Assembly (NCBI RefSeq): GCF_000177535.2
Contig: NC_015673.1
Coordinates: forward strand, 1,860,001 to 1,924,000
Direction of reading: 5' to 3'
From: Corynebacterium resistens DSM 45100
Lineage (GTDB): Bacteria; Actinomycetota; Actinomycetes; Mycobacteriales; Mycobacteriaceae
DNA: 64,000 bases
Shown here: positions 1-64,000 of the stretch, piece by piece
Numbering within the stretch: position 1 is the stretch's first letter
Layout of the letters: the number at the start of each line of letters is the position of its first letter
Made by a program: the position numbers and the translations under genes
Notes under the pieces: generated by a model
Told to the model about the DNA's origin: nothing
Seen by the model: the letters and a program-made list of their open reading frames with translations, nothing else
The model's database searches: none

Positions 1-2
1 AC

Positions 3-458
3 CACCCCATCTGGGACTACTTCGACTACCGCAAAGCCGCCATCGGCGTCCTCCAGGACTACGCAACCCAAGCTGTCATTCTCCAGCAAGGCGACGGGTA
101 CGCCAACGAGCTCAAAGCCTCACTGACCTCAATCGGCTCACCCCGATTCGACGGCCTGCCACGGGGCAACAACCCGCACGCCGGTGAAGCGAGAATCTGC
201 TCGATCCTCGACAACCTCGACGCGCTCAAAGCCCGCAACCAAAAAGCGCAGGCCTACATGGATTGGTTCAACCCGGCCTGGGAAAGCCTCAGCGACGATG
301 ACCGGCTGGTCCTCGAGGTCTTCTTCCTCGACGACCTCTCCGCCGAGGACGCCGCCGTCAAAGTCGCCGAACACTTCTACGTCGAACGCAAGACTGCCTT
401 CGCCAAGAAGCAGCGCGCCCTTGCCCGCTTCGCGCGTCTCTTGTTCGGCAGAGACTGA
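3..458 (+). CDS. Phage sigma-70-like late regulator, 5' truncated by window edge
   Basis: The frame is open from base 3 and ends in TGA at 456-458, giving about 151 visible residues with the start outside the window. The C-terminal 60 residues look like a sigma-70 region 4 fold: an acidic helix (SLSDDDRLVLEVFFLDD), then SAEDAAVKVAEHF and a basic recognition-like helix (VERKTAFAKKQRALARFAR). Sigma-like or ArpU-like proteins in this position, just before HNH and small-terminase genes, commonly switch on late genes in Gram-positive prophages. The role is inferred from fold and position; a structural or unrelated helix-turn-helix protein is not excluded. A strong hairpin follows. Confidence 0.6.
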   Translation, partial: HPIWDYFDYRKAAIGVLQDYATQAVILQQGDGYANELKASLTSIGSPRFDGLPRGNNPHAGEARICSILDNLDALKARNQKAQAYMDWFNPAWESLSDDDRLVLEVFFLDDLSAEDAAVKVAEHFYVERKTAFAKKQRALARFARLLFGRD

Positions 459-544
459 AGCATTGGCGCGCATGAGTGTCGCAAAGAGGGGATGACTCTC
501 AGGGTGTGCCTGTCGCATGCTGTAAGTGGTTGAAAAGTAGGTCC

Positions 545-583
545 CGACCCCCAGACGAATCATCACGGTTCGTCTGGGGGTCG
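545..583 (+). terminator. 15-bp hairpin after the sigma-like gene
   Basis: Perfect inverted repeat, arms 545-559 and 569-583 (CGACCCCCAGACGAA and its complement) with a 9-base loop. No long T-run follows, so it may be a terminator or an RNA/protein signal before the HNH gene. Confidence 0.55.
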
Positions 584-613
584 TTGCCATGAACGACAAG
601 GGTGGTGAGACGG

Positions 614-991
614 ATGCCTTTCAAACCCAAGCGCCCGTGCTCCCAGCCCGGCTGCCCCGAGCTGACCGGCACCCGGTTCTGCCCGGCCCACGCTAAGGAA
701 GAGGACGCCCGTTACCGCAACTACCAGCGCGACCCGAAGATCAACCGACGCTACGACCACCGGTGGCGAAAGATCCGCGCGGCCTACGTCGAAGCCCACC
801 CGTTGTGCGAGGACTGCCTGGCCCGTGGCCGGTACACGCCCGTGGCTGAGGTCCACCACGTGATCCCGCTCGACCACGGCGGCACCCACGACGAGTCGAA
901 CCTGCGCAGTCTGTGCAAGCCGTGCCACTCGCGCCAGTCCGCGCTCGATGGCGACCGGTGGCGGCAAGCCCCTCGGGTCTACAGCTACTAA
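614..991 (+). CDS. HNH endonuclease (phage packaging region)
   Basis: 125 residues. An N-terminal pair of Cys residues (CSQPGC) with a later CPAH may bind zinc. The HNH core is EVHHVIPLDHGG followed by NLRSLCKPCHSRQ, with the paired cysteines CEDC and CKPC flanking it. HNH proteins of this kind sit next to terminases in HK97-like phages and are thought to assist DNA packaging cleavage. ATG at 614 was chosen over in-frame GTGs at 602 and 605 because GGTGAG lies at a suitable distance. In an uninterrupted phage the next gene would be the small terminase, now about 1.76 kb away because of cargo and an IS. Confidence 0.88.
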   Translation: MPFKPKRPCSQPGCPELTGTRFCPAHAKEEDARYRNYQRDPKINRRYDHRWRKIRAAYVEAHPLCEDCLARGRYTPVAEVHHVIPLDHGGTHDESNLRSLCKPCHSRQSALDGDRWRQAPRVYSY

Positions 992-1210
992 AAAGCGCTG
1001 TGTGCCCGCCTGTCGCGGCCTCCCTGCCGACCCTCACCTGTGCCAACCTCGACCCCGTTCGCCCGGCACGAGGCGACGTGGCGCGCTTGCCGAGGGGGTG
1101 GGGGCGAGCGGATCTCCACAGCTGGGCTGCTCCTCAGCGGGCGGGGCCAACCGCGCACAAAATCCACGAATCAAACCGGGTATTGACCCGCCGTCTTGAG
1201 CTGGTGCGTT

Positions 1211-1777
1211 TTACGGTGTCTGGTTTGGGGCTTTCGGGCTTGCCTTGTTGGCTTTCTGGTGGGTGCGCAGTTTCTTGATGGCCCAGTCGTAGTGGCTGGG
1301 TGCTGCTGAGACCAGGTAGGAGCCCAACGAGGTGGTTCCTGTCCACGGGAAGTACTTTTTAGTGAACAGCTCCTCATCGGTGAAGCTTTCGATGAGCTCG
1401 ATGATCTGGGAATGGCTCGAGCCCAGCATGTCCTGTATGTCGCCCAGTGACGTGTCTTGGTAGTGCTCCCAGATTTCCATGTTTAGGGATGGCGTGGTCC
1501 GCCACGTGTGAGGTGCGGGCAGGAATGGCCGGGCAGTCCCGTTTTGATTGGCGTCAACGAAGTCGAACAGCATTTTTTGCCACGCATAGAGATGGGCAAG
1601 GACATCGCGCAGATTCTTGTCCCTGCCCCAGTGGGGTTCAGGACGGTCGAAGTCAGCGCCGAAAAACAAGCCGACGCTTTCTATCTCTGGCCGCATGGAG
1701 TCAATCAATGATTGCAGCACGTCCCATTGGGAGGTGGTTGCTGTCAGCAGTTCCGTTTTCGTTTTCGCTCGGGCCAT
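1211..1777 (-). CDS. ClbS/DfsB-family (DUF1706) four-helix protein, prophage cargo
   Basis: 188 residues. The N-terminal KTELL helix, RDVLAHLYAWQKM near residue 60 and FPWTGTTSLGSYLVSA near residue 145 match the DUF1706/ClbS pattern as I know it. ClbS protects colibactin producers by acting on the genotoxin; other members are poorly characterised. The gene runs against all surrounding phage genes and its base composition is visibly lower in G+C than theirs, so it looks like acquired cargo. ATG at 1777 is preferred over the in-frame TTG at 1783. Its substrate here is unknown. Confidence 0.78.
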   Translation of the reverse strand: MARAKTKTELLTATTSQWDVLQSLIDSMRPEIESVGLFFGADFDRPEPHWGRDKNLRDVLAHLYAWQKMLFDFVDANQNGTARPFLPAPHTWRTTPSLNMEIWEHYQDTSLGDIQDMLGSSHSQIIELIESFTDEELFTKKYFPWTGTTSLGSYLVSAAPSHYDWAIKKLRTHQKANKASPKAPNQTP

Positions 1778-1810
1778 ACCCAATTAGAACACAGGACGGC
1801 GAGGAAGCAC

Positions 1811-2738
1811 TAGGGCGTGTTGCTAAATGGTGTTCCGGGGTGCGTGGGTGATGCTGGAGTCATGTCGAGAGGTGTCATCACCGACGAGGTCTGGGAGCTG
1901 AACGGGGACGTGTTCCCTGCGGTGAACACGAGGGGCCGCCCGCCGGTGGGCCGGCGCACGGTGGTTGAGGCGACCGCGTGGCGGTTCCGGACGGGGTCAG
2001 CATGGAGGGACCTGCCCGAGCGTTTCGGGAACTGGAACACGATCTACAAGAACTTCCGCCGATGGGCGACCGAGGGTGTCTGGGAGGACCTGCTCACCCA
2101 TGTCCAGCGGCGGGCCTCGCTCGCGGGCGAGGTCGACTGGGTCGTGTCGGTGGATTCATCGATCGCGCGTGTGCATCAGCACGGTGCGACCCTGCCCCGG
2201 GGCACAGGGGGCTCCATCGAACTACAAGAGATCCGGGCCGGAGCCGTGTGACCACGCGATCGGCCGGTCACGAGGTGGTTTGACGACGAAGATCCACCTG
2301 GTCTGCGATGGGCGAGCTCGCCCGCTGGCGTTCGTGCTGACCGGTGGACAGGTCGCGGACACGAGCGTGTTCACCTGCGTGCTCGACGAGATCCGCGTCC
2401 CCGGGCGAGGCCAGGCGCGCACGAGGCCGGACCGGGTGCTCGCGGACAAGGGGTACCCGTCGAAGAAGAACCGTGCCTGGCTGCGCGAGCGCGGTATCAA
2501 GGCCACGATCCCCGAGCGCGCTGACCAGATCGAGAAGCGTCAAAAGAGGCCGGGCCGACCGATCGACTTCGGCAACGAGCAGCGGGAACGCTACAAAGGG
2601 CGCAACGTCATCGAACGATGCTTCAACGCAGTGAAGCAGTGGCGAGGGCTCGCTTCCCGGTTCGACAAGACCGCCCGCTCCTACGCGGCCGGAATCTACC
2701 TCTCCGCCACCCTCCAATGGATTTAGCAACACGCCCTA
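1811..2738 (+). mobile_element. IS5-type insertion sequence with matched terminal inverted repeats
   Basis: The ends carry GGGCGTGTTGCTAAAT (1813-1828) and its exact complement (2721-2736), each bounded by TA, giving a possible TA target duplication (1811-1812 and 2737-2738); CTAG is palindromic, so the outermost bases are ambiguous. Total length about 925 bp with one split transposase. The right end lies 1-2 bases before the AGGAGG of the small terminase, so the element has cut this gene off from whatever lay upstream. Confidence 0.9.
1862..2726 (+). CDS. IS5-family DDE transposase, two overlapping frames
   Basis: The first frame starts at ATG 1862 and ends at TGA 2249-2251; the second is open through to TAG 2724-2726. 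The first frame holds the N-terminal DUF4096-like part (TDEVWELNGDVFP, FGNWNTIYKNFRRW) and the first catalytic Asp (VVSVDSSIARVHQH). The second holds IGRSRGGLTTKIHL, the second Asp (VLADKGYPS) and the Glu motif (RNVIERCFNAVKQWR). Continuity needs a +1 (or -2) move near 2215-2250. Many IS5 relatives are expressed by frameshifting, but no standard slip sequence is visible, so this copy may instead carry an indel. Confidence 0.85.
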
Positions 2739-2753
2739 GAGGAGGTTTACGTC

Positions 2754-3329
2754 GTGGCCAAAGACGGCACCAACCGAGGCGGACGCAGAGTCCGTGCCGG
2801 GGCGAAACCCGAAGCGTTGAACGATAAACTCGCGGCAGGTCGCCCCGCCGCCCGCCTGGCCACACCGACCGAGCTCGATGTGTTCGATCTGGACGGCACC
2901 GATATCGGTGATGGGGCAGTGCTCGCTGGCGAGTCGATGCCGCCCCCGGATGAGTACCTTTCCGCCGAGCAACGCGACGGCAAACCACTGGGTGCGGACC
3001 TGGTGTACCGGGAGACGTGGAACTGGCTGGATGAACGCGGCTGCACTGAGTTCGTCTCCAAACGCTTGATTGAGCAGTACGCGCAGGCGTTCGCCCGCTA
3101 CGTCCAGTGCGAGCAGGCGATTTCCAAGTTCGGTCTGCTCGGCAAACACCCCACCACGGGCGCTGCGATCGCCAGCCCGTTTGTGGCCATGTCGCAGTCG
3201 TTCGGCAAGCAGGCCAACGTGTACTGGTACGAGATCTTCGACATCGTGCGCGCCACCTGCACCACCGACTACTCCGGCACCACACCAGGCGATGAGGTCA
3301 TGGAGCAGCTGCTGAAAGCCTCCTCCTAG
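2754..3329 (+). CDS. terS: Terminase small subunit, P27 family
   Basis: 191 residues, GTG start with AGGAGG at 2740-2745. The N-terminus is basic (GGRRVRAGAKPE), followed by the P27-type helical domain (LVYRETWNWLDERG, QYAQAFARYVQCEQ, SPFVAMSQSFGKQANVYWYE). It should recognise viral DNA and load the large terminase encoded at 8357. The IS right end sits directly upstream, so any promoter must be in the IS or further left. A hairpin terminator follows the stop. Confidence 0.85.
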   Translation: MAKDGTNRGGRRVRAGAKPEALNDKLAAGRPAARLATPTELDVFDLDGTDIGDGAVLAGESMPPPDEYLSAEQRDGKPLGADLVYRETWNWLDERGCTEFVSKRLIEQYAQAFARYVQCEQAISKFGLLGKHPTTGAAIASPFVAMSQSFGKQANVYWYEIFDIVRATCTTDYSGTTPGDEVMEQLLKASS

Positions 3330-3357
3330 CGCCCCTGGCTCGCTTGTTTCGTTTCCT

Positions 3358-3392
3358 GCCTGCCCGGCACCGGGCGGGCTTTCTTGTTGTTG
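3358..3392 (+). terminator. Terminator after small terminase
   Basis: GC-rich stem of 9 bp (3358-3366 with 3371-3379, one G-T pair) with a 4-base loop, followed by the T-rich tract TTCTTGTTGTTGTT. It would reduce read-through into the phage metK. Confidence 0.65.
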
Positions 3393-3418
3393 TTCGCTCT
3401 TGTGAAAGGAGCCCTTGA

Positions 3419-4609
3419 GTGTCTGTAGTGCGAAGTGCTGAATCTGTGTGCATTGGCCACCCCGACAAGCTGTGCGATCTGATCGCAGATTACATCCTTG
3501 ATGACATCCTCACTCTCGACCCGACGGCACGCGTGGCCGTTGAGGTCATGGCGAGTGGCAGGCGCATCATCGTCACCGGTGAGATCACCACCACTGTCCG
3601 GCCCCGTCTGCGCGCCTGCGCGCGAGAGGCGCTGCGTCGGGCTGGGTACAACCCGAACCGGTTCCTCATCTACGTATGGGTGCGCCGCCAATCCGCCGAC
3701 ATCGGCGCGGGCGTTTCCACCTCGCTCGAGGCGCGCGCGGGCGATGAGTCGGCGTATGCGAGCCTCGGGGCTGGCGACCAGGGCACCGTCTACGGGTACG
3801 CCACGAACGAAACGCCCCAGCGTCTGCCGCTGCCGCTCGTGCTCGCCCACGAGATCTGCCGCCGCCTCGATGCCGCCCGCACCGACGGTACGATCCGTGG
3901 GATCGGCCCCGACGGCAAATCCCAAGTCAGTGTTGTCTACGACGAGCTGGGCACCCCGATCGGCATTGACACCGTGATCGTCTCGATCCAGCACGATGCA
4001 GATAAAGACCTCGAGGTTCTTGAACGGGAGGCGCGTACGCTGATCGTTGCTCCCGCCATTGAGGCGTACCTGCCCGGTGTCGCGGCTAAGCACGTGCTCG
4101 TCAACCCGTCCGGTCGTTTCGTCACCGGTGGTCCCACCGCTGACACCGGGCTGACCGGACGCAAGCTCATGGTCGACACCTACGGTGGGCTCGGCCCGCA
4201 CGGCGGTGGCGCGTTCTCGGGTAAGGACCCTTCCAAGGTCGACCGGACGGGCGCATACATGGCGCGCCTGATCGCGAAAACCGTGGTGGACGCGCGTCTG
4301 GCCGAAGAATGCCACGTCGCTATCTCCTATGTGATTGGTAAGGCTGACCCGGTCGCCTTCCACATCGACACCTTCGGCACCGGTCAGTACCCGGACTGGC
4401 TGCTCACCGACGCCGCCCAGGCGATCTTCCCGCTGCGCCCGGCCGCGATCATCGAACGGCTCGGCCTACGAGCCCCCATCTACGCGAAGCTCTCCACCTA
4501 CGGGCACATGGGCCATGCCCTGAGCGAGTGGGAGTGGACGCTGCCGTTCACCGACAAGCTCACCACGGAGGTGACCTGCCGTGCTCATCAAGCAGCTACC
4601 CATCAGTGA
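3419..4609 (+). CDS. metK: Phage-encoded S-adenosylmethionine synthetase
   Basis: 396 residues, the usual length of MetK, so not a fragment. It makes SAM from methionine and ATP. The family motifs are intact: GHPDKLCD near the start, GAGDQG with GYATNET, DGKSQV, NPSGRFVTGGP, TGRKLMVDTYGG, GGGAFSGKDPSKVDR and a C-terminal YGHMG. GTG start with AAAGGAG 11 bases upstream. It overlaps the following methyltransferase by 29 bases, which argues for co-expression: the phage supplies the methyl donor for its own DNA methylase. It is unlikely to be the host's only metK, since it lies inside the late gene block. Confidence 0.92.
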   Translation: MSVVRSAESVCIGHPDKLCDLIADYILDDILTLDPTARVAVEVMASGRRIIVTGEITTTVRPRLRACAREALRRAGYNPNRFLIYVWVRRQSADIGAGVSTSLEARAGDESAYASLGAGDQGTVYGYATNETPQRLPLPLVLAHEICRRLDAARTDGTIRGIGPDGKSQVSVVYDELGTPIGIDTVIVSIQHDADKDLEVLEREARTLIVAPAIEAYLPGVAAKHVLVNPSGRFVTGGPTADTGLTGRKLMVDTYGGLGPHGGGAFSGKDPSKVDRTGAYMARLIAKTVVDARLAEECHVAISYVIGKADPVAFHIDTFGTGQYPDWLLTDAAQAIFPLRPAAIIERLGLRAPIYAKLSTYGHMGHALSEWEWTLPFTDKLTTEVTCRAHQAATHQ

Positions 4610-5831
4610 GCTCAAGCCTGCCGACTACAACCCGCGTAAGGACCTCCAGCCCGGCGACGCGGATTACGAGAAACTCAAGCGTAGCCTCACCGAGTTCGGT
4701 TATGTCGAGCCGGTGATCTACAACCGCACCACCGGCCACGTCGTCGGCGGCCACCAGCGGCTGAAAGTGCTCGCCGACCTCGGCCACACTGAAGTTGACT
4801 GCGTGGTCGTCGAACTGGACGAGACCCGCGAGAAGGCCCTCAACGTCGCACTGAACAAGATCAGCGGCGACTGGGACGACAATAAGCTGGCCCTGCTCAT
4901 CGCCGACCTGGACGCGGCCGACTTTGATGCCGAGCTCACCGGCTTCGACGACGAGGAAATCGCCCAGATGATTGGCTCCCTCGACGATGACGAGGTCACC
5001 GACGATCGTTTCGATCTCACGGAAGCACTCGAGGCCGCCTCCTTCGTCCAGCGCGGGGACATCTGGACCGTCGGCAGGCACCGGCTCGTCTGCGGGGACG
5101 CCACCAACCCAGACGACGTACAGACGTTGATGGGTGGAAAGAGTGCGAACCTGGTGCTGACTGACCCTCCCTACAACGTCGCCTTCGAATCCTCCGATGG
5201 GCTCACGATCAGGAACGACGCGATGAAGGCCGACTCCTTCTACGAGTTCCTGCTCGCCGCGTTTACGAACATGGCGGGAGTTCTCGACAAGGGTGGGTCT
5301 GCGTATGTGTTCCACGCCGACACCGAAGGGCTGAACTTCCGCAAAGCGTTCATCGACGCCGGATTCAAACTCTCCGGCTGCTGCATCTGGGTGAAGAACT
5401 CACTTGTGCTCGGCAGGTCACCGTACCAGTGGCAGCACGAACCAGTCCTCTACGGGTGGAAGCAAGGTGCCAAGCACAAGTGGTTCGCTGACCGGAAACA
5501 GACCACGATCTGGAACTTCGCCAAGCCGCGTAAGAACTCCGACCACCCGACTTCTAAGCCGCTGGACTTGCTGGCCTATCCAATCCGCAACTCCACCCAG
5601 GCCAACGCGATCATCCTCGACACCTTCGCTGGCAGCGGTTCAACACTGATGGCAGCCGAAGAAACCGATCGCATCGCGTACTGCATGGAGTTGGACGAGA
5701 AGTACGCCTCGGTGATCCTGCGCCGGTATGCCGATGCGACCGGGGACGCAGTCGGGATCACCTGCCAGCGAGGCGACACCCAGTACACGTACCTGGATCT
5801 GGTCAAACAGGTCGACCGCGACCCCGAGTAA
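4581..5831 (+). CDS. ParB-like domain fused to N6/N4 DNA methyltransferase
   Basis: 416 residues, GTG start with GGAGGTGA upstream inside metK. Residues 1-90 are a ParB/sulfiredoxin-like N-terminal domain (ADYNPRK, GHVVGGHQRLKVL). Residues about 170-405 are an amino-methyltransferase with the catalytic DPPY (LVLTDPPYNVAF) before the SAM motif FAGSGST (LDTFAGSGSTLMAAEE), the beta-class order, and HPTSKPLDL between them. No restriction nuclease is next to it, so it is an orphan methylase, likely protecting phage DNA from host restriction or marking it for packaging. The recognition sequence cannot be read from the protein. Confidence 0.92.
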   Translation: MLIKQLPISELKPADYNPRKDLQPGDADYEKLKRSLTEFGYVEPVIYNRTTGHVVGGHQRLKVLADLGHTEVDCVVVELDETREKALNVALNKISGDWDDNKLALLIADLDAADFDAELTGFDDEEIAQMIGSLDDDEVTDDRFDLTEALEAASFVQRGDIWTVGRHRLVCGDATNPDDVQTLMGGKSANLVLTDPPYNVAFESSDGLTIRNDAMKADSFYEFLLAAFTNMAGVLDKGGSAYVFHADTEGLNFRKAFIDAGFKLSGCCIWVKNSLVLGRSPYQWQHEPVLYGWKQGAKHKWFADRKQTTIWNFAKPRKNSDHPTSKPLDLLAYPIRNSTQANAIILDTFAGSGSTLMAAEETDRIAYCMELDEKYASVILRRYADATGDAVGITCQRGDTQYTYLDLVKQVDRDPE

Positions 5832-5859
5832 AACCCCGCATATGCAGGGAAAACAGGCC

Positions 5860-5940
5860 GCGAAAATGTCTGGTTGATGAGGGCAAAAACGACTGGATAA
5901 GCGGAAAAACGTATGGCTGTATGTACATGACCGAAAGCAC
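5860..5940 (+). promoter_or_regulatory. Conserved phage leader repeat, copy A
   Basis: First of three copies of a leader of about 80 bp. Shared blocks: a purine-rich start, GGGCAAA, GACTGGATAAGCG (5891-5903) and TATGGCTGTATGTACAT (5912-5928), then GAAAGCAC. It precedes the gene starting at 5978, whose own AAAGGA lies just before ATG. Probably a phage promoter or protein-binding leader. Confidence 0.7.
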
Positions 5941-5977
5941 CCCCGCACCCGGGGGAACCGAGCGAAAAGGACTGGTC

Positions 5978-6163
5978 ATGAGTGAATTACACATCGAAAT
6001 CAGCGAGCTTATCGCAGCCGGAGTCAACGTCTACGACCCCGAGGAAACCCTGCGGATTGCCACGGCACGCGGCTACCAGCTGGTGGTGCGCGTGATCGAG
6101 CACGACCCGACGCGTTTCCTCAGCATAGTGGCCGCCTGGTTCGAGCAGGAGGTCGTGGCATGA
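5978..6163 (+). CDS. Small phage protein of unknown function
   Basis: 61 residues, acidic (ELHIEISELIAAGVNVYD, then RGYQLVVRVIEHDPTRF). No recognised domain or signal peptide. ATG at 5978 was chosen because AAAAGGA lies 8 bases upstream; in-frame ATGs at 5921 and 5927 are inside the conserved leader repeat and would translate it. It overlaps the next gene by 4 bases (ATGA), so the two are translationally coupled. First gene of the first leader-controlled unit. Confidence 0.65.
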   Translation: MSELHIEISELIAAGVNVYDPEETLRIATARGYQLVVRVIEHDPTRFLSIVAAWFEQEVVA

Positions 6164-6810
6164 GCATCCTCGCCTTCACCCCACACAAAACGGGCAGGAA
6201 AAAGCTCGCCCAGCTTCTCGCCGATCACCTTAGCGTCAAGGCCACCTATCTAGGCACGCCCTCGTTTGCCTACCAGATCGCAGACGCCACGCTGGATCGC
6301 AACTGGACCCTCTACCTGCCAGATAGCATCGACACGCAGGCCGTGCTCGAGGCCGCCCGCCAGGCAGGCTTTGCCACCACCGACCCGGGCGAGGTGGCGT
6401 TGACGGTCACGATGCCCACCACCGGGTGGAGTGAGCGCACACGCGCCAACCTCGAAGCGCTCCTGGCAGCCAAAGGGCCCCTGATCGCCAAAGCCCTGGG
6501 CATCCCGGCCACACCCGTCGAGTTCAACGATGACGAGACCGTCTCGTTCCCGTGGTGTGCGTCGATTACGCCGGAGACGGCACGCGAGGCGGTGATCCCG
6601 CTTATTACCCGGCTCTGCCAACGCGCCCAGGAGGCAACCCGAATCCGGGCCACACCGCCTGCACCGGGCAATGACAAGTACACGATGCGCTGCTTCCTGC
6701 TCTCCCTGGGCTTCATCGGCCCCGAACACAAGCAGGCACGCCGCATCCTTCTGGCAGGCCTGGAAGGCGACGCCGCCTGGCGCACCCCTGCAAGCAGGAA
6801 GGAGGATTGA
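6160..6810 (+). CDS. Conserved phage/ICE protein of unknown function
   Basis: 216 residues. The N-terminus MSILAFTPHKTGRKKLAQLL and the C-terminal segment KYTMRCFLLSLGFIGPEHKQ recall a hypothetical family I associate with clostridial prophages and conjugative elements; the function is unknown. No membrane segment or signal peptide. Start ATG overlaps the previous stop by 4 bases. The DUF4314-like gene follows after 2 bases, so the three genes behind leader copy A form one operon. Confidence 0.72.
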   Translation: MSILAFTPHKTGRKKLAQLLADHLSVKATYLGTPSFAYQIADATLDRNWTLYLPDSIDTQAVLEAARQAGFATTDPGEVALTVTMPTTGWSERTRANLEALLAAKGPLIAKALGIPATPVEFNDDETVSFPWCASITPETAREAVIPLITRLCQRAQEATRIRATPPAPGNDKYTMRCFLLSLGFIGPEHKQARRILLAGLEGDAAWRTPASRKED

Positions 6811-6812
6811 CC

Positions 6813-7010
6813 ATGACTCCTGGCCAGCGGGTGCGCCTGATCGCCACCAGCGACCCGTACACGAGCCTGCGCCCCGGTGCGCTTGGCACCGTGGCGTTCG
6901 TCGACGACCTCGGCACCGTCCACGTCGACTGGGACACAGGATCGAATCTGGGGCTGATCCCGGGCGAGGACTCCTGGGAAACCCTGCCCTCAGCAACGCC
7001 CGAAAAATAG
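6813..7010 (+). CDS. DUF4314-like small beta protein
   Basis: 65 residues. The sequence PGQRVRLIATSDPYTSLRPG, then GTVAFVDDLGTVHVDWDTGS and NLGLIPGEDSW follows the DUF4314 pattern, a small SH3-like beta barrel of unknown role common in phages and mobile elements. ATG 6813 is chosen over TTG 6807 because GGAAGGAGGA ends 7 bases before it. Last gene of the first small-gene operon; leader copy B begins directly after its stop. Confidence 0.75.
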   Translation: MTPGQRVRLIATSDPYTSLRPGALGTVAFVDDLGTVHVDWDTGSNLGLIPGEDSWETLPSATPEK

Positions 7011-7080
7011 CGGCTCATCAGGGCAAAAAATGACTGGATATGCGGCACAACGTATGGCTGTATGTACATACCGAAAGCAC
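7001..7080 (+). promoter_or_regulatory. Conserved phage leader repeat, copy B
   Basis: Second copy: GGGCAAAA at 7021, GACTGGATATGCG at 7032-7044, TATGGCTGTATGTACAT at 7053-7069, GAAAGCAC at 7073-7080. It begins within the last codons of the preceding gene and stands 25 bases before the ATG at 7105. Confidence 0.7.
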
Positions 7081-7104
7081 ACCACCTCAGGGAAGGACAC
7101 AGCC

Positions 7105-7440
7105 ATGAACACCCAGCCACAGATGAGCATCGAAGAGGACAACACCCAGCACCTGGTCGAGAGCGCGAACCGGCTCGGCTACACCATCGCCACCATCGAC
7201 ACCACAGACGACCTCGCGATCGAGATCCGCCCCGCAGCCCGCATGCCGTACACCCCGCCCTTGTACCGGGATTGGCAGACCGGCCAGTGGACGATCCAAA
7301 CCACCTCATACGGCTCCCTCGACCCGGAAGAGATCGAGAAGGTCACCGACGGCTACCGACGCGCCATCGCCATGGTCAGCGAACTGGCACCCCTGAACGC
7401 CCGCGACCTGGTGAACTACAGCATCACCCGCAACGCCTGA
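7105..7440 (+). CDS. Small phage protein of unknown function
   Basis: 111 residues. Seen: an acidic N-terminal stretch (MSIEEDNTQHLVESANRLG), a probable beta region with IATIDTTDDLAIEIRPAAR, and YRDWQTGQWTIQTTSYGS. No recognised family. ATG 7105 has GGGAAGGA 9 bases upstream; an in-frame ATG at 7030 lies in the leader repeat and is not credible. It is the only gene of the second leader-controlled unit. A stem-loop at 7466-7486 follows. Confidence 0.6.
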   Translation: MNTQPQMSIEEDNTQHLVESANRLGYTIATIDTTDDLAIEIRPAARMPYTPPLYRDWQTGQWTIQTTSYGSLDPEEIEKVTDGYRRAIAMVSELAPLNARDLVNYSITRNA

Positions 7441-7465
7441 CCTGCTGGCACCCGGATACCCTGCC

Positions 7466-7486
7466 ACGAGCGGGGTTTCCCCTCGT
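7466..7486 (+). terminator. Possible terminator before leader copy C
   Basis: ACGAGCGGGG and CCCCTCGT pair around a TTT loop with one bulged base. A weak T-rich stretch follows. It separates the second and third small-gene units. Confidence 0.4.
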
Positions 7487-7530
7487 TACAAGCCTTGTTT
7501 CTCCACGGTTTTCTGCGAGTGCTGTAGATC

Positions 7531-7612
7531 CCAAAAAATAGTGCCTGATCTGGGCAAATACGACTGGATAAGTGCCCGCACCTATGGCTGTATGTACATG
7601 ACAAAAGAACAC
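7531..7612 (+). promoter_or_regulatory. Conserved phage leader repeat, copy C
   Basis: Third copy: GGGCAAATA at 7552, GACTGGATAAGTG at 7562-7574, TATGGCTGTATGTACAT at 7583-7599. It also shares an ACACCACCTSAG tail and CAGCCATGAACACC start region with copy B, so B and C are closer to each other than to A. Confidence 0.7.
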
Positions 7613-7635
7613 CACCTGAGACAAGGACAACAGCC

Positions 7636-7923
7636 ATGAACACCGCCGAGAAGCTCACCACCGAAGCCCTGCAGATGCGCGTCGACTCCTACGGGGCGAT
7701 CCTCGCACACGGCGACTACACGCTGGCCACCTTCGCGACCTGGACCAAGAAAGACGGCTACGGCAACAGCGCCCAGGTTTACCGCCTGACCGAAGCCCCG
7801 ATCGATGGCTTCGGCCCCGACGCACGCGGCCGCAGCGAATGCGCCCTGGAGCTCATCGCCGAGGCCGACCACCTTTTCGAAGACGCCGGGCATGCCATCG
7901 CCTGGGCCCTGACCCAGATCTAA
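7636..7923 (+). CDS. Small phage protein of unknown function
   Basis: 95 residues; visible segments are YGAILAHGDYTLATFATW, AQVYRLTEAPIDGFG and a C-terminal helix ending in AIAWALTQI. No recognised domain. GACAAGGA precedes ATG by 8 bases. It is the first gene behind leader copy C and is followed 33 bases later by another small gene, likely in the same transcript. Confidence 0.62.
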   Translation: MNTAEKLTTEALQMRVDSYGAILAHGDYTLATFATWTKKDGYGNSAQVYRLTEAPIDGFGPDARGRSECALELIAEADHLFEDAGHAIAWALTQI

Positions 7924-7956
7924 CCCACACCCACACGGACAAGGAGGACACGGACG

Positions 7957-8247
7957 ATGGACGCCACCCGGAAGCTGATCACCAACCACCTGGAGATCCC
8001 CGCCGACGCCGCCCCGCACGGTGAGATCCAGACTGCCGCCGAGATCCCCTTCAGCGTCCTCGACGAGCTCGCTGAGGAGGTCGGGGCCGAGAAGATCCCC
8101 GTCCACACGCTCAGCCGCATCGGCTGGCACTACACCAAAGCCGACCAGATCATCGCCCTGGCCAGGCAGCGCGGCCTGTCCGATTGGCGCTACGGCGGCT
8201 TCGACACCGACCAGGTGGTCGCCAACTTTCGCGCCACCTACTGCTAA
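7957..8247 (+). CDS. Small phage protein of unknown function
   Basis: 96 residues, AAGGAGGA upstream of ATG. Visible segments: EIPFSVLDELAEEVGAEKIP, LSRIGWHYTKADQIIALAR and WRYGGFDTDQVVANF; mostly helical by eye, with no known motif. Second gene of the unit behind leader copy C, and last before the terminator upstream of the large terminase. Confidence 0.62.
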   Translation: MDATRKLITNHLEIPADAAPHGEIQTAAEIPFSVLDELAEEVGAEKIPVHTLSRIGWHYTKADQIIALARQRGLSDWRYGGFDTDQVVANFRATYC

Positions 8248-8303
8248 CCCCTCGCACCGTCCCGACCCCCAAGGATCAGGACTGGCCCCACACTTTCCGT
8301 TTC

Positions 8304-8327
8304 GCCCCACACGGTTGGGGCTTTTCT
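8304..8327 (+). terminator. Terminator before large terminase
   Basis: GCCCCA (8304-8309) pairs with TGGGGC (8316-8321) around a 6-base loop, followed by TTTTCTT. A standard intrinsic terminator shape. Confidence 0.7.
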
Positions 8328-8356
8328 TATGCCCCGAGGAAGGAGCTGCCGCCACG

Positions 8357-9955
8357 ATGACGAGCACGTATCAGCCGACCAGGTTCATGGCCGACGGCTC
8401 CACCTACAACCAACGCAAAGCCGACTTCGCTGTCGCATTCATTCAGGCGCTGCGCCACACCAAAGGCCGCTGGGCAGGCACACCCTTCACACTGCTGGGT
8501 TGGCAAGAACAGATCGTGCGCGACCTGTTCGGCACCATCAAACCCGACGGCTACCGCCAGTTCACCACCGCCTATGTGGAGATCCCCAAGAAGCAGGGCA
8601 AGTCCGAGCTGGCCGCCGCGATCGCGCTGCTGCTGACCTGCGGGGACGGGGAACAAGCCGCCGAGGTCTACGGCTGCGCGGCCGACCGGCAGCAAGCCAG
8701 CATCGTCTTCGAGGTCGCCGCCGACATGATCCGCCAATCACCGGCCCTATCGAAGCGGGTGAAAATCCTCAGCAGTCAGAAGCGCATCATCTACAAGCCG
8801 ACCAACAGCTTCTACCAAGTGCTCTCCGCTGAGGCGTACTCCAAGCACGGGTTCAACATCTCCGGTGTTGTCTTTGATGAGCTGCATACCCAGCCCAACC
8901 GCGCGCTGTTTGACGTGATGACCAAGGGCTCTGGTGATGCGCGCACCCAGCCGCTGTACTTCCTCATCACCACCGCAGGCACCGACACCCACAGCATCTG
9001 CTACGAGCAGCACCAAAAAGCGCGCGACATTCTGGCGGGCAAGAAACACGACCCCACCTTCTACCCGGTGATCTACGGCGCGGAGCTGGATGATGACTGG
9101 ACGGATGAAAAGGTCTGGCACAAGGCCAACCCCTCGCTTGGCGTCACGGTGCCGGTGGAGAAGGTGCGGGCGGCGTGCAACTCGGCTCGCCAGAACCCCG
9201 CCGAGGAGAACTCGTTTCGCCAGCTGCGGCTTAACCAGTGGGTCAAGCAGTCCGTGCGGTGGATGCCCATGCACATCTGGGACGCATGCGCAGACCCGGT
9301 AGACCTAGACGAGCTGGAGGGCAGACCTTGCTACGGCGGGCTGGACTTGGCCTCCACGACGGATATCACCGCGTTCGTGCTGGTATTCCCGCCCTACGGG
9401 GAGGACGAGAAGTACCGGATCGTCCCGTGGTTCTGGATTCCCGAGGACAACCTTTCGCTGCGGGTGGCGCGTGATCACGTGCCCTACGACCTGTGGCACA
9501 GCCAAGGTTTCTTGGAGACCACGGAGGGCAATGTTGTCCACTACGCCCACATCGAGAACCTCATCGAGCAGCTCGGCACACGCTTCGATATCCGCGAGAT
9601 CGCCTTCGACCGGTGGGGCGCAGTCCAAATGAGCCAAAACCTCGACGATGCCGGTTTCACCGTCGTGCCCTTCGGGCAGGGCTTTAAAGACATGAGCCCA
9701 CCGAGCAAGGAGCTGATGAAGCTCGCACTCGAAGGCCGCCTCGCCCACGGGGGCCACCCGGTGCTGGCCTGGATGGTCGACAACATCCATGTACGCACCG
9801 ACCCGGCAGGAAACATCAAACCCGACAAGCAAAAGTCCACCGAGAAGATCGACGGGGTTGTCGCCACCATCATGGCCCTTGACCGCGCGATCCGAGGCGG
9901 CAGTAGCGATACGGGCACATCCGTGTACGACTCGCGCGGGCTGCTCGTCTTCTAA
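8357..9955 (+). CDS. terL: Terminase large subunit
   Basis: 532 residues, the normal length. The ATPase half has a Walker A-like IPKKQGKSELAAAIALLL near residue 80 and a Walker B-like GVVFDELH near residue 175. The nuclease half has an acidic site in GLDLASTTDITAF and a late KSTEKIDGVVATIMALDR. It is the motor that pumps DNA into the prohead through the portal. ATG 8357 follows GAGGAAGGAG with 12 bases spacing. Start of the head-gene block. Confidence 0.93.
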   Translation: MTSTYQPTRFMADGSTYNQRKADFAVAFIQALRHTKGRWAGTPFTLLGWQEQIVRDLFGTIKPDGYRQFTTAYVEIPKKQGKSELAAAIALLLTCGDGEQAAEVYGCAADRQQASIVFEVAADMIRQSPALSKRVKILSSQKRIIYKPTNSFYQVLSAEAYSKHGFNISGVVFDELHTQPNRALFDVMTKGSGDARTQPLYFLITTAGTDTHSICYEQHQKARDILAGKKHDPTFYPVIYGAELDDDWTDEKVWHKANPSLGVTVPVEKVRAACNSARQNPAEENSFRQLRLNQWVKQSVRWMPMHIWDACADPVDLDELEGRPCYGGLDLASTTDITAFVLVFPPYGEDEKYRIVPWFWIPEDNLSLRVARDHVPYDLWHSQGFLETTEGNVVHYAHIENLIEQLGTRFDIREIAFDRWGAVQMSQNLDDAGFTVVPFGQGFKDMSPPSKELMKLALEGRLAHGGHPVLAWMVDNIHVRTDPAGNIKPDKQKSTEKIDGVVATIMALDRAIRGGSSDTGTSVYDSRGLLVF

Positions 9956-9984
9956 CGCTCACGACAACGCAAAAGGAGGCCCCT

Positions 9985-11292
9985 GTGGGACTTTTCGACT
10001 GGCTACGCGGCACCAATGCCCGGCAGGTGTCGAACCACCAACTGTCTTCGAGCTACAGCTTCCTGTTCGGGCCCACCAGCTCCGGGCGCACAGTCACCGA
10101 ACGCTCAGCGATGCAGATGACTGCGGTGTATTCGTGCGTGCGGATCCTGGCGGAGGCGATCGCAGGCCTGCCCCTGCACGTCTACCGCACCGAGAAGGAC
10201 GGGTCGAAGGTCAAAGCCACCGACCACACGCTCTACCGGCTGCTGCACGATGAGCCCAACCCGGAGATGACCAGCTTCGTCTTCCGCGAGACGCTCATGA
10301 CGCATCTGCTGTTGTGGGGCAACGCCTACGCGCAGGTCATCCGCAACGGCCTTGATGAGGTCATCGGCCTGTATCCGTTGATGCCCAACCGGATGAGTGT
10401 GGGGCGCGACGATGCGGGCAGGCTCTACTACGAGTACCAGACCACCAGCGACGAACCAGCCGGTGAATGGACACGTATCCGGCTGTCGTCTGCTGATGTG
10501 CTGCACATCCCGGGGCTCGGGTTTGATGGGCTGGTGGGCTATTCGCCGATTGCGATGGCGAAAAACGCGATCGGCATGGCCATGGCCACCGAAGACTACG
10601 GCGCGAGTTTTTTCGCTAACGGGGCTGCCCCCGGCGGGGTGCTGGAGCATCCGGGAACGATCAAAGACCCCTCGCGGGTGCGCGAGTCCTGGCAGCAAAC
10701 CTTTGGTGGGGCCCGCAATGCCAACAAGGTCGCGGTGCTCGAAGAGGGCATGAAGTACACGCCCATCTCCGTCTCCCCGGAGCAGGCGCAGTTCTTGGAG
10801 ACCAGGAAGTTCCAGATCAACGAGATCGCCCGGATCTTCCGCATCCCACCGCACATGGTGGGCGACCTCGAAAAATCGAGCTTCAGCAATATTGAGCAGC
10901 AGTCGTTGGAGTTCGTGAAGTACACGCTTGACCCGTGGGTCATCCGCTGGGAACAAGCCCTGACCAAGACGCTGCTTAGCCCGCGTGAGAAGCCGAGCGT
11001 GTTCGTGAAGTTCAACGTTGAGGGCCTGCTGCGTGGCGACTACGTCTCGCGCATGAACGGCTACGCGGTGGCCAGACAGAACGGGTGGATGAGTGCCAAC
11101 GACATCCGCGCGCTGGAAAACCTCGACCGCATCGCTGCCGCCGATGGCGGCGACTTGTACCTGGTCAACGGCAACATGCTGCCGCTCTCCATGGCCGGGG
11201 CCTACGCCACCACCCAGCGCACGCAGCAGGACGCACCGCCTGGAGAAGAGCAGCCTTCGGTGGAACAACGAGTTGAAAGGAGGAGCCGGTGA
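9985..11292 (+). CDS. Phage portal protein, HK97 type
   Basis: 435 residues, GTG start with AAAGGAGG upstream. Portal features: SAMQMTAVYSCVRILAEAI near residue 45, LLWGNAYAQVIR near residue 110, GYSPIAMAKNAIGMAMATED near residue 190 and FRIPPHMVGDLEKSSFSN near residue 290. It forms the dodecameric DNA entry ring at one capsid vertex. It overlaps the protease gene by 4 bases (GTGA), so the two are coupled. Confidence 0.93.
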   Translation: MGLFDWLRGTNARQVSNHQLSSSYSFLFGPTSSGRTVTERSAMQMTAVYSCVRILAEAIAGLPLHVYRTEKDGSKVKATDHTLYRLLHDEPNPEMTSFVFRETLMTHLLLWGNAYAQVIRNGLDEVIGLYPLMPNRMSVGRDDAGRLYYEYQTTSDEPAGEWTRIRLSSADVLHIPGLGFDGLVGYSPIAMAKNAIGMAMATEDYGASFFANGAAPGGVLEHPGTIKDPSRVRESWQQTFGGARNANKVAVLEEGMKYTPISVSPEQAQFLETRKFQINEIARIFRIPPHMVGDLEKSSFSNIEQQSLEFVKYTLDPWVIRWEQALTKTLLSPREKPSVFVKFNVEGLLRGDYVSRMNGYAVARQNGWMSANDIRALENLDRIAAADGGDLYLVNGNMLPLSMAGAYATTQRTQQDAPPGEEQPSVEQRVERRSR

Positions 11293-12116
11293 GACGGTTC
11301 TGGAACTGGGAGCCACCCGCTCCCGACATTGATAGCCCGGCAGGTAGTGATACCAGCCGGGTTTTGCGTATCAACGGGGTGATTGCTGAGGAGTCATGGT
11401 TTGACGACGACATCACCCCGGCCCTGTTCGCCTCCGAGCTGGCGGCAGGGTCCGGTGATGTGACGGTGTGGATCAACAGTCCCGGCGGCGACGTCGTCGC
11501 GGCAGCCCAGATCTACAACATGCTCATCGACTACCCAGGCCACGTCCGCGTCCATATTGACGGGATCGCGGCCAGCGCCGCCAGCGTGATCGCCATGGCA
11601 GGTGAGGTCGTGGCGATGAGCCCGGTCTCGATGCTCATGATCCACAACCCGGCCACCCTCGCCGTCGGTGACGCCGACGAGCTGGGCCGGGCCATCGACA
11701 TGCTCGCAGCGGTCAAAGAATCCATCATCAACGCCTACGAGCTGAAAACCGGGATGAGCCGGGCCAAGCTCGCGCGCCTGATGGATCAAGAGACCTGGAT
11801 GGACGCGCGTGCCGCCATCAGCATGGGCTTTGCCGACGACTACCTCACCGGCAGCCGCACCCCACCCGACCCAGACGACGAGGACGGCGAGGAGCCGGAC
11901 AAGCAGAAACCGTGGCCGCCGACGTCACGAAACCCCGCCCCGCTGGGCGATGCCGCCAGCGGGGTGTGTTTTGCCCGCAAGCCCGCCGAGCAGCTTCTCG
12001 TCGCACACCTGACCGACACGCCACCGACCACCCCGCCACCAGCCCCAGAGCCCACGCGGCCTGCGGGTCGAAAAGTGGTGGACCTGTACGCCGCCCTGAT
12101 CAACCACACCCACTAA
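11289..12116 (+). CDS. ClpP-type prohead maturation protease
   Basis: 275 residues, GTG start overlapping the portal stop. Catalytic signature of the ClpP-like capsid proteases: WINSPGGDVVAA, the Ser region DGIAASAASVIAMAG, the His region SMLMIHNPA and the Asp-containing LMDQETWMDARAA. It should cut the scaffold-like N-terminal segment of the capsid protein encoded next. The C-terminal 80 residues are proline-rich and low in structure. Confidence 0.92.
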   Translation: MRRFWNWEPPAPDIDSPAGSDTSRVLRINGVIAEESWFDDDITPALFASELAAGSGDVTVWINSPGGDVVAAAQIYNMLIDYPGHVRVHIDGIAASAASVIAMAGEVVAMSPVSMLMIHNPATLAVGDADELGRAIDMLAAVKESIINAYELKTGMSRAKLARLMDQETWMDARAAISMGFADDYLTGSRTPPDPDDEDGEEPDKQKPWPPTSRNPAPLGDAASGVCFARKPAEQLLVAHLTDTPPTTPPPAPEPTRPAGRKVVDLYAALINHTH

Positions 12117-12137
12117 CCAGCAAGGAGAACCTTTCCC

Positions 12138-13358
12138 ATGTCCACGATGACGATTTCTGACCTGCGTACCCGCCGCGCCGACACCTGGGAGAAGGCCAAG
12201 GCCTTCCTCGACGAGCGCCGCGACACCACCACCGGCTGCCTTTCCGCCGAGGACGACCAGACCTACGCCCGCATGGAAGCCGATATCGACAAGCTCACCA
12301 ACGAGATTGCTCGCGCCGAGCGCGCCCAGCGCCTGGACGCTGATCTGGCACGGGCCACGAATGCGCCGCTGACCTCGATGCCCGGCCAGACCGGCGAGGA
12401 GACCGAATCCAAGACCGGCCGCGCCACCGCATCCTACAAGCGAGCATTTTGGGACGCGATGCGGCTGAACGCCTCTCCCATGGAGGTGCGCAACGCCCTG
12501 TCCGAGGGGGTCGATTCCGAGGGCGGCTACCTGGTGCCCGACGAGTTCGAGCACACCCTCGTGCAGTCGCTTGCCGACCAGAACATTATGCGCGGGCTTG
12601 CCAACGTCATCCAGACCACCAGCGGGGACCGCAAGATCCCGGTCGTGTCCACCCACGGCAGCGCCGGATGGCTCGATGAAGGAAAGCCCTACACCGAATC
12701 CGACGAGACCTTCTCCCAGATCACCCTCTCGGCGTTCAAGCTCGGCACGTTCCTCAAGATCAGCGAGGAACTGCTCGGCGATTCGGTCTTCGACGTCGAG
12801 GCCTACCTCGCCGCCGAGTTCGCCCGTCGCATCGGTGCCGCCGAAGAGGAAGCGTTCTTGGTCGGTGACGGCAAGGGCAAGCCGACCGGCATTTTCGATG
12901 CCACCGGTGGTGGTATCTCGGATGTGACCACCGCGAAGGCCACCGACATCACCGCCGATGAGCTCATCGACCTGCACTACAGCCTGCGCGCCCCGTATCG
13001 GGCTCGGGCGGTGTGGCTGATGAACGATGCCACCGTCAAGACCGTGCGCAAGCTCAAGGACAACCAGGGCCAGTACCTGTGGCAGCCAGCACTGACGGCC
13101 GGTGCCCCGGACATGATACTGGGCAAGCCGGTGTACACCTCCACGTTCGCACCCGAGATCAAGGCGGGCGCGAAGACGGTGGCGTTCGGTGACCTGTCCT
13201 ACTACTGGATCGCTGACCGGCAGGGACGCTCCTTCAAGCGCCTGAACGAACTGTTCGCTACCTCCGGCCAGGTCGGTTTCCTCGCCTCCCAGCGTCTGGA
13301 CGGCAAGCTCGTCCTGCCCGAGGCCGTCAAGATCCTCACCCAGAAGGCCGGAGCCTAA
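12138..13358 (+). CDS. Major capsid protein, HK97 fold
   Basis: 406 residues with an N-terminal charged helical segment of about 120 residues (KAKAFLDERRD, EADIDKLTNEIARAERAQRL), the likely delta domain removed during maturation. The fold then begins around SEGVDSEGGYLVPDEFEH. Typical later motifs are SISEELLGDS-like KISEELLGDSVFDVEAYLA, EEEAFLVGDGKGKPTGIF and TVAFGDLSYYWIADRQG. RBS AAGGAGAA upstream. The protease directly before it fits the processing model. Confidence 0.93.
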   Translation: MSTMTISDLRTRRADTWEKAKAFLDERRDTTTGCLSAEDDQTYARMEADIDKLTNEIARAERAQRLDADLARATNAPLTSMPGQTGEETESKTGRATASYKRAFWDAMRLNASPMEVRNALSEGVDSEGGYLVPDEFEHTLVQSLADQNIMRGLANVIQTTSGDRKIPVVSTHGSAGWLDEGKPYTESDETFSQITLSAFKLGTFLKISEELLGDSVFDVEAYLAAEFARRIGAAEEEAFLVGDGKGKPTGIFDATGGGISDVTTAKATDITADELIDLHYSLRAPYRARAVWLMNDATVKTVRKLKDNQGQYLWQPALTAGAPDMILGKPVYTSTFAPEIKAGAKTVAFGDLSYYWIADRQGRSFKRLNELFATSGQVGFLASQRLDGKLVLPEAVKILTQKAGA

Positions 13359-13391
13359 AACTCCCCACGCAACGAATAGGAGGTGGCAGCT

Positions 13392-13706
13392 ATGAACCAG
13401 GAGCTTGTTGGCCAGGTCAAAGCCAATCTCATCCTCGCCCACGACGCCGACGACGAGCTGATTGCCCACCTGGTGGCAGCTGCCACCTCCTATGCTTGCA
13501 GCTTCCAGCACTTGCCTGAGGACTACTACGAGGCCCACGAGATGCCCGGTTCGACCCGGCAGGCGATCGTGATGCTCGCCAGTCACTTCTACGAGTCGCG
13601 TGACGGCTCCACGGCCGGGTTCTGGTCCGACAAACCCGATGCCGCCAAAGCCATGTGGGGCGCGGTGAACATGCTGCTGCGCCTTGAGCGCGAATGGAAG
13701 GTCTAA
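13392..13706 (+). CDS. Head-tail connector, gp6-like
   Basis: 104 residues. Pattern of the HK97 gp6/DNA-packaging connector family: an N-terminal helical start (LVGQVKANLILAHDADDELI), AAATSYACSFQ and the late TRQAIVMLASHFYESRDG. ATG 13392 follows GGAGGTGG by 8 bases. The position directly after the capsid gene supports the call. Confidence 0.8.
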   Translation: MNQELVGQVKANLILAHDADDELIAHLVAAATSYACSFQHLPEDYYEAHEMPGSTRQAIVMLASHFYESRDGSTAGFWSDKPDAAKAMWGAVNMLLRLEREWKV

Positions 13707-13709
13707 CCC

Positions 13710-14072
13710 ATGGCAGGTATCGGCAGTATGCGAGAGACCATCGACCTCATCACCCCCGTGGCCCGAAGGGACGCTGCGGGTTTTACCGCTAGCGCCGAGC
13801 AGGTGGTCGCCTCGGTGCGCGCCTACCGCCAGATGAGACACGCCAGCTCAGCGTGGGTCAACCGTGCCGCCTACACGCAGGCCACCGTCTTGTTCCGCAT
13901 CCGCACCATCCCCGGGCTCACCGTCTCGGAGGTCATGCACATCGCCGCTGCCGATGGCCGCTACGTCATCGACACCGTCGAGCCCATCGGCGGCTACATC
14001 GAGATCCTTGCCCACCGTCTGCAACCGGAAGGAGCCCATCATGGCGCGCGTCCAGATCCGACTCCCCAATAA
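13710..14072 (+). CDS. Head closure (stopper) protein
   Basis: 120 residues. MRETIDLITPVARRDAAGF and a beta-rich body (QATVLFRIRTIPG, ADGRYVIDTVEPIGGYIEI) are typical of SPP1 gp16/HK97 gp7-like head closure proteins. It starts 3 bases after the previous stop, with GGAAGG inside the preceding gene, and its 3' end overlaps the next gene by 32 bases in another frame. It plugs the filled head and joins it to the tail. Confidence 0.82.
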   Translation: MAGIGSMRETIDLITPVARRDAAGFTASAEQVVASVRAYRQMRHASSAWVNRAAYTQATVLFRIRTIPGLTVSEVMHIAAADGRYVIDTVEPIGGYIEILAHRLQPEGAHHGARPDPTPQ

Positions 14073-14478
14073 GTACATAGACGCACTCGAGGCCACCTCA
14101 CGCCTGCTGGACACTGCAGCCGACGAAGTTCTGACAGCTGGCGCGAACGTGGTCGAACCACGCATGCGAGCCAACCTCGCCGCCGCGATCGGGCAGGCGA
14201 CCACCACGCCGTCCCGCTCAACCGGCCAGCTCATCGGAGCCCTGGGTGTCACCAGCGTGAAGGTCAACTCACGAGGCGATCACAACGTCAAGGTCGGTTT
14301 CGCCGAGAACCGCCGGGATGGCAGGTCAAACGCGCTGATCGCCAACGTGTTAGAGCACGGCAGGAGCAACCAGCCCGCACGCCCGTTCCTGGCACCGACA
14401 CGCTCCCAGACCAGACGGGGCGCGGTGGAGGCGATGAAAACCGTGCTTAAAGCCAAGCTCGACGGGATCACACCATGA
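14041..14478 (+). CDS. HK97 gp10-like tail/connector protein
   Basis: 145 residues. The GP10 pattern is visible: ALEATSRLLDTAADEVLTAG, TGQLIGALGVTSVKV, and the conserved C-terminus VLEHGRSNQPARPFLAPT. ATG 14041 has GAAGGAG 7 bases upstream, inside the overlapping previous gene. The stop overlaps the next start (ATGA). Family members link head connector and tail tube. Confidence 0.85.
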   Translation: MARVQIRLPNKYIDALEATSRLLDTAADEVLTAGANVVEPRMRANLAAAIGQATTTPSRSTGQLIGALGVTSVKVNSRGDHNVKVGFAENRRDGRSNALIANVLEHGRSNQPARPFLAPTRSQTRRGAVEAMKTVLKAKLDGITP

Positions 14479-14819
14479 CCATCCCGCTTTTGGAAACCCT
14501 CACCACGGTCGCTGACCGGCTTGATCTGCCGATCGCTGTGAGCCTGTTTAGCGCCTCGCCCGCACCGGATACCTATCTGGTGGCCACCCCGATCGGCGAC
14601 AAGCTGGAGGTGTTCGCCGACAACACCCCGAGCGTCGAAGTCGAAGAAGTCCGCCTCGGCCTGTTCACACTCACCAACTACCTCACCTGGCGTGACCGGC
14701 TGACCCACGCACTCGTCGACGCGGGGCTGGTGGTCACCGCCAGGCGCTACATCGGCTTCGAGGACGATACCGGCTACCACCACTACAGCTTCGATATCAG
14801 CTGCCACCACCCGTTTTAA
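14475..14819 (+). CDS. Tail completion/terminator-like protein
   Basis: 114 residues, start overlapping the previous stop by 4 bases. It has an alpha/beta body (VSLFSASPAPDTYLVATPIG, VRLGLFTLTNYLTWRDRLT, YIGFEDDTGYHHYSFDIS). Its place between gp10-like and major tail protein genes is that of the tail terminator, but the sequence match to a named family is weak, so the call is mainly by position. Confidence 0.65.
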   Translation: MTIPLLETLTTVADRLDLPIAVSLFSASPAPDTYLVATPIGDKLEVFADNTPSVEVEEVRLGLFTLTNYLTWRDRLTHALVDAGLVVTARRYIGFEDDTGYHHYSFDISCHHPF

Positions 14820-14837
14820 CGAAAGGACGAATCACCC

Positions 14838-15434
14838 ATGGCCACGATTGGTCTTGACAAGCTCTACTACGCCACGATCACCGAAAACCCCACCACCGGC
14901 GAGGAAACCTACGCCAGCCCGAAACCACTAGCCAAAGCGATCTCAGCGGAACTCTCCGTCGAGGTCGCCGAGGCAATCCTCTATGCCGACGATGGGCCCA
15001 GCGAGATCGTCAAGGAATTCAAATCCGGCACGCTCACCCTCGGCGTCGACGACCTAGGAGCAGAAGCCGCAGCAGCACTGACCGGTGCCACCCTGGATGC
15101 CAACGGGGTACTCATCTCGTCCTCGGAAGACGGCGGCACACCGGTAGCGATCGGGTTCCGTGCCGCCCGCTCCAACGGCACCTTCCAGTACTTCTGGCTC
15201 TACCGCGTCAAGTTCGCCCTGCCAAACACCACGCTTGCCACCAAGGCCGACTCGATCACGTTCTCCACCCCGAGCATCGAGGGCACGATCCTGCGCCGCA
15301 ACAAGCCAGACGCGAAGGGCCGCCACCCGTGGAAAGCCGAAGCCACCGAAGGCGACCCCAAGGTCAAGGCCGAGATCATCACCGGCTGGTACCAGTCCGT
15401 CTACGAGCCCGCCGCCACCAGCCCCGGCAAGTAA
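14838..15434 (+). CDS. Major tail protein
   Basis: 198 residues, GAAAGGA upstream. It matches the phi13-type tail tube family: MATIGLDKLYYATITEN at the start, AKAISAELSVEVAEAILYAD, TLTLGVDDLGAEAAAALTGA, and FQYFWLYRVKFALPNTT. It forms the non-contractile tail tube. Its location before the chaperone pair is standard. Confidence 0.88.
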   Translation: MATIGLDKLYYATITENPTTGEETYASPKPLAKAISAELSVEVAEAILYADDGPSEIVKEFKSGTLTLGVDDLGAEAAAALTGATLDANGVLISSSEDGGTPVAIGFRAARSNGTFQYFWLYRVKFALPNTTLATKADSITFSTPSIEGTILRRNKPDAKGRHPWKAEATEGDPKVKAEIITGWYQSVYEPAATSPGK

Positions 15435-15446
15435 AGGAGCCCGCTC

Positions 15447-15857
15447 ATGACAAACACATCCTCGATTGATGCTGCCGGGCGCAGTGCGACCGTGACGATT
15501 GGTGGGAGCGAGTACGAGCTGGTGCTCACCACCAAGGCCACCCGGCTGATCGCCGAGCGCTACGGCGGGCTGGACAAGCTCGGAGCCGCGTTGGAGACCT
15601 CCGAGGACCTCGGCCAGACACTGACCGAGGTGATCTGGCTGATCACGCTACTGGCCAACCAGTCAGTGCAAATCCACAACCTCACCCACCGCGACAACCC
15701 GCGCCCGCAGTTGACGGAGGACGAGGTGGAGCTGCTGACGGTTCCTGCCGATATCGCCGGCTACCGGGGTGCGATCGCTGAGGCACTGCAGCGAGGCACC
15801 CGCCGCGACATCCTCACCGAGCCAGCCCCAAAAGCCAGCCCGGCAGCGGACGGATAG
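15447..15857 (+). CDS. Tail assembly chaperone G
   Basis: 136 residues in the unshifted frame, ending at TAG 15855-15857. Body: ATVTIGGSEYELVLTTKATR, RYGGLDKLGAALETSEDLG, then TLTEVIWLITLLANQSVQI. Chaperone G coats the tape measure during tail assembly. The slip heptamer CCCAAAA at 15827-15833 lies near its end and gives the longer GT form. Confidence 0.85.
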   Translation: MTNTSSIDAAGRSATVTIGGSEYELVLTTKATRLIAERYGGLDKLGAALETSEDLGQTLTEVIWLITLLANQSVQIHNLTHRDNPRPQLTEDEVELLTVPADIAGYRGAIAEALQRGTRRDILTEPAPKASPAADG

Positions 15858-16051
15858 TCGAATCCGACCAGGCAGTGTTCACCCGCCTGACCTACATCGG
15901 TTTAGCCCACCTCGGCCTGAGACAAGACGAGGTGGGCCTGATGGTTTTTGGTGAGCTCCTTGACCTGGTGGACTGCTGGCGGATCGAGACAGGACGGGCG
16001 AAACCAGCACGGGTGTGGTTCATCGACGACATCATCCCCACCGGCATCTAA
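15447..16051 (+). CDS. Tail assembly chaperone GT, made by -1 frameshift
   Basis: At 15827-15833 the heptamer C CCA AAA fits the X XXY YYZ rule. A -1 slip moves reading into a frame open to TAA 16049-16051 and adds about 72 residues, including FTRLTYIGLAHLGLRQDEVG and WFIDDIIPTGI. That extension has no start of its own, fits between G and the tape measure, and corresponds to the T domain that contacts tail tube subunits. The frame arithmetic was checked base by base. Confidence 0.88.
15827..15833 (+). promoter_or_regulatory. -1 ribosomal frameshift site CCCAAAA
   Basis: Slippery heptamer in frame with G (C CCA AAA). After slipping, translation continues in the T frame. G-C rich sequence follows, but I did not identify a defined pseudoknot. 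Confidence 0.85.
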
Positions 16052-16077
16052 CCCCACTGACAGGCAGGTGAATCCTC

Positions 16078-18765
16078 ATGGCTGACTCATCGTTCGGTCT
16101 CAAGATCGGTCTGGAAGGTGAACGCGAGTTCAAGCGGGCCATCACCGACATCAACCGTGAGATGCGGGTGCTGGGCTCGGAGATGAAACTGGTGGCCTCC
16201 CAGTTCGACAAGAACGACAAGTCCACCCAGGCACTGGCCTCCCGCAACCAGGTGCTGACCAAAGAGATCGAGACCCAAAAGTCCAAGATCGAAACACTCA
16301 AGGCCGCGCTGGAGAACTCGGCCGCGTCGTTCGGGGAGAACGATTCGCGAACGAAGAACTGGCAGATCCAGCTCAACAACGCCGGTGCCGAGCTCAACGA
16401 GCTGGAAAAAGAGCTCAAGGCCAACAATGATGCACTCGGCGAGTTCGGTGACGAGGCCGACGGGGCAGGCGATGACGCGAAAGACGCTGCCAAGGACGCC
16501 GGACGCTTGGAGGACGCGGTCGATGATCTCGGCGACGAGATGGACGACACCGGGGATAAGACCCGGATCTTCGGGGACGTGCTCAAAGCGAACCTGGCCG
16601 CCGAGGCGATCGTCGCTGGTGTCAAGGGCATCGGCAAGGCGATCGCGAGTATCGGCCGGGGTATGGCTGATGCGTTGAAGGACGGGGTGGAGTACAACGC
16701 CCGCATGGAGCAGTACACCACCAGCTTCACCACGATGCTCGGCGACCAGGCCAAAGCCCAACAGCTGGTCAACGACCTGAAAACCCAGGCCGCGAAGACC
16801 CCGTTCGGCATGGGCGATCTGGCAGGCAGCATGCAGACCCTGCTGGCCTTCGGCATCAGCCTGGAGGATGCGAAGAAGCACCTGATGCATATCGGTGACA
16901 TCTCCCAAGGGGATGCGCAGAAGATGGAGTCACTGACGTTGGCGTTCGCCCAGATGTCCTCGACGGGCAAGCTGACAGGCCAGGACCTCAACCAGATGAT
17001 CAACGCCGGGTTCAACCCGCTTGAGGAGATCTCCCGCAAGACGGGCAAATCCATCGGCGAGCTGAAAGAGGAGATGGCCAAGGGCGCGATCAGCGCGGAC
17101 ATGGTCGCTGACGCGTTCGCTTCGGCAACGGAAGAAGGCGGCCGTTTCCATGGGGCGATGGAAGCCCAGTCGAAAACCTTCACCGGCCAGCTCTCCACCA
17201 TGCGCGACGGGATCGACAACCTCAAGGGCCTGCTCGCCCGAGGTTTGACCGATGCGCTGGCAGGCACGGTCATGCCGATGGTGGGCGGGTGGATCGATGA
17301 GCTCACGGCAGCCTTCGAACAGGGCGGAGCCCCGGCGTTGATCGGCAAGCTCGGTGAGATCCTGCAAGAAGCACTCGCGTTTATCGCTGAGCAGCTGCCG
17401 ATGGTGGTCGAGACCGGCATGTCGATTCTCACCGCGCTGCTGGAAGGCATCATCGAGGTGTTGCCGTCGGTTGCCGAGACAGCGGTGATGCTCATCGTCG
17501 CACTAGTGGAGGCGATCATCGAGGCGCTGCCGTCACTGCTGGAAGCAGCCCTGCAGATCATCACCACCTTGGTCACCGGTATCGGTGAGGCACTCCCGGA
17601 GCTCATCCCTGCGGCCGTGGAGATGATCGTCGCCCTGGTCCAAGGCCTCGTCGATGCGCTGCCGATGATCCTGGAAGCCGCGTTGCAGCTCATCCTCGGG
17701 CTCGCGCAAGGCCTGCTGGAAGCGATCCCGGTGCTCATTGAGGCACTGCCGCAGATCATCACCTCGATCGTGGAGTTCCTCATCGGAGCAATCCCGCAGA
17801 TCATCGAGACCGGTATCGCGTTGTTGACCTCCCTGGTCGAAGCACTCCCGGAGATCATCACCGCGATCGTGACGGTGCTGCCACAAATCATCACCGGCAT
17901 CATCACCACGCTGCTGTCGGCACTGCCGCAGCTCATCGAGGCTGGCGTCAAGCTCCTCACCGCGCTCATTGGGGCGCTGCCGCAGATCATCACCACGATC
18001 GTGGCCGCGCTGCCGCAGATCATCGCAGCGATCGTCTCGGCGATCGGTGGGGCGATCCCGCAACTGGTCATGGCAGGCGTTGAGCTGCTGACCGCGTTGA
18101 TCACGAACCTGCCGCAGATCATCTCGACCATCGTGGCGGCGATCCCGCAGATCATCACCGGGATCGTGGGCGCGGTCGGTCAAGGGGTCGGCCAGATGGC
18201 CTCTGCAGGCGCGGACCTGGTGCGAGGCTTGTGGAACGGCATCCAGTCGCTGGCAGGCTGGCTCTGGGACAGGGTATCGAGCTGGTGCGCCGACATCTGG
18301 GACGGCATCACCGGCTTCTTCGGCATCAACTCGCCGTCCAAGGAAATGGCGTGGGTTGGTGACATGCTCACCCGAGGCCTGGCCGGAGGTATCGAAGACA
18401 CCGGAAGCCGAGCAGTTGCAGCTGCCGAGGACGTTGCCGCCGACACCCTGGCGGCCATGAGCGAGCTCACCAGCGGTATCGACGTGCCGATCACCACCAG
18501 CCTGGAGCCGGTCGATCTGACCCCAACCCACCTGCAACCACCGCCTGCAACCACCAGCCACAGCGCTGTCGGCCAGGAGGCCGGACACGCAGGAGAGGTG
18601 GCGGGCATCGTCGACCAGACCGCCCGGGCGCTGCTGGGGGCCATGGACATCAAGGTCGTGCTCAACGACGGCGCGCTGGTGGGCAAACTCGCCCCCGGCA
18701 TCAACCGCCAGCTGGCTCGTATCAACTCCCACCACACGGTGCTCGCCACTGGAGGAGGTGTCTAA
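16078..18765 (+). CDS. Tail tape measure protein
   Basis: 895 residues. The N-terminal coiled coil (about residues 20-180) includes LASRNQVLTKEIETQKSKIE and AELNELEKELKANNDALGEF. Next comes the tape-measure core (KDGVEYNARMEQYTTSFTTM, FGMGDLAGSMQTLLAFGISL, QMSSTGKLTGQDLNQMINAG). Residues about 434-706 form a long hydrophobic repeat region with recurring LPQIITxIV units, and the C-terminal part holds a conserved INSPSKEMAWVGDMLTRGLA. It sets tail length and is ejected at infection. It overlaps the next gene by one base. Confidence 0.93.
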   Translation: MADSSFGLKIGLEGEREFKRAITDINREMRVLGSEMKLVASQFDKNDKSTQALASRNQVLTKEIETQKSKIETLKAALENSAASFGENDSRTKNWQIQLNNAGAELNELEKELKANNDALGEFGDEADGAGDDAKDAAKDAGRLEDAVDDLGDEMDDTGDKTRIFGDVLKANLAAEAIVAGVKGIGKAIASIGRGMADALKDGVEYNARMEQYTTSFTTMLGDQAKAQQLVNDLKTQAAKTPFGMGDLAGSMQTLLAFGISLEDAKKHLMHIGDISQGDAQKMESLTLAFAQMSSTGKLTGQDLNQMINAGFNPLEEISRKTGKSIGELKEEMAKGAISADMVADAFASATEEGGRFHGAMEAQSKTFTGQLSTMRDGIDNLKGLLARGLTDALAGTVMPMVGGWIDELTAAFEQGGAPALIGKLGEILQEALAFIAEQLPMVVETGMSILTALLEGIIEVLPSVAETAVMLIVALVEAIIEALPSLLEAALQIITTLVTGIGEALPELIPAAVEMIVALVQGLVDALPMILEAALQLILGLAQGLLEAIPVLIEALPQIITSIVEFLIGAIPQIIETGIALLTSLVEALPEIITAIVTVLPQIITGIITTLLSALPQLIEAGVKLLTALIGALPQIITTIVAALPQIIAAIVSAIGGAIPQLVMAGVELLTALITNLPQIISTIVAAIPQIITGIVGAVGQGVGQMASAGADLVRGLWNGIQSLAGWLWDRVSSWCADIWDGITGFFGINSPSKEMAWVGDMLTRGLAGGIEDTGSRAVAAAEDVAADTLAAMSELTSGIDVPITTSLEPVDLTPTHLQPPPATTSHSAVGQEAGHAGEVAGIVDQTARALLGAMDIKVVLNDGALVGKLAPGINRQLARINSHHTVLATGGGV
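17380..18195 (+). repeat. Degenerate LPQII repeats in the tape measure
   Basis: About 270 codons of alternating units such as ALPQIITTIVAALPQIIAAI and GVKLLTALIGALPQII. At DNA level the block CTGCCGCAGATCATC recurs many times. The spacing is irregular, so this is a degenerate periodic helix, not an exact tandem repeat. Confidence 0.75.
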
Positions 18766-19451
18766 TGCACGGTTTCACTCTCGACAAGACAGTGTCCTCA
18801 ACGTCGCTGGGCCTGCGGCTCACAGGCCCGGTCGACCTACCGGTGGCCGAGCGGGTCACAGACGATATTGAGGTGGCGGGCAGGGCTGGGACGCTGACTC
18901 GCCTCGGCGGCTGGCATGACACGTCGATCACGTTGCCGCTGGCGATCACAGGTGGCCTGGCCGCCTACCACAAAGCCGCACTGGCGCTGACCCGGGCGGC
19001 GACCATTCACCTGTCCCACCAGCCCGGGGCGTTCCACAAGGTCAAACACGCCTCCATCAGCCCGCTGCGCATGGACATGTCCGCGTGGGGATTCTTTGAG
19101 GCGCACCTGGTGTGTGAGCCGTTTAGCTATCTCGACTCTGGGCTGACCGCCCACACGCTCACTGCCTCCGGGCAGATCACCAACCCGGGTCTGGTGGAGG
19201 CGGCACCGCTCATCACGATCAAGGGCACCGGGGCGTTGACGCTGACGATCAACGGGACCGCATATCGCGTCCAGTCACCGGCAGGGCAGATCACCCTGGA
19301 CTCGGCCCGGCTTGTCGCGCACGTCGCGGGCCGGGTGCAAACCGACGCGGTCACCGGCACGTTCCCGATCCTTACCCCAGGGGTTAACCGGGTCAGTCTC
19401 GGTAGTGGCATCTCCAGAGTCGAGATCACCGGGAACTGGCGAAACCCCTAA
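18765..19451 (+). CDS. Distal tail protein (Dit-like)
   Basis: 228 residues, start sharing one base with the previous stop (TAATG). The N-terminal half carries a Dit-like pattern (VAERVTDDIEVAGRAGTLTR, WHDTSITLPLAITGG), and the C-terminal half a galectin-like beta region (ITIKGTGALTLTINGTAYRV, GVNRVSLGSGISRVEITGNW). Dit forms the hub between tail tube and Tal/baseplate. Its place between tape measure and Tal genes supports the call. Confidence 0.82.
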   Translation: MHGFTLDKTVSSTSLGLRLTGPVDLPVAERVTDDIEVAGRAGTLTRLGGWHDTSITLPLAITGGLAAYHKAALALTRAATIHLSHQPGAFHKVKHASISPLRMDMSAWGFFEAHLVCEPFSYLDSGLTAHTLTASGQITNPGLVEAAPLITIKGTGALTLTINGTAYRVQSPAGQITLDSARLVAHVAGRVQTDAVTGTFPILTPGVNRVSLGSGISRVEITGNWRNP

Positions 19452-19535
19452 CCTGGCCCATTTCTTTGCTCCTCAGTGTGCCTGTCGCCGTGTGTCTTCG
19501 GCTGCGGGCGCACGTCTGTGAAAGGAACCCCACCG

Positions 19536-22457
19536 ATGCTCACCGTGCATGCCCCGACTGCCACCACGTTCACCGCCACCGGCGAGGGCGTCCTCGACCC
19601 TGACCTCATCGACGCCCGGGTTGTTGAGGAGCTCGGCGGGGCCTACCAACTCACCATTGTCTACCCGGCTGACGGGCCGCTGGCATCACAGCTCGCAGTC
19701 GAGGCGATCATCGCAGCCCCTGTTCCCGGCACCACCATCCGGCAGGGGTTTCGTATCCACGAGGTCACCACGAGCCTGGACGGGCTGCTGGAGGTCACGG
19801 CCTTCCACCTGTTCTACGACCTGTCAGGAAACTTCATCGCCGACACCTTCGTGGTCAATAAGACCCCTAAGGCGGCCCTCGACCAGCTCCTGGGGGCTGC
19901 GACCACGCCGCACCGGTTCACCGCGACCAGCTCCGATACGGCCACCAGGGCCTCTGCGCGTGTGGTGCGGATGAACCTGGCCGCAGCGATCATGGACCAG
20001 GGCTCGGATAACACGTTCGCCTCCCGGTGGGCCGGAGAGCTCACGCGCGATAACTGGCACATCCACCACGCCGCCACACGCGGCGCGGATCGTGGGGTCG
20101 TGATCCGGGATCGCAAGAACCTCACCGGCTACAGCTCGACTGTCGATCTGACGAGCGTGGTCACCCGGATTGTGCCGGTCGGGTTTGATGGGATCACCCT
20201 GCCCGAGCTCTACGTCGACTCGCCACGCGTCGATCACTACGTGATCCCGCATATCAAGGTGGTGCGCTACCCGGATATCAAAGCGATCGCCGACGCCGAC
20301 AACCCCCGCGAGGACGAAGTACCTCTGCCGCAGGCACACGCCCTTCTTAAGCAAGCCGCCAAGGCCGAGTACGCCACCAACCACATTGATACCCCTGCCG
20401 CGAGCTACACCGTCTCGTTCGTTGACCTTGCCTCGACGAACGAGTACGCCGACCTCGCTGAACTCGAGACCGTCCTGCTGGGAGACACGGTGACGGTGCA
20501 GCACGCCGACCTGGGCGTGTCCCTATCCGCCCGGGTTGTCGGCTACGAGTACGACCCTCTCCGACAGGCATATATTTCGGTGGAGTTGGGGTCGGTTGCA
20601 GGGAAGTTCACCTCGATCACCCGCACCATCACCACCGCGCAGACGGTAGCCCAGATGGCCGCTGATCTTGCTGGCGTGGCGTTGGCATCAGCGGACGGGA
20701 AATCCACCAACCATTACGGTCCGACACAGCCCGCTGCGGTCCGCCTGGGGGACACGTGGTTTAAGGACAATGGCGAGACGATTGAGATCTGGATCTACCA
20801 GCTCACCGACACCGGCGAGCCCGGCTGGGTCGCCCTTGCCACTGACCTCAACCATGCCCAAGTCAGTGCTGAACTTGCCGAAGCTCGCGCCGAGGTGGAG
20901 GCCGCGAAAACCGCAGCTGACGATGCCCAGGCTGCTGCTGCCGCTGTCGGTGCTCGTCTGACCGAAGCCGAAACCGAGATCGGTCAGGCACGCGAAGCGG
21001 CCAGTCAGGCCGAAGCCACAGCACGGCAGGCTGAGGCGGTAGCAGGTGAGGCCGGTGTGAAGGTAGCCGGGCTTGAGAGCTCAGTCTCCCAAGCGCAACA
21101 CCGTGCCGATACGGCCTACGAGACGGCACGGCAGGTTCAAACCAGCAGCGAGGCCCAGTTCACCGAGCTGGCGAACGCGGATAACAGCCTCGCCTCGTCG
21201 CTTTCAATGATGGCCAGCGACCTGAACCTGCGCGTGCGCTCAGGCGAGATCATCTCCCAGATCAACATCTCACCCGAAACCATCTTGATTGACGGTGAGC
21301 GCATACACATCACCGGCCGAACCAGTATCGATGACGCCACGATCACCACCGCAATGATCGCTAATGCGGCGATTACTGACGCGAAGATCGCCTGCCTGTC
21401 GGCAGCCAAGATCACCACCGGCACGCTCGCGGCCGCCCGGATCGCGGCCGGGTCGATCACGAGCGATAAGCTCACGATCGCTGATGGGTTCATTAAGACG
21501 GCGATGATCGCGGATGCGGCGATCACGGACGCGAAAATCGGCTCGTTGTCGGCCTCGAAGATCACCACCGGCACCCTGTCTGCGGGGAGGATCGCGGCCG
21601 GATCGATCACGAGCGACAAGCTCACGATCGCAACCGGGTTCATCCAGACCGGAATGATCGCGGATGCGGCGATCACCTCGGCGAAGATCGGTGCGCTGGA
21701 CGCGGGCAAAATCACCACTGGTGTGCTCAGTGCCTCGCGTATCGGGGCGAGGTCGATTACGGCGGACAAGCTCGCAACCAACGCCATCCAGGTGGGGCTG
21801 GCGGGGTGGACGAGCTCCATTCGCATTAGCCCCACGCAGATCGCCTGGTACAACGGGTCCACGTTGGAAGGGACCATCACCTCGTCGGGGATGCGGTTCT
21901 ACTACGGTTCTCGTTTCATCGGGTGGACGGGGCAGCAATCGAAAGCCGGTGCAGCGGACATACGTGGTATTTCGAACTCGTTGGAATACACCGGCGACTA
22001 CATCAGCTGGTCCTACAAGACGACGTCGACGAGCACCTCCTACACGACCATGCTCACCCTGGATCCGAGGGGCAAGTTCTACGGCAAGTCGGGTATCCAC
22101 CTCGGTGCCGCGCTACGCACCCACGGGTACGACTTCTACACCCAAGGCAACCGGATCATCATCCCGCAAGACTGCACCCTCACCGGGGTGGGCACCTACC
22201 CCGGTTGGGCAGGAAGCAGTGGCAGGTCCAAGGTCGTGTTCCACACCAACGACCTGTACGTGATCAGCGGCAACACCTTCTACAACATGACCAGCGTGTT
22301 CAACCGAGTCAAAGATCTCATGTCGCGGATGAACTCACTGATCTCGCTGCTGAACCAAGGCTGGGTGAAAAACATCAACAGTGGCGCAAACGGCAACATC
22401 ACCTGGAATTACTTCAGCAACACCGGGCTGTCGTCCATGTCGACCGCGTTGAGCTAA
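19536..22457 (+). CDS. Tal/tail endopeptidase-like protein with fibre domain
   Basis: 973 residues. About residues 1-370 resemble phage minor structural/Tal proteins (ARVVEELGGAYQLTIVYPAD, FRIHEVTTSLDGLLEVTAFH, LGDTVTVQHADLGVSLSARV). Residues about 438-538 form an alanine-rich coiled coil (AELAEARAEVEAAKTAADDA). Residues 607-756 are three 50-residue repeats (AAITDAKIGSLSASKITTGT type) of a fibre shaft. The C-terminal 200 residues are a probable receptor-contact domain. ATG 19536 follows GAAAGGAA; the frame is open further up but without a good RBS. Confidence 0.87.
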   Translation: MLTVHAPTATTFTATGEGVLDPDLIDARVVEELGGAYQLTIVYPADGPLASQLAVEAIIAAPVPGTTIRQGFRIHEVTTSLDGLLEVTAFHLFYDLSGNFIADTFVVNKTPKAALDQLLGAATTPHRFTATSSDTATRASARVVRMNLAAAIMDQGSDNTFASRWAGELTRDNWHIHHAATRGADRGVVIRDRKNLTGYSSTVDLTSVVTRIVPVGFDGITLPELYVDSPRVDHYVIPHIKVVRYPDIKAIADADNPREDEVPLPQAHALLKQAAKAEYATNHIDTPAASYTVSFVDLASTNEYADLAELETVLLGDTVTVQHADLGVSLSARVVGYEYDPLRQAYISVELGSVAGKFTSITRTITTAQTVAQMAADLAGVALASADGKSTNHYGPTQPAAVRLGDTWFKDNGETIEIWIYQLTDTGEPGWVALATDLNHAQVSAELAEARAEVEAAKTAADDAQAAAAAVGARLTEAETEIGQAREAASQAEATARQAEAVAGEAGVKVAGLESSVSQAQHRADTAYETARQVQTSSEAQFTELANADNSLASSLSMMASDLNLRVRSGEIISQINISPETILIDGERIHITGRTSIDDATITTAMIANAAITDAKIACLSAAKITTGTLAAARIAAGSITSDKLTIADGFIKTAMIADAAITDAKIGSLSASKITTGTLSAGRIAAGSITSDKLTIATGFIQTGMIADAAITSAKIGALDAGKITTGVLSASRIGARSITADKLATNAIQVGLAGWTSSIRISPTQIAWYNGSTLEGTITSSGMRFYYGSRFIGWTGQQSKAGAADIRGISNSLEYTGDYISWSYKTTSTSTSYTTMLTLDPRGKFYGKSGIHLGAALRTHGYDFYTQGNRIIIPQDCTLTGVGTYPGWAGSSGRSKVVFHTNDLYVISGNTFYNMTSVFNRVKDLMSRMNSLISLLNQGWVKNINSGANGNITWNYFSNTGLSSMSTALS
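21354..21803 (+). repeat. Three tandem 150-bp repeats in the tail fibre region
   Basis: Units start at 21354, 21504 and 21654, each opening with ATGATCGC. The period is exactly 150 bp (50 codons). Units 1 and 2 are the most alike; unit 3 diverges in its last third. The encoded unit alternates MIADAAITDAKI and ITTGTLSAGRIAAGSITSDK. Confidence 0.88.
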
Positions 22458-22477
22458 CCGAACAGAAAGGACTACCT

Positions 22478-22924
22478 ATGCGTTTCCTCCTACCGGCACA
22501 CCAGATCCGTCCCTCGATCGAACTGCTGAATGACATGCCGTTGACAGGTGGCGCGTCTCGGGCACGCAGCAAACTCATCCGGGTCCTCGAGCAGGCCTAT
22601 GCCAGCTTCGCCGAAGACGAATACGAGCTCGTGCGCGCCCACGCTGTGTGTGATGAGGACGGTCAACCCGTCATCGATGACGACGGGACCCTCACCCTGG
22701 CCGACCCGGATCACGCCGCCGGGTTTCACGTCCAGCACCAGGCGCTGCTGGCCCAGCGCGTCGAAGTCGAGGGCCCCACCTATGAGCATCACGGCCACGA
22801 CGTCCTCAGCTTCCTCGACGCGCTGGAGATGGAACTCACCGGCAGTGCGGCAGCTGCCTACGACGCGCTCTACGACGCCATCACCGAATCCCTCACTGCC
22901 ACCGGGGGTGAGCAGCACCCGTGA
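22478..22924 (+). CDS. DUF1617-like phage protein
   Basis: 148 residues, AGAAAGGA upstream of ATG. The N-terminus MRFLLPAHQIRPSIELLNDM, then ASRARSKLIRVLEQAYASF, fits a small phage family (DUF1617) usually located between tail fibre and lysis genes; the role is unknown. An acidic middle section (DEDGQPVIDDDGTLTLADPD) is likely a beta hairpin region. It overlaps the next gene by 4 bases. Confidence 0.65.
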   Translation: MRFLLPAHQIRPSIELLNDMPLTGGASRARSKLIRVLEQAYASFAEDEYELVRAHAVCDEDGQPVIDDDGTLTLADPDHAAGFHVQHQALLAQRVEVEGPTYEHHGHDVLSFLDALEMELTGSAAAAYDALYDAITESLTATGGEQHP

Positions 22925-23124
22925 GCACCCCGATCGCTACACCTGTGACCGGTGAGGACGACGAGGAAGGGATCGTTGAGGTCATTGGCAGCGGCCCGAA
23001 AGCCCTCCACGCGGTCTCGGCCACCCCGGCCACTGATCAACCGCCTGCCGAGCCCACCGAACACACCGGGACGATCGACCTGTACGAGCCGATCCTGGAC
23101 ATCCTCACCAGCCCGGAACTCTAA
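22921..23124 (+). CDS. Small acidic phage protein of unknown function
   Basis: 67 residues, GTG start inside GTGA overlapping the previous stop. Acidic and proline-rich (GEDDEEGIVEVIGSGPKALH, then EPTEHTGTIDLYEPILDILT). No recognised domain; phages often carry a small protein (XkdX-like) at this place between fibre and holin, but no such match can be claimed. A terminator follows. Confidence 0.5.
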   Translation: MSTPIATPVTGEDDEEGIVEVIGSGPKALHAVSATPATDQPPAEPTEHTGTIDLYEPILDILTSPEL

Positions 23125-23141
23125 CAAACCGCACTCCCAAT

Positions 23142-23172
23142 AGGCCCACACCACTTCGGTGCGGGCCTTTGT
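23142..23172 (+). terminator. Terminator between tail and lysis genes
   Basis: AGGCCCACACC pairs with GGTGCGGGCCT (one mismatch) around ACTTC, followed by TTTG. It separates tail genes from the holin. Confidence 0.65.
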
Positions 23173-23206
23173 CGTGTGCCCACAAACGGGAAGGAACCCA
23201 CTTTCT

Positions 23207-23674
23207 ATGTCGCTCAAAGCTATCTGGGCCACGATCCAAACCGGCCTGGCCGGGGTCGGGGCCGTCATCGGCGCGTTCCTCGGAGGCCTCGACGGCCTGG
23301 TGTACGCGCTCATCGCCTTCGTCGTATTCGACTACATCACCGGCGTGCTCGCCGCGATCGCCGAACGCCGCGTCTCCTCAGCCATCGGGTTTCGGGGCAT
23401 CTCCCGCAAGATCCTCATCTTCACCCTGATCGGACTTGCCCACCTGCTCGACGTGCACGTCATCGGAACACCCGGAGCGCTACGCACCGCCACCGTCGTG
23501 TTCTACCTGTCCAACGAAGGCATCTCCCTGATCGAAAACGCTACTCGCCTTGGGCTGCCCGTGCCTGATCACATTCGCCGCGCCCTGGACCTGGTCACCC
23601 GTGACGTGACAGGCAAACCCGACCTCGAACACCACCCCAACCAAACCACCCCAGCAGAAAAGGAGAACCTCTGA
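23207..23674 (+). CDS. Phage holin
   Basis: 155 residues with three likely membrane segments: GLAGVGAVIGAFLGGLDGLV, LIAFVVFDYITGVLAAI, and ILIFTLIGLAHLLDVHVIG, with another near TATVVFYLSNEGISLI. The VFDYITGVLAA and SSAIGFRGISRKI motifs are typical of the toxin-secretion/phage-lysis holin family. The charged C-terminal tail is usual. It shares one base with the endolysin start, so the pair forms a lysis cassette. Confidence 0.88.
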   Translation: MSLKAIWATIQTGLAGVGAVIGAFLGGLDGLVYALIAFVVFDYITGVLAAIAERRVSSAIGFRGISRKILIFTLIGLAHLLDVHVIGTPGALRTATVVFYLSNEGISLIENATRLGLPVPDHIRRALDLVTRDVTGKPDLEHHPNQTTPAEKENL

Positions 23675-24516
23675 TGAAGAACTGGGCCACCCTCGAAGCC
23701 GACGAAAACCGGCTGATGAACAAGCACTACAGTGCCGGGCGAAGCGGCCGGAAGATCAATAAGGTCATCATCCACCACAACGCAGGCAACCTCACCATCA
23801 AGTCCATCTGGGACGTGTGGCAGACCCGCCAAGCATCCGCCCACTACCAGGTCGACTCAGGCGGCCGGATCGGCCAGCTCGTGTGGGATCGCGACACCGC
23901 CTGGCATGCAGGCAACTGGGAGGCCAACACCACCTCCATCGGTATCGAACACGCCGACATCTCCTCCAAGCCCTGGCGTATCTCCGAGGCCTGCCTCGAC
24001 AACGGTGCCCACCTCGTCGCCGCCATCTGCCACTACTACAAGCTCGGACGACCCGTGTGGGGAAAGAACGTGTTCGGCCACAAGCATTTCTCTTCCACCG
24101 AATGCCCGGCCTCGCTCGCAGGAAGCCAGCATGCGGCCTACATGGCACGCGCCCAGTACTGGTACGACCGCATGAGCGGCACCAAGCCCGCCCCCACAGC
24201 ACCGGCAAAGCCCACACCGCCCGCACCCAAGCCCTCCGTCAACATCGACGCCCTTGCCGATGCGGTGATCCGAGGCGAGTACGGCAACGGGGACGAGCGC
24301 AAGCGCCGACTGGGAAGCAACTACGCCGCCGTGCAGAAACGCGTCAACGAAAAGCTCGCCGGACGAAGCCCCGCCAAGCCCTCCGTCAACATCGATGCCC
24401 TCGCTGATGCGGTGATCCGTGGAGACTACGGCAACGGCGAGGAACGGAAGCACCGCCTCGGCGGCAACTACGCCGCCGTGCAGAAGCGCGTCAACGAGAA
24501 GCTCGGCATCGGCTAA
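23674..24516 (+). CDS. Endolysin: amidase_2 domain plus two Cpl-7 (CW_7) repeats
   Basis: 280 residues. Residues 1-165 are an N-acetylmuramoyl-L-alanine amidase: zinc-ligand motif VIIHHNAGN (His34/His35), SAHYQVDSGGRIGQLV, SIGIEHAD and GHKHFSSTECPASLAG, whose His and Cys complete the site. A Pro/Ala linker follows, then two copies of a CW_7-like wall-binding repeat (NIDALADAVIRGEYGNG, NYAAVQKRVNEKL). It has no signal peptide, so it depends on the holin. Confidence 0.92.
   Translation: MKNWATLEADENRLMNKHYSAGRSGRKINKVIIHHNAGNLTIKSIWDVWQTRQASAHYQVDSGGRIGQLVWDRDTAWHAGNWEANTTSIGIEHADISSKPWRISEACLDNGAHLVAAICHYYKLGRPVWGKNVFGHKHFSSTECPASLAGSQHAAYMARAQYWYDRMSGTKPAPTAPAKPTPPAPKPSVNIDALADAVIRGEYGNGDERKRRLGSNYAAVQKRVNEKLAGRSPAKPSVNIDALADAVIRGDYGNGEERKHRLGGNYAAVQKRVNEKLGIG
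24229..24513 (+). repeat. Direct repeat encoding the CW_7 domains
   Basis: Two copies with a 147-bp period (units starting at 24229 and 24376, both AAGCCCTCCGTCAACATCGA). They are nearly identical at DNA level, indicating a recent duplication or gene conversion. Confidence 0.85.
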
Positions 24517-24536
24517 CCCACACGAGAACACTCTCT

Positions 24537-24580
24537 GGCCCCGTCATCACCTTCATCGAGGTGGTGGCGGGGCCCTTTTC
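24537..24580 (+). terminator. Terminator after the endolysin
   Basis: GGCCCCG and CATCACC on one side pair with GGTGGTG and CGGGGCC on the other, followed by CTTTTC. A strong hairpin that closes the lysis cassette. Confidence 0.8.
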
Positions 24581-24600
24581 TGCGTTTGCGCAGCTGGTGT

Positions 24601-24789
24601 TTACCGCAGGTCGTCGAACGGGTCGATGACGGACTGCACTCCACAGCTCGGGCAGATGAACGCGATACGGATTCCTTCACCTTCGCCTGCAACAAACGGG
24701 TCAGGGACACAATCTGAGCCGCATTCTGAACAGGTTCAGTACGACTGGTCGTCGAGAAACACCGGGAGTTCAAAGTCGTCGTCAGTCAT
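24601..24789 (-). pseudogene. Small zinc-ribbon protein interrupted by an in-frame TGA
   Basis: On the minus strand ATG 24789 opens MTDDDFELPVFLDDQSY, then TGA (24738-24736), and the same frame continues as TCSECGSDCVPDPF ... FICPSCGVQSVIDPFDDLR to TAA. The two CxxC pairs form a classic zinc ribbon. One base change (TGG to TGA) would explain the stop and restore a 62-residue protein. It runs against the phage late genes, which suggests a separate control. Selenocysteine reading is not supported by anything visible. Confidence 0.6.
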
Positions 24790-25001
24790 CTTCACCCGCC
24801 CTTGCTCTGTCACGGTTCACACGTCGATGGCTCCAGATTGTGAATTGAGCAAAGAATAGCTGCCTTATCCGAATAGAGGCGCAGATCCCAGCCATGGGTG
24901 CGAACGCGGCAGGGAGGCTTTGTTTTCTGCTGTCCGGTTTCGTCTGGTGCAACCGGCGTATGGGCGACCACCTTTCGCCTCGTTGCCAGGAGGGCCTGCT
25001 C

Positions 25002-25412
25002 ATGGCTCTGAACCAGACTGATCGCCATCACATCCAGATGATGCGCGCTGCAGGAGTTGCCTACTCTCGTATTGCCGCGCACCTGGACCTCAACGCCAAC
25101 AGCGTCAAGACCTATTGTCTGCGACACGGCATCACCGTCGACCCTGCCGTTGAGCAAGTCACGGACCCAGTTGGAGTGTGGTGCTTGCACTGCTGCAAGC
25201 CAATCGAGCTCCGGCAAGGATCGAAGTTCTGCTCCACCGGGTGCCGACGAGCCTGGTGGGCCACCCACCGCAGAGTGGTCACCGAAGAACTGGTCTGCGC
25301 GAACTGCCACCGACAGGTCACTGTGGCTCGCACAAGCCGGGCGAAACGCAAGTACTGCTGCCACCCGTGCTACATCCAGCACCGCTTCAACACACGTGGC
25401 GGTAAACGATGA
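25002..25412 (+). CDS. HTH plus zinc-finger regulator of the recombinase module
   Basis: 136 residues, ATG preceded by AGGAGG. Residues 5-45 are a helix-turn-helix (IQMMRAAGVAYSRIAAHLDL, NANSVKTYCLRHGI). Two cysteine clusters follow: WCLHCCKPIELRQGSKFCST then GCRRAWWATH, and VCANCHRQV then RKYCCHPCYIQHRF. This HTH-zinc layout is often labelled sigma-70-like in Firmicutes mobile elements and precedes serine recombinases there. It is likely a transcription regulator or recombination accessory factor; overlap with the next gene is 4 bases. Confidence 0.72.
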   Translation: MALNQTDRHHIQMMRAAGVAYSRIAAHLDLNANSVKTYCLRHGITVDPAVEQVTDPVGVWCLHCCKPIELRQGSKFCSTGCRRAWWATHRRVVTEELVCANCHRQVTVARTSRAKRKYCCHPCYIQHRFNTRGGKR

Positions 25413-25624
25413 ACATGGCAGCCGAGCTGAAGGCTCATCACCAGCTCACGCAGGTCAAGCAGCTTCTCGAACGCGGCATCCTCACCCCACGCGAAGCCAT
25501 CACCGTCTGCCAGCGCCTCGACGCCCCAGATGCGCCGCTAGCCGCCCTACAAAGAGCCAGTTTCGTTGACTATCTCGAGGGTTTGAGTGATGTATGGATA
25601 CAACCTGAAACCCTGTCTGACTAG
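25409..25624 (+). CDS. Small SHOCT-like protein
   Basis: 71 residues, ATG overlapping the previous stop. The segment VKQLLERGILTPREAITVCQ resembles the SHOCT-type helical motif found in small proteins next to recombinases of mobile elements. No catalytic residues. Probably part of the recombinase operon, perhaps a directionality or accessory factor; that role is inferred from position only. TAG at 25622-25624 overlaps the next RBS (TAGGAGA). Confidence 0.6.
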   Translation: MNMAAELKAHHQLTQVKQLLERGILTPREAITVCQRLDAPDAPLAALQRASFVDYLEGLSDVWIQPETLSD

Positions 25625-25634
25625 GAGAAATACC

Positions 25635-27080
25635 TTGAAGAGAATGGAGCAAATCACCCCGCCACCGATCAGCACTTCTCCGCTTGTGAAAGTGGCAGCG
25701 TATGCCCGCATCAGCATGGAAACCGAGCGCACACCGCTGAGTTTGTCCACCCAAGTTTCCTACTACCAGCAACTCATTCACGACACTCCTGGCTGGACGT
25801 TCGCCGGAGTGTTCGCCGATTCTGGAATCTCTGGAACCACCACGCATCGACCCCAGTTCCAAGAAATGCTGGCCCTTGCCCGGGAAGGGGCAATCGACCT
25901 GATTCTCACCAAGTCGATCTCGCGCTTCGCTCGCAGCACCGTCGACCTGCTCGAAACCGTTCGCGAGCTCAAAGACCTCGAGGTGGAGGTGCGATTCGAA
26001 AAAGAGAACATCTCCTCAACCAGCGCTGACGGAGAACTCATGCTCACCCTGCTGGCGTCTTTCGCGCAGGCAGAATCAGAGCAAATCAGCCAAAACGTGA
26101 AGTGGCGCATTTGGAAAGGCTTCGAAGAAGGCAAAGCGAACGGCTTCCACTTGTACGGGTACACCGACTCCGCTGACGGCACCGACGTGCAGATCATCGA
26201 AGAAGAAGCAGCCGTGGTGCGCTGGATCTTCGACCAGTACATGAAGAAGACCTCGTGCGAAAAGATGGCTGCACAACTCATTGCCGAGGGCAGGGTTCCG
26301 CACCTGGCTGACAACAAGTTGCCCGGCGAATGGGTCCGTCACATCCTGAAGAACCCGCACTACACCGGCGACCTCTTGTTAGGGCGATGGTCCACTCCGG
26401 AGGGTAAGCCTGGACGAGCGGTGCGCAACACCGGCCAGTTGCCACAATACCTGGTGGAAAACGCGATCCCCGCGATCATCGACCGCGACACTTTCACCGC
26501 TGTACAAACCGAGATCGCTCGACGTCGTGAGCTCGGGGCCCGGGCGAACTGGTCCATCGAAACTGTGGCGTTGACGTCGAAGATCAAATGCGTTTCCTGC
26601 GACTGCTCGTTTGTGCGCAACGTACGCAATCCGAAAACCCAAAACTCGATCTCCACCGAGCACTGGATCTGCACCAAACGCAAGAAAGGCCGCAAAACCG
26701 GATGCGGCACCTGCGAAATCTCTGACACGGCACTCAAAGGCTTCATCGCTCAAGTCCTGGGTATCGATGCCTTCGACGAGGATGTGTTCAACGAGCGTAT
26801 CGACCACATCGATGTGCAGGGAAAAGACCAATACACGTTTCAGTACACCGATGGCACCAGCAGCTCGCACACGTGGCGACCAAACCTGAAGAAGAGCTCG
26901 TGGACCCCAGCAAGAAAAGCCGCCTGGGGCGAACTCGTGCGTGCCCGCTGGGCCGAAGCCAAAAGGCTCCGGTTGGACAACCCACGGCAAGCACCAACAC
27001 CACCAGAAGCATTGGCGAAGTACCGGGCCGTGGCCAAGGCAGAAGCTGAGCGCCTGCGCGCCGAGCGAGGCGAACGCTAA
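25635..27080 (+). CDS. Large serine recombinase 1
   Basis: 481 residues from TTG 25635, chosen because TAGGAGA lies 6 bases upstream; ATG 25644 and 25587 are alternatives. The resolvase domain has the nucleophile Ser27 in AAYARIS, then DSGISGTT, LILTKSISRFARSTVDLLE and the long helix. The recombinase domain follows (HLYGYTDSADGT, WVRHILKNPHYTGDLL). A zinc ribbon (KCVSCDCSF ... CGTC) is present. The tail after residue 400 is basic and may include a short coiled coil. Integration or excision enzyme, in tandem with the next gene. Confidence 0.92.
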   Translation: MKRMEQITPPPISTSPLVKVAAYARISMETERTPLSLSTQVSYYQQLIHDTPGWTFAGVFADSGISGTTTHRPQFQEMLALAREGAIDLILTKSISRFARSTVDLLETVRELKDLEVEVRFEKENISSTSADGELMLTLLASFAQAESEQISQNVKWRIWKGFEEGKANGFHLYGYTDSADGTDVQIIEEEAAVVRWIFDQYMKKTSCEKMAAQLIAEGRVPHLADNKLPGEWVRHILKNPHYTGDLLLGRWSTPEGKPGRAVRNTGQLPQYLVENAIPAIIDRDTFTAVQTEIARRRELGARANWSIETVALTSKIKCVSCDCSFVRNVRNPKTQNSISTEHWICTKRKKGRKTGCGTCEISDTALKGFIAQVLGIDAFDEDVFNERIDHIDVQGKDQYTFQYTDGTSSSHTWRPNLKKSSWTPARKAAWGELVRARWAEAKRLRLDNPRQAPTPPEALAKYRAVAKAEAERLRAERGER

Positions 27081-28667
27081 ATGGCCCGCACCGTCACAGC
27101 AATCCCCGCCACCCGAGCGCTCCACACTGGTGCTCCACTTGGACAAACAACCCTGCGCAGGGTCGCCGGGTATGCCCGCGTGTCCACCGACCACGACGAT
27201 CAGGTGACGTCCTACGAAGCCCAAGTCGACTACTACACCCGCTATATCAGCGACCACGCGGGCTGGCAGTTCGTGAAGGTCTATACCGATGAAGGCATCA
27301 CCGGCACCTCAACCAAACACCGCGCTGGATTCCAGCAGATGGTCACCGACGCGCTCGACGGCAAGATCGACCTGATCATCACCAAGAGCGTCTCCCGGTT
27401 CGCCCGCAACACCGTCGACTCGCTCACCACCGTTCGAGCCCTCAAAGACAAAGGCGTGGAGGTCTTCTTCGAGAAAGAAGGCATCTGGACCTTCGACGCC
27501 AAAGGCGAGCTCCTCATTACCATCATGAGTTCCCTCGCCCAAGAAGAAGCCCGCTCCATCTCAGAAAACGTCACCTGGGGACACCGCAAACGCTTCGCCG
27601 ACGGCAAAGTCACCGTCCCATACTCTCGCTTCCTCGGATACGACAAAGGCGAAGACGGCAACCTCGTCATCAACCCCGAGCAAGCCAAAACCGTGCGCCG
27701 GATCTACAACATGTACTTAGGCGGCATGTCCATCGGCACGATCGCCCGCACCCTCACCGACGAACCAGAGACCTTCACCGCCGCAGGCAACAAGATCTGG
27801 TATTACCAATCCATACGAGCAATTCTCACCAACGAGAAATACAAGGGTGACGCCCTCCTGCAGAAGTCGTACATCGCTGACTACCTGACGAAACGTCAAG
27901 TCATCAACCAAGGCGAAGTACCCCAGTACTACGTCACCGCCAACCATGAGGCGATCATCAGTCCCGCAGTGTGGGACTTCGTCCAAGCCGAAATCGCTAA
28001 AGGCGCTAGGGATCAGCGAACCCAGCACCGCACTCGGCCCTTCTCATCGACCTTCGAGTGCGGCCAGTGTGGGCACTTCTTCGGCTCGAAAACCTGGCAT
28101 GCGGGCAGTAAGTACGAAAAGGTCATCTGGCGGTGCGGCCACAAATACGCAGGCCAGGAAAAATGCGCCACCGGGCACATCAGCGATCAACGACTCAAGG
28201 ACATGTTCCTTAAGGCCATTCGCCTTCGATTCGCCTCACCGACCGACACAGGTGTCAACCAAGCCGTTCTCGACGCCCTCGACACGAGTGACCTGGAAGT
28301 TGAGGCCGCCGGGCTTCTCGCACAGATCAATGAGGTGGCCAAAAAGCTCCAATCGATAATCGCCCGCAACGCACGAGTCGCTCAAGACCAGCAAGCCTAC
28401 GAGAAGGCGTTCAACGCTAGCCACGAACAGCACCAGACGCTGTTAGCTGAACACGCTGCCGTGGTCGCCGAGATCCAGAACAAAAACAACCGACTGGCCG
28501 CCTACCACTACTACAGGCAGGAGACCGCCAACCTTGATCTTGAACAGTTGGCCTTCAGCCCATACCTCTGCGTAGCTTTGCTCGATAAAGGCGTCGTCGA
28601 CGTCGACGGCAACGTCACCTTTCAATTCCGCGACGGCAGCACCCAAGTAGTCGCCATCAAGCAGTAA
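27081..28667 (+). CDS. Large serine recombinase 2
   Basis: 528 residues, ATG directly after the stop of recombinase 1 with no gap. Nucleophile Ser35 in AGYARVSTDHDDQ; DEGITGTST, LIITKSVSRFARNTVDSL and SSLAQEEARSISENVTWGHR follow. It has the recombinase domain, a zinc ribbon (FECGQCGHFF ... RCGHKY) and a C-terminal coiled coil (LLAQINEVAKKLQSIIARNA), the usual DNA-synapsis control element. It differs clearly from recombinase 1, so the pair is not a recent duplication. Either each acts alone, or both are needed. Confidence 0.93.
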   Translation: MARTVTAIPATRALHTGAPLGQTTLRRVAGYARVSTDHDDQVTSYEAQVDYYTRYISDHAGWQFVKVYTDEGITGTSTKHRAGFQQMVTDALDGKIDLIITKSVSRFARNTVDSLTTVRALKDKGVEVFFEKEGIWTFDAKGELLITIMSSLAQEEARSISENVTWGHRKRFADGKVTVPYSRFLGYDKGEDGNLVINPEQAKTVRRIYNMYLGGMSIGTIARTLTDEPETFTAAGNKIWYYQSIRAILTNEKYKGDALLQKSYIADYLTKRQVINQGEVPQYYVTANHEAIISPAVWDFVQAEIAKGARDQRTQHRTRPFSSTFECGQCGHFFGSKTWHAGSKYEKVIWRCGHKYAGQEKCATGHISDQRLKDMFLKAIRLRFASPTDTGVNQAVLDALDTSDLEVEAAGLLAQINEVAKKLQSIIARNARVAQDQQAYEKAFNASHEQHQTLLAEHAAVVAEIQNKNNRLAAYHYYRQETANLDLEQLAFSPYLCVALLDKGVVDVDGNVTFQFRDGSTQVVAIKQ

Positions 28668-28684
28668 CCCAGTATCCACATCTA

Positions 28685-28712
28685 AGCGCCCGCCAGAACC
28701 TGGTGGGCGCTC
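28685..28712 (+). terminator. Hairpin after recombinase operon
   Basis: AGCGCCCGCCA pairs with TGGTGGGCGCT (one mismatch) around GAACC. No T-run follows. It ends the recombinase operon or lies in the attachment region. Confidence 0.5.
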
Positions 28713-28725
28713 GCGTAGTCTTGGA

Positions 28726-29191
28726 GTGGTGGATCGCTTACAACTGAAAATTCTTCAGCAAGTTGAGGACTACGTGACGCCGTTCCAGGTGGTCGAGGGA
28801 TTCGATGACCGCTGGTGGCACCGCATGGCTGGACGAGTCGGCGACGACACCCTGGGTGGCAAAGAGTACATCCAGTTTCTTGCCGATAGTGTGGAAGTCG
28901 GGCGCGCTGAGGTGACAGATTGGCCGCTCTCCGATAGCTATATCGGAGTTGACTCGACGGTGCCAACCAAAGAGATCTGGTTCTTTGAAATCCGCCATGA
29001 CCTTCGCCGACAGCACAATGGGGCTGAGTTTGCAAGGCATCTGATCAGCCACTACGCAGTGTTACCCCTTGATCGCTTTCTCCGAAGGCGCTGACGAGTT
29101 TTGGGCAGGAATTGGCTGGCACTATTACCCGCGTAAAGACGGGGATCCCCATTACCGCAAGCTCTTCGTTTCCCGGAAGATTGGCCCATGA
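28726..29191 (+). pseudogene. GNAT-like gene broken by a one-base insertion
   Basis: The frame from GTG 28726 (LQLKILQQVEDYVTPFQVVE ... EIRHDLRRQHNGAEFARHLI) stops at 29092-29094. From about 29075 the next frame continues a matching protein, LIAFSEGADEFWAGIGWHYY and KLFVSRKIGP, to TGA 29191. An extra T near 29075 (CCCCTTGATC instead of CCCCTGATC) would explain the break. The combined 150 or so residues look like a GNAT-type acetyltransferase of unknown substrate. Whether it belongs to the prophage or to the host side is not clear. Confidence 0.6.
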
Positions 29192-29275
29192 CCCTCGCTC
29201 GCTGGAAGTGAACCAGTCAAGCGGCTAAATCGTAGTTGGCGCGCGTTTGTATCCGTTGTGACATGAAAGTTTCGA
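29192..29275. other. Probable right prophage/host junction (attachment region)
   Basis: The hsdM homology runs up to codons for GRVF (29285-29274, minus strand) and then changes to an unrelated tail where DPACGSGG would be expected. The crossover should be near 29270. No direct repeat can be identified because the left end is outside the window. Confidence 0.45.
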
Positions 29276-29852
29276 ACACACGGCCCCGGAAGGGCTGGAG
29301 AATCTCGACGATCAGCCGCACAATCGAGTACGGCGTGAAGTACTCACCACCGCCCTTGCCCTCCTGTGCCGCGAAGTTGGAGAGGAAATCCTCATAGATG
29401 AAGCCAAAGGCATCGCCCGCAAGCTGGGTGGGCAGCGGCGCGAAGAGCCGAAGCAACTCGATCAGTGTCGAACGCTCAAGCTTCTGGTAGCCACGGGGAA
29501 GGACATCTTTGAGCTCCGGGTTGGCTTCCTCGATGGCCTTGATCGCCTCATCGGTGGCCTTCCCGATGTCGGCACCCTCCGGCAAACCGACAAGGTGGGA
29601 GAGCCGAGACTCATCGGGGACGTACAGCACCGATTTCGCTTTGTAGTCCGCGACCGTCGCAGGGTTGCGTGCGCTGGACTTGGCCTCGACCTCCCCTCGC
29701 ACGGTCTCGAAACGGTTCTCGGCGTACGCGAGGAACACCAGTCCGAGGACCGGGTCGCGGTACTGCACGGGTGTCAGCTTGGAGTTCGCGCGCAGCTCGT
29801 CTGCGGCGCTCCACAGCGTCGCACGAACCTTGGCAAGATCAGTCGCCTTCAC
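29217..29852 (-). pseudogene. hsdM: hsdM remnant: type I methylase N-terminal part, truncated
   Basis: 211 codons of a gene that normally has 500 or more. Present: the HsdM N-terminal helical domain (RATLWSAADELRANSKLTPV, DPVLGLVFLAYAENRFE) and the approach to the methylase domain (DAFGFIYEDFLSNFAAQEGK, GGGEYFTPYSIVRLIVEIL). After GRVF the SAM motif and catalytic NPPF region are absent, replaced by 18 unrelated residues and a stop. It cannot methylate DNA. The GTG start overlaps the ychF stop by 4 bases (GTGA), so it was coupled to ychF. Most likely cut by prophage insertion. Confidence 0.85.
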
Positions 29853-30961
29853 TTCTTGCCTCCAGACGTTATTCCCGTCCTGAACTCCACCACGTCCCCA
29901 TCAACCATCACGTAGTCCTTGCCCTCCTGACGAACCTTGCCCGCCGCACGAGCTTCAGCCATGGAGCCGAGGGCGTCGAGATCCTCAAAGGCAACGATCT
30001 CCGCCTTAATGAAGCCGCGCTCGAAGTCGGAGTGGATGACTCCGGCGGCTTGCGGGGCAGTGGAACCTTGGCGAATGGTCCAAGCTCGCGATTCTTTCGG
30101 GCCAGCAGTCAAGTAGGTCTGAAGCCCCAAGGTGGCGAATCCGGCCTTTGCCAATGTCTGCAGGCCTGGCTCATCCTGACCAACAGAAGCCAACAATTCA
30201 GCAGCCTCATCGTCATCGAGCTCTAGAAGCTCCGCCTCGGTAGCTGCATCAAGGAAAACGCAATCGGCAGGTGCAACGAGGTCACGCAGTTCCTGCTTCT
30301 TCGCATCGTCAGTCAAAACGGCTTCGTCGGAGTTGAAGACATAGAGGAAAGGCTTGGCCGTGAGGAAGTGCAGATCCCGCACAGTCGCGAGGTCTAGCTC
30401 TCCCTTGGCCGCGGCCGAAGACAGTGTACGACCATCCTCCAAGATCTCCTGAGCTTTCTTAGCGCCGTCAACCTGCTCCGCGAGCTCCTTGTTCTTGCGC
30501 GCCTCCTTCTCCAAGCGAGGCAAAGCTTTCTCCACTGTCTGCAGATCAGCCAGAATCAGCTCAGTCTCGATCACGGAGATGTCCGCTTGAGGATCAACCC
30601 GACCGTCAACGTGAATCACATTGTCATCCGAAAATGCACGCACTACCTGACAGATAGCATCCGCCTCACGGATATTCGCCAAGAAGGCATTGCCCATACC
30701 TTCTCCATCGGATGCACCCTTTACGATGCCGGCAATATCCACGAAGGACACAGTGGCCGGGAGGACTCGTTCGGATCCGAAGATCTCGGCGAGGCGATTC
30801 AGCCGAGGATCGGGCAACTCGACTAATCCCACGTTCGGCTCGATCGTTGCGAAGGGGTAGTTAGCCGCCAGCACATCGTTACGGGTCAGGGCATTAAATA
30901 GCGTGGACTTGCCAACATTTGGCAGGCCGACGATTCCTAGAGTCAAAGTCACGTACACCAT
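29849..30961 (-). CDS. ychF: Redox/ribosome-associated GTPase/ATPase YchF
   Basis: 370 residues from ATG 30961; GTG 30952 would give the usual short start MTLTLGIVG. G1 is GLPNVGKSTLFNAL, G3 is FVDIAGIVKGASDGEGMG, and NSDE occupies the altered G4 position. The C-terminal TGS-like domain contains AWTIRQGSTAPQAAGVIHSD and KDYVMVDGDVVEFRTG. This is the OLA1/YchF family, which binds ribosomes and prefers ATP. Full length, intact; the broken hsdM follows with a 4-base overlap. Confidence 0.95.
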   Translation of the reverse strand: MVYVTLTLGIVGLPNVGKSTLFNALTRNDVLAANYPFATIEPNVGLVELPDPRLNRLAEIFGSERVLPATVSFVDIAGIVKGASDGEGMGNAFLANIREADAICQVVRAFSDDNVIHVDGRVDPQADISVIETELILADLQTVEKALPRLEKEARKNKELAEQVDGAKKAQEILEDGRTLSSAAAKGELDLATVRDLHFLTAKPFLYVFNSDEAVLTDDAKKQELRDLVAPADCVFLDAATEAELLELDDDEAAELLASVGQDEPGLQTLAKAGFATLGLQTYLTAGPKESRAWTIRQGSTAPQAAGVIHSDFERGFIKAEIVAFEDLDALGSMAEARAAGKVRQEGKDYVMVDGDVVEFRTGITSGGKK

Positions 30962-31233
30962 TGTATCCAGACAGCAACGCGCCACCGAATGATGGCACCG
31001 AATGACCCCGCCGGCGCAATACCTACCAATTTAAAACAATATTTACAGACCTCTGCGCAATTATTTCGCAATATTTTTCCGCGCATTTATGGCAATTTGC
31101 CACCTTGGAGCAACCTGTGACCTTATAGTGTGAACACCTTGATAGTTCATCTCCCTCACATTGCACAAAGCTGCCCACCCAGGAACTAGCCGCGGGCAAT
31201 GCAGGGAGGCGCGAAGAAAGAGAGGGCACCCTC

Positions 31234-32985
31234 TTGGCATCCTCAAATCCTCCGTCGTCGGCGCACTCGGTACGGTCCACCCAGGCCGCTTCGGGTGCGG
31301 GGGCCGCGGACTCAACCACTAACGCAAACCGTGAAACCTTTAATTCCCGCCTCGTCTTCCTCATGGCCGCCATCGGCTCTGCCGTCGGCTTGGGCAACAT
31401 CTGGCGCTTCCCCTACGTCGCCTTCGATAACGGCGGTGGCGCGTTCCTCATTCCCTACCTGGTTGCGCTACTCACTGCTGGTATCCCCCTACTGTGGTTC
31501 GATCTCTCCGTCGGCCACCGTTTCCGCGGTTCCACCCCACTGACATTTCGTCGCATTAGCAAATTTGCTGAACCAATCGGCTGGCTCAAAGTAGGCGTGT
31601 GTTTCTTCATCGCTGTGTACTACGCAGCCATCATCGCTTGGGCCGCGATCTACACATGGGACTCCCTGACTAAGGCATGGGGCGATGACCCCGAAACCTT
31701 CTTCATGAAGGACTTGCTGAAGGTTGACGATGCACAGACGTGGTCTGGCGACTTCGTCATCCCGATTCTGGTCACCATGATCGCAGTGTGGGCTGTCTGT
31801 ATCCTCACCTTGGCTTTCGATATCAACTCGGGCATCGGCCGAATCACCACAATTTTCGTTCCTGTCCTCGTGGTTCTGTTCGTCATCATGGTGATTCGCG
31901 CACTGTTCCTGGACGGCTCACTGGAGGGGCTAAACGCCTTCTTCACTCCGGACTGGGGCGCTCTAAAGAACCCGAGCGTGTGGATTGCCGCCTACGGTCA
32001 GATCTTCTTCTCTCTGTCCATCGGCTTCGGCATCATGATGACTTACGCCTCCTACCTAAAGCCCCGCACAAACCTCACAGGCACCGGCATGGTCACCGCA
32101 TTCGCGAACTCCTCTTTCGAGGTTCTGGCAGGCATCGGCGTCTTCGCAGTTTTGGGCTTCATGGCCGTTCAAAACGGCACGGAGGTCAGCGAGGCTGCTG
32201 CCTCGGGTATCGGCCTGGCTTTCATCGCCTTCCCAACGATTATCAACCAAATGCCGTTCGGTGAGCTTTTCGGCGTGCTGTTCTTCGGCTCTTTGTTCCT
32301 CGCCGGCATCACCTCTCTGATCTCCATCATGGAGGTTGTCATTTCCGCGGTGAAGGACAAGCTGAATCTCACCCGCCCGGTTGCCAGCGTGTCGGTCGGC
32401 CTGATCATGGCGATAGTCTCCACACTGCTCTTCTCCACGACCTCCGGCCTTATCACACTGGACATCATGGACAAGTGGACCAATAACCTTGGCATCGTCA
32501 TCTGCGCGACCCTGGCGGTTCTCACCACAGCGTGGATCGCTGGGCGTCGTAACGAAATCCCCCAGCACCTCAACGCCGTTTCTTCGGTGCGAGTCGGTGG
32601 CCTATGGCAGTTCTGTGTTTACATCCTCACCCCAGTTGTGCTGCTGTACTTCCTGATCAACGAAATCAAGGGGCTGCTGTCCGAGCCATACGAGGGCTAC
32701 TCTGGCCAGGCACTCTTCTCCTACGGTTGGTTGGTACTGATCATCATCGGTGTCGCAGCAGTTCTGTGGAGCTTCGTGCCATTCCGCGGTAACCAGATCC
32801 TCGATGGTCTGGAGACCTCTGACTATGGTGTGCCACTGAAGGGGCGCAAGAATGGCGCATCCAACACCATGGCCAATGGAACTGACCTCAAAGAATCTGG
32901 CAGTAAGTCCAAGGGTGAAGCTACACCTGCTACTTCCTCTTCCTCTGACGCCGCCACGCCAACAACCAACAAAGCCAACCCCTAG
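31234..32985 (+). CDS. metP: Sodium-coupled methionine/alanine importer, NSS family
   Basis: 583 residues with about 12 membrane helices. NSS signature near the start: FLMAAIGSAVGLGNIWRFPY, then GGGAFLIPYLVALLTAGIPL. The C-terminal 60 residues are hydrophilic and Ser/Thr-rich. In C. glutamicum MetP needs the small partner MetS, and a MetS-like gene follows 26 bases downstream, which makes this substrate assignment reasonable. TTG 31234 is used, with AAGAGAGG about 10 bases upstream. Upstream 31000-31230 is A+T-rich and likely holds the promoter. Confidence 0.85.
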   Translation: MASSNPPSSAHSVRSTQAASGAGAADSTTNANRETFNSRLVFLMAAIGSAVGLGNIWRFPYVAFDNGGGAFLIPYLVALLTAGIPLLWFDLSVGHRFRGSTPLTFRRISKFAEPIGWLKVGVCFFIAVYYAAIIAWAAIYTWDSLTKAWGDDPETFFMKDLLKVDDAQTWSGDFVIPILVTMIAVWAVCILTLAFDINSGIGRITTIFVPVLVVLFVIMVIRALFLDGSLEGLNAFFTPDWGALKNPSVWIAAYGQIFFSLSIGFGIMMTYASYLKPRTNLTGTGMVTAFANSSFEVLAGIGVFAVLGFMAVQNGTEVSEAAASGIGLAFIAFPTIINQMPFGELFGVLFFGSLFLAGITSLISIMEVVISAVKDKLNLTRPVASVSVGLIMAIVSTLLFSTTSGLITLDIMDKWTNNLGIVICATLAVLTTAWIAGRRNEIPQHLNAVSSVRVGGLWQFCVYILTPVVLLYFLINEIKGLLSEPYEGYSGQALFSYGWLVLIIIGVAAVLWSFVPFRGNQILDGLETSDYGVPLKGRKNGASNTMANGTDLKESGSKSKGEATPATSSSSDAATPTTNKANP

Positions 32986-33011
32986 TCCAAAAGAAAGGAA
33001 GTGACTTCGCC

Positions 33012-33182
33012 ATGACTGCACCTGCACTAATCCTCATGGTTCTATTCATCCTCGTGATTTGGGGTGGACTGGTTTCCTCTGTACTGCTCCTCAACAACAC
33101 CCGTGATGAAACCACCGGCGAGCTTGGCACCGCCCCCGGCACCGATGACGAATCGCTTATGCGAGAAAACACCTACGCTTAA
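33012..33182 (+). CDS. metS: Small subunit of methionine/alanine importer
   Basis: 56 residues, ATG with AAAGGAAG upstream. One membrane helix near the start (APALILMVLFILVIWGGLVS) is followed by a short polar tail (NTRDETTGELGT). Size, helix position and place directly behind an NSS transporter match MetS, which is required for MetP activity in C. glutamicum. Easily missed because of its length. A strong terminator follows. Confidence 0.85.
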   Translation: MTAPALILMVLFILVIWGGLVSSVLLLNNTRDETTGELGTAPGTDDESLMRENTYA

Positions 33183-33306
33183 GGCTGTCATCGCGTTTGG
33201 GTGGGGCTCATTGTCCATAGGTTCCGCTTATCCACAGGTTCCGCATAAAGCACCCGCCAGGTTCTAAACGCGAGGGCAGCGAAACTCCAAACGTTAGGCA
33301 GTAAAG

Positions 33307-33346
33307 AAGTAAAGGGTTCGCACCACTTGGTGCGGACCCTTTACTT
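33307..33346 (+). terminator. Terminator after metPS
   Basis: AAGTAAAGGGTTCGCACCA pairs with TGCGGACCCTTTACTT around CTTGG. The A-stretch before and T-stretch after make it usable in both directions. Confidence 0.8.
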
Positions 33347-33468
33347 CCGTTAATGCCTCACCTATTCCCCGGCACACAGCGTTTGCGTCCCCTTCACAAA
33401 GTTTTGCATCCCCCTCAAAAGAACTGTTCCCCTATCGCTGCCAGAAAGAATCAGGCAGAATATTAAGA

Positions 33469-35169
33469 ATGACTCAAGGCCCAAGTAACCGCGACCTAGG
33501 CGAGGATCGCGGCGGACGCGACTTCGCTGATTTCCTCGCTGGTTCATCGCGTATGGACACTCAATCAAACCTCCCGCTTCCAGACGACAAAAAAGCTGAA
33601 AGCGATAACCGTGTATCAGCGCGTGAAGAAATGGAAGACCTCACCCCCGGGCTTCCAGTGGCAGGACAAAAGGACTCAGAAAAAACCGCATCGCGCTCCG
33701 ACAAACTGATGACGGAGGTGGACTCCTCCGCAACCAGGAGCGCCACCTCGCACGAAAGCTCCACCGCACACGCGTTGTCGAAAGACCAAAAGAAGGCAGC
33801 CAAGGATCAATCGGATACCACCTACGATGAGGGCCTGCGACCAGAACTTCGCGACCGCGCCGAAGTGATCGGCAGCTCTGTACGTTGGTTCGCCGGTTGG
33901 TGCCTGCGCTTCATCATCATGGGCGTAGCGGCCTATGTGGCCTCTTTGGTCTTCGCCAAGCTGTGGTCCGGCATTCTTCCCGTCTTGCTTTCATTGATTG
34001 TATGTACGGTGCTGTGGCCCGTTGTACGCACCTTGCGCAAGTTTAAGATCCCGAATGGCATAGCAGTGGCTCTGACAATTCTCGGCTTCTTTGCTCTCAT
34101 CGGTGGAATCTTCGCCGCAATTGCTCCTAGTGCAGTGGAACAGAGCCGCAAGCTGGCTACGCAGGCGAACGACGGTATCGGCGAGGTACGCCAATGGCTG
34201 CAGGGCCCGCCGGTCAATCTGCAGGAAAGCCAATTTGAAGATGCGGTCAATCAAGCAACCGAATGGCTGCAGCAAAAGTCTGGCGACATCGCTTCCCAAG
34301 CTGCGGCCGGTGCGTCTGCAACCCTTTCAGCACTCGTGACATTGTTCATCATGCTGGTGCTAACGTTCTTCTTCCTGAAAGACGGCGAAAAATTCCTGCC
34401 GATGCTACGCCGTGTAACCGGCCGTCGCGTAGGTTGGCACCTCACTGAAGTTCTTACCCGCTGCTGGAATACCCTGAGTGGTTTCATTCGCACACAGGCC
34501 ATTGTGTCCTTCATCGATGCTTTCTTCATCGGTTTGGGCCTGGTCATCCTCGATGTCCCCCTGGCGGGTGCACTTGCGATCCTGACCTTCTTTGGCGGAT
34601 TCATCCCAATGGTCGGTGCATTCGTCGCAGGTGCCTTGTCCGTGCTGATCGCCTTGGTAGCTATCAATGTTCAGACCGCCTTGATCGTTCTTGCAATCGT
34701 CGTTGCAGTCCAGCAGCTTGAAGGCAATATCCTGCAACCACTGCTGCAATCCCGAGCCATGGACATCCATCCGGTTATTGTTCTGCTTTCGGTTACCTTG
34801 GGTAGCACGCTCTTCGGCATCATCGGCGCCTTCCTAGCCGTTCCAGTCGCTGCAGTGTTGGCCGTGATTCTCCGCTACATGGGGGATCTCACCGACCTCG
34901 CAACTGGTGAGAAGACCGCCCAAGAAATCAAGTTCGTGACCACCGCTGGCTCACTCACCGGCCGACAGTCCGAAGAGGCCGCCATGCGCCGCCGCGAATT
35001 GCTTCGCCCGGTTTTGCGGATGGCTTCCTCGAATAAGGGCGATAAGAAGGACGGCTCTGCAACCGAATCTGTTGAAGTCGCCGAAGAAACTTCGAAAGAA
35101 TCGGAGGCTCCTACGGGAGTTAAACAACTCAGCCGCCTGTTCGACCGATTCCGGCGCGGGTCCAAGTAA
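33469..35169 (+). CDS. AI-2E family permease
   Basis: 566 residues. The first 130 or so are hydrophilic and charged, probably cytoplasmic. Then come about eight membrane segments with the family's features: FIIMGVAAYVASLVFAKLWS, SLIVCTVLWPVVRTL, IAVALTILGFFALIGGIFAA, the coiled segment before TLFIMLVLTFFFLKDGEKF, and FFGGFIPMVGAFVAGALSVL with NILQPLLQSRAMDIHPVIVL. Related proteins export small molecules or ions; actual AI-2 transport is not implied. The C-terminal tail is also charged. Confidence 0.85.
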   Translation: MTQGPSNRDLGEDRGGRDFADFLAGSSRMDTQSNLPLPDDKKAESDNRVSAREEMEDLTPGLPVAGQKDSEKTASRSDKLMTEVDSSATRSATSHESSTAHALSKDQKKAAKDQSDTTYDEGLRPELRDRAEVIGSSVRWFAGWCLRFIIMGVAAYVASLVFAKLWSGILPVLLSLIVCTVLWPVVRTLRKFKIPNGIAVALTILGFFALIGGIFAAIAPSAVEQSRKLATQANDGIGEVRQWLQGPPVNLQESQFEDAVNQATEWLQQKSGDIASQAAAGASATLSALVTLFIMLVLTFFFLKDGEKFLPMLRRVTGRRVGWHLTEVLTRCWNTLSGFIRTQAIVSFIDAFFIGLGLVILDVPLAGALAILTFFGGFIPMVGAFVAGALSVLIALVAINVQTALIVLAIVVAVQQLEGNILQPLLQSRAMDIHPVIVLLSVTLGSTLFGIIGAFLAVPVAAVLAVILRYMGDLTDLATGEKTAQEIKFVTTAGSLTGRQSEEAAMRRRELLRPVLRMASSNKGDKKDGSATESVEVAEETSKESEAPTGVKQLSRLFDRFRRGSK

Positions 35170-35192
35170 TAGGCCGGTAACTAGATTAAGAT

Positions 35193-35225
35193 TCAGCCCC
35201 GAACGCACTATGTGTTCGGGGCTGA
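35193..35225 (+). terminator. Terminator after AI-2E permease
   Basis: Perfect 12-bp stem TCAGCCCCGAAC / GTTCGGGGCTGA with a 9-base loop. Confidence 0.8.
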
Positions 35226-35299
35226 GTTGTACCTAATTTGTACCTAATGCCCAAAGTCAATATCACTATTCCCCTACCGAGCAAGTAGCATTACACCCC

Positions 35300-35944
35300 G
35301 TGTTCGAGAAGTCTTCGCAAAAGCAAACATCGCGATTCCCCGTGTGGGCGCCACCATTGGTCATGGTCGCCGTAATCCTCACGGGCTTAGTGCTAGCCAT
35401 GAGCTCGCATGCGATCCCCACGAGCTATTTTGTCTTGTTTGCTATTGCAACCATCGCCTGTGCTCTCTTCGTCGAGCCACGTGGACTGTTCTTGACCGTT
35501 GCAGCTGCCCCCATCTACTACGTGCTGGGGACATTCACCGTAGGCTGGTTCGCAGCCTCCGGTACTGGTAGCGTCACGGGCCGCAAAGCGCGCCTTCTCA
35601 CCGCCGCTTACCCCGCCGTGGAGCACTTTTTATGGCTGCTAATCCCATTCATCATCGCTGTGGGAATAGCGCTTTTCCGTTGGTGGGTCTATCGCGAGGA
35701 GTTGGCTCGTCGTGCGGCTAGGGAGGCTTTCGCTCGTCGACGCCGAGTAAACAGCGAACGCAACAATCGCGAATCCTACACTCGCGCCCGTACCCGTTCC
35801 ATCGAGGAATTGCGCGAAGCAAGTGAGCGACGTCGTCGCGATCCCACCCGCAGCCGTGGGGGGCGGATCTCCATGAATGATGCTGAGGATTCCGAACAAG
35901 CATCGAGCGCCCACCGCGTAGAACGTCGCGACCTACCCCACTAG
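35300..35944 (+). CDS. DUF6542-like membrane protein
   Basis: 214 residues, GTG start. Four membrane segments in the first 130 residues (VWAPPLVMVAVILTGLVLAM, TSYFVLFAIATIACALFV, FLTVAAAPIYYVLGTFTVGW, LWLLIPFIIAVGIALFRWW), then a long Arg-rich cytoplasmic tail (ELARRAAREAFARRRRVNSE). The layout fits an actinobacterial family found between ychF and ispH; function unknown. Confidence 0.75.
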   Translation: MFEKSSQKQTSRFPVWAPPLVMVAVILTGLVLAMSSHAIPTSYFVLFAIATIACALFVEPRGLFLTVAAAPIYYVLGTFTVGWFAASGTGSVTGRKARLLTAAYPAVEHFLWLLIPFIIAVGIALFRWWVYREELARRAAREAFARRRRVNSERNNRESYTRARTRSIEELREASERRRRDPTRSRGGRISMNDAEDSEQASSAHRVERRDLPH

Positions 35945-36121
35945 GCAAACATTCTGAATCGATGAAACTTATGAGTTCAACTACCACAGGCAACGTTGCG
36001 TTCAGATGAACGGGAAACGCGGGATGGTTTCAAGAAAATGTGGCCACTCCGGAACTAGTAGTCTCGAGACGCGCTAGCCACCAGAGCGGTTTTGCCTTGA
36101 CTTAACCCGAAAGCTGATTGT

Positions 36122-37141
36122 CTAGCGGTTGGTGCGTGCTGGGCGCAGCTCACGTGGCAGGGAGAAAATGAGTTCTTCAGTAGCCGTCGTCACTTCTTCC
36201 ACGGTGTTGAAGCCGTGTTCTGCCAGCAAATCAAGTACCCCGCGCACGAGGATTTCCGGTACGGAGGCCCCCGAGGTCACACCGACACTGGAAACACCTT
36301 CCAACCACTCCAGATCAACCTGATTGGCGTAATCCACGAGGTACGCCTCCTTGGTCCCGTGCTGCAGAGCAACCTCAACCAAACGGCGGGAGTTGGATGA
36401 GTTCTGTGAACCCACCACAAGCATCAGTTCAACCTTCGGCGCAATAGCCTTGACCGCTACCTGGCGGTTCTGCGTGGCATAGCAAATATCGTCGCTCGGT
36501 GGATCCTGAATGTGCGGGAACTTCTCTCGCAACAGCTTAACCGTGTGCATCGTCTCATCAACGGACAGGGTCGTCTGGGACAGCCAGATGAGCTTGGTGT
36601 CCTCCGGGAAATCCAAGGCATCCACGTCGGCCTTGCCGTCGACTAGGTGAACCACATCGGGCGCCTCACCAGCAGTTCCCTCAACTTCCTCGTGACCGTG
36701 GTGGCCAATGAGGACGATTTGGTAGCCCTGACGCGCGAAACGCTTCACTTCTTGGTGAACCTTGGTGACTAGGGGGCACGTGGCGTCGAAAGTCTTGAGG
36801 TTCAGCTGGCGAGCTTCGGCGTGAACCTGAGGTGACACACCGTGAGCCGAGAAAACGACGTTGGCGCCTTCCGGAACCTCAGTAGTTTCGTCAACGAAGA
36901 TCACGCCGCGCTCTTCAAAAGTCTTCACAACATGCTTGTTGTGAACAATCTCTTTGCGCACATACAACGGAGATCCGTGCATTTCGAGTGCTTTTTCAAC
37001 AGTCTCCACGGCACGGTCCACACCCGCGCAATAACCGCGGGGTGCAGCGAGCAAAACTTTCTTCTCACCAGCGCCAGCGGTGTCACTGGACGCGGTGTTG
37101 GCCGTTTCATTAACGGTGCTGGGAGTAGTCATGTCCACCAT
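36122..37141 (-). CDS. ispH: 4-hydroxy-3-methylbut-2-enyl diphosphate reductase
   Basis: 339 residues. Last step of the MEP isoprenoid pathway, making IPP and DMAPP with a 4Fe-4S cluster. The three cluster cysteines are in [28 protein letters not shown] and [22 protein letters not shown] and [14 protein letters not shown] are also typical. ATG 37141 is used, with ATG 37132 an alternative; the first 30 residues are a non-conserved Thr/Ser-rich extension. Divergent from xseA. Confidence 0.95.
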
Positions 37142-37298
37142 GCTAGCCCACGGCGCAAGTTTGCCCTACTACAGGACGAAAGGAGCGCAGCGCGACCACA
37201 GACAATAGGCTTTGCTTGGGAAATTACACGCAGCTGCCCCGGTCCATGCTGCCCTGCGGATGTCGGCGTTAGCTTCGTTGTCGGATGCTGCACTTACA

Positions 37299-38603
37299 AT
37301 GGTCAGCATGTCTCAACAACCAAACTCCGCCGATTCCCCGTGGGCGGTTCACCAGCTCAACGTGCAGGTGAAACAATGGATTGAGCGCCTAGGTCACATC
37401 TGGGTCGAGGGCCAAGTGACTCAGGTCAATATGAAGCCCACGTGGAAGTTTTCCTACATCACACTGCGCGATGTGGAGCAAGAGATGTCCGTCTCCGTCA
37501 CGATAAACACTTCCACATTGCAAAACTTGCCGTCACCCCTACGTAATGGGGATCGCGTTGTCATGTACGGCAAACCCGCCTTCTACGCTGGTCGGGGAAG
37601 CTTTTCCCTATGGGTCACTCAAGTCAAGCCCGTGGGCATCGGCGAATTACTCGCTCGGATCGAGCAGCTGAAGCGAGCACTGGCCGCCGAAGGATTATTC
37701 GACTCCCGGCTGAAGGCCTCCTTGCCGTTCCTCCCCCGCAAAGTTGGCTTGGTTACGGGGCGAGGCTCTGCGGCAGAACGCGATGTGCTGGCTGTTGCCC
37801 ATGACCGCTGGCCAGCTGTGCAGTTTGAAGTCATTAACACCGCGGTTCAAGGAGCCAATGCTGTTCCGGAAGTTATAGCTGCCCTGCAGAAACTCGAGGC
37901 CAACCCCGATGTCGATGTCATTATCGTCGCGCGCGGCGGTGGCTCCGTAGAGGATCTATTGCCGTTTTCGGAGGAAGCATTAGCGCGCCAAGTCGCACGA
38001 ATGCGCACGCCTGTGGTTTCCGCCATTGGCCACGAACCCGATAATCCCGTTCTTGATCACGTAGCCGACCTACGTGCTGCCACTCCGACCGACGCCGCGA
38101 AGCGCGTGGTTCCCGACGTTGCCGCGGAGCTACAGTACGTCGCGGAGCTGCGCTCCCGTGCTTCCAGTGCACTTCGCAGCTGGGTGAGCCAAGAGCGCCG
38201 ACGCTTAAAAGACATACGAACTCGACCCGTTATGGCTAATCCGCTTTTGCCGGTGACGGCCCAGCGAGATCTGATCGATGAAGCCGTACACCGCAAAGAT
38301 CGCGCGCTACACAACGTCATTCGGCACCTGCGGTCCGAAATCCACAGCTACAAGGCGCAAGTCAACGCACTCGGCCCTTCCCAGACACTCGCGCGTGGTT
38401 ACTCCATTGTGCAGGTAGTTCCCCGAGACGGTTCAGGTCCACAAGTCGTGACGAGCGTAGAGGATGTAGCACCAGGTTCACAGCTGCGGGTTCGTGTGCC
38501 CGATGGGTCCATTACTGCCGCGACCATGGGCGTCAATCCTGCCCCCGGAAGCGAAGCTACCCCGCAGCAGAGGCAGGGCCTACCACCCAACAACAAAGGT
38601 TGA
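37299..38603 (+). CDS. xseA: Exodeoxyribonuclease VII large subunit
   Basis: 434 residues. OB-fold at the N-terminus ([20 protein letters not shown]), then the catalytic domain: [60 protein letters not shown] sequence, and a C-terminal coiled segment ending at [10 protein letters not shown]. With XseB it degrades single-stranded DNA. ATG 37299 or 37308 could be the start; neither has a clear RBS, so a leaderless transcript is possible. Confidence 0.93.
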
Positions 38604-38682
38604 AACCTGCGAACTTCCAAACCACAGACTAAGTAACCATCTCAGATAAATCATTCAAACCGCCCAACCAGGAAGAGTAAAA

Positions 38683-38946
38683 ATGGCACGTCAAAACGAA
38701 GAGCAAAAGCAAAACTTTCGCCCGATCGAGGAATTGACTTACGAGCAAGCGCGCGATGAACTCGTTGAAGTTGTAAAAATCCTCGAATTAGGACAGATGA
38801 GCCTCGATGAGTCGCTGAATTACTGGGAGCGTGGCGAAGAATTAGCAGCCTATTGCGAGGATTACCTCGATGGTGCGGCCACCCGAATTGAAAAAGCCCT
38901 CGCCAAAAGAGAGGACGAGGGCGAAGGGGAACTGCCTACTTCTTGA
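38683..38946 (+). CDS. xseB: Exodeoxyribonuclease VII small subunit
   Basis: 87 residues, with GGAAGAG before ATG. Family pattern: [40 protein letters not shown], then a basic-acidic helix. It binds the XseA coiled coil. 79 bases after xseA and transcribed with it; its 3' end overlaps the convergent DUF4245 gene by 11 bases. Confidence 0.94.
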
Positions 38947-39505
38947 TTGGATCCGTTTTCACAAGTTGTTCGGCAAGGCGCTGGGCATCCGAGTCCTCAC
39001 CCATGTACTCGATCATCCAGCGCACATCTCCACGGTCGGCTACCCACAGCGGACGAGCGTCTTCGCCACGCATCACCGTCCACTCCACCCCTGAAATGGT
39101 TTTGGTTTCTACCTTCTCGCGCGCTGCTTTCTTCGGCTTCATAGCCGTTTTCATGTCCGCTTTAGTCTGTGTGAGGGAGATGTACTTCTCGCCGTCAATG
39201 ACCCAACCGACCAAACTCGACGGTTCTTGACCAACAACAGTACGGCGAGCGGAATTCGGCACCCAGTTTTCCGGCATTTCTGGATATCGGATCGGAATTG
39301 TCAGGCTCCGAGCATCCATGGTCAGGGCGGTTTTTGCATCAATTTCTCGCACCGGCCCCTTCTTGTCAGGGCCACCTGGGTTGTAAGAACACAGACCTGT
39401 AAAACCGACGGTCAAAAACGTGGCCAAAAGAAGCACGGCCAACGACAGGATCATGTCCTTGGTGGACTGGAAAACTCGAGGCTTTTGAATCTGCACGGCG
39501 CCCAT
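38936..39505 (-). CDS. DUF4245-family membrane-anchored protein
   Basis: 189 residues from ATG 39505. One membrane helix near residue 25 ([20 protein letters not shown]) and an outside domain with [32 protein letters not shown] and [20 protein letters not shown]. The family is actinobacterial, of unknown function, and is often found beside xseB and glpX, as here. A longer frame exists upstream but starts inside the glpX leader. Confidence 0.82.
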
Positions 39506-39627
39506 TATCGCACCGCCCACGCCCTGCCCCCAATTTAAGGTAGTGCCTCCCACACTTCCACCGCGCCAGATGGAACAATAAAGGTGAATTAATCGGCAAA
39601 CTTTCGACAAGAAAAGAGTTGGTGTAC

Positions 39628-40656
39628 ATGATCCCCGAGGTCGAACCCGCAGTCTCGCCTAACCCAGACGCGCCAGACCGCAACCTAGCTATGGAGCTGG
39701 TACGCGTGACGGAGGCCGCTGCTCTGGCATCTGGCAAGTGGGTTGGTCGCGGTCAGAAGGAATCCGGCGATGGCGCCGCTGTTGATGCGATGCGCATGAT
39801 GATCAACTCCGTCGAAATGGATGGCGTGGTTGTCATTGGTGAGGGCGAAAAAGATGAAGCCCCAATGCTGTACAACGGTGAGCAAGTCGGTACAGGGCAC
39901 GGTCCGGCAGTAGATATCGCAGTTGATCCTGTGGACGGAACCACCTTGATGGCTGAAGGTCGTCCAAATGCAATTGCTGTCATCGCAGCTGCAGAGCGTG
40001 GCAGCATGTACGACCCATCGGCTGTGTTTTATATGGAAAAAATCGCCGTTGGCCCGGAAGCTGTGGGTTGCATCGATATCGAGGCTCCTGTTGAGCACAA
40101 CATCAAACAGGTCGCTAAAGCTAAGGGCACTGTTCCAGGCGATATCACCTGCGTTGTTCTGGATCGTCCCCGCCACGAGGATCTCATTCGCCAAATTCGT
40201 GAAGCAGGAGCCAAGGTTCGACTCATCGGTGACGGTGACGTCGCAGGTGCAGTGGCAGCCGCCCAAGATAACGGTGTGAACTCCGTGGACATCATGATGG
40301 GTATCGGTGGTACTCCTGAGGGAGTCATTGCCGCAGCAGCAATGAAGTGTATGGGCGGTGAAATCCAAGGCAAGCTTTGGCCGAAGGACGATGCCGAGCG
40401 CCAACGTGCCCTCGACGCGGGCCATGACCTCGACCGTGTGCTGACCACCAACGACTTGGTGAATTCTGACCACTGCTACTTCGTCGCCACAGGTGTGACC
40501 AATGGCGACATGGTTCGCGGAGTCTCCTACCACAAGAACTCCGCCACCACCCGCTCGCTGGTCATGCGCTCTAAGTCCGGCACCATCCGCCACATCGAGT
40601 CGGTTCACCAGCTGGCGAAGCTGCAAGAGTACTCCGTACTGGATTACACCCCCTAA
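39628..40656 (+). CDS. glpX: Fructose-1,6-bisphosphatase, class II
   Basis: 342 residues. Gluconeogenic hydrolysis of fructose 1,6-bisphosphate. Metal and substrate motifs: [75 protein letters not shown] and [23 protein letters not shown] 39628 chosen over TTG 39619; AAAGAG lies at a usable distance. Full length. Confidence 0.95.
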
Positions 40657-40708
40657 AACCAACCCCCGTTCTAGCTCCAGCCATGGATTATCCGTTCATG
40701 GCTAAGCT

Positions 40709-40774
40709 GGGGTGCAAGTACACCCCTAAAGCAACTGTTGCACCGGGGCGTCGCTACCCCCCCTAGGGGCATGA
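40709..40774 (+). promoter_or_regulatory. Structured leader upstream of fumC
   Basis: A hairpin GGGGTG CAAGTA CACCCC (40709-40726) and a second G/C-tract palindrome around CTACCCCCCCTAGGGG (40757-40771). The second resembles CsoR-type operators, but it may simply end the glpX transcript. Confidence 0.35.
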
Positions 40775-40822
40775 CAAAACAAAAGCATGTAGCACAGTCC
40801 CCACTTACCGAAAGGGAGATTA

Positions 40823-42226
40823 ATGTCTGACCAAGAGTTCCGCATTGAACACGACACGATGGGTGAAGTAAAGGTTCCTGCCAAGGCTCTGTGGCGCGCA
40901 CAAACCCAGCGTGCCGTGGAGAACTTCCCTATTTCCGATCGTCCGTTGGAATCCGCACAGATTCGCGCAATGGGCCTGTTGAAGGCCGCTTGCGCGCAGG
41001 TCAACATGGACCGTGGTCTGCTGGATTCCGAACAGGGCAATGCCATCATTTCCGCGGCCAAGGAAATTGCCGACGGAAAGCATGATGCGGAGTTCCCCAT
41101 CGACGTGTTCCAGACTGGTTCCGGTACCTCCTCCAATATGAACACCAATGAGGTCATCGCGTCCATCGCGAAGAACAACGGTGTTGAGGTTCACCCGAAC
41201 GACCACGTGAACATGGGCCAGTCCTCGAACGACACTTTCCCAACCGCTACCCACGTCGCTGCTACCGAGGCGGCCGTGAAGGACTTGATCCCGGGCCTGA
41301 AGGTTCTGCACAAGTCCCTGGCCGCTAAGGCCAAGGAGTGGGAGACCGTCGTGAAGTCCGGCCGCACCCACTTGATGGATGCTGTCCCGGTAACCCTGGG
41401 TCAAGAGTTCTCCGGTTACGCCCGCCAGATCGAAGCTGGCATCGAGCGCGTAGAAGCCACCCTGCCTCGCTTGGGCGAGCTCCCCATCGGTGGTACCGCA
41501 GTCGGCACCGGCCTGAACACCCCTGCGGACTTCGGCGAGAAGGTCACCGCCGAGCTGGTTAAGCTAACCGGTGTATCCGAGCTGCGCGAGTGCGTCAACC
41601 ACTTTGAGGCTCAGGCCAACCGCGACGGGCTCGTCGAGTTCTCCGGCGCCATGCGCACCATCGCTGTTTCCCTGAACAAGATTGCCAACGATATCCGTTG
41701 GATGGGTTCGGGCCCACTAACCGGCTTGGCCGAGGTTCACCTGCCAGATCTGCAGCCAGGCTCCTCCATCATGCCGGGCAAGGTCAACCCAGTTCTGTGT
41801 GAGACCGCTACCCAGGTCGCCGCACAGGTCATTGGTAACGACGCAGCCGTGGCTTTCGGAGGCTCCCAGGGTGCCTTCGAACTCAACGTCTTCATCCCAA
41901 TGATGGCCCGCAACGTTCTGGAAAGCTCCAAGTTGCTGGCCAACACCGCGCGTGTCTTTGCCGAGAAGCTAGTTGACGGCATTGAGCCGAACACCGAGCA
42001 CATGCGCACCCAGGCGGAGTCTTCCCCATCCATCGTGACCCCGCTGAACTCTGCTATCGGTTACGAGAATGCGGCCAAGGTCGCCAAGACCGCCCTGAAG
42101 GAAGGCAAGACCATCCGTCAGACGGTTATCGACATGGGCTTCGTGGACGGCGACAAGCTGACCGAGGAAGAGCTGGACAAGCGCCTCGACGTGCTGGCTA
42201 TGGCCAACACGGACCGCGATAAGTAG
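40823..42226 (+). CDS. fumC: Fumarate hydratase, class II
   Basis: 467 residues, AAAGGGAG upstream of ATG. TCA-cycle interconversion of fumarate and malate, oxygen-stable class. Motifs: [53 protein letters not shown] and the signature [15 protein letters not shown]. Intact full length. A strong terminator follows. Confidence 0.96.
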
Positions 42227-42260
42227 GAGATAACAAACCTACTCTCGCCCGTCCCTCTTA

Positions 42261-42294
42261 CCTCCACCTCCCTACCGAGGTGGAGGTTTTTCTT
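42261..42294 (+). terminator. Terminator after fumC
   Basis: CCTCCACCTC pairs with GAGGTGGAGG around CCTACC, followed by TTTTTCTTT. Confidence 0.9.
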
Positions 42295-42382
42295 TGTGTG
42301 ACGCCAGCTTCCCCGCCTCGGCTACTCCCTCAAACCCACTCCAGTTGACCGGAAACTTGCACTGAGTGTAACTTTATATCCC

Positions 42383-43162
42383 GTGCAAGATTTCTCTAAT
42401 GATTCATGCGAGCATCCCGATCCCGGAGTGGCCGAAAATCCAGTTTCGCCCCCGAATGATGCCCCGTGCGCGCACATGGGCCTTCGGGAACGCAAGCGTC
42501 GACTCACGCGCTTGCGGATCGAAGATGCGGCCACCCGGCTTTTCCTCGAGCATTCGTATGGTTCAGTGACATTAGAGGAAATCTGCTCCGTGGCTGAAAT
42601 AAGCCGACGTACCTTCTTCAACTACTTCGATTCCAAAGATCACGTCGCCCTCGGAGTGGCCCCACCACCCTTGACCGAAGACGACATCAATGTACTAGCT
42701 AACCTTCCCCCGAAACCCGCGCAAGATGACGGCACGTTGGAAAGTAGGTTGTTCCAACTTCTGCTTGCCCGGCGCGGCGACCAGTTCGAGGATTGCGATG
42801 GCTCTGCACTAGACCCCGAGCTGGCTGATGAAATTGCCCGGCGCCGCGCGCTCATCCTGGAACACAATCCCGAGTTAGCACTTTCCAAACTCACCCGATT
42901 CCAAGATCTGCGACAAAAATTGAATGACTCCATCGCCATGCTGTTGAAAAAACACCCCGACCAGCGCCGATTCACCGAGGATTTCACAGTCGCTGAGGAA
43001 GCTTTCCTCATCGTCTCCAGTGCTATTTCCGCGCTGTGGACATCCTCAGCACTGAGCATGCAAAGCAAACACCCCGCCATCGACCCGTCGCGGGCTCTAA
43101 CTATTGCACGGGCGCTGGGAGCATTGCATCGCAACATCGCGGACGGTGTTACTCCAGAGTGA
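42383..43162 (+). CDS. TetR-family repressor of the adjacent MFS pump
   Basis: 259 residues from GTG 42383, or 228 from ATG 42476. The HTH lies at RLFLEHSYGSVTLEEICSVA then EISRRTFFNYFDSKDHVALG, the standard TetR N-terminus; the rest is a helical ligand domain. TAACTTTATATCCC sits just before the GTG, so a leaderless start is possible. The multidrug-type transporter follows 78 bases later in the same direction, so this is likely its local regulator. Confidence 0.85.
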   Translation: MQDFSNDSCEHPDPGVAENPVSPPNDAPCAHMGLRERKRRLTRLRIEDAATRLFLEHSYGSVTLEEICSVAEISRRTFFNYFDSKDHVALGVAPPPLTEDDINVLANLPPKPAQDDGTLESRLFQLLLARRGDQFEDCDGSALDPELADEIARRRALILEHNPELALSKLTRFQDLRQKLNDSIAMLLKKHPDQRRFTEDFTVAEEAFLIVSSAISALWTSSALSMQSKHPAIDPSRALTIARALGALHRNIADGVTPE

Positions 43163-43240
43163 AACAACACCGCGCTCTAAGCGTGGCGTCGAATAGATAA
43201 AAACCAAAAGAACTTCAAACCCCCAACCAAAGGAGGTGCT

Positions 43241-44830
43241 GTGTCCACGAAGATAACCACGACGGATCAGCTAAACAACGCAAAGCAAGCTCAAGCCGGG
43301 CGCAAGAAAAATGAATCAAGCAATGTCCCCCTAGTATTCGCATGCCTGATGCTGGGCATGTTGATGAGCTCCCTTGGACAAATGATTTTCTCCACCGCGT
43401 TGCCAACTCTCGTCGGCGAACTCGGTGGAGCAGATCAAATGAGCTGGGTGATCACCATCTTCATGGTGTGCATGACCATTGCCATGCCGATTAACGGCAA
43501 GTTGGGCGACCAAATTGGCCGCAAACCGCTGTATATTCTGGCGATCATCCTCTTCCTCATTGGCTCGACAATCGGGGCGCTCGCACAGAACATGGGCATG
43601 ATGATCCTCGCCCGAGGCGTTCAAGGTCTTGGTGCCGGTGGATTGATGATCGGTGCCCAAGCGATCATCGCCGATGTCATCCCGGCACGCGAGCGTGGCA
43701 AGTACATGGGTGTGATGGGCGCAGTTTTCGGTTTGTCCTCTGTGCTCGGCCCGCTATTGGGAGGCTTCTTCACCGACGGCCCCGGCTGGCGCTGGGCTTT
43801 GTGGTTCAACCTGCCATTGGGATTGATTGCCCTCACTATGGTCGTGCTTGTGCTGCGCATTCCGCGCCGAGGCCGTGACGCTAACTTGGACTGGCCGGGC
43901 ACCATTACGCTGACCATTGCAACCACCTCGCTCATCTTGTTCGTCACGTGGGGTGGCCGTGATCATCCTTGGGGCTCCCCACTGATCTTGGGGCTGATTG
44001 CTTCCACGGTGATCTTTGGGGCCGCGTTTGTTCTCATCGAGCGACGGGCGGATGATCCTTTGATTCCCATGGGGCTATTCCGCGTACGAAACTTCGTTCT
44101 AGCAACTGCAGCTGGTTTGATCGTCGGTATCGCTATGTTCGGTACATTGGCATACCTGCCGACGTACATCCAGATGGTTCACAACATGTCCCCCACCGCT
44201 GCCGGCCTCATGATGATCCCAATGATGGCGGGCATGATTGTTACATCCACGGTCATTGGCCGTCGCGTATCAGCCACGGGCCGCTACAAGGTGTACCCAA
44301 TCGTTGGGCTCGTCATTGTGTCGATCGCCTTGGTCGGGATGGGAACGCTCAAGGCTCACGATTCCTTGGTAAAGCTAGGAATTGTGCTGGCCATCATGGG
44401 AATTGGGTTGGGGCTAGTGATGCAGCTCTTGGTGCTGATCGTCCAAAATGCTTTCCCCATTTCGATGGTTGGCGTGGCCACAGCTTCCAACAACTTCTTC
44501 CGCCAGATCGGTGGCGCGTTGGGGGCCGCGATCATCGGCAGTTTGTTCACCCACCGTGTTGGTAACTTCATCACCGACCGTATGCCGGCTGCGATCCAAC
44601 AATTGGGAGCAGCTGGCCCCAAGGCTGCTGAAGCTTTTAGTCAGGGTGGCCGTTCTAGCCTGACGCCGGCCAACGTGCACCACCTGCCAAGCCCGCTGGC
44701 CGAGGTTGTCATCACAAGTTACAACGACGCCCTCGCCCCCATCCTCGCAGCTGTCGCACCGATCGTGCTGCTCGCCGCGGTGATCATGATGTTCGTCCGC
44801 CAGGACAATCTAAAGGAAACGATTCACTAA
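43241..44830 (+). CDS. MFS drug:H+ antiporter, DHA2 (14-helix) family
   Basis: 529 residues, GTG start with AAAGGAGG upstream. The DHA2 pattern is present: motif C-like [15 protein letters not shown], motif [21 protein letters not shown], and [19 protein letters not shown]. About 14 membrane segments. Such EmrB/QacA-like pumps export lipophilic compounds; the substrate here is unknown. Likely controlled by the TetR gene just upstream; a terminator follows. Confidence 0.9.
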
Positions 44831-44849
44831 ATAACGGGCAGAAATAGTA

Positions 44850-44887
44850 TCAGCGGAAGGCGGGCTGCCTCCGCTGACTTTTTTATT
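44850..44887 (+). terminator. Terminator after the MFS pump
   Basis: TCAGCGGA pairs with TCCGCTGA, inner GGC/GCC pairs, then CTTTTTTATTT. It overlaps the 3' end of the convergent GNAT gene. Confidence 0.85.
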
Positions 44888-45452
44888 TCCCCGCGCCGGA
44901 TTCCATGTCCACCGCATAGTCATCCCACGCCGGGCCGTTTTCCAAAACCTTTTCCATGATTAGGTTGTGGCGCCATTTGCCCTGCTTTGGTCCATAGGTC
45001 ATCTGCGCCATGGAGTGCAAAATGCCTACCTTCTGGAATCCACGTGATTCGTGGAGCTTCACGGAGGACTCGTTTTCCGGAAAGATACTGGAGTGCATTG
45101 CCCAGTATCCTTGCGATTCGGCGTCTCTAATGAGGTGATCTAGCAAGCCGCCCGCCACGCCGCGCCCCTTCGCATCAGCGGAGACATAGATCGAGTCCTC
45201 GATCACGCCACGAAAAACCTCGCGGTGACTTGCCGGGGTGGCAGTAATCCAACCGAGGACCTTATCGCCCTCCACCGCCACAAAGGCCAAGTCCATGATT
45301 CGGTGATGGGAAAAGCCTAGCCAGTCCGGCGCTTCGCTTTCGAAGGTTGCTTCGCCAGTATCCATGCCGGCTTGCAGAATTTCGCGAACTTGTGGGTAGT
45401 CGCGCTCCGTCATCGGCCGAATGTCAAAAGATCTATCCACAGCGGGTGCCAT
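44883..45452 (-). CDS. GNAT N-acetyltransferase, phosphinothricin-acetyltransferase-like
   Basis: 189 residues, ATG 45452. N-terminal RPMTERDYPQVREILQAGMD with GEATFESEAPDW, acetyl-CoA loop ADAKGRGVAGGLLDHLIRDA, and FPENESSVKLHESRGFQKVG. This subgroup (PAT/MddA-like) acetylates glutamate-like or methionine-derivative toxins; the exact substrate is not deducible. Convergent with the MFS gene and separate from it. Confidence 0.85.
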   Translation of the reverse strand: MAPAVDRSFDIRPMTERDYPQVREILQAGMDTGEATFESEAPDWLGFSHHRIMDLAFVAVEGDKVLGWITATPASHREVFRGVIEDSIYVSADAKGRGVAGGLLDHLIRDAESQGYWAMHSSIFPENESSVKLHESRGFQKVGILHSMAQMTYGPKQGKWRHNLIMEKVLENGPAWDDYAVDMESGAGK

Positions 45453-45570
45453 GCCAAAAATTGTGCCCTAAGTGTGGGCGGCACCGCCACTTGGCACGAA
45501 CAGGAGTACACCCGTTCGCTTTCTTATGTCGACGCCACCTCGGTACCTGCTGCACCAGAAAAGCGATAGG

Positions 45571-46944
45571 CTACCCGTTTTCCAACAGCCCGGTGACCAG
45601 TTCCGCTACTCGGGAACGTTCGGAGCGAGTGAGGGTGATGTGCGCAAACAGCGGGTTGCCCTTGAGCTTTTCGATGACAGCTTGAATGCCATCGTGGCGA
45701 CCGACACGAAGATTATCGCGTTGGGCGACATCGTGAGTCAGCACCACGCGAGAGTTCCGTCCCAATCGAGAGAGCACGGTCAGCAAAACGTTGCGCTCAA
45801 GGGACTGGGCTTCATCAACGATCACGAAGCTGTCGTTGAGACTGCGGCCGCGAATGTGTGTGAGTGGAAGAACTTCGAGCATGCCACGGGCATCAATTTC
45901 TTCAAGCACGTTTTCGCTGACCACACCCTCTAGCGTGTCGTACACCGCCTGCGCCCATGGGTTCATTTTGTCGGATTCGCTGCCCGGCAAGTATCCAAGA
46001 TCTTGCCCACCCACCGCATAGAGCGGACGAAAGACCACAATCTTTCGGTGCGTGCCGCGTTCCATGACGGCCTCCAGGCCCGCGCACAACGCGAGGGCGG
46101 ATTTACCTGTGCCCGCGGATCCTCCTAGAGAAACGATGCCGATTTCCTCATCAAGCAGGAGGTCGAGGGCGATACGCTGCTGAGCACTGCGCCCGCGAAT
46201 TCCGAATGCTTCCAGGTCTGCTGGAACCTGGCGTGCCCAGCCATCACCTGTAGTGCGTGCTAATGCAGATTGGCTGCCCGCGGTAAGTTGCAGGCCGCAG
46301 TGGATCGGAAGTTCATCAACTTCATCGCCATCGACGGTCAGTGCCCCGGTGAGCTCCGTCTCACCAGTTTCATAAACTTCATCGATGAGGTGGGAAGGGA
46401 CTTCGGCACGAGCCATACCTTTGTAGCCAGTGAGCACAACGTCTTGGGCATGGTATTCATCGGCGGCCAGCCCCACGGCGCCCGCCTTTACGCGAAGTGG
46501 CACATCCTTGGTGACCAAGGTGACGTCGTGCCCCTCAGCACGCAGGTTGAGGGCACACGCCAAGATGCGGTGATCGTTTTCTTCACCGCGTAAACCGCTG
46601 GGCAAAATGGATTGATCAATGTGATTGAGTTCCACATGAACGGTTCCACCTTCGTCGTTCACGGTGGTGGGCACATCCAACCGTCCAGTGGAATGCCGAA
46701 AATCCTCCAACAAACCCAGAGTCTGGCGCGCAAACCAACCCAGTTCTGGATGGTGACGTTTTCCCTCTAGCTCACTGATCACAACGACCGGCAAAATGAT
46801 GCGGTGCTCTGCGAACTTCAGAAGAGCCCATGGATCAGATAGCAGCACAGAGGTATCGAGGACATAGGTTTTCACCCCCTGCTCTGCTGCTTGCGATGCC
46901 GAAGCGACTGGTGTGCGGACGGTAGTGTTGGCTGGCAGTGTCAT
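45571..46944 (-). CDS. phoH2: PIN-PhoH fusion ATPase/ribonuclease (PhoH2)
   Basis: 457 residues from ATG 46944, preceded by GAGGAG at 12 bases. Residues 20-160 are a PIN nuclease domain ([43 protein letters not shown]). Residues 240-450 are the PhoH ATPase with Walker [19 protein letters not shown] and Walker [15 protein letters not shown]. Members unwind and cut RNA. The 5' leader is about 285 bases long and contains stem-loops. Confidence 0.93.
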
Positions 46945-47119
46945 GGAGATAAAACTCCTCAAGGGGGTTCTAGTCGGGATGTTGGCCGTTTGAAATACGG
47001 ACCTAACCTGTCCACCACCCGAAGCTAGAAGGCGCCAGTGGAAATTACATGTGTGAAAGATGAATAACTAGTTAATTACGCTTTGACGCAGGAAACCCGA
47101 CCGAAAGGAGAACTGAGCC

Positions 47120-47180
47120 TCCCCACGGTCGGGGGAATCAAGTCTCAAGTTAGGGTGAGACTTCTCTACACCACGCGAGC
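47120..47180 (-). terminator. Two stem-loops between the LGFP lipoprotein and phoH2
   Basis: On the minus strand AGTCTCA/TGAGACT form one hairpin and CCCGACCG/CGGTCGGG a second, longer one whose distal arm is at 47096-47103 and is followed by TTTCC. They probably terminate the lipoprotein transcript. Confidence 0.5.
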
Positions 47181-47229
47181 TAGACCCCCTCAAGGCAACT
47201 GCCGGAAGAGGGCGTTCTCCCGCTAGGTT

Positions 47230-47850
47230 CTAGCGATCCATTGTAGAAGCGCCGTACTTTCCGGATTCATCCTTTGCCCACTTCAGAACACCCTTTTGGA
47301 AGGACTGGGTCCAACCGGAAGCAGCGTCACCCTTTTCCGGGGCGGTGGGCAGACCCAGCTTGTTCTCCAGTCCGCCCTCCTTCTCCCAAGTCTCACCGAT
47401 CTTGCCCTTCAGAGGCACTGCGCCGGTCTCCTTGGAGTACGTCATCCAACCCTTGTCGAATGTCGCCAGCACCCTGCCCTCCTTTTCGTCGACGTTCTTC
47501 AACATGCCGAATTCGCCAGCCTTTCCGCCAGCGTTATCCCAAGCAGTCTTGATCTCTGCGGGTAGATTCTTCTCGTCTGCACTCTTGCCGTCAGCCTCGT
47601 TTGCTTCGCTGCCTTCGCCTTGAGTTTCAGTTTCTTTTCCGTCTTTACCGTCCTTGCCGTTTTCAGACTTGGCGGACTCCACGGCAGAGCCAGCAGCGGA
47701 GGATGCGGATCCCGCAGCATCGCCAGCAGCGCTGGTTCCCTGGTTGGCATTGTCCTTTGCATCGTTTTGGGCATCATCGGAGCAAGCTGCTGCTCCCAAG
47801 AGCAGTGCGGATCCCGCAGCAATGGCAGCAAACTTACGACGTAGACTCAT
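47230..47850 (-). CDS. Secreted lipoprotein with LGFP-type repeats
   Basis: 206 residues from ATG 47850. Signal peptide MSLRRKFAAIAAGSALLLG with a lipobox-like LGAAAC (Cys26), then a long Ala/Ser/Asp/Lys low-complexity linker to residue 110. The C-terminal part has the LGFP pattern seen in mycolyltransferase-associated proteins (VLATFDKGWMTYSKETGAVP, IGETWEKEGGLENKLGLPTA, SGWTQSFQKGVLKW). Likely anchored in the cell envelope; exact role unknown. Confidence 0.85.
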   Translation of the reverse strand: MSLRRKFAAIAAGSALLLGAAACSDDAQNDAKDNANQGTSAAGDAAGSASSAAGSAVESAKSENGKDGKDGKETETQGEGSEANEADGKSADEKNLPAEIKTAWDNAGGKAGEFGMLKNVDEKEGRVLATFDKGWMTYSKETGAVPLKGKIGETWEKEGGLENKLGLPTAPEKGDAASGWTQSFQKGVLKWAKDESGKYGASTMDR

Positions 47851-48016
47851 GTCAAAACTCTTTTCTTCGTGACAGCTAGTTAAACAGTCACCAGTTCTAC
47901 CGAAACGCAACTGACGTGTGGGGGTAACGAGCAACATTGTTACGAACTCTTGATAAAAACTTCGTAGTCTTAACTAACGCGCCGCATCCCCATCAAGGCT
48001 CTGCGCCTTTCCGAAC

Positions 48017-48118
48017 ACGCCGTGGCCGCCATCGATGCACCACACCGTGGCCGCCATCAACGCACCAGGTCATGGCGCCATCACTGCACCACGCCACGTC
48101 CGCGGTCAACACACTGCG
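48017..48118. repeat. Imperfect 26-bp repeats in an intergenic region
   Basis: Three to four degenerate units around CCGTGGCCGCCATC and GCACCA, the first two near-identical at 48020 and 48046. The surrounding 47851-48135 has no credible gene. Confidence 0.45.
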
Positions 48119-48135
48119 ACAAAATCAAGTCAGCT

Positions 48136-48750
48136 TCACTTTCGCGCACTACTACCGGACTGACGCGTACTGCCCGCCTTTCGACCTTTGCAGATACCTA
48201 CAAAGTCCTGCACCTCATCCGTGTCCCGATCTTTCCGCCACACTAAAGCAACCCGCGATCCGCCCACACCGTGGGCGTCAAATAAATCCCGATGCACTAC
48301 CCCACTCTGATTGACTGCCCGCAAAAGTGGACGCGGAGCGATAACCACCCCCACATTGGCCGCCACCACCTGTAACCCTTCACGCACAGCACTCAAGTCC
48401 ACGTTCCCGGCTGCATCTGGTGCGGCATTGATGATCTCGTCCTCAATTTCCGCGAAAGTCGCGCTTTCCATCACTTTCAGCGGATGATCTTTTGGTGCAG
48501 CTACTCCCAGTTGTTCTTCGTACAGCCGTACTTCGTGGAGATCACTTTCTTTTCCACCGACGCCACCTAGGTCTCCCCCAGCCAATCGAACTATGGCAAC
48601 ATCGGCTGCCCCAGCTCGGATGTATTTGAGTGGATCATCCACTTGAGCCGATGCGACTTTCCAGTTCGGAATGCGTTCGTCGAAGCGTGTAAACCATTTG
48701 TCGGGCTGCACCCCTGGGCTATAGATGATGCGCAAAAATTGTTGAGGCAT
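48136..48750 (-). CDS. LysR-type effector-binding domain protein without HTH
   Basis: 204 residues from ATG 48750. It matches only the substrate-binding part of LysR regulators (FLRIIYSPGVQPDKWFTRFD, KYIRAGAADVAIVRLAGGD, LYEEQLGVAAPKDHPLKV, VIAPRPLLRAVNQSGVVHRD). The winged helix is missing and no upstream frame supplies it. It could be a periplasmic-binding-like sensor or a partner of another regulator. Divergent from the DUF5997 gene with 23 bases between the starts, so they share a promoter region. Confidence 0.8.
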   Translation of the reverse strand: MPQQFLRIIYSPGVQPDKWFTRFDERIPNWKVASAQVDDPLKYIRAGAADVAIVRLAGGDLGGVGGKESDLHEVRLYEEQLGVAAPKDHPLKVMESATFAEIEDEIINAAPDAAGNVDLSAVREGLQVVAANVGVVIAPRPLLRAVNQSGVVHRDLFDAHGVGGSRVALVWRKDRDTDEVQDFVGICKGRKAGSTRQSGSSARK

Positions 48751-48773
48751 GGACAACATCCTAAAGTGGTGAT

Positions 48774-49190
48774 GTGACTAACGCAGAAAGCGATAACACC
48801 GCTACCCCACTGACCGAGGGCGCAGCCGAGCAGGCGCGTTCGAAGAAGTCCGGCCCTCCAATGAAGCCCATGACCGCTGCCAAGAAATTGGGCATCTACC
48901 TACCTGCCGCTCCTCACGAGTTCCAAGAGACTCCCCTACCCCACGAGGATTTCATTGAGCTGCAGAAGAACCCACCCGAATGGCTTCAAACCTTGCGCCG
49001 TGAAGGCCCCCATCCGCGCCCTGAAGTAGCCCGCAAACTGGGCATTACTATCACCGCACTCAAGGCGAACGATATGGATAAGCCACTCACAACAGCGGAG
49101 ATTAAGAATCTACTGGAAGACCAGCCGGATTGGCTGAGGCAAGCGCGGCTCAGTTTGGCCCAGCAGCGAGAAGAGCACAGCGGCGAGTAG
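48774..49190 (+). CDS. DUF5997-family protein
   Basis: 138 residues, GTG start. Conserved segment: MKPMTAAKKLGIYLPAAPHE, FQETPLPHEDFIELQKNPPE, and RKLGITITALKANDMDKPLT. Found in Actinobacteria, often beside the LysR-like gene as here; function unknown. No signal peptide or membrane helix. A very strong terminator follows. Confidence 0.8.
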   Translation: MTNAESDNTATPLTEGAAEQARSKKSGPPMKPMTAAKKLGIYLPAAPHEFQETPLPHEDFIELQKNPPEWLQTLRREGPHPRPEVARKLGITITALKANDMDKPLTTAEIKNLLEDQPDWLRQARLSLAQQREEHSGE

Positions 49191-49209
49191 CCAGCTTCTT
49201 TTAACGAGA

Positions 49210-49257
49210 AAGGCCGGGCTGGAACAACAGGTTATGTTGTTCCAGCCCGACCTTTTT
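49210..49257 (+). terminator. Long terminator after DUF5997
   Basis: AGG.CGGGCTGGAACAACA pairs with TGTTGTTCCAGCCCG.CCT, followed by TTTTTG; nearly perfect stem of about 18 bp. Confidence 0.92.
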
Positions 49258-49860
49258 GTACGTGGGTTCAAAGGTGACGAGCCCCAGAACCGCAAGAGCC
49301 TCATGAGTTTGGTCATTCGCCAAGCCCTACCTGCGGCAGTTCCTGACGAAGTGATTAGACCATTCGCGGGTGACGAGGCCGCTAACAGTCCCTCACGGGC
49401 TATAAAAATCGCCCTATCCGACGATTCAGCTTGGAGCCGAAACTCATCTGGCCACTTGAGGAGGTACTTCTAGAGTGGCTCAAACGAGCCATGGATTCCC
49501 GCCACTACTGAGGAGAAGAAGCTCATCATGGCGCCAACCCATGGTCGTGGATAGGTATCCACAACTGCAGTGCGCCCCAGGTGACTAGCCTGTGACACGT
49601 TGTTCAGGTTAGCCAACCCTCACTAAGCGTGTCAATATTTTTGCAACACTTTTGTTTTTTAATTGCCAACCCACCCCCACTTACCCCCTATTTAAAACAT
49701 CGCTCATCTGACAATGCTTACCTAAGGCGTTACTATGTTTATAAGCAATCAGAGACGTGCGTCACATTCTTAACGACGCTCGCATCTGGAACACATCAAC
49801 GATTGTGTGCATGCGAAGGCTGCTTGCACACCTTTGACCACCACCTCTTGGGAGGAACGA
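49258..49860. other. Gene-poor stretch of 600 bp
   Basis: No frame on either strand looks coding. It contains a DtxR-box-like palindrome (49604-49622), an A+T-rich tract at 49625-49750 that likely holds the acyl-CoA dehydrogenase promoter, and on the minus strand TTGACA next to the palindrome. Confidence 0.6.
49604..49622. promoter_or_regulatory. DtxR-box-like palindrome
   Basis: TCAGGTTAGCCAACCCTCA matches the corynebacterial iron-regulator consensus (TTAGGTTAGCCTAACCTAA) at 15 of 19 positions by eye. Confidence 0.4.
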
Positions 49861-51033
49861 ATGAAGAACTACCTGCCACGCACAATCTTCGAAGAAGAGC
49901 ACAACATGTTCCGCGAGGCCTGCCGCGCATTCGTCGAGGCAGAGGTTCGCCCCAACGTTGAGCGTTGGCACGACCAGGGCTACTGCGATCGTGACCTGTA
50001 CAAGAAGGCCGGCCAGCAGGGACTGCTCGGCGTCATGGCGCCAGAAGAGTTCGGCGGCGGCGGAATGGGCAACGATTACCGCTTCAACGCGATCCTGTCC
50101 GAGGAACTCGCTAACGCAGACTCCGGTTCCGTCATCGTCGGTATCCAGACCATCAACGACCTGGTTATCCCCTACCTGACCCGTTTCGGTAACGATGACC
50201 AGAAGGAGCGCTTCCTCAAGCCACTGTGTGCCGGCGATAAGATCGCTGCACTGGCAATGACCGAGCCAGGTGCAGGCGCCGACCTTGCAGGTATCCGCTC
50301 CTTCGCACGTAAGGATGAAAACGGCGACTACATCCTCAACGGCTCCAAGACCTTCATCTCCAACGGTGTGCAGGCTGACTTCACCCTCGTTGTTGCAGTC
50401 ACCAACCCAGAAGCTGGTCGCGCCGGCGTTTCCATGCTGATCATCGAAGACGGCATGGAGGGCTACACCAAGACTGGCCCACTTAAGAAGGTCGGCCTGA
50501 AGTCCCAGGACACCGCCGAGCTCTCTTTCGAGGACGTTCGCATTCCAAAGGAGAACCTCCTGGGCGAAGAGGGCGCCGCATTCGGTTACCTCCGCACCAA
50601 CCTCGCACAGGAGCGCCTCTCCATCGCAGTTGGCTCCATCGCCACCTCCCGTCGCGCTTTCGACCTGGTTTACAAGCACTCCCAGGATCGCAAGACCTTC
50701 GGTAACCGTCTGATCGATCACCAGGCCTACCGTTGGGAGCTCGCCAAGATGGCTACCTCCATCCAGGCTGCACAGTCCTTCGTGGATGCCGCAATCATGG
50801 AAAAGGTTGAAGGCAACTTGGATGAGGTCACCGGCGCAATGGCCAAGTACCACACCACTGAACTGCAGATCGAGGTCGTAAACACCGCTCTGCAGCTCCA
50901 CGGTGGCTACGGCTTCATGATGGAATACCCAATCGCTACCCACTACTTGGATTCCCGCGTGCAGCCAATTTACGGTGGACCGAACGAGATCATGATCGAG
51001 ATCATCTCTCGTCGTTTGGCCAAGGAATCCTAA
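49861..51033 (+). CDS. Acyl-CoA dehydrogenase
   Basis: 390 residues, GGGAGGAA upstream of ATG. FAD-dependent first step of beta-oxidation. Signatures: LAMTEPGAGADLAGIRSFAR, ILNGSKTFISNGVQADFTLV, KKVGLKSQDTAELSFEDVRI, ALQLHGGYGFMMEYPIATHY and the late RVQPIYGGPNEIMIEIISR, where the catalytic Glu should lie near YGG. Substrate length not deducible. An enoyl-CoA hydratase lies 1.2 kb further on but in the opposite direction. Confidence 0.93.
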   Translation: MKNYLPRTIFEEEHNMFREACRAFVEAEVRPNVERWHDQGYCDRDLYKKAGQQGLLGVMAPEEFGGGGMGNDYRFNAILSEELANADSGSVIVGIQTINDLVIPYLTRFGNDDQKERFLKPLCAGDKIAALAMTEPGAGADLAGIRSFARKDENGDYILNGSKTFISNGVQADFTLVVAVTNPEAGRAGVSMLIIEDGMEGYTKTGPLKKVGLKSQDTAELSFEDVRIPKENLLGEEGAAFGYLRTNLAQERLSIAVGSIATSRRAFDLVYKHSQDRKTFGNRLIDHQAYRWELAKMATSIQAAQSFVDAAIMEKVEGNLDEVTGAMAKYHTTELQIEVVNTALQLHGGYGFMMEYPIATHYLDSRVQPIYGGPNEIMIEIISRRLAKES

Positions 51034-51073
51034 ATACTCTCCAGTCTGCTTGATACCCACACCAGCAGATGAC

Positions 51074-51115
51074 TAGGGGCCGGCTCGGAGGTTAATACCG
51101 CCAGCCGGCCCCTAA
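51074..51115 (+). terminator. Terminator after acyl-CoA dehydrogenase
   Basis: TAGGGGCCGGCT pairs with AGCCGGCCCCTA around a 17-base loop. No T-run directly after. Confidence 0.7.
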
Positions 51116-51128
51116 AGCTATTTAATAG

Positions 51129-52267
<1,139 letters not shown>

Positions 52268-52277
52268 CGGGCGCCCG

Positions 52278-53156
52278 TTAAATGCCGCGGAAGTTTGCGG
52301 GTCGCTTCTCCACGAACGCCGTGATCGCCTCGAGGTGATCAGCGGTTTCGGCTAGGCGCGCCTGCGCTGCAGCTTCCGCATCCGCTGCCTTTTCTACGTC
52401 GGCAGGTCGATTGACGAGTTGCTTCATTTCCTTGTAGGCGGCGGTAGGGCCCTTGGCGAATTTCGACGCCACGCTAACCACCACAGAGCGCAATTCTTCG
52501 GGTGCCACCACCCCGGTGACGAGGTCTAGTTGCTCTGCCCGGGTAGCGCTGATTTTTTCGTCAAGAAGCAGAATTTCTAAGGCTTTGGAACGGCCCAGGC
52601 GCTGTACAAGGGTTTCCGATAGGCCGGAATCAGCCGCGAGACCAACCCCAGTGAATGCTGCCTTAAACGACGCTGCCGTGGACATGTAGCGCAGGTCGCA
52701 GGCCATGGCAATTCCCCAACCCGCGCCCGCGGCCGGGCCGGAAATCTCAGCGATAACGGGTACCGGGATGGAAACGAGCGCAGCCATCATAGGGTTGTAT
52801 TCGTCGACAACTTTGCCCATGCCAGCGCCCTCCCGCATGTGTGTCAACTGTTCCTTGAGGTCTTGGCCGGAACAGAAGGCCTTGCCTTCGGCCCGCACAA
52901 TCACAGCCCGGACGGTAGGGGTTTGCCCGGCCTGCTGCGCTTGGCCACTCAGCGCATTCTGCGGGTCTGGTTTGCCTTGTTCGCTCTGCGCATTCTTCCC
53001 GGCGCGAGGGGCTGCACTATCTTCGGCGGCCGCGGTAAAGGCATCCCGCAGTGCGTGGCGCAACTCCTGATTCAGGCTATTGAAGGCATCCGGGCGATTG
53101 ATGGTGATGGTACGAACACCGTCGTGGGTGTCCACGTGCACGAGCTGAGAGTTCAT
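52278..53156 (-). CDS. Enoyl-CoA hydratase/isomerase
   Basis: 292 residues from ATG 53156. Crotonase fold: RTITINRPDAFNSLNQELRH, oxyanion-hole segment RAEGKAFCSGQDLKEQ, and VIAEISGPAAGAGWGIAMAC with GVGLAADSGLSETLVQRLG. Similar to PaaG-type proteins. An Ala/Gln/Gly-rich insertion of about 35 residues (45-80) splits the first beta-alpha unit from the rest. Confidence 0.88.
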   Translation of the reverse strand: MNSQLVHVDTHDGVRTITINRPDAFNSLNQELRHALRDAFTAAAEDSAAPRAGKNAQSEQGKPDPQNALSGQAQQAGQTPTVRAVIVRAEGKAFCSGQDLKEQLTHMREGAGMGKVVDEYNPMMAALVSIPVPVIAEISGPAAGAGWGIAMACDLRYMSTAASFKAAFTGVGLAADSGLSETLVQRLGRSKALEILLLDEKISATRAEQLDLVTGVVAPEELRSVVVSVASKFAKGPTAAYKEMKQLVNRPADVEKAADAEAAAQARLAETADHLEAITAFVEKRPANFRGI

Positions 53157-53308
53157 AAACTTCACGCTACCAGCCCATGAAAAGAGCCTGAGCACGACTG
53201 AATGAAAGGTATTCGGCGGCGCCCAGGCTAGCGGCGCGGAGCGCCCCTGCTTTGTTGGTCATGCAAGGACCGTCTCCGCGCTGCAGGGTTCAAACCTAGA
53301 ACCTAAAG

Positions 53309-54628
53309 CTAAACCAGCTTCCAGTCCTCCAGGCCCTCGTACAGCGGGAAGTCCGCAGCGATCTTATCCACGCGCTTGCGTAGAGCAGCCGTGTCAGCGT
53401 TCTTGCCGGCTGCTAATGCCTCACCGATGATGTCTGCAACCTCAGTGAACGCAGCGCTGTCCAGGCCACGGGATGCCAGAGCAGAGGTGCCGATGCGCAG
53501 ACCGGAAGTCACCATTGGCGGACGTGGGTCAAATGGAACGGCGTTGCGGTTGACGGTGATACCGACTTCGTGCAGCAGATCCTCGGCCTGCTGACCATCG
53601 AGCTCGGAGTTGCGCAGGTCCGCCAAGACCAAGTGGACATCGGTACCACCGGTGAGGACCTGTACGCCCGCATCCTTGGTATCCTGCGCAGTCAGGCGCT
53701 CAGCGAGGATCTTCGCACCTTCGAGGGTGCGGGCTTGGCGGTCCTTGAATTCCTCGGACTGCGCGACCTTCATTGCCACGGCCTTCGCTGCCACAGCGTG
53801 CATGAGAGGACCACCTTGCTGGCCTGGGAACACAGCGGAGTTCAGCTTCTTCGCCCATTCCTGCTTCGCGAGGATCATGCCGGAACGAGGACCACCCAAC
53901 GTCTTATGCACGGTGGTGGACACAACGTCTGCGTGAGGCACTGGGGATGGGTGCAGGTCAGCGGCGACCAAACCGGCAAAGTGTGCCATGTCCACCCACA
54001 GCTTTGCACCGACTTCATCGGCGATGGATTTGAAAGCCGCAAAGTCTTGGTGGCGTGGGTAAGCGGACCAACCAGCGATCAGAACCTGTGGCTTTTCAGC
54101 AATGGCCTGCTCGCGGATTTTGTCCATATCCAAGCGCATTGTCTCAGGATCAACTTCATAGGCAGCAACCTCATACAGCTTGCCAGAGAAATTGAGGTGC
54201 ATGCCGTGGGTCAGGTGGCCGCCGTGAGCCAGGGACAGCCCCATGATCTTGTCACCTGGGTTAGCTAGAGCCATCAGCACAGCCGCATTAGCCTGGGCAC
54301 CGGCGTGTGGCTGGACGTTTGCGAATTCCGCACCGAAGACTGCCTTGGCGCGGTCACGAGCTAGATCTTCTACCACGTCGACGTGCTCGCAACCACCGTA
54401 GTAGCGACGGCCCGGGTAACCCTCCGCGTACTTATTCGTCAACACAGAACCCTGGGCCTGCAGCACAGCGCGTGGCACGAAGTTCTCGCTGGCGATCATC
54501 TCCAAAGTCTCCCGCTGCCGCCCCAGCTCGCCGGCGAGGGCCTTAGCCACCTCAGGATCGAGCTCAGCCAGTGGAGTATTGTGCTGACGGGCATTCGCGC
54601 CCGCGGCGGAATTAGACGGAGAAGTCAT
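53309..54628 (-). CDS. glyA: Serine hydroxymethyltransferase
   Basis: 439 residues from ATG 54628, with AAAGG upstream; the open frame extends further but that part is not conserved. PLP enzyme converting serine to glycine and one-carbon units. Motifs: [58 protein letters not shown] and the PLP lysine in [16 protein letters not shown]. Divergent from coaA. Confidence 0.96.
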
Positions 54629-54820
54629 CGGTCTCAAGAGCCTTTCGGTCGGTGCTTTATGCGACGAGACCAGTCTAACTGTTAGGTCAGCGCCCCGGTT
54701 GTTCGCACCCACATCGCTGCCCCTTCCCCAACCCTGTTTCGCGCCACTGCTGTGCACTCCCGTCTCGCCCGGCTTAACATTCATTTCAGAATTAGCCTTC
54801 GACCGTGCACAATGTGACTT

Positions 54821-55738
54821 ATGAGTTCCCCCAGCCCCTACATTGAGCTGGACCGCGAGCAGTGGAGAAAACTGCGCAAGTCCATGCCCCAAGTCCTCGC
54901 CGAGGACGAACTGGAGCAACTTCGTGGCATCGGTGATGAAATAGATCTTGAAGAAGTCTCCGAGGTCTATCTCCCCTTGTCCCGTCTGATTAACCTGCGT
55001 GTGCAAGCCCACCGCCGACTCAATCAGGTTACGGAAACCTTTTTGGGGGAGCCTGTTCCGCAAATCCCTTACATCATTGGTGTTTGCGGTTCTGTCGCCG
55101 TCGGCAAGTCCACCACCGCGCGTGTGCTTCAAGTGCTACTGCAGCGTTGGGAATCCTCCCCTCACGTGGATCTGGTGACCACTGACGGCTTCTTGCTCCC
55201 CACTGCGGAGTTGGAGCGCCGTCGGATTTTGCACCGCAAAGGCTTCCCGGAATCCTATGACCAAGCTGCGCTACTGAATTTTGTCACGCGAGTGAAATCG
55301 GGCACCCGCAACGTCAAAGCCCCAGTGTATTCTCACGAGGCCTACGACCGAATCCCCGGCGAATTCATCACGGTGGATGCCCCCGATATTCTCATCGTCG
55401 AGGGCCTGAACGTACTGCAGACTGGCCCCACCCTCATGGTCTCGGATCTTTTCGATTTCTCCGTCTACGTCGATGCTCGGCGCGAAGATGTGGAGGATTG
55501 GTACATTGATCGCTTCCTGCGACTAAAGAACACCGCTTTCAAGGATCCCCGCGCACATTTCCACCACTTCGCTGAGCTTACTGATGAGGAGGCCACTGTC
55601 ATCGCTCGCGAGATCTGGCAGACGGTCAACTTACCAAACCTCATGGAAAACGTTCTGCCCACTCGTGTACGAGCTTCCCTCGTACTACGCAAAGGCGCCG
55701 ATCACTCGGTGCAGAAGGTTCGTATGCGAAAGATTTAG
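54821..55738 (+). CDS. coaA: Pantothenate kinase, type I
   Basis: 305 residues. First step of coenzyme A synthesis. P-loop [20 protein letters not shown], then [46 protein letters not shown] and a conserved C-terminus ending in [22 protein letters not shown] 54821 has no strong RBS, so a leaderless message is possible. Convergent with uppS. Confidence 0.95.
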
Positions 55739-55782
55739 GCTCGCTTTTCCTTTTTAGTTCGACGCCACGTTGGCCCAACCGC

Positions 55783-56553
55783 CTACAAACCAAATCGGCG
55801 GTGACGCTGGGAGTATTCACGCAGGGCGCGCAGGAAATCCACGCGGCGGAAAGCGGGCCAATAAGTATCCGTGAACCAGATTTCGGAGTAGGCAGACTGC
55901 CACAGCAAAAATCCCGACAGCCGTTGCTCCCCGGAGGTGCGAATAACGAGGTCAGGATCGGGCTGATCAGAGGTATACATGTGTTCACCTAACGCTTCCG
56001 CGGTGATTTGCGCAGCTATATCTTCAGCAGCTACCCCGCGCCCAGCCAACTCGCGAACCAGTTTCTGCACGGCGTCAACAATTTCCTGCCTACCCCCGTA
56101 GCCCACGGCGATGTTTACCCGCACGCCAGAATGCTTCTCGGTGAGTTTCTGATTATCTTCCAACCTAGTGCGCAACGGCTCGGGCAATAGATCCAGCTGG
56201 CCTACGCAGCGCAATCTAAAATCGCATTCGTGTTTGGCGAGTTCTTCGGAGACATCACCGATGATGTTGCAGAGCAGCGAAAGTTCCTCTTCACTGCGTT
56301 TGAGGTTTTCCGTGGATAGCAGGTAGACGGTTACATTAGGGATTCCGAGCTCATCACACCAGGAGCAGAGCTCAGCGATTTTCTGTGCTCCCACCCTGTG
56401 CCCATGCGAAACATCCGTGAATCCATTTTCACGGGCCCACCTACGATTGCCATCCGCCATGATTGCGACATGCTGAGGTTGCGGCTTATCGCGCAACTCA
56501 CGAGCAAGTTGTGCTTCATAGGCCGGGTACAGCAATCGCGGGATTTTTTTCAC
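55783..56553 (-). CDS. uppS: Polyprenyl diphosphate synthase (cis), UppS type
   Basis: 256 residues from GTG 56553 (KKIPRLLYPAYEAQLARELR). The upstream ATG 56619 would add a tail that is not typical. cis-prenyltransferase motifs: HVAIMADGNRRWARENGF, GHRVGAQKIAELCSWCDELG, VYLLSTENLKRS, RVNIAVGYGGRQEIVDA and LVIRTSGEQRLSGFLLWQSA with YSEIWFTDTYWP. It makes the lipid carrier for wall synthesis. Follows mca and a small membrane protein gene, as in mycobacteria. Confidence 0.92.
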   Translation of the reverse strand: MKKIPRLLYPAYEAQLARELRDKPQPQHVAIMADGNRRWARENGFTDVSHGHRVGAQKIAELCSWCDELGIPNVTVYLLSTENLKRSEEELSLLCNIIGDVSEELAKHECDFRLRCVGQLDLLPEPLRTRLEDNQKLTEKHSGVRVNIAVGYGGRQEIVDAVQKLVRELAGRGVAAEDIAAQITAEALGEHMYTSDQPDPDLVIRTSGEQRLSGFLLWQSAYSEIWFTDTYWPAFRRVDFLRALREYSQRHRRFGL

Positions 56554-56642
56554 GGCACCGATCTTACTGTGCTTTCCGCTACTATTCGGCGATCGGTTCG
56601 GAAAGGGGGTCTCGCACATGGCAAAACACCACGTGCAAGCGG

Positions 56643-57200
56643 TTATCGGAGGGAGTTTCCAAGGTCATCCGAGGAGTGACCATCACGATGCTCCTTGGTG
56701 CGGGCACCGTGGCCTTCACGTTCGGCATCGATGGCATCCGGGCCAGTGAGGGTTCCAGAGGCTGGCTCGAAGCGCTCATCGGTTACTGGCACTTCGGTGC
56801 GGGCAAACATTGTAGTTTTACCAGCGGTCTCATCGAAGCCTTCTTCTTTCATACGGCGTTCGAGCGTATCGGTATCGAACAGATCGATACCGTGCTTATC
56901 AGCGAAGGCACGCCTGCGCTCCATCCGCCGAATCCGCTTGTTCATCGCGAATCCCAGTAAAAGTACGACGAGAAGCAGGGCAACAATCACGAATAGGCCG
57001 ACTGGTGCAGCTTTTCCGAACTCGGCGCCCATCGGTCCAGATTTCTCTGCTTGAGCCAGAATCCAAGTGTGTGCACTCAGCGCGTGGGTGCTGACATCGT
57101 TGGTGTAAAGCGCAGAATCCGGCATGTTCGATCCAGCGGGTGCAAGAGCGCTAGCGGTGACGTTAAGCATGGGTGTCTTCATTCCTTCAAGCGACAGCAT
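56643..57200 (-). CDS. Small membrane protein between mca and uppS
   Basis: 185 residues from ATG 57200, or 179 from ATG 57182. One membrane helix (APVGLFVIVALLLVVLLLGF) is followed by a basic stretch (NKRIRRMERRRAFADKHGID) and a soluble tail with DLFDTDTLERRMKEEGFDET. A small membrane protein in this place is conserved in relatives (the Rv1083 position in M. tuberculosis); function unknown. It starts about 33 bases after mca ends, so they share an operon. Confidence 0.75.
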   Translation of the reverse strand: MLSLEGMKTPMLNVTASALAPAGSNMPDSALYTNDVSTHALSAHTWILAQAEKSGPMGAEFGKAAPVGLFVIVALLLVVLLLGFAMNKRIRRMERRRAFADKHGIDLFDTDTLERRMKEEGFDETAGKTTMFARTEVPVTDERFEPASGTLTGPDAIDAEREGHGARTKEHRDGHSSDDLGNSLR

Positions 57201-57232
57201 CGAGTTCGAGGGGGTAAGCGGTGCTCCGCTAC

Positions 57233-58105
57233 CTAATCATTGTTGTCGCTGTCTAGGCCGGCAAACAAATCATCTTCCGGCAATTCAGTGTGCACGCGGG
57301 TTTCCGCGAGCTCAAATTCTTCTGTCGGCCAGATTTCTCTTTGAAATTCCGGATCGCCAATAAAGAACTGGCCTTGCGGATCAACCTGGGTGGCGTGGGC
57401 GCGCAGGGCATCGTCGCGACGCTCAAACCACTCACCCACGTTCACTCTCGTAGTAACCCGGTTCATCAGGTCAGGGAGTTTCTTGGTGAGATTGACGAAC
57501 TGCAAGATCGAACCAGGCAACTCTATTCCGCGGTGCTGCATGGCATCAGTCAAAAGTTCAAAGCGTTGGCGAATGAAACCGTGTGTGTAATACAGCTTCT
57601 TGATCTCCCAAGGCGCTCCGAGTTCAGGGTGGTAATCCGGATCCGCCGCAGCTCCCCAAGCCCGCATGGAGACCGCGTGTACCTTGATGTGATCTGGGTG
57701 TGGGTAACCACCATTTTCATCGTAGGTAATCACGACGTGGGGACGGAATTCGCGAATTACGCGAACAACACGCTGCGTGACCTCTTCAGTATCTTCAAGT
57801 GCGAAACAGCCCTCAGGCAGTGGTGGTGGAGGATCACCCTCCGGGAGTCCAGAATCTACATAACCCAACCATTCATGCTCCACTCCGAGGATATGCGCAG
57901 CCTTAGCCATTTCTTCCTTGCGCACTGGAACGATGTCATCGACAGGGTCCATCGACGGATTAAGCAAGTCGCCACGCTCACCGCCGGTACACGTCAACAC
58001 CTTAACGCGATGACCTTCATCGATATAGCGTGCCATCGTGGCTGCACCTTTACTCGACTCATCGTCCGGGTGGGCATGAATAGCAAGCAAACGGTAGGTG
58101 TTCAC
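57233..58105 (-). CDS. mca: Mycothiol S-conjugate amidase
   Basis: 290 residues. It cleaves mycothiol-drug conjugates during detoxification and is specific to mycothiol-using Actinobacteria. Zinc-binding LLAIHAHPDDESSKGAATMA at the N-terminus, VITYDENGGYPHPDHIKVHA in the middle (second His), and EWFERRDDALRAHATQVDPQ. Full length. Divergent from the DUF4307 gene, and greA follows that, the usual order. Confidence 0.94.
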   Translation of the reverse strand: MNTYRLLAIHAHPDDESSKGAATMARYIDEGHRVKVLTCTGGERGDLLNPSMDPVDDIVPVRKEEMAKAAHILGVEHEWLGYVDSGLPEGDPPPPLPEGCFALEDTEEVTQRVVRVIREFRPHVVITYDENGGYPHPDHIKVHAVSMRAWGAAADPDYHPELGAPWEIKKLYYTHGFIRQRFELLTDAMQHRGIELPGSILQFVNLTKKLPDLMNRVTTRVNVGEWFERRDDALRAHATQVDPQGQFFIGDPEFQREIWPTEEFELAETRVHTELPEDDLFAGLDSDNND

Positions 58106-58254
58106 TATTCTCCAATCCGATCGTCTACTACTTCGATCGTTATACCGCTACAAACTTACTCTGCCACTGCAGCGTTTTAGAATCCTCGTTTATTGCCTCG
58201 ACCCTCTGCCACCCCAAACCACCACTTAAAACCGTGGGTTACGATAGAGCCATC

Positions 58255-58749
58255 ATGGATGCAGTTAATTCCCCAGACTCCGGCAAACAGCCCAACTCCG
58301 CGGTAGCCAAGGCAGCTCGTTACCGCAAGGAGCAATCACGCGCGATGGACGAGCGTTACGGAAACGAGCGCTCGAACAAGTTCGCTGGGCGCCTCATGGT
58401 CCTGGTTCTGCTGGCAATTCTTATCGCCGCTGCTGTCTATATTGTTTCGCAGTTTAGGCACAGCACCTCCGCTGATGTCACGGCTGTGGAATCCGGTGGC
58501 AAGGTAGTCTCCGCCGATCGTTTGAACATGAGCGTAGATGTCACCCGCACTGATGCCTCCAAACCGGCCTACTGCATCGTCACGGCCTTGGATTACGACA
58601 AGAACGAAGTCGGCCGCCGTGAATTCGTTGTCCCCGCCGGAGGCGCGGAAGTTACGCGCTGGCACGTAGACATCAATACACGCAAGGAAGCCTACGCTGC
58701 GACGGTCTATGGCTGCTCCTCCACCATTCCCGCACACTTGAAGGGTTAA
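58255..58749 (+). CDS. DUF4307-family membrane protein
   Basis: 164 residues from ATG 58255. A basic N-terminus (KAARYRKEQSRAMDERYGNE), one membrane helix (GRLMVLVLLAILIAAAVYIV) and an exported domain with DVTRTDASKPAYCIVTALDY, VGRREFVVPAGG and YAATVYGCSSTIPAHLKG; the two Cys could form a disulfide. Family conserved between mca and greA; function unknown. An upstream GTG 58234 is possible but lies near the -10-like TACGAT. Confidence 0.82.
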   Translation: MDAVNSPDSGKQPNSAVAKAARYRKEQSRAMDERYGNERSNKFAGRLMVLVLLAILIAAAVYIVSQFRHSTSADVTAVESGGKVVSADRLNMSVDVTRTDASKPAYCIVTALDYDKNEVGRREFVVPAGGAEVTRWHVDINTRKEAYAATVYGCSSTIPAHLKG

Positions 58750-58940
58750 CTGGTTGCAAGTACCCCGAGCAAAAAGGGGCTCGCCGAAGGCACACCGTGG
58801 GTGCACCTGTGCGCCACACCCTGCTACCTTTAAGTCGGTAAATTCTAAACGTTATGGTGCGCTTTGCCGTGACAACATTTCAGAGGATCACGGCAAGCGT
58901 ATAAGTACTCAAGCCCCCGAGCTTTAGGAAGGCACAACAC

Positions 58941-59462
58941 ATGGCTGATAACCAGACCACTTGGCTTACCCAAGAATCTTACGACCGCCTCAACGCTGAG
59001 CTGACGGCTTTGAAGGAAAACCGTCCAGTTCTGGCCGCAGAGATCAACGAGCGCCGTGAAGAGGGAGACCTCAAGGAGAACGGTGGTTACCACGCTGCTC
59101 GTGAACAGCAGGGCCAGGAAGAAGCCCGCATTGCTTACCTTGAGGAGCTGCTGGACAACGCCACCATTGGTGAGGCTCCACAGGAATCCGGTGTTGCATT
59201 GGTCGGTTCCGTTATCCACGTCTACTACGACGATGACGAGGACGATAAGGAGACCTTCCTCATCGGTACTCGTGGCCTCGAGTCTTCCAACCCAGATTTG
59301 GAGACTTACTCTACCGACGCCCCGCTGGGCGCAGCTATCGTCGGTGCCAAGGTTGGCGAATCCCGTGAGTACCAAACTCCAAATGGCGATACCGTGAAGG
59401 TCACCATCGTTTCTGCCGAGCCTTACGATCCGGATCTGGACGTTCCACGCGACGAGCAGTAA
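58941..59462 (+). CDS. greA: Transcription elongation factor GreA
   Basis: 173 residues, TAGGAAGG upstream of ATG. N-terminal coiled coil with the acidic tip ([20 protein letters not shown]) that inserts into the RNA polymerase channel, and the C-terminal domain ([40 protein letters not shown]). Rescues backtracked polymerase. Full length. Confidence 0.95.
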
Positions 59463-59478
59463 CCCAGAGTCTGCTCCT

Positions 59479-59527
59479 GAGGCTGCCTGGTCAGTTGGCA
59501 GCTCAGCTGCCTGGCCAGTTGGCTGCT
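59479..59527. repeat. Short direct repeat downstream of greA
   Basis: Two units of CTGCCTGGYCAGTTGGC, 24-25 bases apart, separated by AGCTCAG. No coding frame. Confidence 0.6.
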
Positions 59528-59619
59528 CCCGATGGGAACGGCTATCTTCCCCTCACGTTAGGGGCACATAGCTACCTCCCACGATGGGATCAGGTAGCGA
59601 CGGATAGGACTTGGACAGC

Positions 59620-59665
59620 AAGAAGGGAGGGTGCCCACCAATCTTGGTGGGCACCCTCCCTTCTT
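59620..59665. terminator. Bidirectional terminator between greA and the Bax inhibitor-1 gene
   Basis: AAGAAGGGAGGGTGCCCACC pairs perfectly with its complement around AATCTT; a 20-bp stem between convergent genes. Confidence 0.92.
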
Positions 59666-59742
59666 AGATATTCACGCAACGTTCCCACGTTTGCTGTCTG
59701 CACAGGCGACCCAATGCCTGCGCAGAAACAGCAGGCAAACAG

Positions 59743-60648
59743 CTAGTCGCCCTGCAGGTAGGACAGCATGCGCAGAATCTCGGTGTACAGCCACACGAGG
59801 GTGACTGCTAGGCCAAGGGCAACACCCCATGCCATCTTGGATGGAGCGCCGGAGCGGATCAGACGGTCAGCCTGATCAAAGTCCAGCATGAAGCTCATCG
59901 CTGCCAAGCCGATGCACACCAAGGAGAAAATCCACGCGATGGGGCCACCGTCACGCAGAGGGCCGGCACCGCCGGAAACGAGACCGAATACCAAGTTACC
60001 CAGTGCCAGAACCAGCACGCCGATCATTGCGCCTACCATGAAGCGGGTGAACTTCGGAGTCACTCGGATGGCGCCGGACTTGTACACGAAGAGCATGCCG
60101 ATAAACACACCGATGGTTCCCAAGATAGCCTGCGAGATCAGCGCACCAGCATTGATACCGCTAGCCGAGATGTTCGCTACCATCCAGCTGAAACCACCGA
60201 CGAACAAGCCTTCAAAGCCTGCGTAAATCAATGTCACTGCTGCGGAGCCATAGTTCTTCGTAAAAGCCGAAATCAGAACGGTAATGAAACCACCGATCAA
60301 GCCCAAGAAGAACAGTGGCATCGCCAAAGCGGAATCAGAGGAGAACAAGAAGTACTCGGCAACGGCGAACGCAATGATGACACCGAGCGTGATGCTGGTC
60401 TTAGCAACCACGTCATCGACGGTCATCGGACGATCGGAAGCGCCTGCAGCACCAAAGTTTGGCGCATGCTGCATGTTCTCCATGCCCTGGTGCACGGTGG
60501 CGGTTTGAGTAGCACCGTACGCGGAAGTGGCGTACGGGTTATTCGGGTCGAACCCCCGCTGCCCTTGCTGCCCCTGCTGGGCGAAGGGGTGCTGGCTAGT
60601 GTTCTTGGCTAGCGACCCCATAAACGGATTCGAAGTTTTCATCATCAT
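59743..60648 (-). CDS. Bax inhibitor-1/YccA family membrane protein
   Basis: 301 residues, start within a run of three ATGs at 60648-60640. The N-terminal 75 residues are Gln/Asn/Pro-rich and cytoplasmic. Seven membrane segments follow (ITLGVIIAFAVAEYFLFS, LFFLGLIGGFITVLISAF, LIYAGFEGLFVGGFSWMV, and so on) with the family's pore-like end MLDFDQADRLIRSGAP and WLYTEILRMLSYLQG. Probably a proton or calcium leak channel. A perfect palindrome lies directly upstream. Confidence 0.88.
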   Translation of the reverse strand: MMMKTSNPFMGSLAKNTSQHPFAQQGQQGQRGFDPNNPYATSAYGATQTATVHQGMENMQHAPNFGAAGASDRPMTVDDVVAKTSITLGVIIAFAVAEYFLFSSDSALAMPLFFLGLIGGFITVLISAFTKNYGSAAVTLIYAGFEGLFVGGFSWMVANISASGINAGALISQAILGTIGVFIGMLFVYKSGAIRVTPKFTRFMVGAMIGVLVLALGNLVFGLVSGGAGPLRDGGPIAWIFSLVCIGLAAMSFMLDFDQADRLIRSGAPSKMAWGVALGLAVTLVWLYTEILRMLSYLQGD

Positions 60649-60660
60649 CACTTTCTGCGT

Positions 60661-60719
60661 CACTGTTAACAGTGGATCTGCTTGTCATGAAGGTTCCACC
60701 GTTCTCTCGATCAGAGAAC
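60661..60719. promoter_or_regulatory. Palindromes upstream of the Bax inhibitor-1 gene
   Basis: CACTGTTAACAGTG (60661-60674) is a perfect 14-bp palindrome 13 bases from the start; GTTCTCT...AGAGAAC (60701-60719) is a second. Rest of 60720-60990: no gene seen; probable promoters for both divergent genes. Confidence 0.55.
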
Positions 60720-60991
60720 CTAGATGATCAAAGAACCTTACATTCAGTGTAACGATAGACAAGACGAATTAGTTCCCGTCGCATGGAAAAATCCTCACCT
60801 CGCCACCGAATCAACCACGGTTTTTGCCGGCGTCTCATCACTGGCGAACGCGGCTGCTCCCCTCCTGTGTGCCACGGAAGACATTGTGGGGCGTAATGGT
60901 GGCGTCGAGAAATGAAAAAAGTGATAAGAATAGCGAAACCATAATGACGTTTTCGGCTGCAGAAGGCCAATAGTTAGGTAATGTGCACAAC

Positions 60992-62578
60992 ATGACTCCT
61001 AAGCGACTTTCAGTTGGCCCCCTTCCCGACGAACTATCCGCTGAGCTGCGCAATCTTACTGTCAATGCGCGCCGCAATGACCTCACCCCCGATGGCGAAG
61101 TCCAGCTAATCGAAGCACCTTTCACCGGCGAGACGATCTCGTGGGTGGGCAAGGGTTCCGAAGACGATGTAACCGAAGCTTTCACCGTGGCTCGTCGCGC
61201 CCAGCGTTCTTGGGTGCATGTTCCGTTCTCCGAGCGCAAGCGAATCTTCCTGCGTTTTCACGATCTACTACTGCGCAACCGCGAGCTAGTGACCGATATG
61301 ATTCAGCTGGAGACCGGCAAGAACCGCCCCAGCGCTTTCGACGAGGTCATGGATATCGCGAACAACGCGCGCTATTATGCCAACCACGCTGAGAAATTCA
61401 TGGCTCCGCGCAGCCGTCGCGCTGCTATGCCAGTGCTGATTAAATCGCGCGAGTACCGCCACCCGCTTGGTGTTGTGGGCCAAATTTCGCCATGGAATTA
61501 CCCGCTGTCGCTAAGCATCGGTGATGCCATCCCCGCACTGCTGGCTGGTAATGCTGTAGTTGCCAAGCCGGATTCCAACACCCCTTTTACCGCGCTGTTG
61601 GCCTTCAAACTTCTTTTCGACGCCGGGCTGCCCCGCGACCTCGTTCAAATAGTCACTGGATCCGGCCGGGTTGTGGGTACCGCAATCTCCGAACAATGTG
61701 ACTTCCTGATGTTCACGGGATCCACCGCAACGGGCAAGATCTTGGGCGAGACGATGGGTCGCCGTCTCGTGGGCTATTCGGCCGAGCTGGGTGGTAAGAA
61801 CCCGCTGATCGTCGCCAATGACGCGAAGATGGATTACACCGTGCGCGGTGCTATCGATGCGTGCTTCTCTAACTCCGGCCAACTATGCGTTTCCATTGAG
61901 CGCATCTATGTGGAACGGGATTCCTACGCTGAATTTGTTGGCAAATTCGGCGATGCGGTCAAGGCCATGTCCATTGGCGCAGGCTTCGAATGGGAAGTTC
62001 AGATGGGTTCATTGGCTTCGCAGCAGCAGCTGGATACTGTCACCAAGTACGTGGAAGATGCCCGCGAGAAGGGTGCAACCATTGTTGCGGGTGGTCGCCA
62101 CCGCCCCGATCTGGGGCCGTACTTCTACGAGCCCACTTTGCTGACAGATGTTCCGGAAGATGCACTGCTGCGAACCGAGGAAGTCTTCGGCCCTGTGGTG
62201 TTCATCGAACCCGTAGAAGATGTGTACGAGGCCATCGAAAAAGCTAACGACACAACGTACGGATTGAATGCTTCTGTCTTCGGTTCGTCCGAAACCGCGT
62301 GGCGTATCGCCCCGCACATTCAGGCCGGATCCGTTTCCCTCAACGATGGCTACACCACCGCTTGGGCAGCCATCGATAACCCGATGGGTGGGCATAAGGA
62401 ATCCGGTGTGGCCCATCGCCACGGCGAAGAGGGCCTGACCAAGTACACCGCTTCGCAAAACATCTCCGAGCAGCGCTTTATGTATATCCGTGGCCCAGAG
62501 AGCCTAAAACGCAAGACGTACGCCTCCGTGATGTCTACGGCCCTGCAGCTGGGCAAGACTTTCAAAATCTTGCCTTAA
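60992..62578 (+). CDS. Succinic semialdehyde dehydrogenase
   Basis: 528 residues from ATG 60992 (GTG 60983 is possible). Aldehyde dehydrogenase fold: VVGQISPWNYPLSLSIGDAI, FTGSTATGKILGETMGRRLV, the Glu motif SAELGGKNPLIVAND, and the catalytic Cys in CFSNSGQLCVSIERIYVERD. The combination with a C-terminal extension (FMYIRGPESLKRKTYASVMS) resembles the GabD2 type of actinobacteria, which oxidises succinic semialdehyde to succinate. Substrate is inferred from family resemblance. Confidence 0.85.
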   Translation: MTPKRLSVGPLPDELSAELRNLTVNARRNDLTPDGEVQLIEAPFTGETISWVGKGSEDDVTEAFTVARRAQRSWVHVPFSERKRIFLRFHDLLLRNRELVTDMIQLETGKNRPSAFDEVMDIANNARYYANHAEKFMAPRSRRAAMPVLIKSREYRHPLGVVGQISPWNYPLSLSIGDAIPALLAGNAVVAKPDSNTPFTALLAFKLLFDAGLPRDLVQIVTGSGRVVGTAISEQCDFLMFTGSTATGKILGETMGRRLVGYSAELGGKNPLIVANDAKMDYTVRGAIDACFSNSGQLCVSIERIYVERDSYAEFVGKFGDAVKAMSIGAGFEWEVQMGSLASQQQLDTVTKYVEDAREKGATIVAGGRHRPDLGPYFYEPTLLTDVPEDALLRTEEVFGPVVFIEPVEDVYEAIEKANDTTYGLNASVFGSSETAWRIAPHIQAGSVSLNDGYTTAWAAIDNPMGGHKESGVAHRHGEEGLTKYTASQNISEQRFMYIRGPESLKRKTYASVMSTALQLGKTFKILP

Positions 62579-62637
62579 GCCCGGAGCACCAACGGGGGCT
62601 TCGGCTCCCTTGCTTAAAAACAGGCTCGCCTCTGGAG

Positions 62638-63360
62638 CTAGCTGTGAATCGGGCGAATCGTGAGTTCCTCGATCATCGCTTCCTCCGTGGCGTCAATGGC
62701 GAATCGCACAGCCTTAGCCACGGAGTCGGGGCGCAAGAAGATCGACTCGTCGTAGTCATTGCCCCTCATTTTCTGAATCTGGCGCTGCATGTCCGAATCA
62801 ACCTTGCCGGGATGAATAGAGCTGACGCGAATCTTGCCACGTTCCTCCTCCCGTAGCGCGTCGGTGTACGCACGCAGGGCGAACTTGGTGGTGGCATAAG
62901 GGCCATAACCGACGCCACTATGGTGCCCGGCACCACTGTTAATTGTCACAAGTGTTCCCCCGGTTGCGCGTAGTGGAGCGATCAGCTGCCGAGTAAGTTC
63001 AGCTACTGCGAACAGATTGACATCAAATGCATGCTGCCATTGCGCAGGGGTGGTCTCAGTCACCGGATCGTGGGAGACCACGCCCGCGGAATGCACGAGC
63101 ACATCTAGTCGCTCAAGCTCCAGCGCAGCGATTTTATCCGCGATGGAACCCACATCCGTCAGGTCAGCGACGAATGCTTCAGCACTAGGAAATTGCTGAG
63201 CTACCTCCTGGGCGGACTCGCTAGATCCACCAACGATGAGGTGGTGATCGTCAGCAAGCTGCTGGGCAATAGCAAGGCCAACGCCGCGGGTACCTCCAGT
63301 AATGAAGGCAACCTTGCCTTCCCGTCCAGCGCGATTGGCACCTGCGGGGGCATCCATCAT
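62638..63360 (-). CDS. Short-chain dehydrogenase/reductase
   Basis: 240 residues from ATG 63360 with GGAAAGG upstream. NAD(P) site AFITGGTRGVGLAIAQQLAD, NAG-like LVHSAGVVSHDP, catalytic Ser in VTINSGAGHHSG and the YxxxK motif YATTKFALRAYTDAL, then IHPGKVDSDMQRQ. Classical SDR, close to a small family of unknown substrate. Convergent with the previous dehydrogenase. Confidence 0.9.
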   Translation of the reverse strand: MMDAPAGANRAGREGKVAFITGGTRGVGLAIAQQLADDHHLIVGGSSESAQEVAQQFPSAEAFVADLTDVGSIADKIAALELERLDVLVHSAGVVSHDPVTETTPAQWQHAFDVNLFAVAELTRQLIAPLRATGGTLVTINSGAGHHSGVGYGPYATTKFALRAYTDALREEERGKIRVSSIHPGKVDSDMQRQIQKMRGNDYDESIFLRPDSVAKAVRFAIDATEEAMIEELTIRPIHS

Positions 63361-63491
63361 TGCTTGAAATCCTTTCCGCCAACTTTCTTGGGATACTAAG
63401 CCGATGTTAGGGAATTCTTCACACAAGAGCCGTGAGGGACTTTCCACACAAGTACCGAGGAATAGGCAGTATCACGCAGAGACAAGGCAAA

Positions 63492-64000
63492 TCAGTTCGT
63501 GCTGTGTGTCAGAGCCGCGGTCGCAGAAGAAACGGCGTATGCAATGCCGAGTGCAGTTGCTGGGGCTTCCCCTGATCTCAGTTCGGCCGGGAATCTAGCC
63601 TGGGAGCCTGTGTGAGCACCGTCCTTGGGAGCACCCGTCGACTGAGCAGAGGCGATGCCTAAATTCTCACCGTTGAAGGTGGGGTAAGTTGCCGTGGCGG
63701 CGTGCTTCGCTGCCACGGCATGTACGTGAAGCCCAGCGAGAATGTGTTCGGCGAAAATGTGGGCGTCGAATTCCGAAGCATCCTGCGCCGCAGAGCCCCT
63801 AGGCGTTCTATCGGTCCGTTTCGCTTCAGCGAGTGCTGGGAAGTACTCTTCTGTGTCTTTGATGGCCTTGGTAGCCCGTGCTACGTAGGCGCCCAACACC
63901 CCTGCCAGCACGTCACCCGAACCGGGCGTGGCCGCCCAAGATGAACCAGCATTGACGATGGCCACGGTTGAGGGGCTAGCAAGCACCGATGAACGGCCCT
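63492..64000 (-). CDS. nnrD: ADP-dependent NAD(P)H-hydrate dehydratase, C-terminal part
   Basis: About 169 visible residues; the 5' part is outside the window because the frame is open through base 64000. The signature of the YjeF C-terminal/NnrD kinase fold is visible: NAGSSWAATPGSGDVLAGVL, with Gly-rich loop and the Asp of GSGDVL. It repairs hydrated NAD(P)H. After that core the sequence is Ala/Thr-rich with a longer than usual loop before LHVHAVAAKHAA. Confidence 0.85.
   Translation of the reverse strand, partial: GRSSVLASPSTVAIVNAGSSWAATPGSGDVLAGVLGAYVARATKAIKDTEEYFPALAEAKRTDRTPRGSAAQDASEFDAHIFAEHILAGLHVHAVAAKHAATATYPTFNGENLGIASAQSTGAPKDGAHTGSQARFPAELRSGEAPATALGIAYAVSSATAALTHSTN

Follow-up and report, generated by a model that had tools for sequence, protein, structure and literature searches.

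Activator-dependent late promoters of the ArpU, RinA or Alt type drive the structural operon of Gram-positive temperate phages. Morons are autonomously transcribed accessory genes that are inserted among phage modules and carry a promoter of their own. The nearest known pattern to the repeats described here is that of the SAS and ESAS sequences of cluster K mycobacteriophages: in the parts of the source covered, the SAS is a 13-bp sequence (GGGATAGGAGCCC) immediately upstream of gene starts, the ESAS adds 17-bp inverted repeats to it, and the function of both is given as not known (PMC3203893).

We analyzed a stretch of 64,000 nucleotides from the Corynebacterium resistens DSM 45100 chromosome (the window; positions below are counted from its first base), which carries a prophage. 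The core genes of Ca. Heliusviridae are listed, in the part of the source covered, as DUF2800, DUF2815, DNA polymerase I, VRR-NUC, SNF2 helicase, TerL, portal, Clp protease and major capsid (PMC9226167). The prophage has all nine genes of that list (9/9), with matches to PF10926, PF10991, DNA_pol_A, VRR_NUC, SNF2, portal, CLP_protease, Phage_capsid and TerL, that for VRR_NUC being marginal at 24.0 bits against a cut-off of 23.8. For this count we take PF10991 to be equivalent to DUF2815. The words 'promoter' and 'sigma factor' occur 0 times in the main text of PMC9226167, and the covered text of PMC11318856, which lists amidoligase genes in C. clostridioforme prophages, does not mention such an element. 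A literature search by letters and by themes, mostly within work available without subscription, found no description of the element.

Three copies of a two-box element before small-gene units

A sequence-only reading of the locus had claimed a leader repeat in three copies, each followed by a gene with its own ribosome-binding site (RBS), and both statements were borne out. The pattern GACTGGATA-N12-TATGGCTGTATGTACAT occurs three times in the window without mismatch, at 5891-5928 (E1), 7032-7069 (E2) and 7562-7599 (E3), with identical box order and spacing. No fourth site was found in the 64 kb when up to three mismatches were allowed, and 100 dinucleotide shuffles of the window gave 0 matches. 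The cores end at 5928, 7069 and 7599 and are followed by gene starts at 5978, 7105 and 7636; all three genes have an RBS of their own. The block is flanked by a ParB/N6-N4 methylase gene on one side and TerL on the other, and its features are as follows.

5893..5899, + strand: E1 left (-35-like) box, CTGGATA
5912..5937, + strand: E1 right block, TATGGCTGTATGTACAT + GACCGAAAG, -10/start-like region
5978..6163, + strand: unit 1, first gene after E1, 61 aa, no Pfam match
6160..6810, + strand: unit 1, phrog_2443 (amidoligase-type) gene, E 3e-39
6813..7010, + strand: unit 1, DUF4314 gene (PF14192, E 8e-22)
7034..7040, + strand: E2 left box, CTGGATA
7053..7078, + strand: E2 right block, TATGGCTGTATGTACAT + ACCGAAAGC
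7105..7440, + strand: unit 2, 111-aa gene, no Pfam or PHROG match
7564..7570, + strand: E3 left box, CTGGATA
7583..7608, + strand: E3 right block, TATGGCTGTATGTACAT + GACAAAAGA
7636..7923, + strand: unit 3, Nmad4 (nucleotide-modification-associated domain 4) gene, PF18756, E 3e-32
7957..8247, + strand: unit 3, 96-aa gene
8304..8321, + strand: terminator-like stem-loop closing the array, before TerL
8357-9955: TerL

Relatives of the 61-aa gene of unit 1 also stand behind the element in other phages. Stem-loops had been proposed to separate the units, and this held in part: there is a GC-rich hairpin near 7468-7488, but it has no T-run, and the sole terminator-like site on the + strand within 5700-8400 is that at 8304-8321, directly before TerL. 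On both strands together the same interval holds three terminator-like sites against a shuffle mean of 2.4, a number that by itself is not above chance.

Conservation runs on past the right block into GACCAAACAA, which would be transcribed, as might be expected if the copies were a 5' leader RNA element (an unstructured binding site, or an antitermination or translation signal) served by an unseen promoter farther upstream. We consider this improbable. RNAalifold predicted 0 pairs in 56 copies, a search of 5700-8400 against Rfam returned four matches with E values up to 5, all below the gathering cut-offs, the left box is like -35 hexamers, and the spacing is base-exact. With no consensus structure and no Rfam match above cut-off, an RNA element was rejected as improbable. 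A leader peptide, MAVCT, which could be read from the right block as ATG GCT GTA TGT ACA TGA, was also rejected: its GCT codon shows no third-base change among the variants, the stop is lost in copies ending in ATACC, and the AGAGCG variant has no ATG.

Variants of the element in related phages

The sequence-only reading had called for scans of this genome and of related phages, and both yielded further copies. The genome scan found two more exact cores, at C1:1076948 and C1:1078088, in a second prophage that belongs to the same family and lies on the same chromosome (G000:C1:1076948-1082505; L106 and L107). It encodes a regulator of its own and has two elements, of which one is a hybrid of E2 and E3. 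In related phages, additional copies precede small-gene units in Actinomycetota and Bacillota phages and on one Mycoplasmatota plasmid.

With the 17-base core alone, 53 stretches were retrieved from viral contigs, whose hosts are not stated, and a further 45 from genome contigs. Among the 84 distinct core matches with a full flank, 71 have TGGATA in the identical register, mostly in actinobacterial prophages; the remaining 13 lack the left box, are unconserved on both flanks and look like chance matches. Among named genomes, the full element occurs mostly in Actinomycetaceae and their relatives, in Corynebacterium, in Gulosibacter and in others. A profile built from exact cores supplied the set of variants and added diverged copies, including CTTGCTAT or CTGGATA followed by AGAGCGTGTATGTACATGACC. 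From its 210 matches ten were dropped (three below 16 bits and seven of an AGAGCG type missed by the pattern), and the 200 retained represent 135 distinct copies, 118 with an RBS and open reading frame (ORF) behind them and 17 without. Chance sites account for four of the 118 and seven of the 17; after their removal 114 of 124 profile-found copies have an RBS and ORF. A start codon with RBS lies 24-50 bases past the core in 113 of the 118 copies, and without the four chance sites the proteins behind these copies group into seven clusters, including Nmad4, DUF6900 and DUF7698. AT content peaks in the copies both at the right block and upstream of the element. When E1 was compared by blastn with a phage collection, only matches over 13-20% of the query, with E values of 2 or worse, were obtained.

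A sequence-only model of the element gave two to six matches per virus record (n=16) and five in the element's own genome. Apart from two weak outliers, the matches form one cluster per phage or prophage (two in one 111-kb record). Eight of the ten host genomes of retrieved loci had matches, in one or two clusters each, and the other two were traced to chance core matches. Three contigs of Tissierella sp. Marseille-P2918 (L060, L082, L086) carry copies that read like those of Varibaculum-type phages; to judge by their sequence they may be assembly contamination, and they were left out of the Bacillota evidence.

Following relatives of the amidoligase-type and Nmad4 genes, we reached phages with the GenBank lineage Ca. 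Heliusvirales and phages of Streptococcus, Terrisporobacter and Gardnerella that share the gene order. The intergenic gaps of these phages contain CTTGCTAT (or CTTGATAT or CTGGATAT) plus AGAG, followed by an AT-rich ATATGT block. The diverged form, CTTGCTAT-N10-TAGAGTGATATATGTA, occurs in Bacillota phages and in many viral contigs of unstated host. It is present in at least 200 distinct copies, and its spacer is exactly 10 in all of them although 5-16 was permitted. An RBS and ORF follow 200 of the 200 distinct Bacillota-type copies among the matches listed, at a median of 30 bases downstream, compared with 986 of 4000 random positions (25%) of the same loci under the same rule. When only the right half was used for scanning, TTG stood at the exact place in all 51 non-redundant copies among the matches listed. 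The proteins behind Bacillota-type copies fall into at least 15 clusters, which include serine recombinases, and 50 of the 118 proteins behind actinobacterial-type copies have relatives behind the Bacillota-type element.

Compared at the sequence level, the actinobacterial and Bacillota types are joined by bridging forms, CTGGATA...TTTAGAGCGTGTATAG in L400, at the G002 recombinase copy, and CTTGCTAT...TAGAGYGTGTATGTACATGACC in L030 and in Scrofimicrobium (L081). A strict pattern found copies in six of 295 genomes from the order of a Lachnospiraceae genome, and the reversed pattern found 0 in the same 295 genomes among the matches listed. Three plasmid matches were obtained; a good copy stands after a methylase gene in CP017949 (Mycoplasmatota), and the Staphylococcus and Ilyobacter plasmid matches look like chance.

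Some copies are composite. In the downstream copy of the second prophage (L001) the left flank of E2 is joined to the body of E3, and a Gulosibacter copy (L067) is likewise an E2/E3 hybrid, with a different break point inside the element. A third case is found in genome G228, where one copy lies 1.45 Mb from the genome's element cluster; this prophage remnant (L402, G228:C1:282500-288000) has a single hybrid element, similar to those of L001 and L067, before an Nmad4 gene, the 96-aa gene and TerL, and its methylase gene is broken near transposase-like ORFs. From these hybrids, units appear to have been lost by exchange between elements.

Such hybrids, and the copy that adjoins recombinase genes (see below), could also suggest a site for site-specific recombination or cassette joining that shuffles gene units, as integron attC sites do. 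Integrons pair each gene with an inverted-repeat recombination site, the attC, and have a dedicated integrase. The element stands ahead of each gene, and the 56 copies show no conserved pairing; homologous exchange would also give the differing break points of L001 and L067. Moreover, the recombinase copy leads its recombinase just as other copies lead other genes, and all 200 Bacillota-type copies among the matches listed lead an ORF in the same orientation. A role in cassette joining is therefore very improbable.

Recombinase operons and candidate regulators

A matrix trained on Bacillota-type copies only was run over both strands of the window. Its first-ranking site (25557, with the box starting at 25565) lies before a serine recombinase operon; E2 ranked second (7025) and E3 fourth (7555).

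25565..25602, + strand: weak, diverged fourth copy, GTTGACTATCTCGAGGGTTTGAGTGATGTATGGATAC, found with the Bacillota-type matrix, before the serine recombinase operon
25635..27080, + strand: serine recombinase (Resolvase + Recombinase domains)
27081-28667: second, similar serine recombinase

The fourth copy scores -2.7, far under the training median of 65, and went undetected in the profile searches. When the stretch upstream of the recombinase was shuffled 2000 times by mononucleotide, this score was never reached. The copy is credible because in other phages clearer copies precede recombinases in the corresponding position; likewise, the two weak outlying matches of the sequence-only model, G002:108769 and G010:4422, both lie directly before serine recombinase genes. 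The third-ranking site of the matrix (7485), at 7485-7530, stands directly upstream of E3 and, by its sequence, is perhaps a decayed extra copy.

The element is conserved, keeps a fixed geometry and stands before genes, recombinase genes among them. Because copies lie before both accessory units and recombinases, the set looks like a small regulon that includes integration and excision. The earlier view, which tied the element to accessory genes, was too local, as the element also precedes serine recombinase operons and belongs to a cross-phylum family. A late promoter for the whole phage was rejected, since in four annotated records, three of them partial, the copies with E below 0.01 sit either within the methylase-TerL block or ahead of a recombinase.

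A candidate trans-acting factor is encoded at the left edge of the window.

1..458, + strand: 154-aa sigma-region-4/ArpU-like protein, candidate trans factor; start codon 7 bases left of the window's first base
602-991: HNH endonuclease gene
2754-3326: TerS

The gene stands before HNH/TerS, the position of ArpU/DUF1492-type regulators. Between the HNH endonuclease gene and TerS there is also a transposase in two overlapping frames (1817-2726), presumably of the IS5-like family, and a reverse-strand gene (1211-1783) inserted together with it. The C-terminal piece of the regulator matches phrog_8834 (E 3e-16), with weaker matches to phrog_36 and phrog_248 and Pfam matches below cut-off; the regulator of the second prophage also matches phrog_8834 and, more weakly, phrog_36 and phrog_248. 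Pfam DUF1492 was above cut-off only in Javan630. The structure model predicted for the regulator consists of helices only, and its C-terminal half is modeled with confidence (mean pLDDT 82.8; 8 rows).

By profile, the regulator was found in 16 of 16 element-bearing records, and regulator and element occur in the same six of 248 genomes and the same one of 201, two of the six (G218 and G221) being already known as element carriers. As a control, DUF2800 was over the cut-off in nine of the 248 genomes and had E below 1e-100 in five of the same six; because it follows the same genomes, the co-occurrence is mostly a matter of descent. Against a link with this regulator, none was found beside the element of the G228 prophage remnant, and the regulator of the Oscillospiraceae and actinobacterial phages differs in type from that of the Streptococcus, Gardnerella and Terrisporobacter phages, whereas the element is one family. 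A tie between box type and regulator type was rejected, as NatCom_9287 has CTGGATA together with a Javan-type regulator. A second candidate is the sigma-like gene that opens the prophage's replication operon (L104, 8470-9093). Its Sigma70 region-4 match is below cut-off; in Gardnerella and Terrisporobacter phages the related genes carry sigma-factor annotations, and an early sigma-like gene is found in 15 of 16 records, mostly by weak matches.

A proposed phage promoter family and its relation to known systems

We propose, with a probability of roughly 70%, that the copies constitute one phage-specific promoter family for accessory units and recombinases, used by the host RNA polymerase together with a phage sigma-region-4/ArpU-like activator. 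From the sequence, the copies had been suggested to be promoters specific to the phage or a single regulator's operators; this remains the best-supported class, within which promoter activity, the start site, and the identity and sign of the regulator are what we infer. The left box (CTGGATA in E1-E3, CTTGCTAT in Bacillota phages, TTGACTAT before the window's recombinase) would act as a -35 element, and the AT-rich right block (TGTATGTACAT in the window copies, TGATATATGTA in Bacillota phages) as the -10/start region, so that each small-gene unit would receive its own short-leader transcript. The same promoter type before serine recombinase operons would place accessory units and integration/excision in one regulon. 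The probable reader is the host RNA polymerase with a phage protein that has a sigma-70-region-4-like, ArpU-like DNA-binding domain, and the sigma-like gene heading the replication operon may be a second helper.

A promoter fits because the two boxes keep a constant distance, the right block is AT-rich, A/T peaks lie upstream and a short leader separates the element from the gene start; the genes downstream belong to unrelated families. A phage factor is likely because the strict spacer and the conservation of AGAG and TATGG exceed what a host sigma factor needs. Against a promoter, a canonical sigma-70 pair (TTGACA-16/18-TATAAT-like, with -10 A2 and T6) has 0 sites in 5700-8400, the top -10-like hexamers either match poorly or are 18-21 bases away from the left box, and the conservation of the right block beyond the likely start (CATACCAAAA) exceeds the needs of a minimal promoter.

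The copies might instead be ordinary host-sigma promoters overlapped by the operator of a single phage repressor, the conserved block being mainly the repressor site and the units being released jointly on induction. A palindromic ATGTACAT would suit such a site, and in E2 GTATGTACATAC forms a palindrome of 12 bases. TTGACT in the recombinase copy, which is close to a host -35, would suit this reading too. Upstream of many copies, at roughly -75 to -58 relative to the core, there is also an imperfect dyad, AGNGAT-N4-ATCNCT, with halves more suggestive of a protein operator than of a stem in RNA. But the palindrome is not kept, as TGTATATACAT, TGTACATATAC and TGTATGTGTCA occur, the asymmetric AGAGTG or TATGGC part is equally conserved, and the dyad is missing from copies such as E1 and E2. 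A repressor operator is therefore unlikely.

An extension of the promoter family, which we put forward only tentatively, is a dedicated cross-phylum promoter class in which a region-4-only sigma-like adaptor of Heliusvirales would give the polymerases of Actinomycetota, Bacillota and Mycoplasmatota a new -35 specificity for an integration and accessory regulon. If so, one promoter family would work across phyla, its regulon would join integration with accessory genes for counter-defence or DNA modification that can be exchanged, and a gene newly inserted after the element would be marked as a member. Base-exact spacing of a short non-coding signal across phages of high-GC and low-GC hosts is unusual. 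The element also offers a sequence handle for small accessory genes, possibly for counter-defence, in a widespread group of gut phages, and it predicts that these genes are co-expressed with the integration machinery, with one small regulator named as a candidate.

Like the SAS and ESAS of cluster K phages, as described in the covered parts of PMC3203893, the element is a repeated conserved sequence just before unrelated small phage genes, with many copies per genome. Unlike them, it is about 44 bp long, lies mostly 24-50 bases upstream with two boxes at a fixed distance, needs no inverted repeat, and is common to several phyla and to recombinase operons; on reading the copies, GGGATAGGAGCCC was not seen just before the start codon. 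With the ArpU, RinA and Alt systems it shares a small sigma-region-4-like phage regulator encoded just before the HNH/terminase genes, but in four annotated phage records significant copies are found only in the methylase-TerL block or before recombinases. The units resemble morons in being small genes with their own putative promoter among phage modules, and they differ from morons in carrying one common promoter family, in arrays, with integration genes included.
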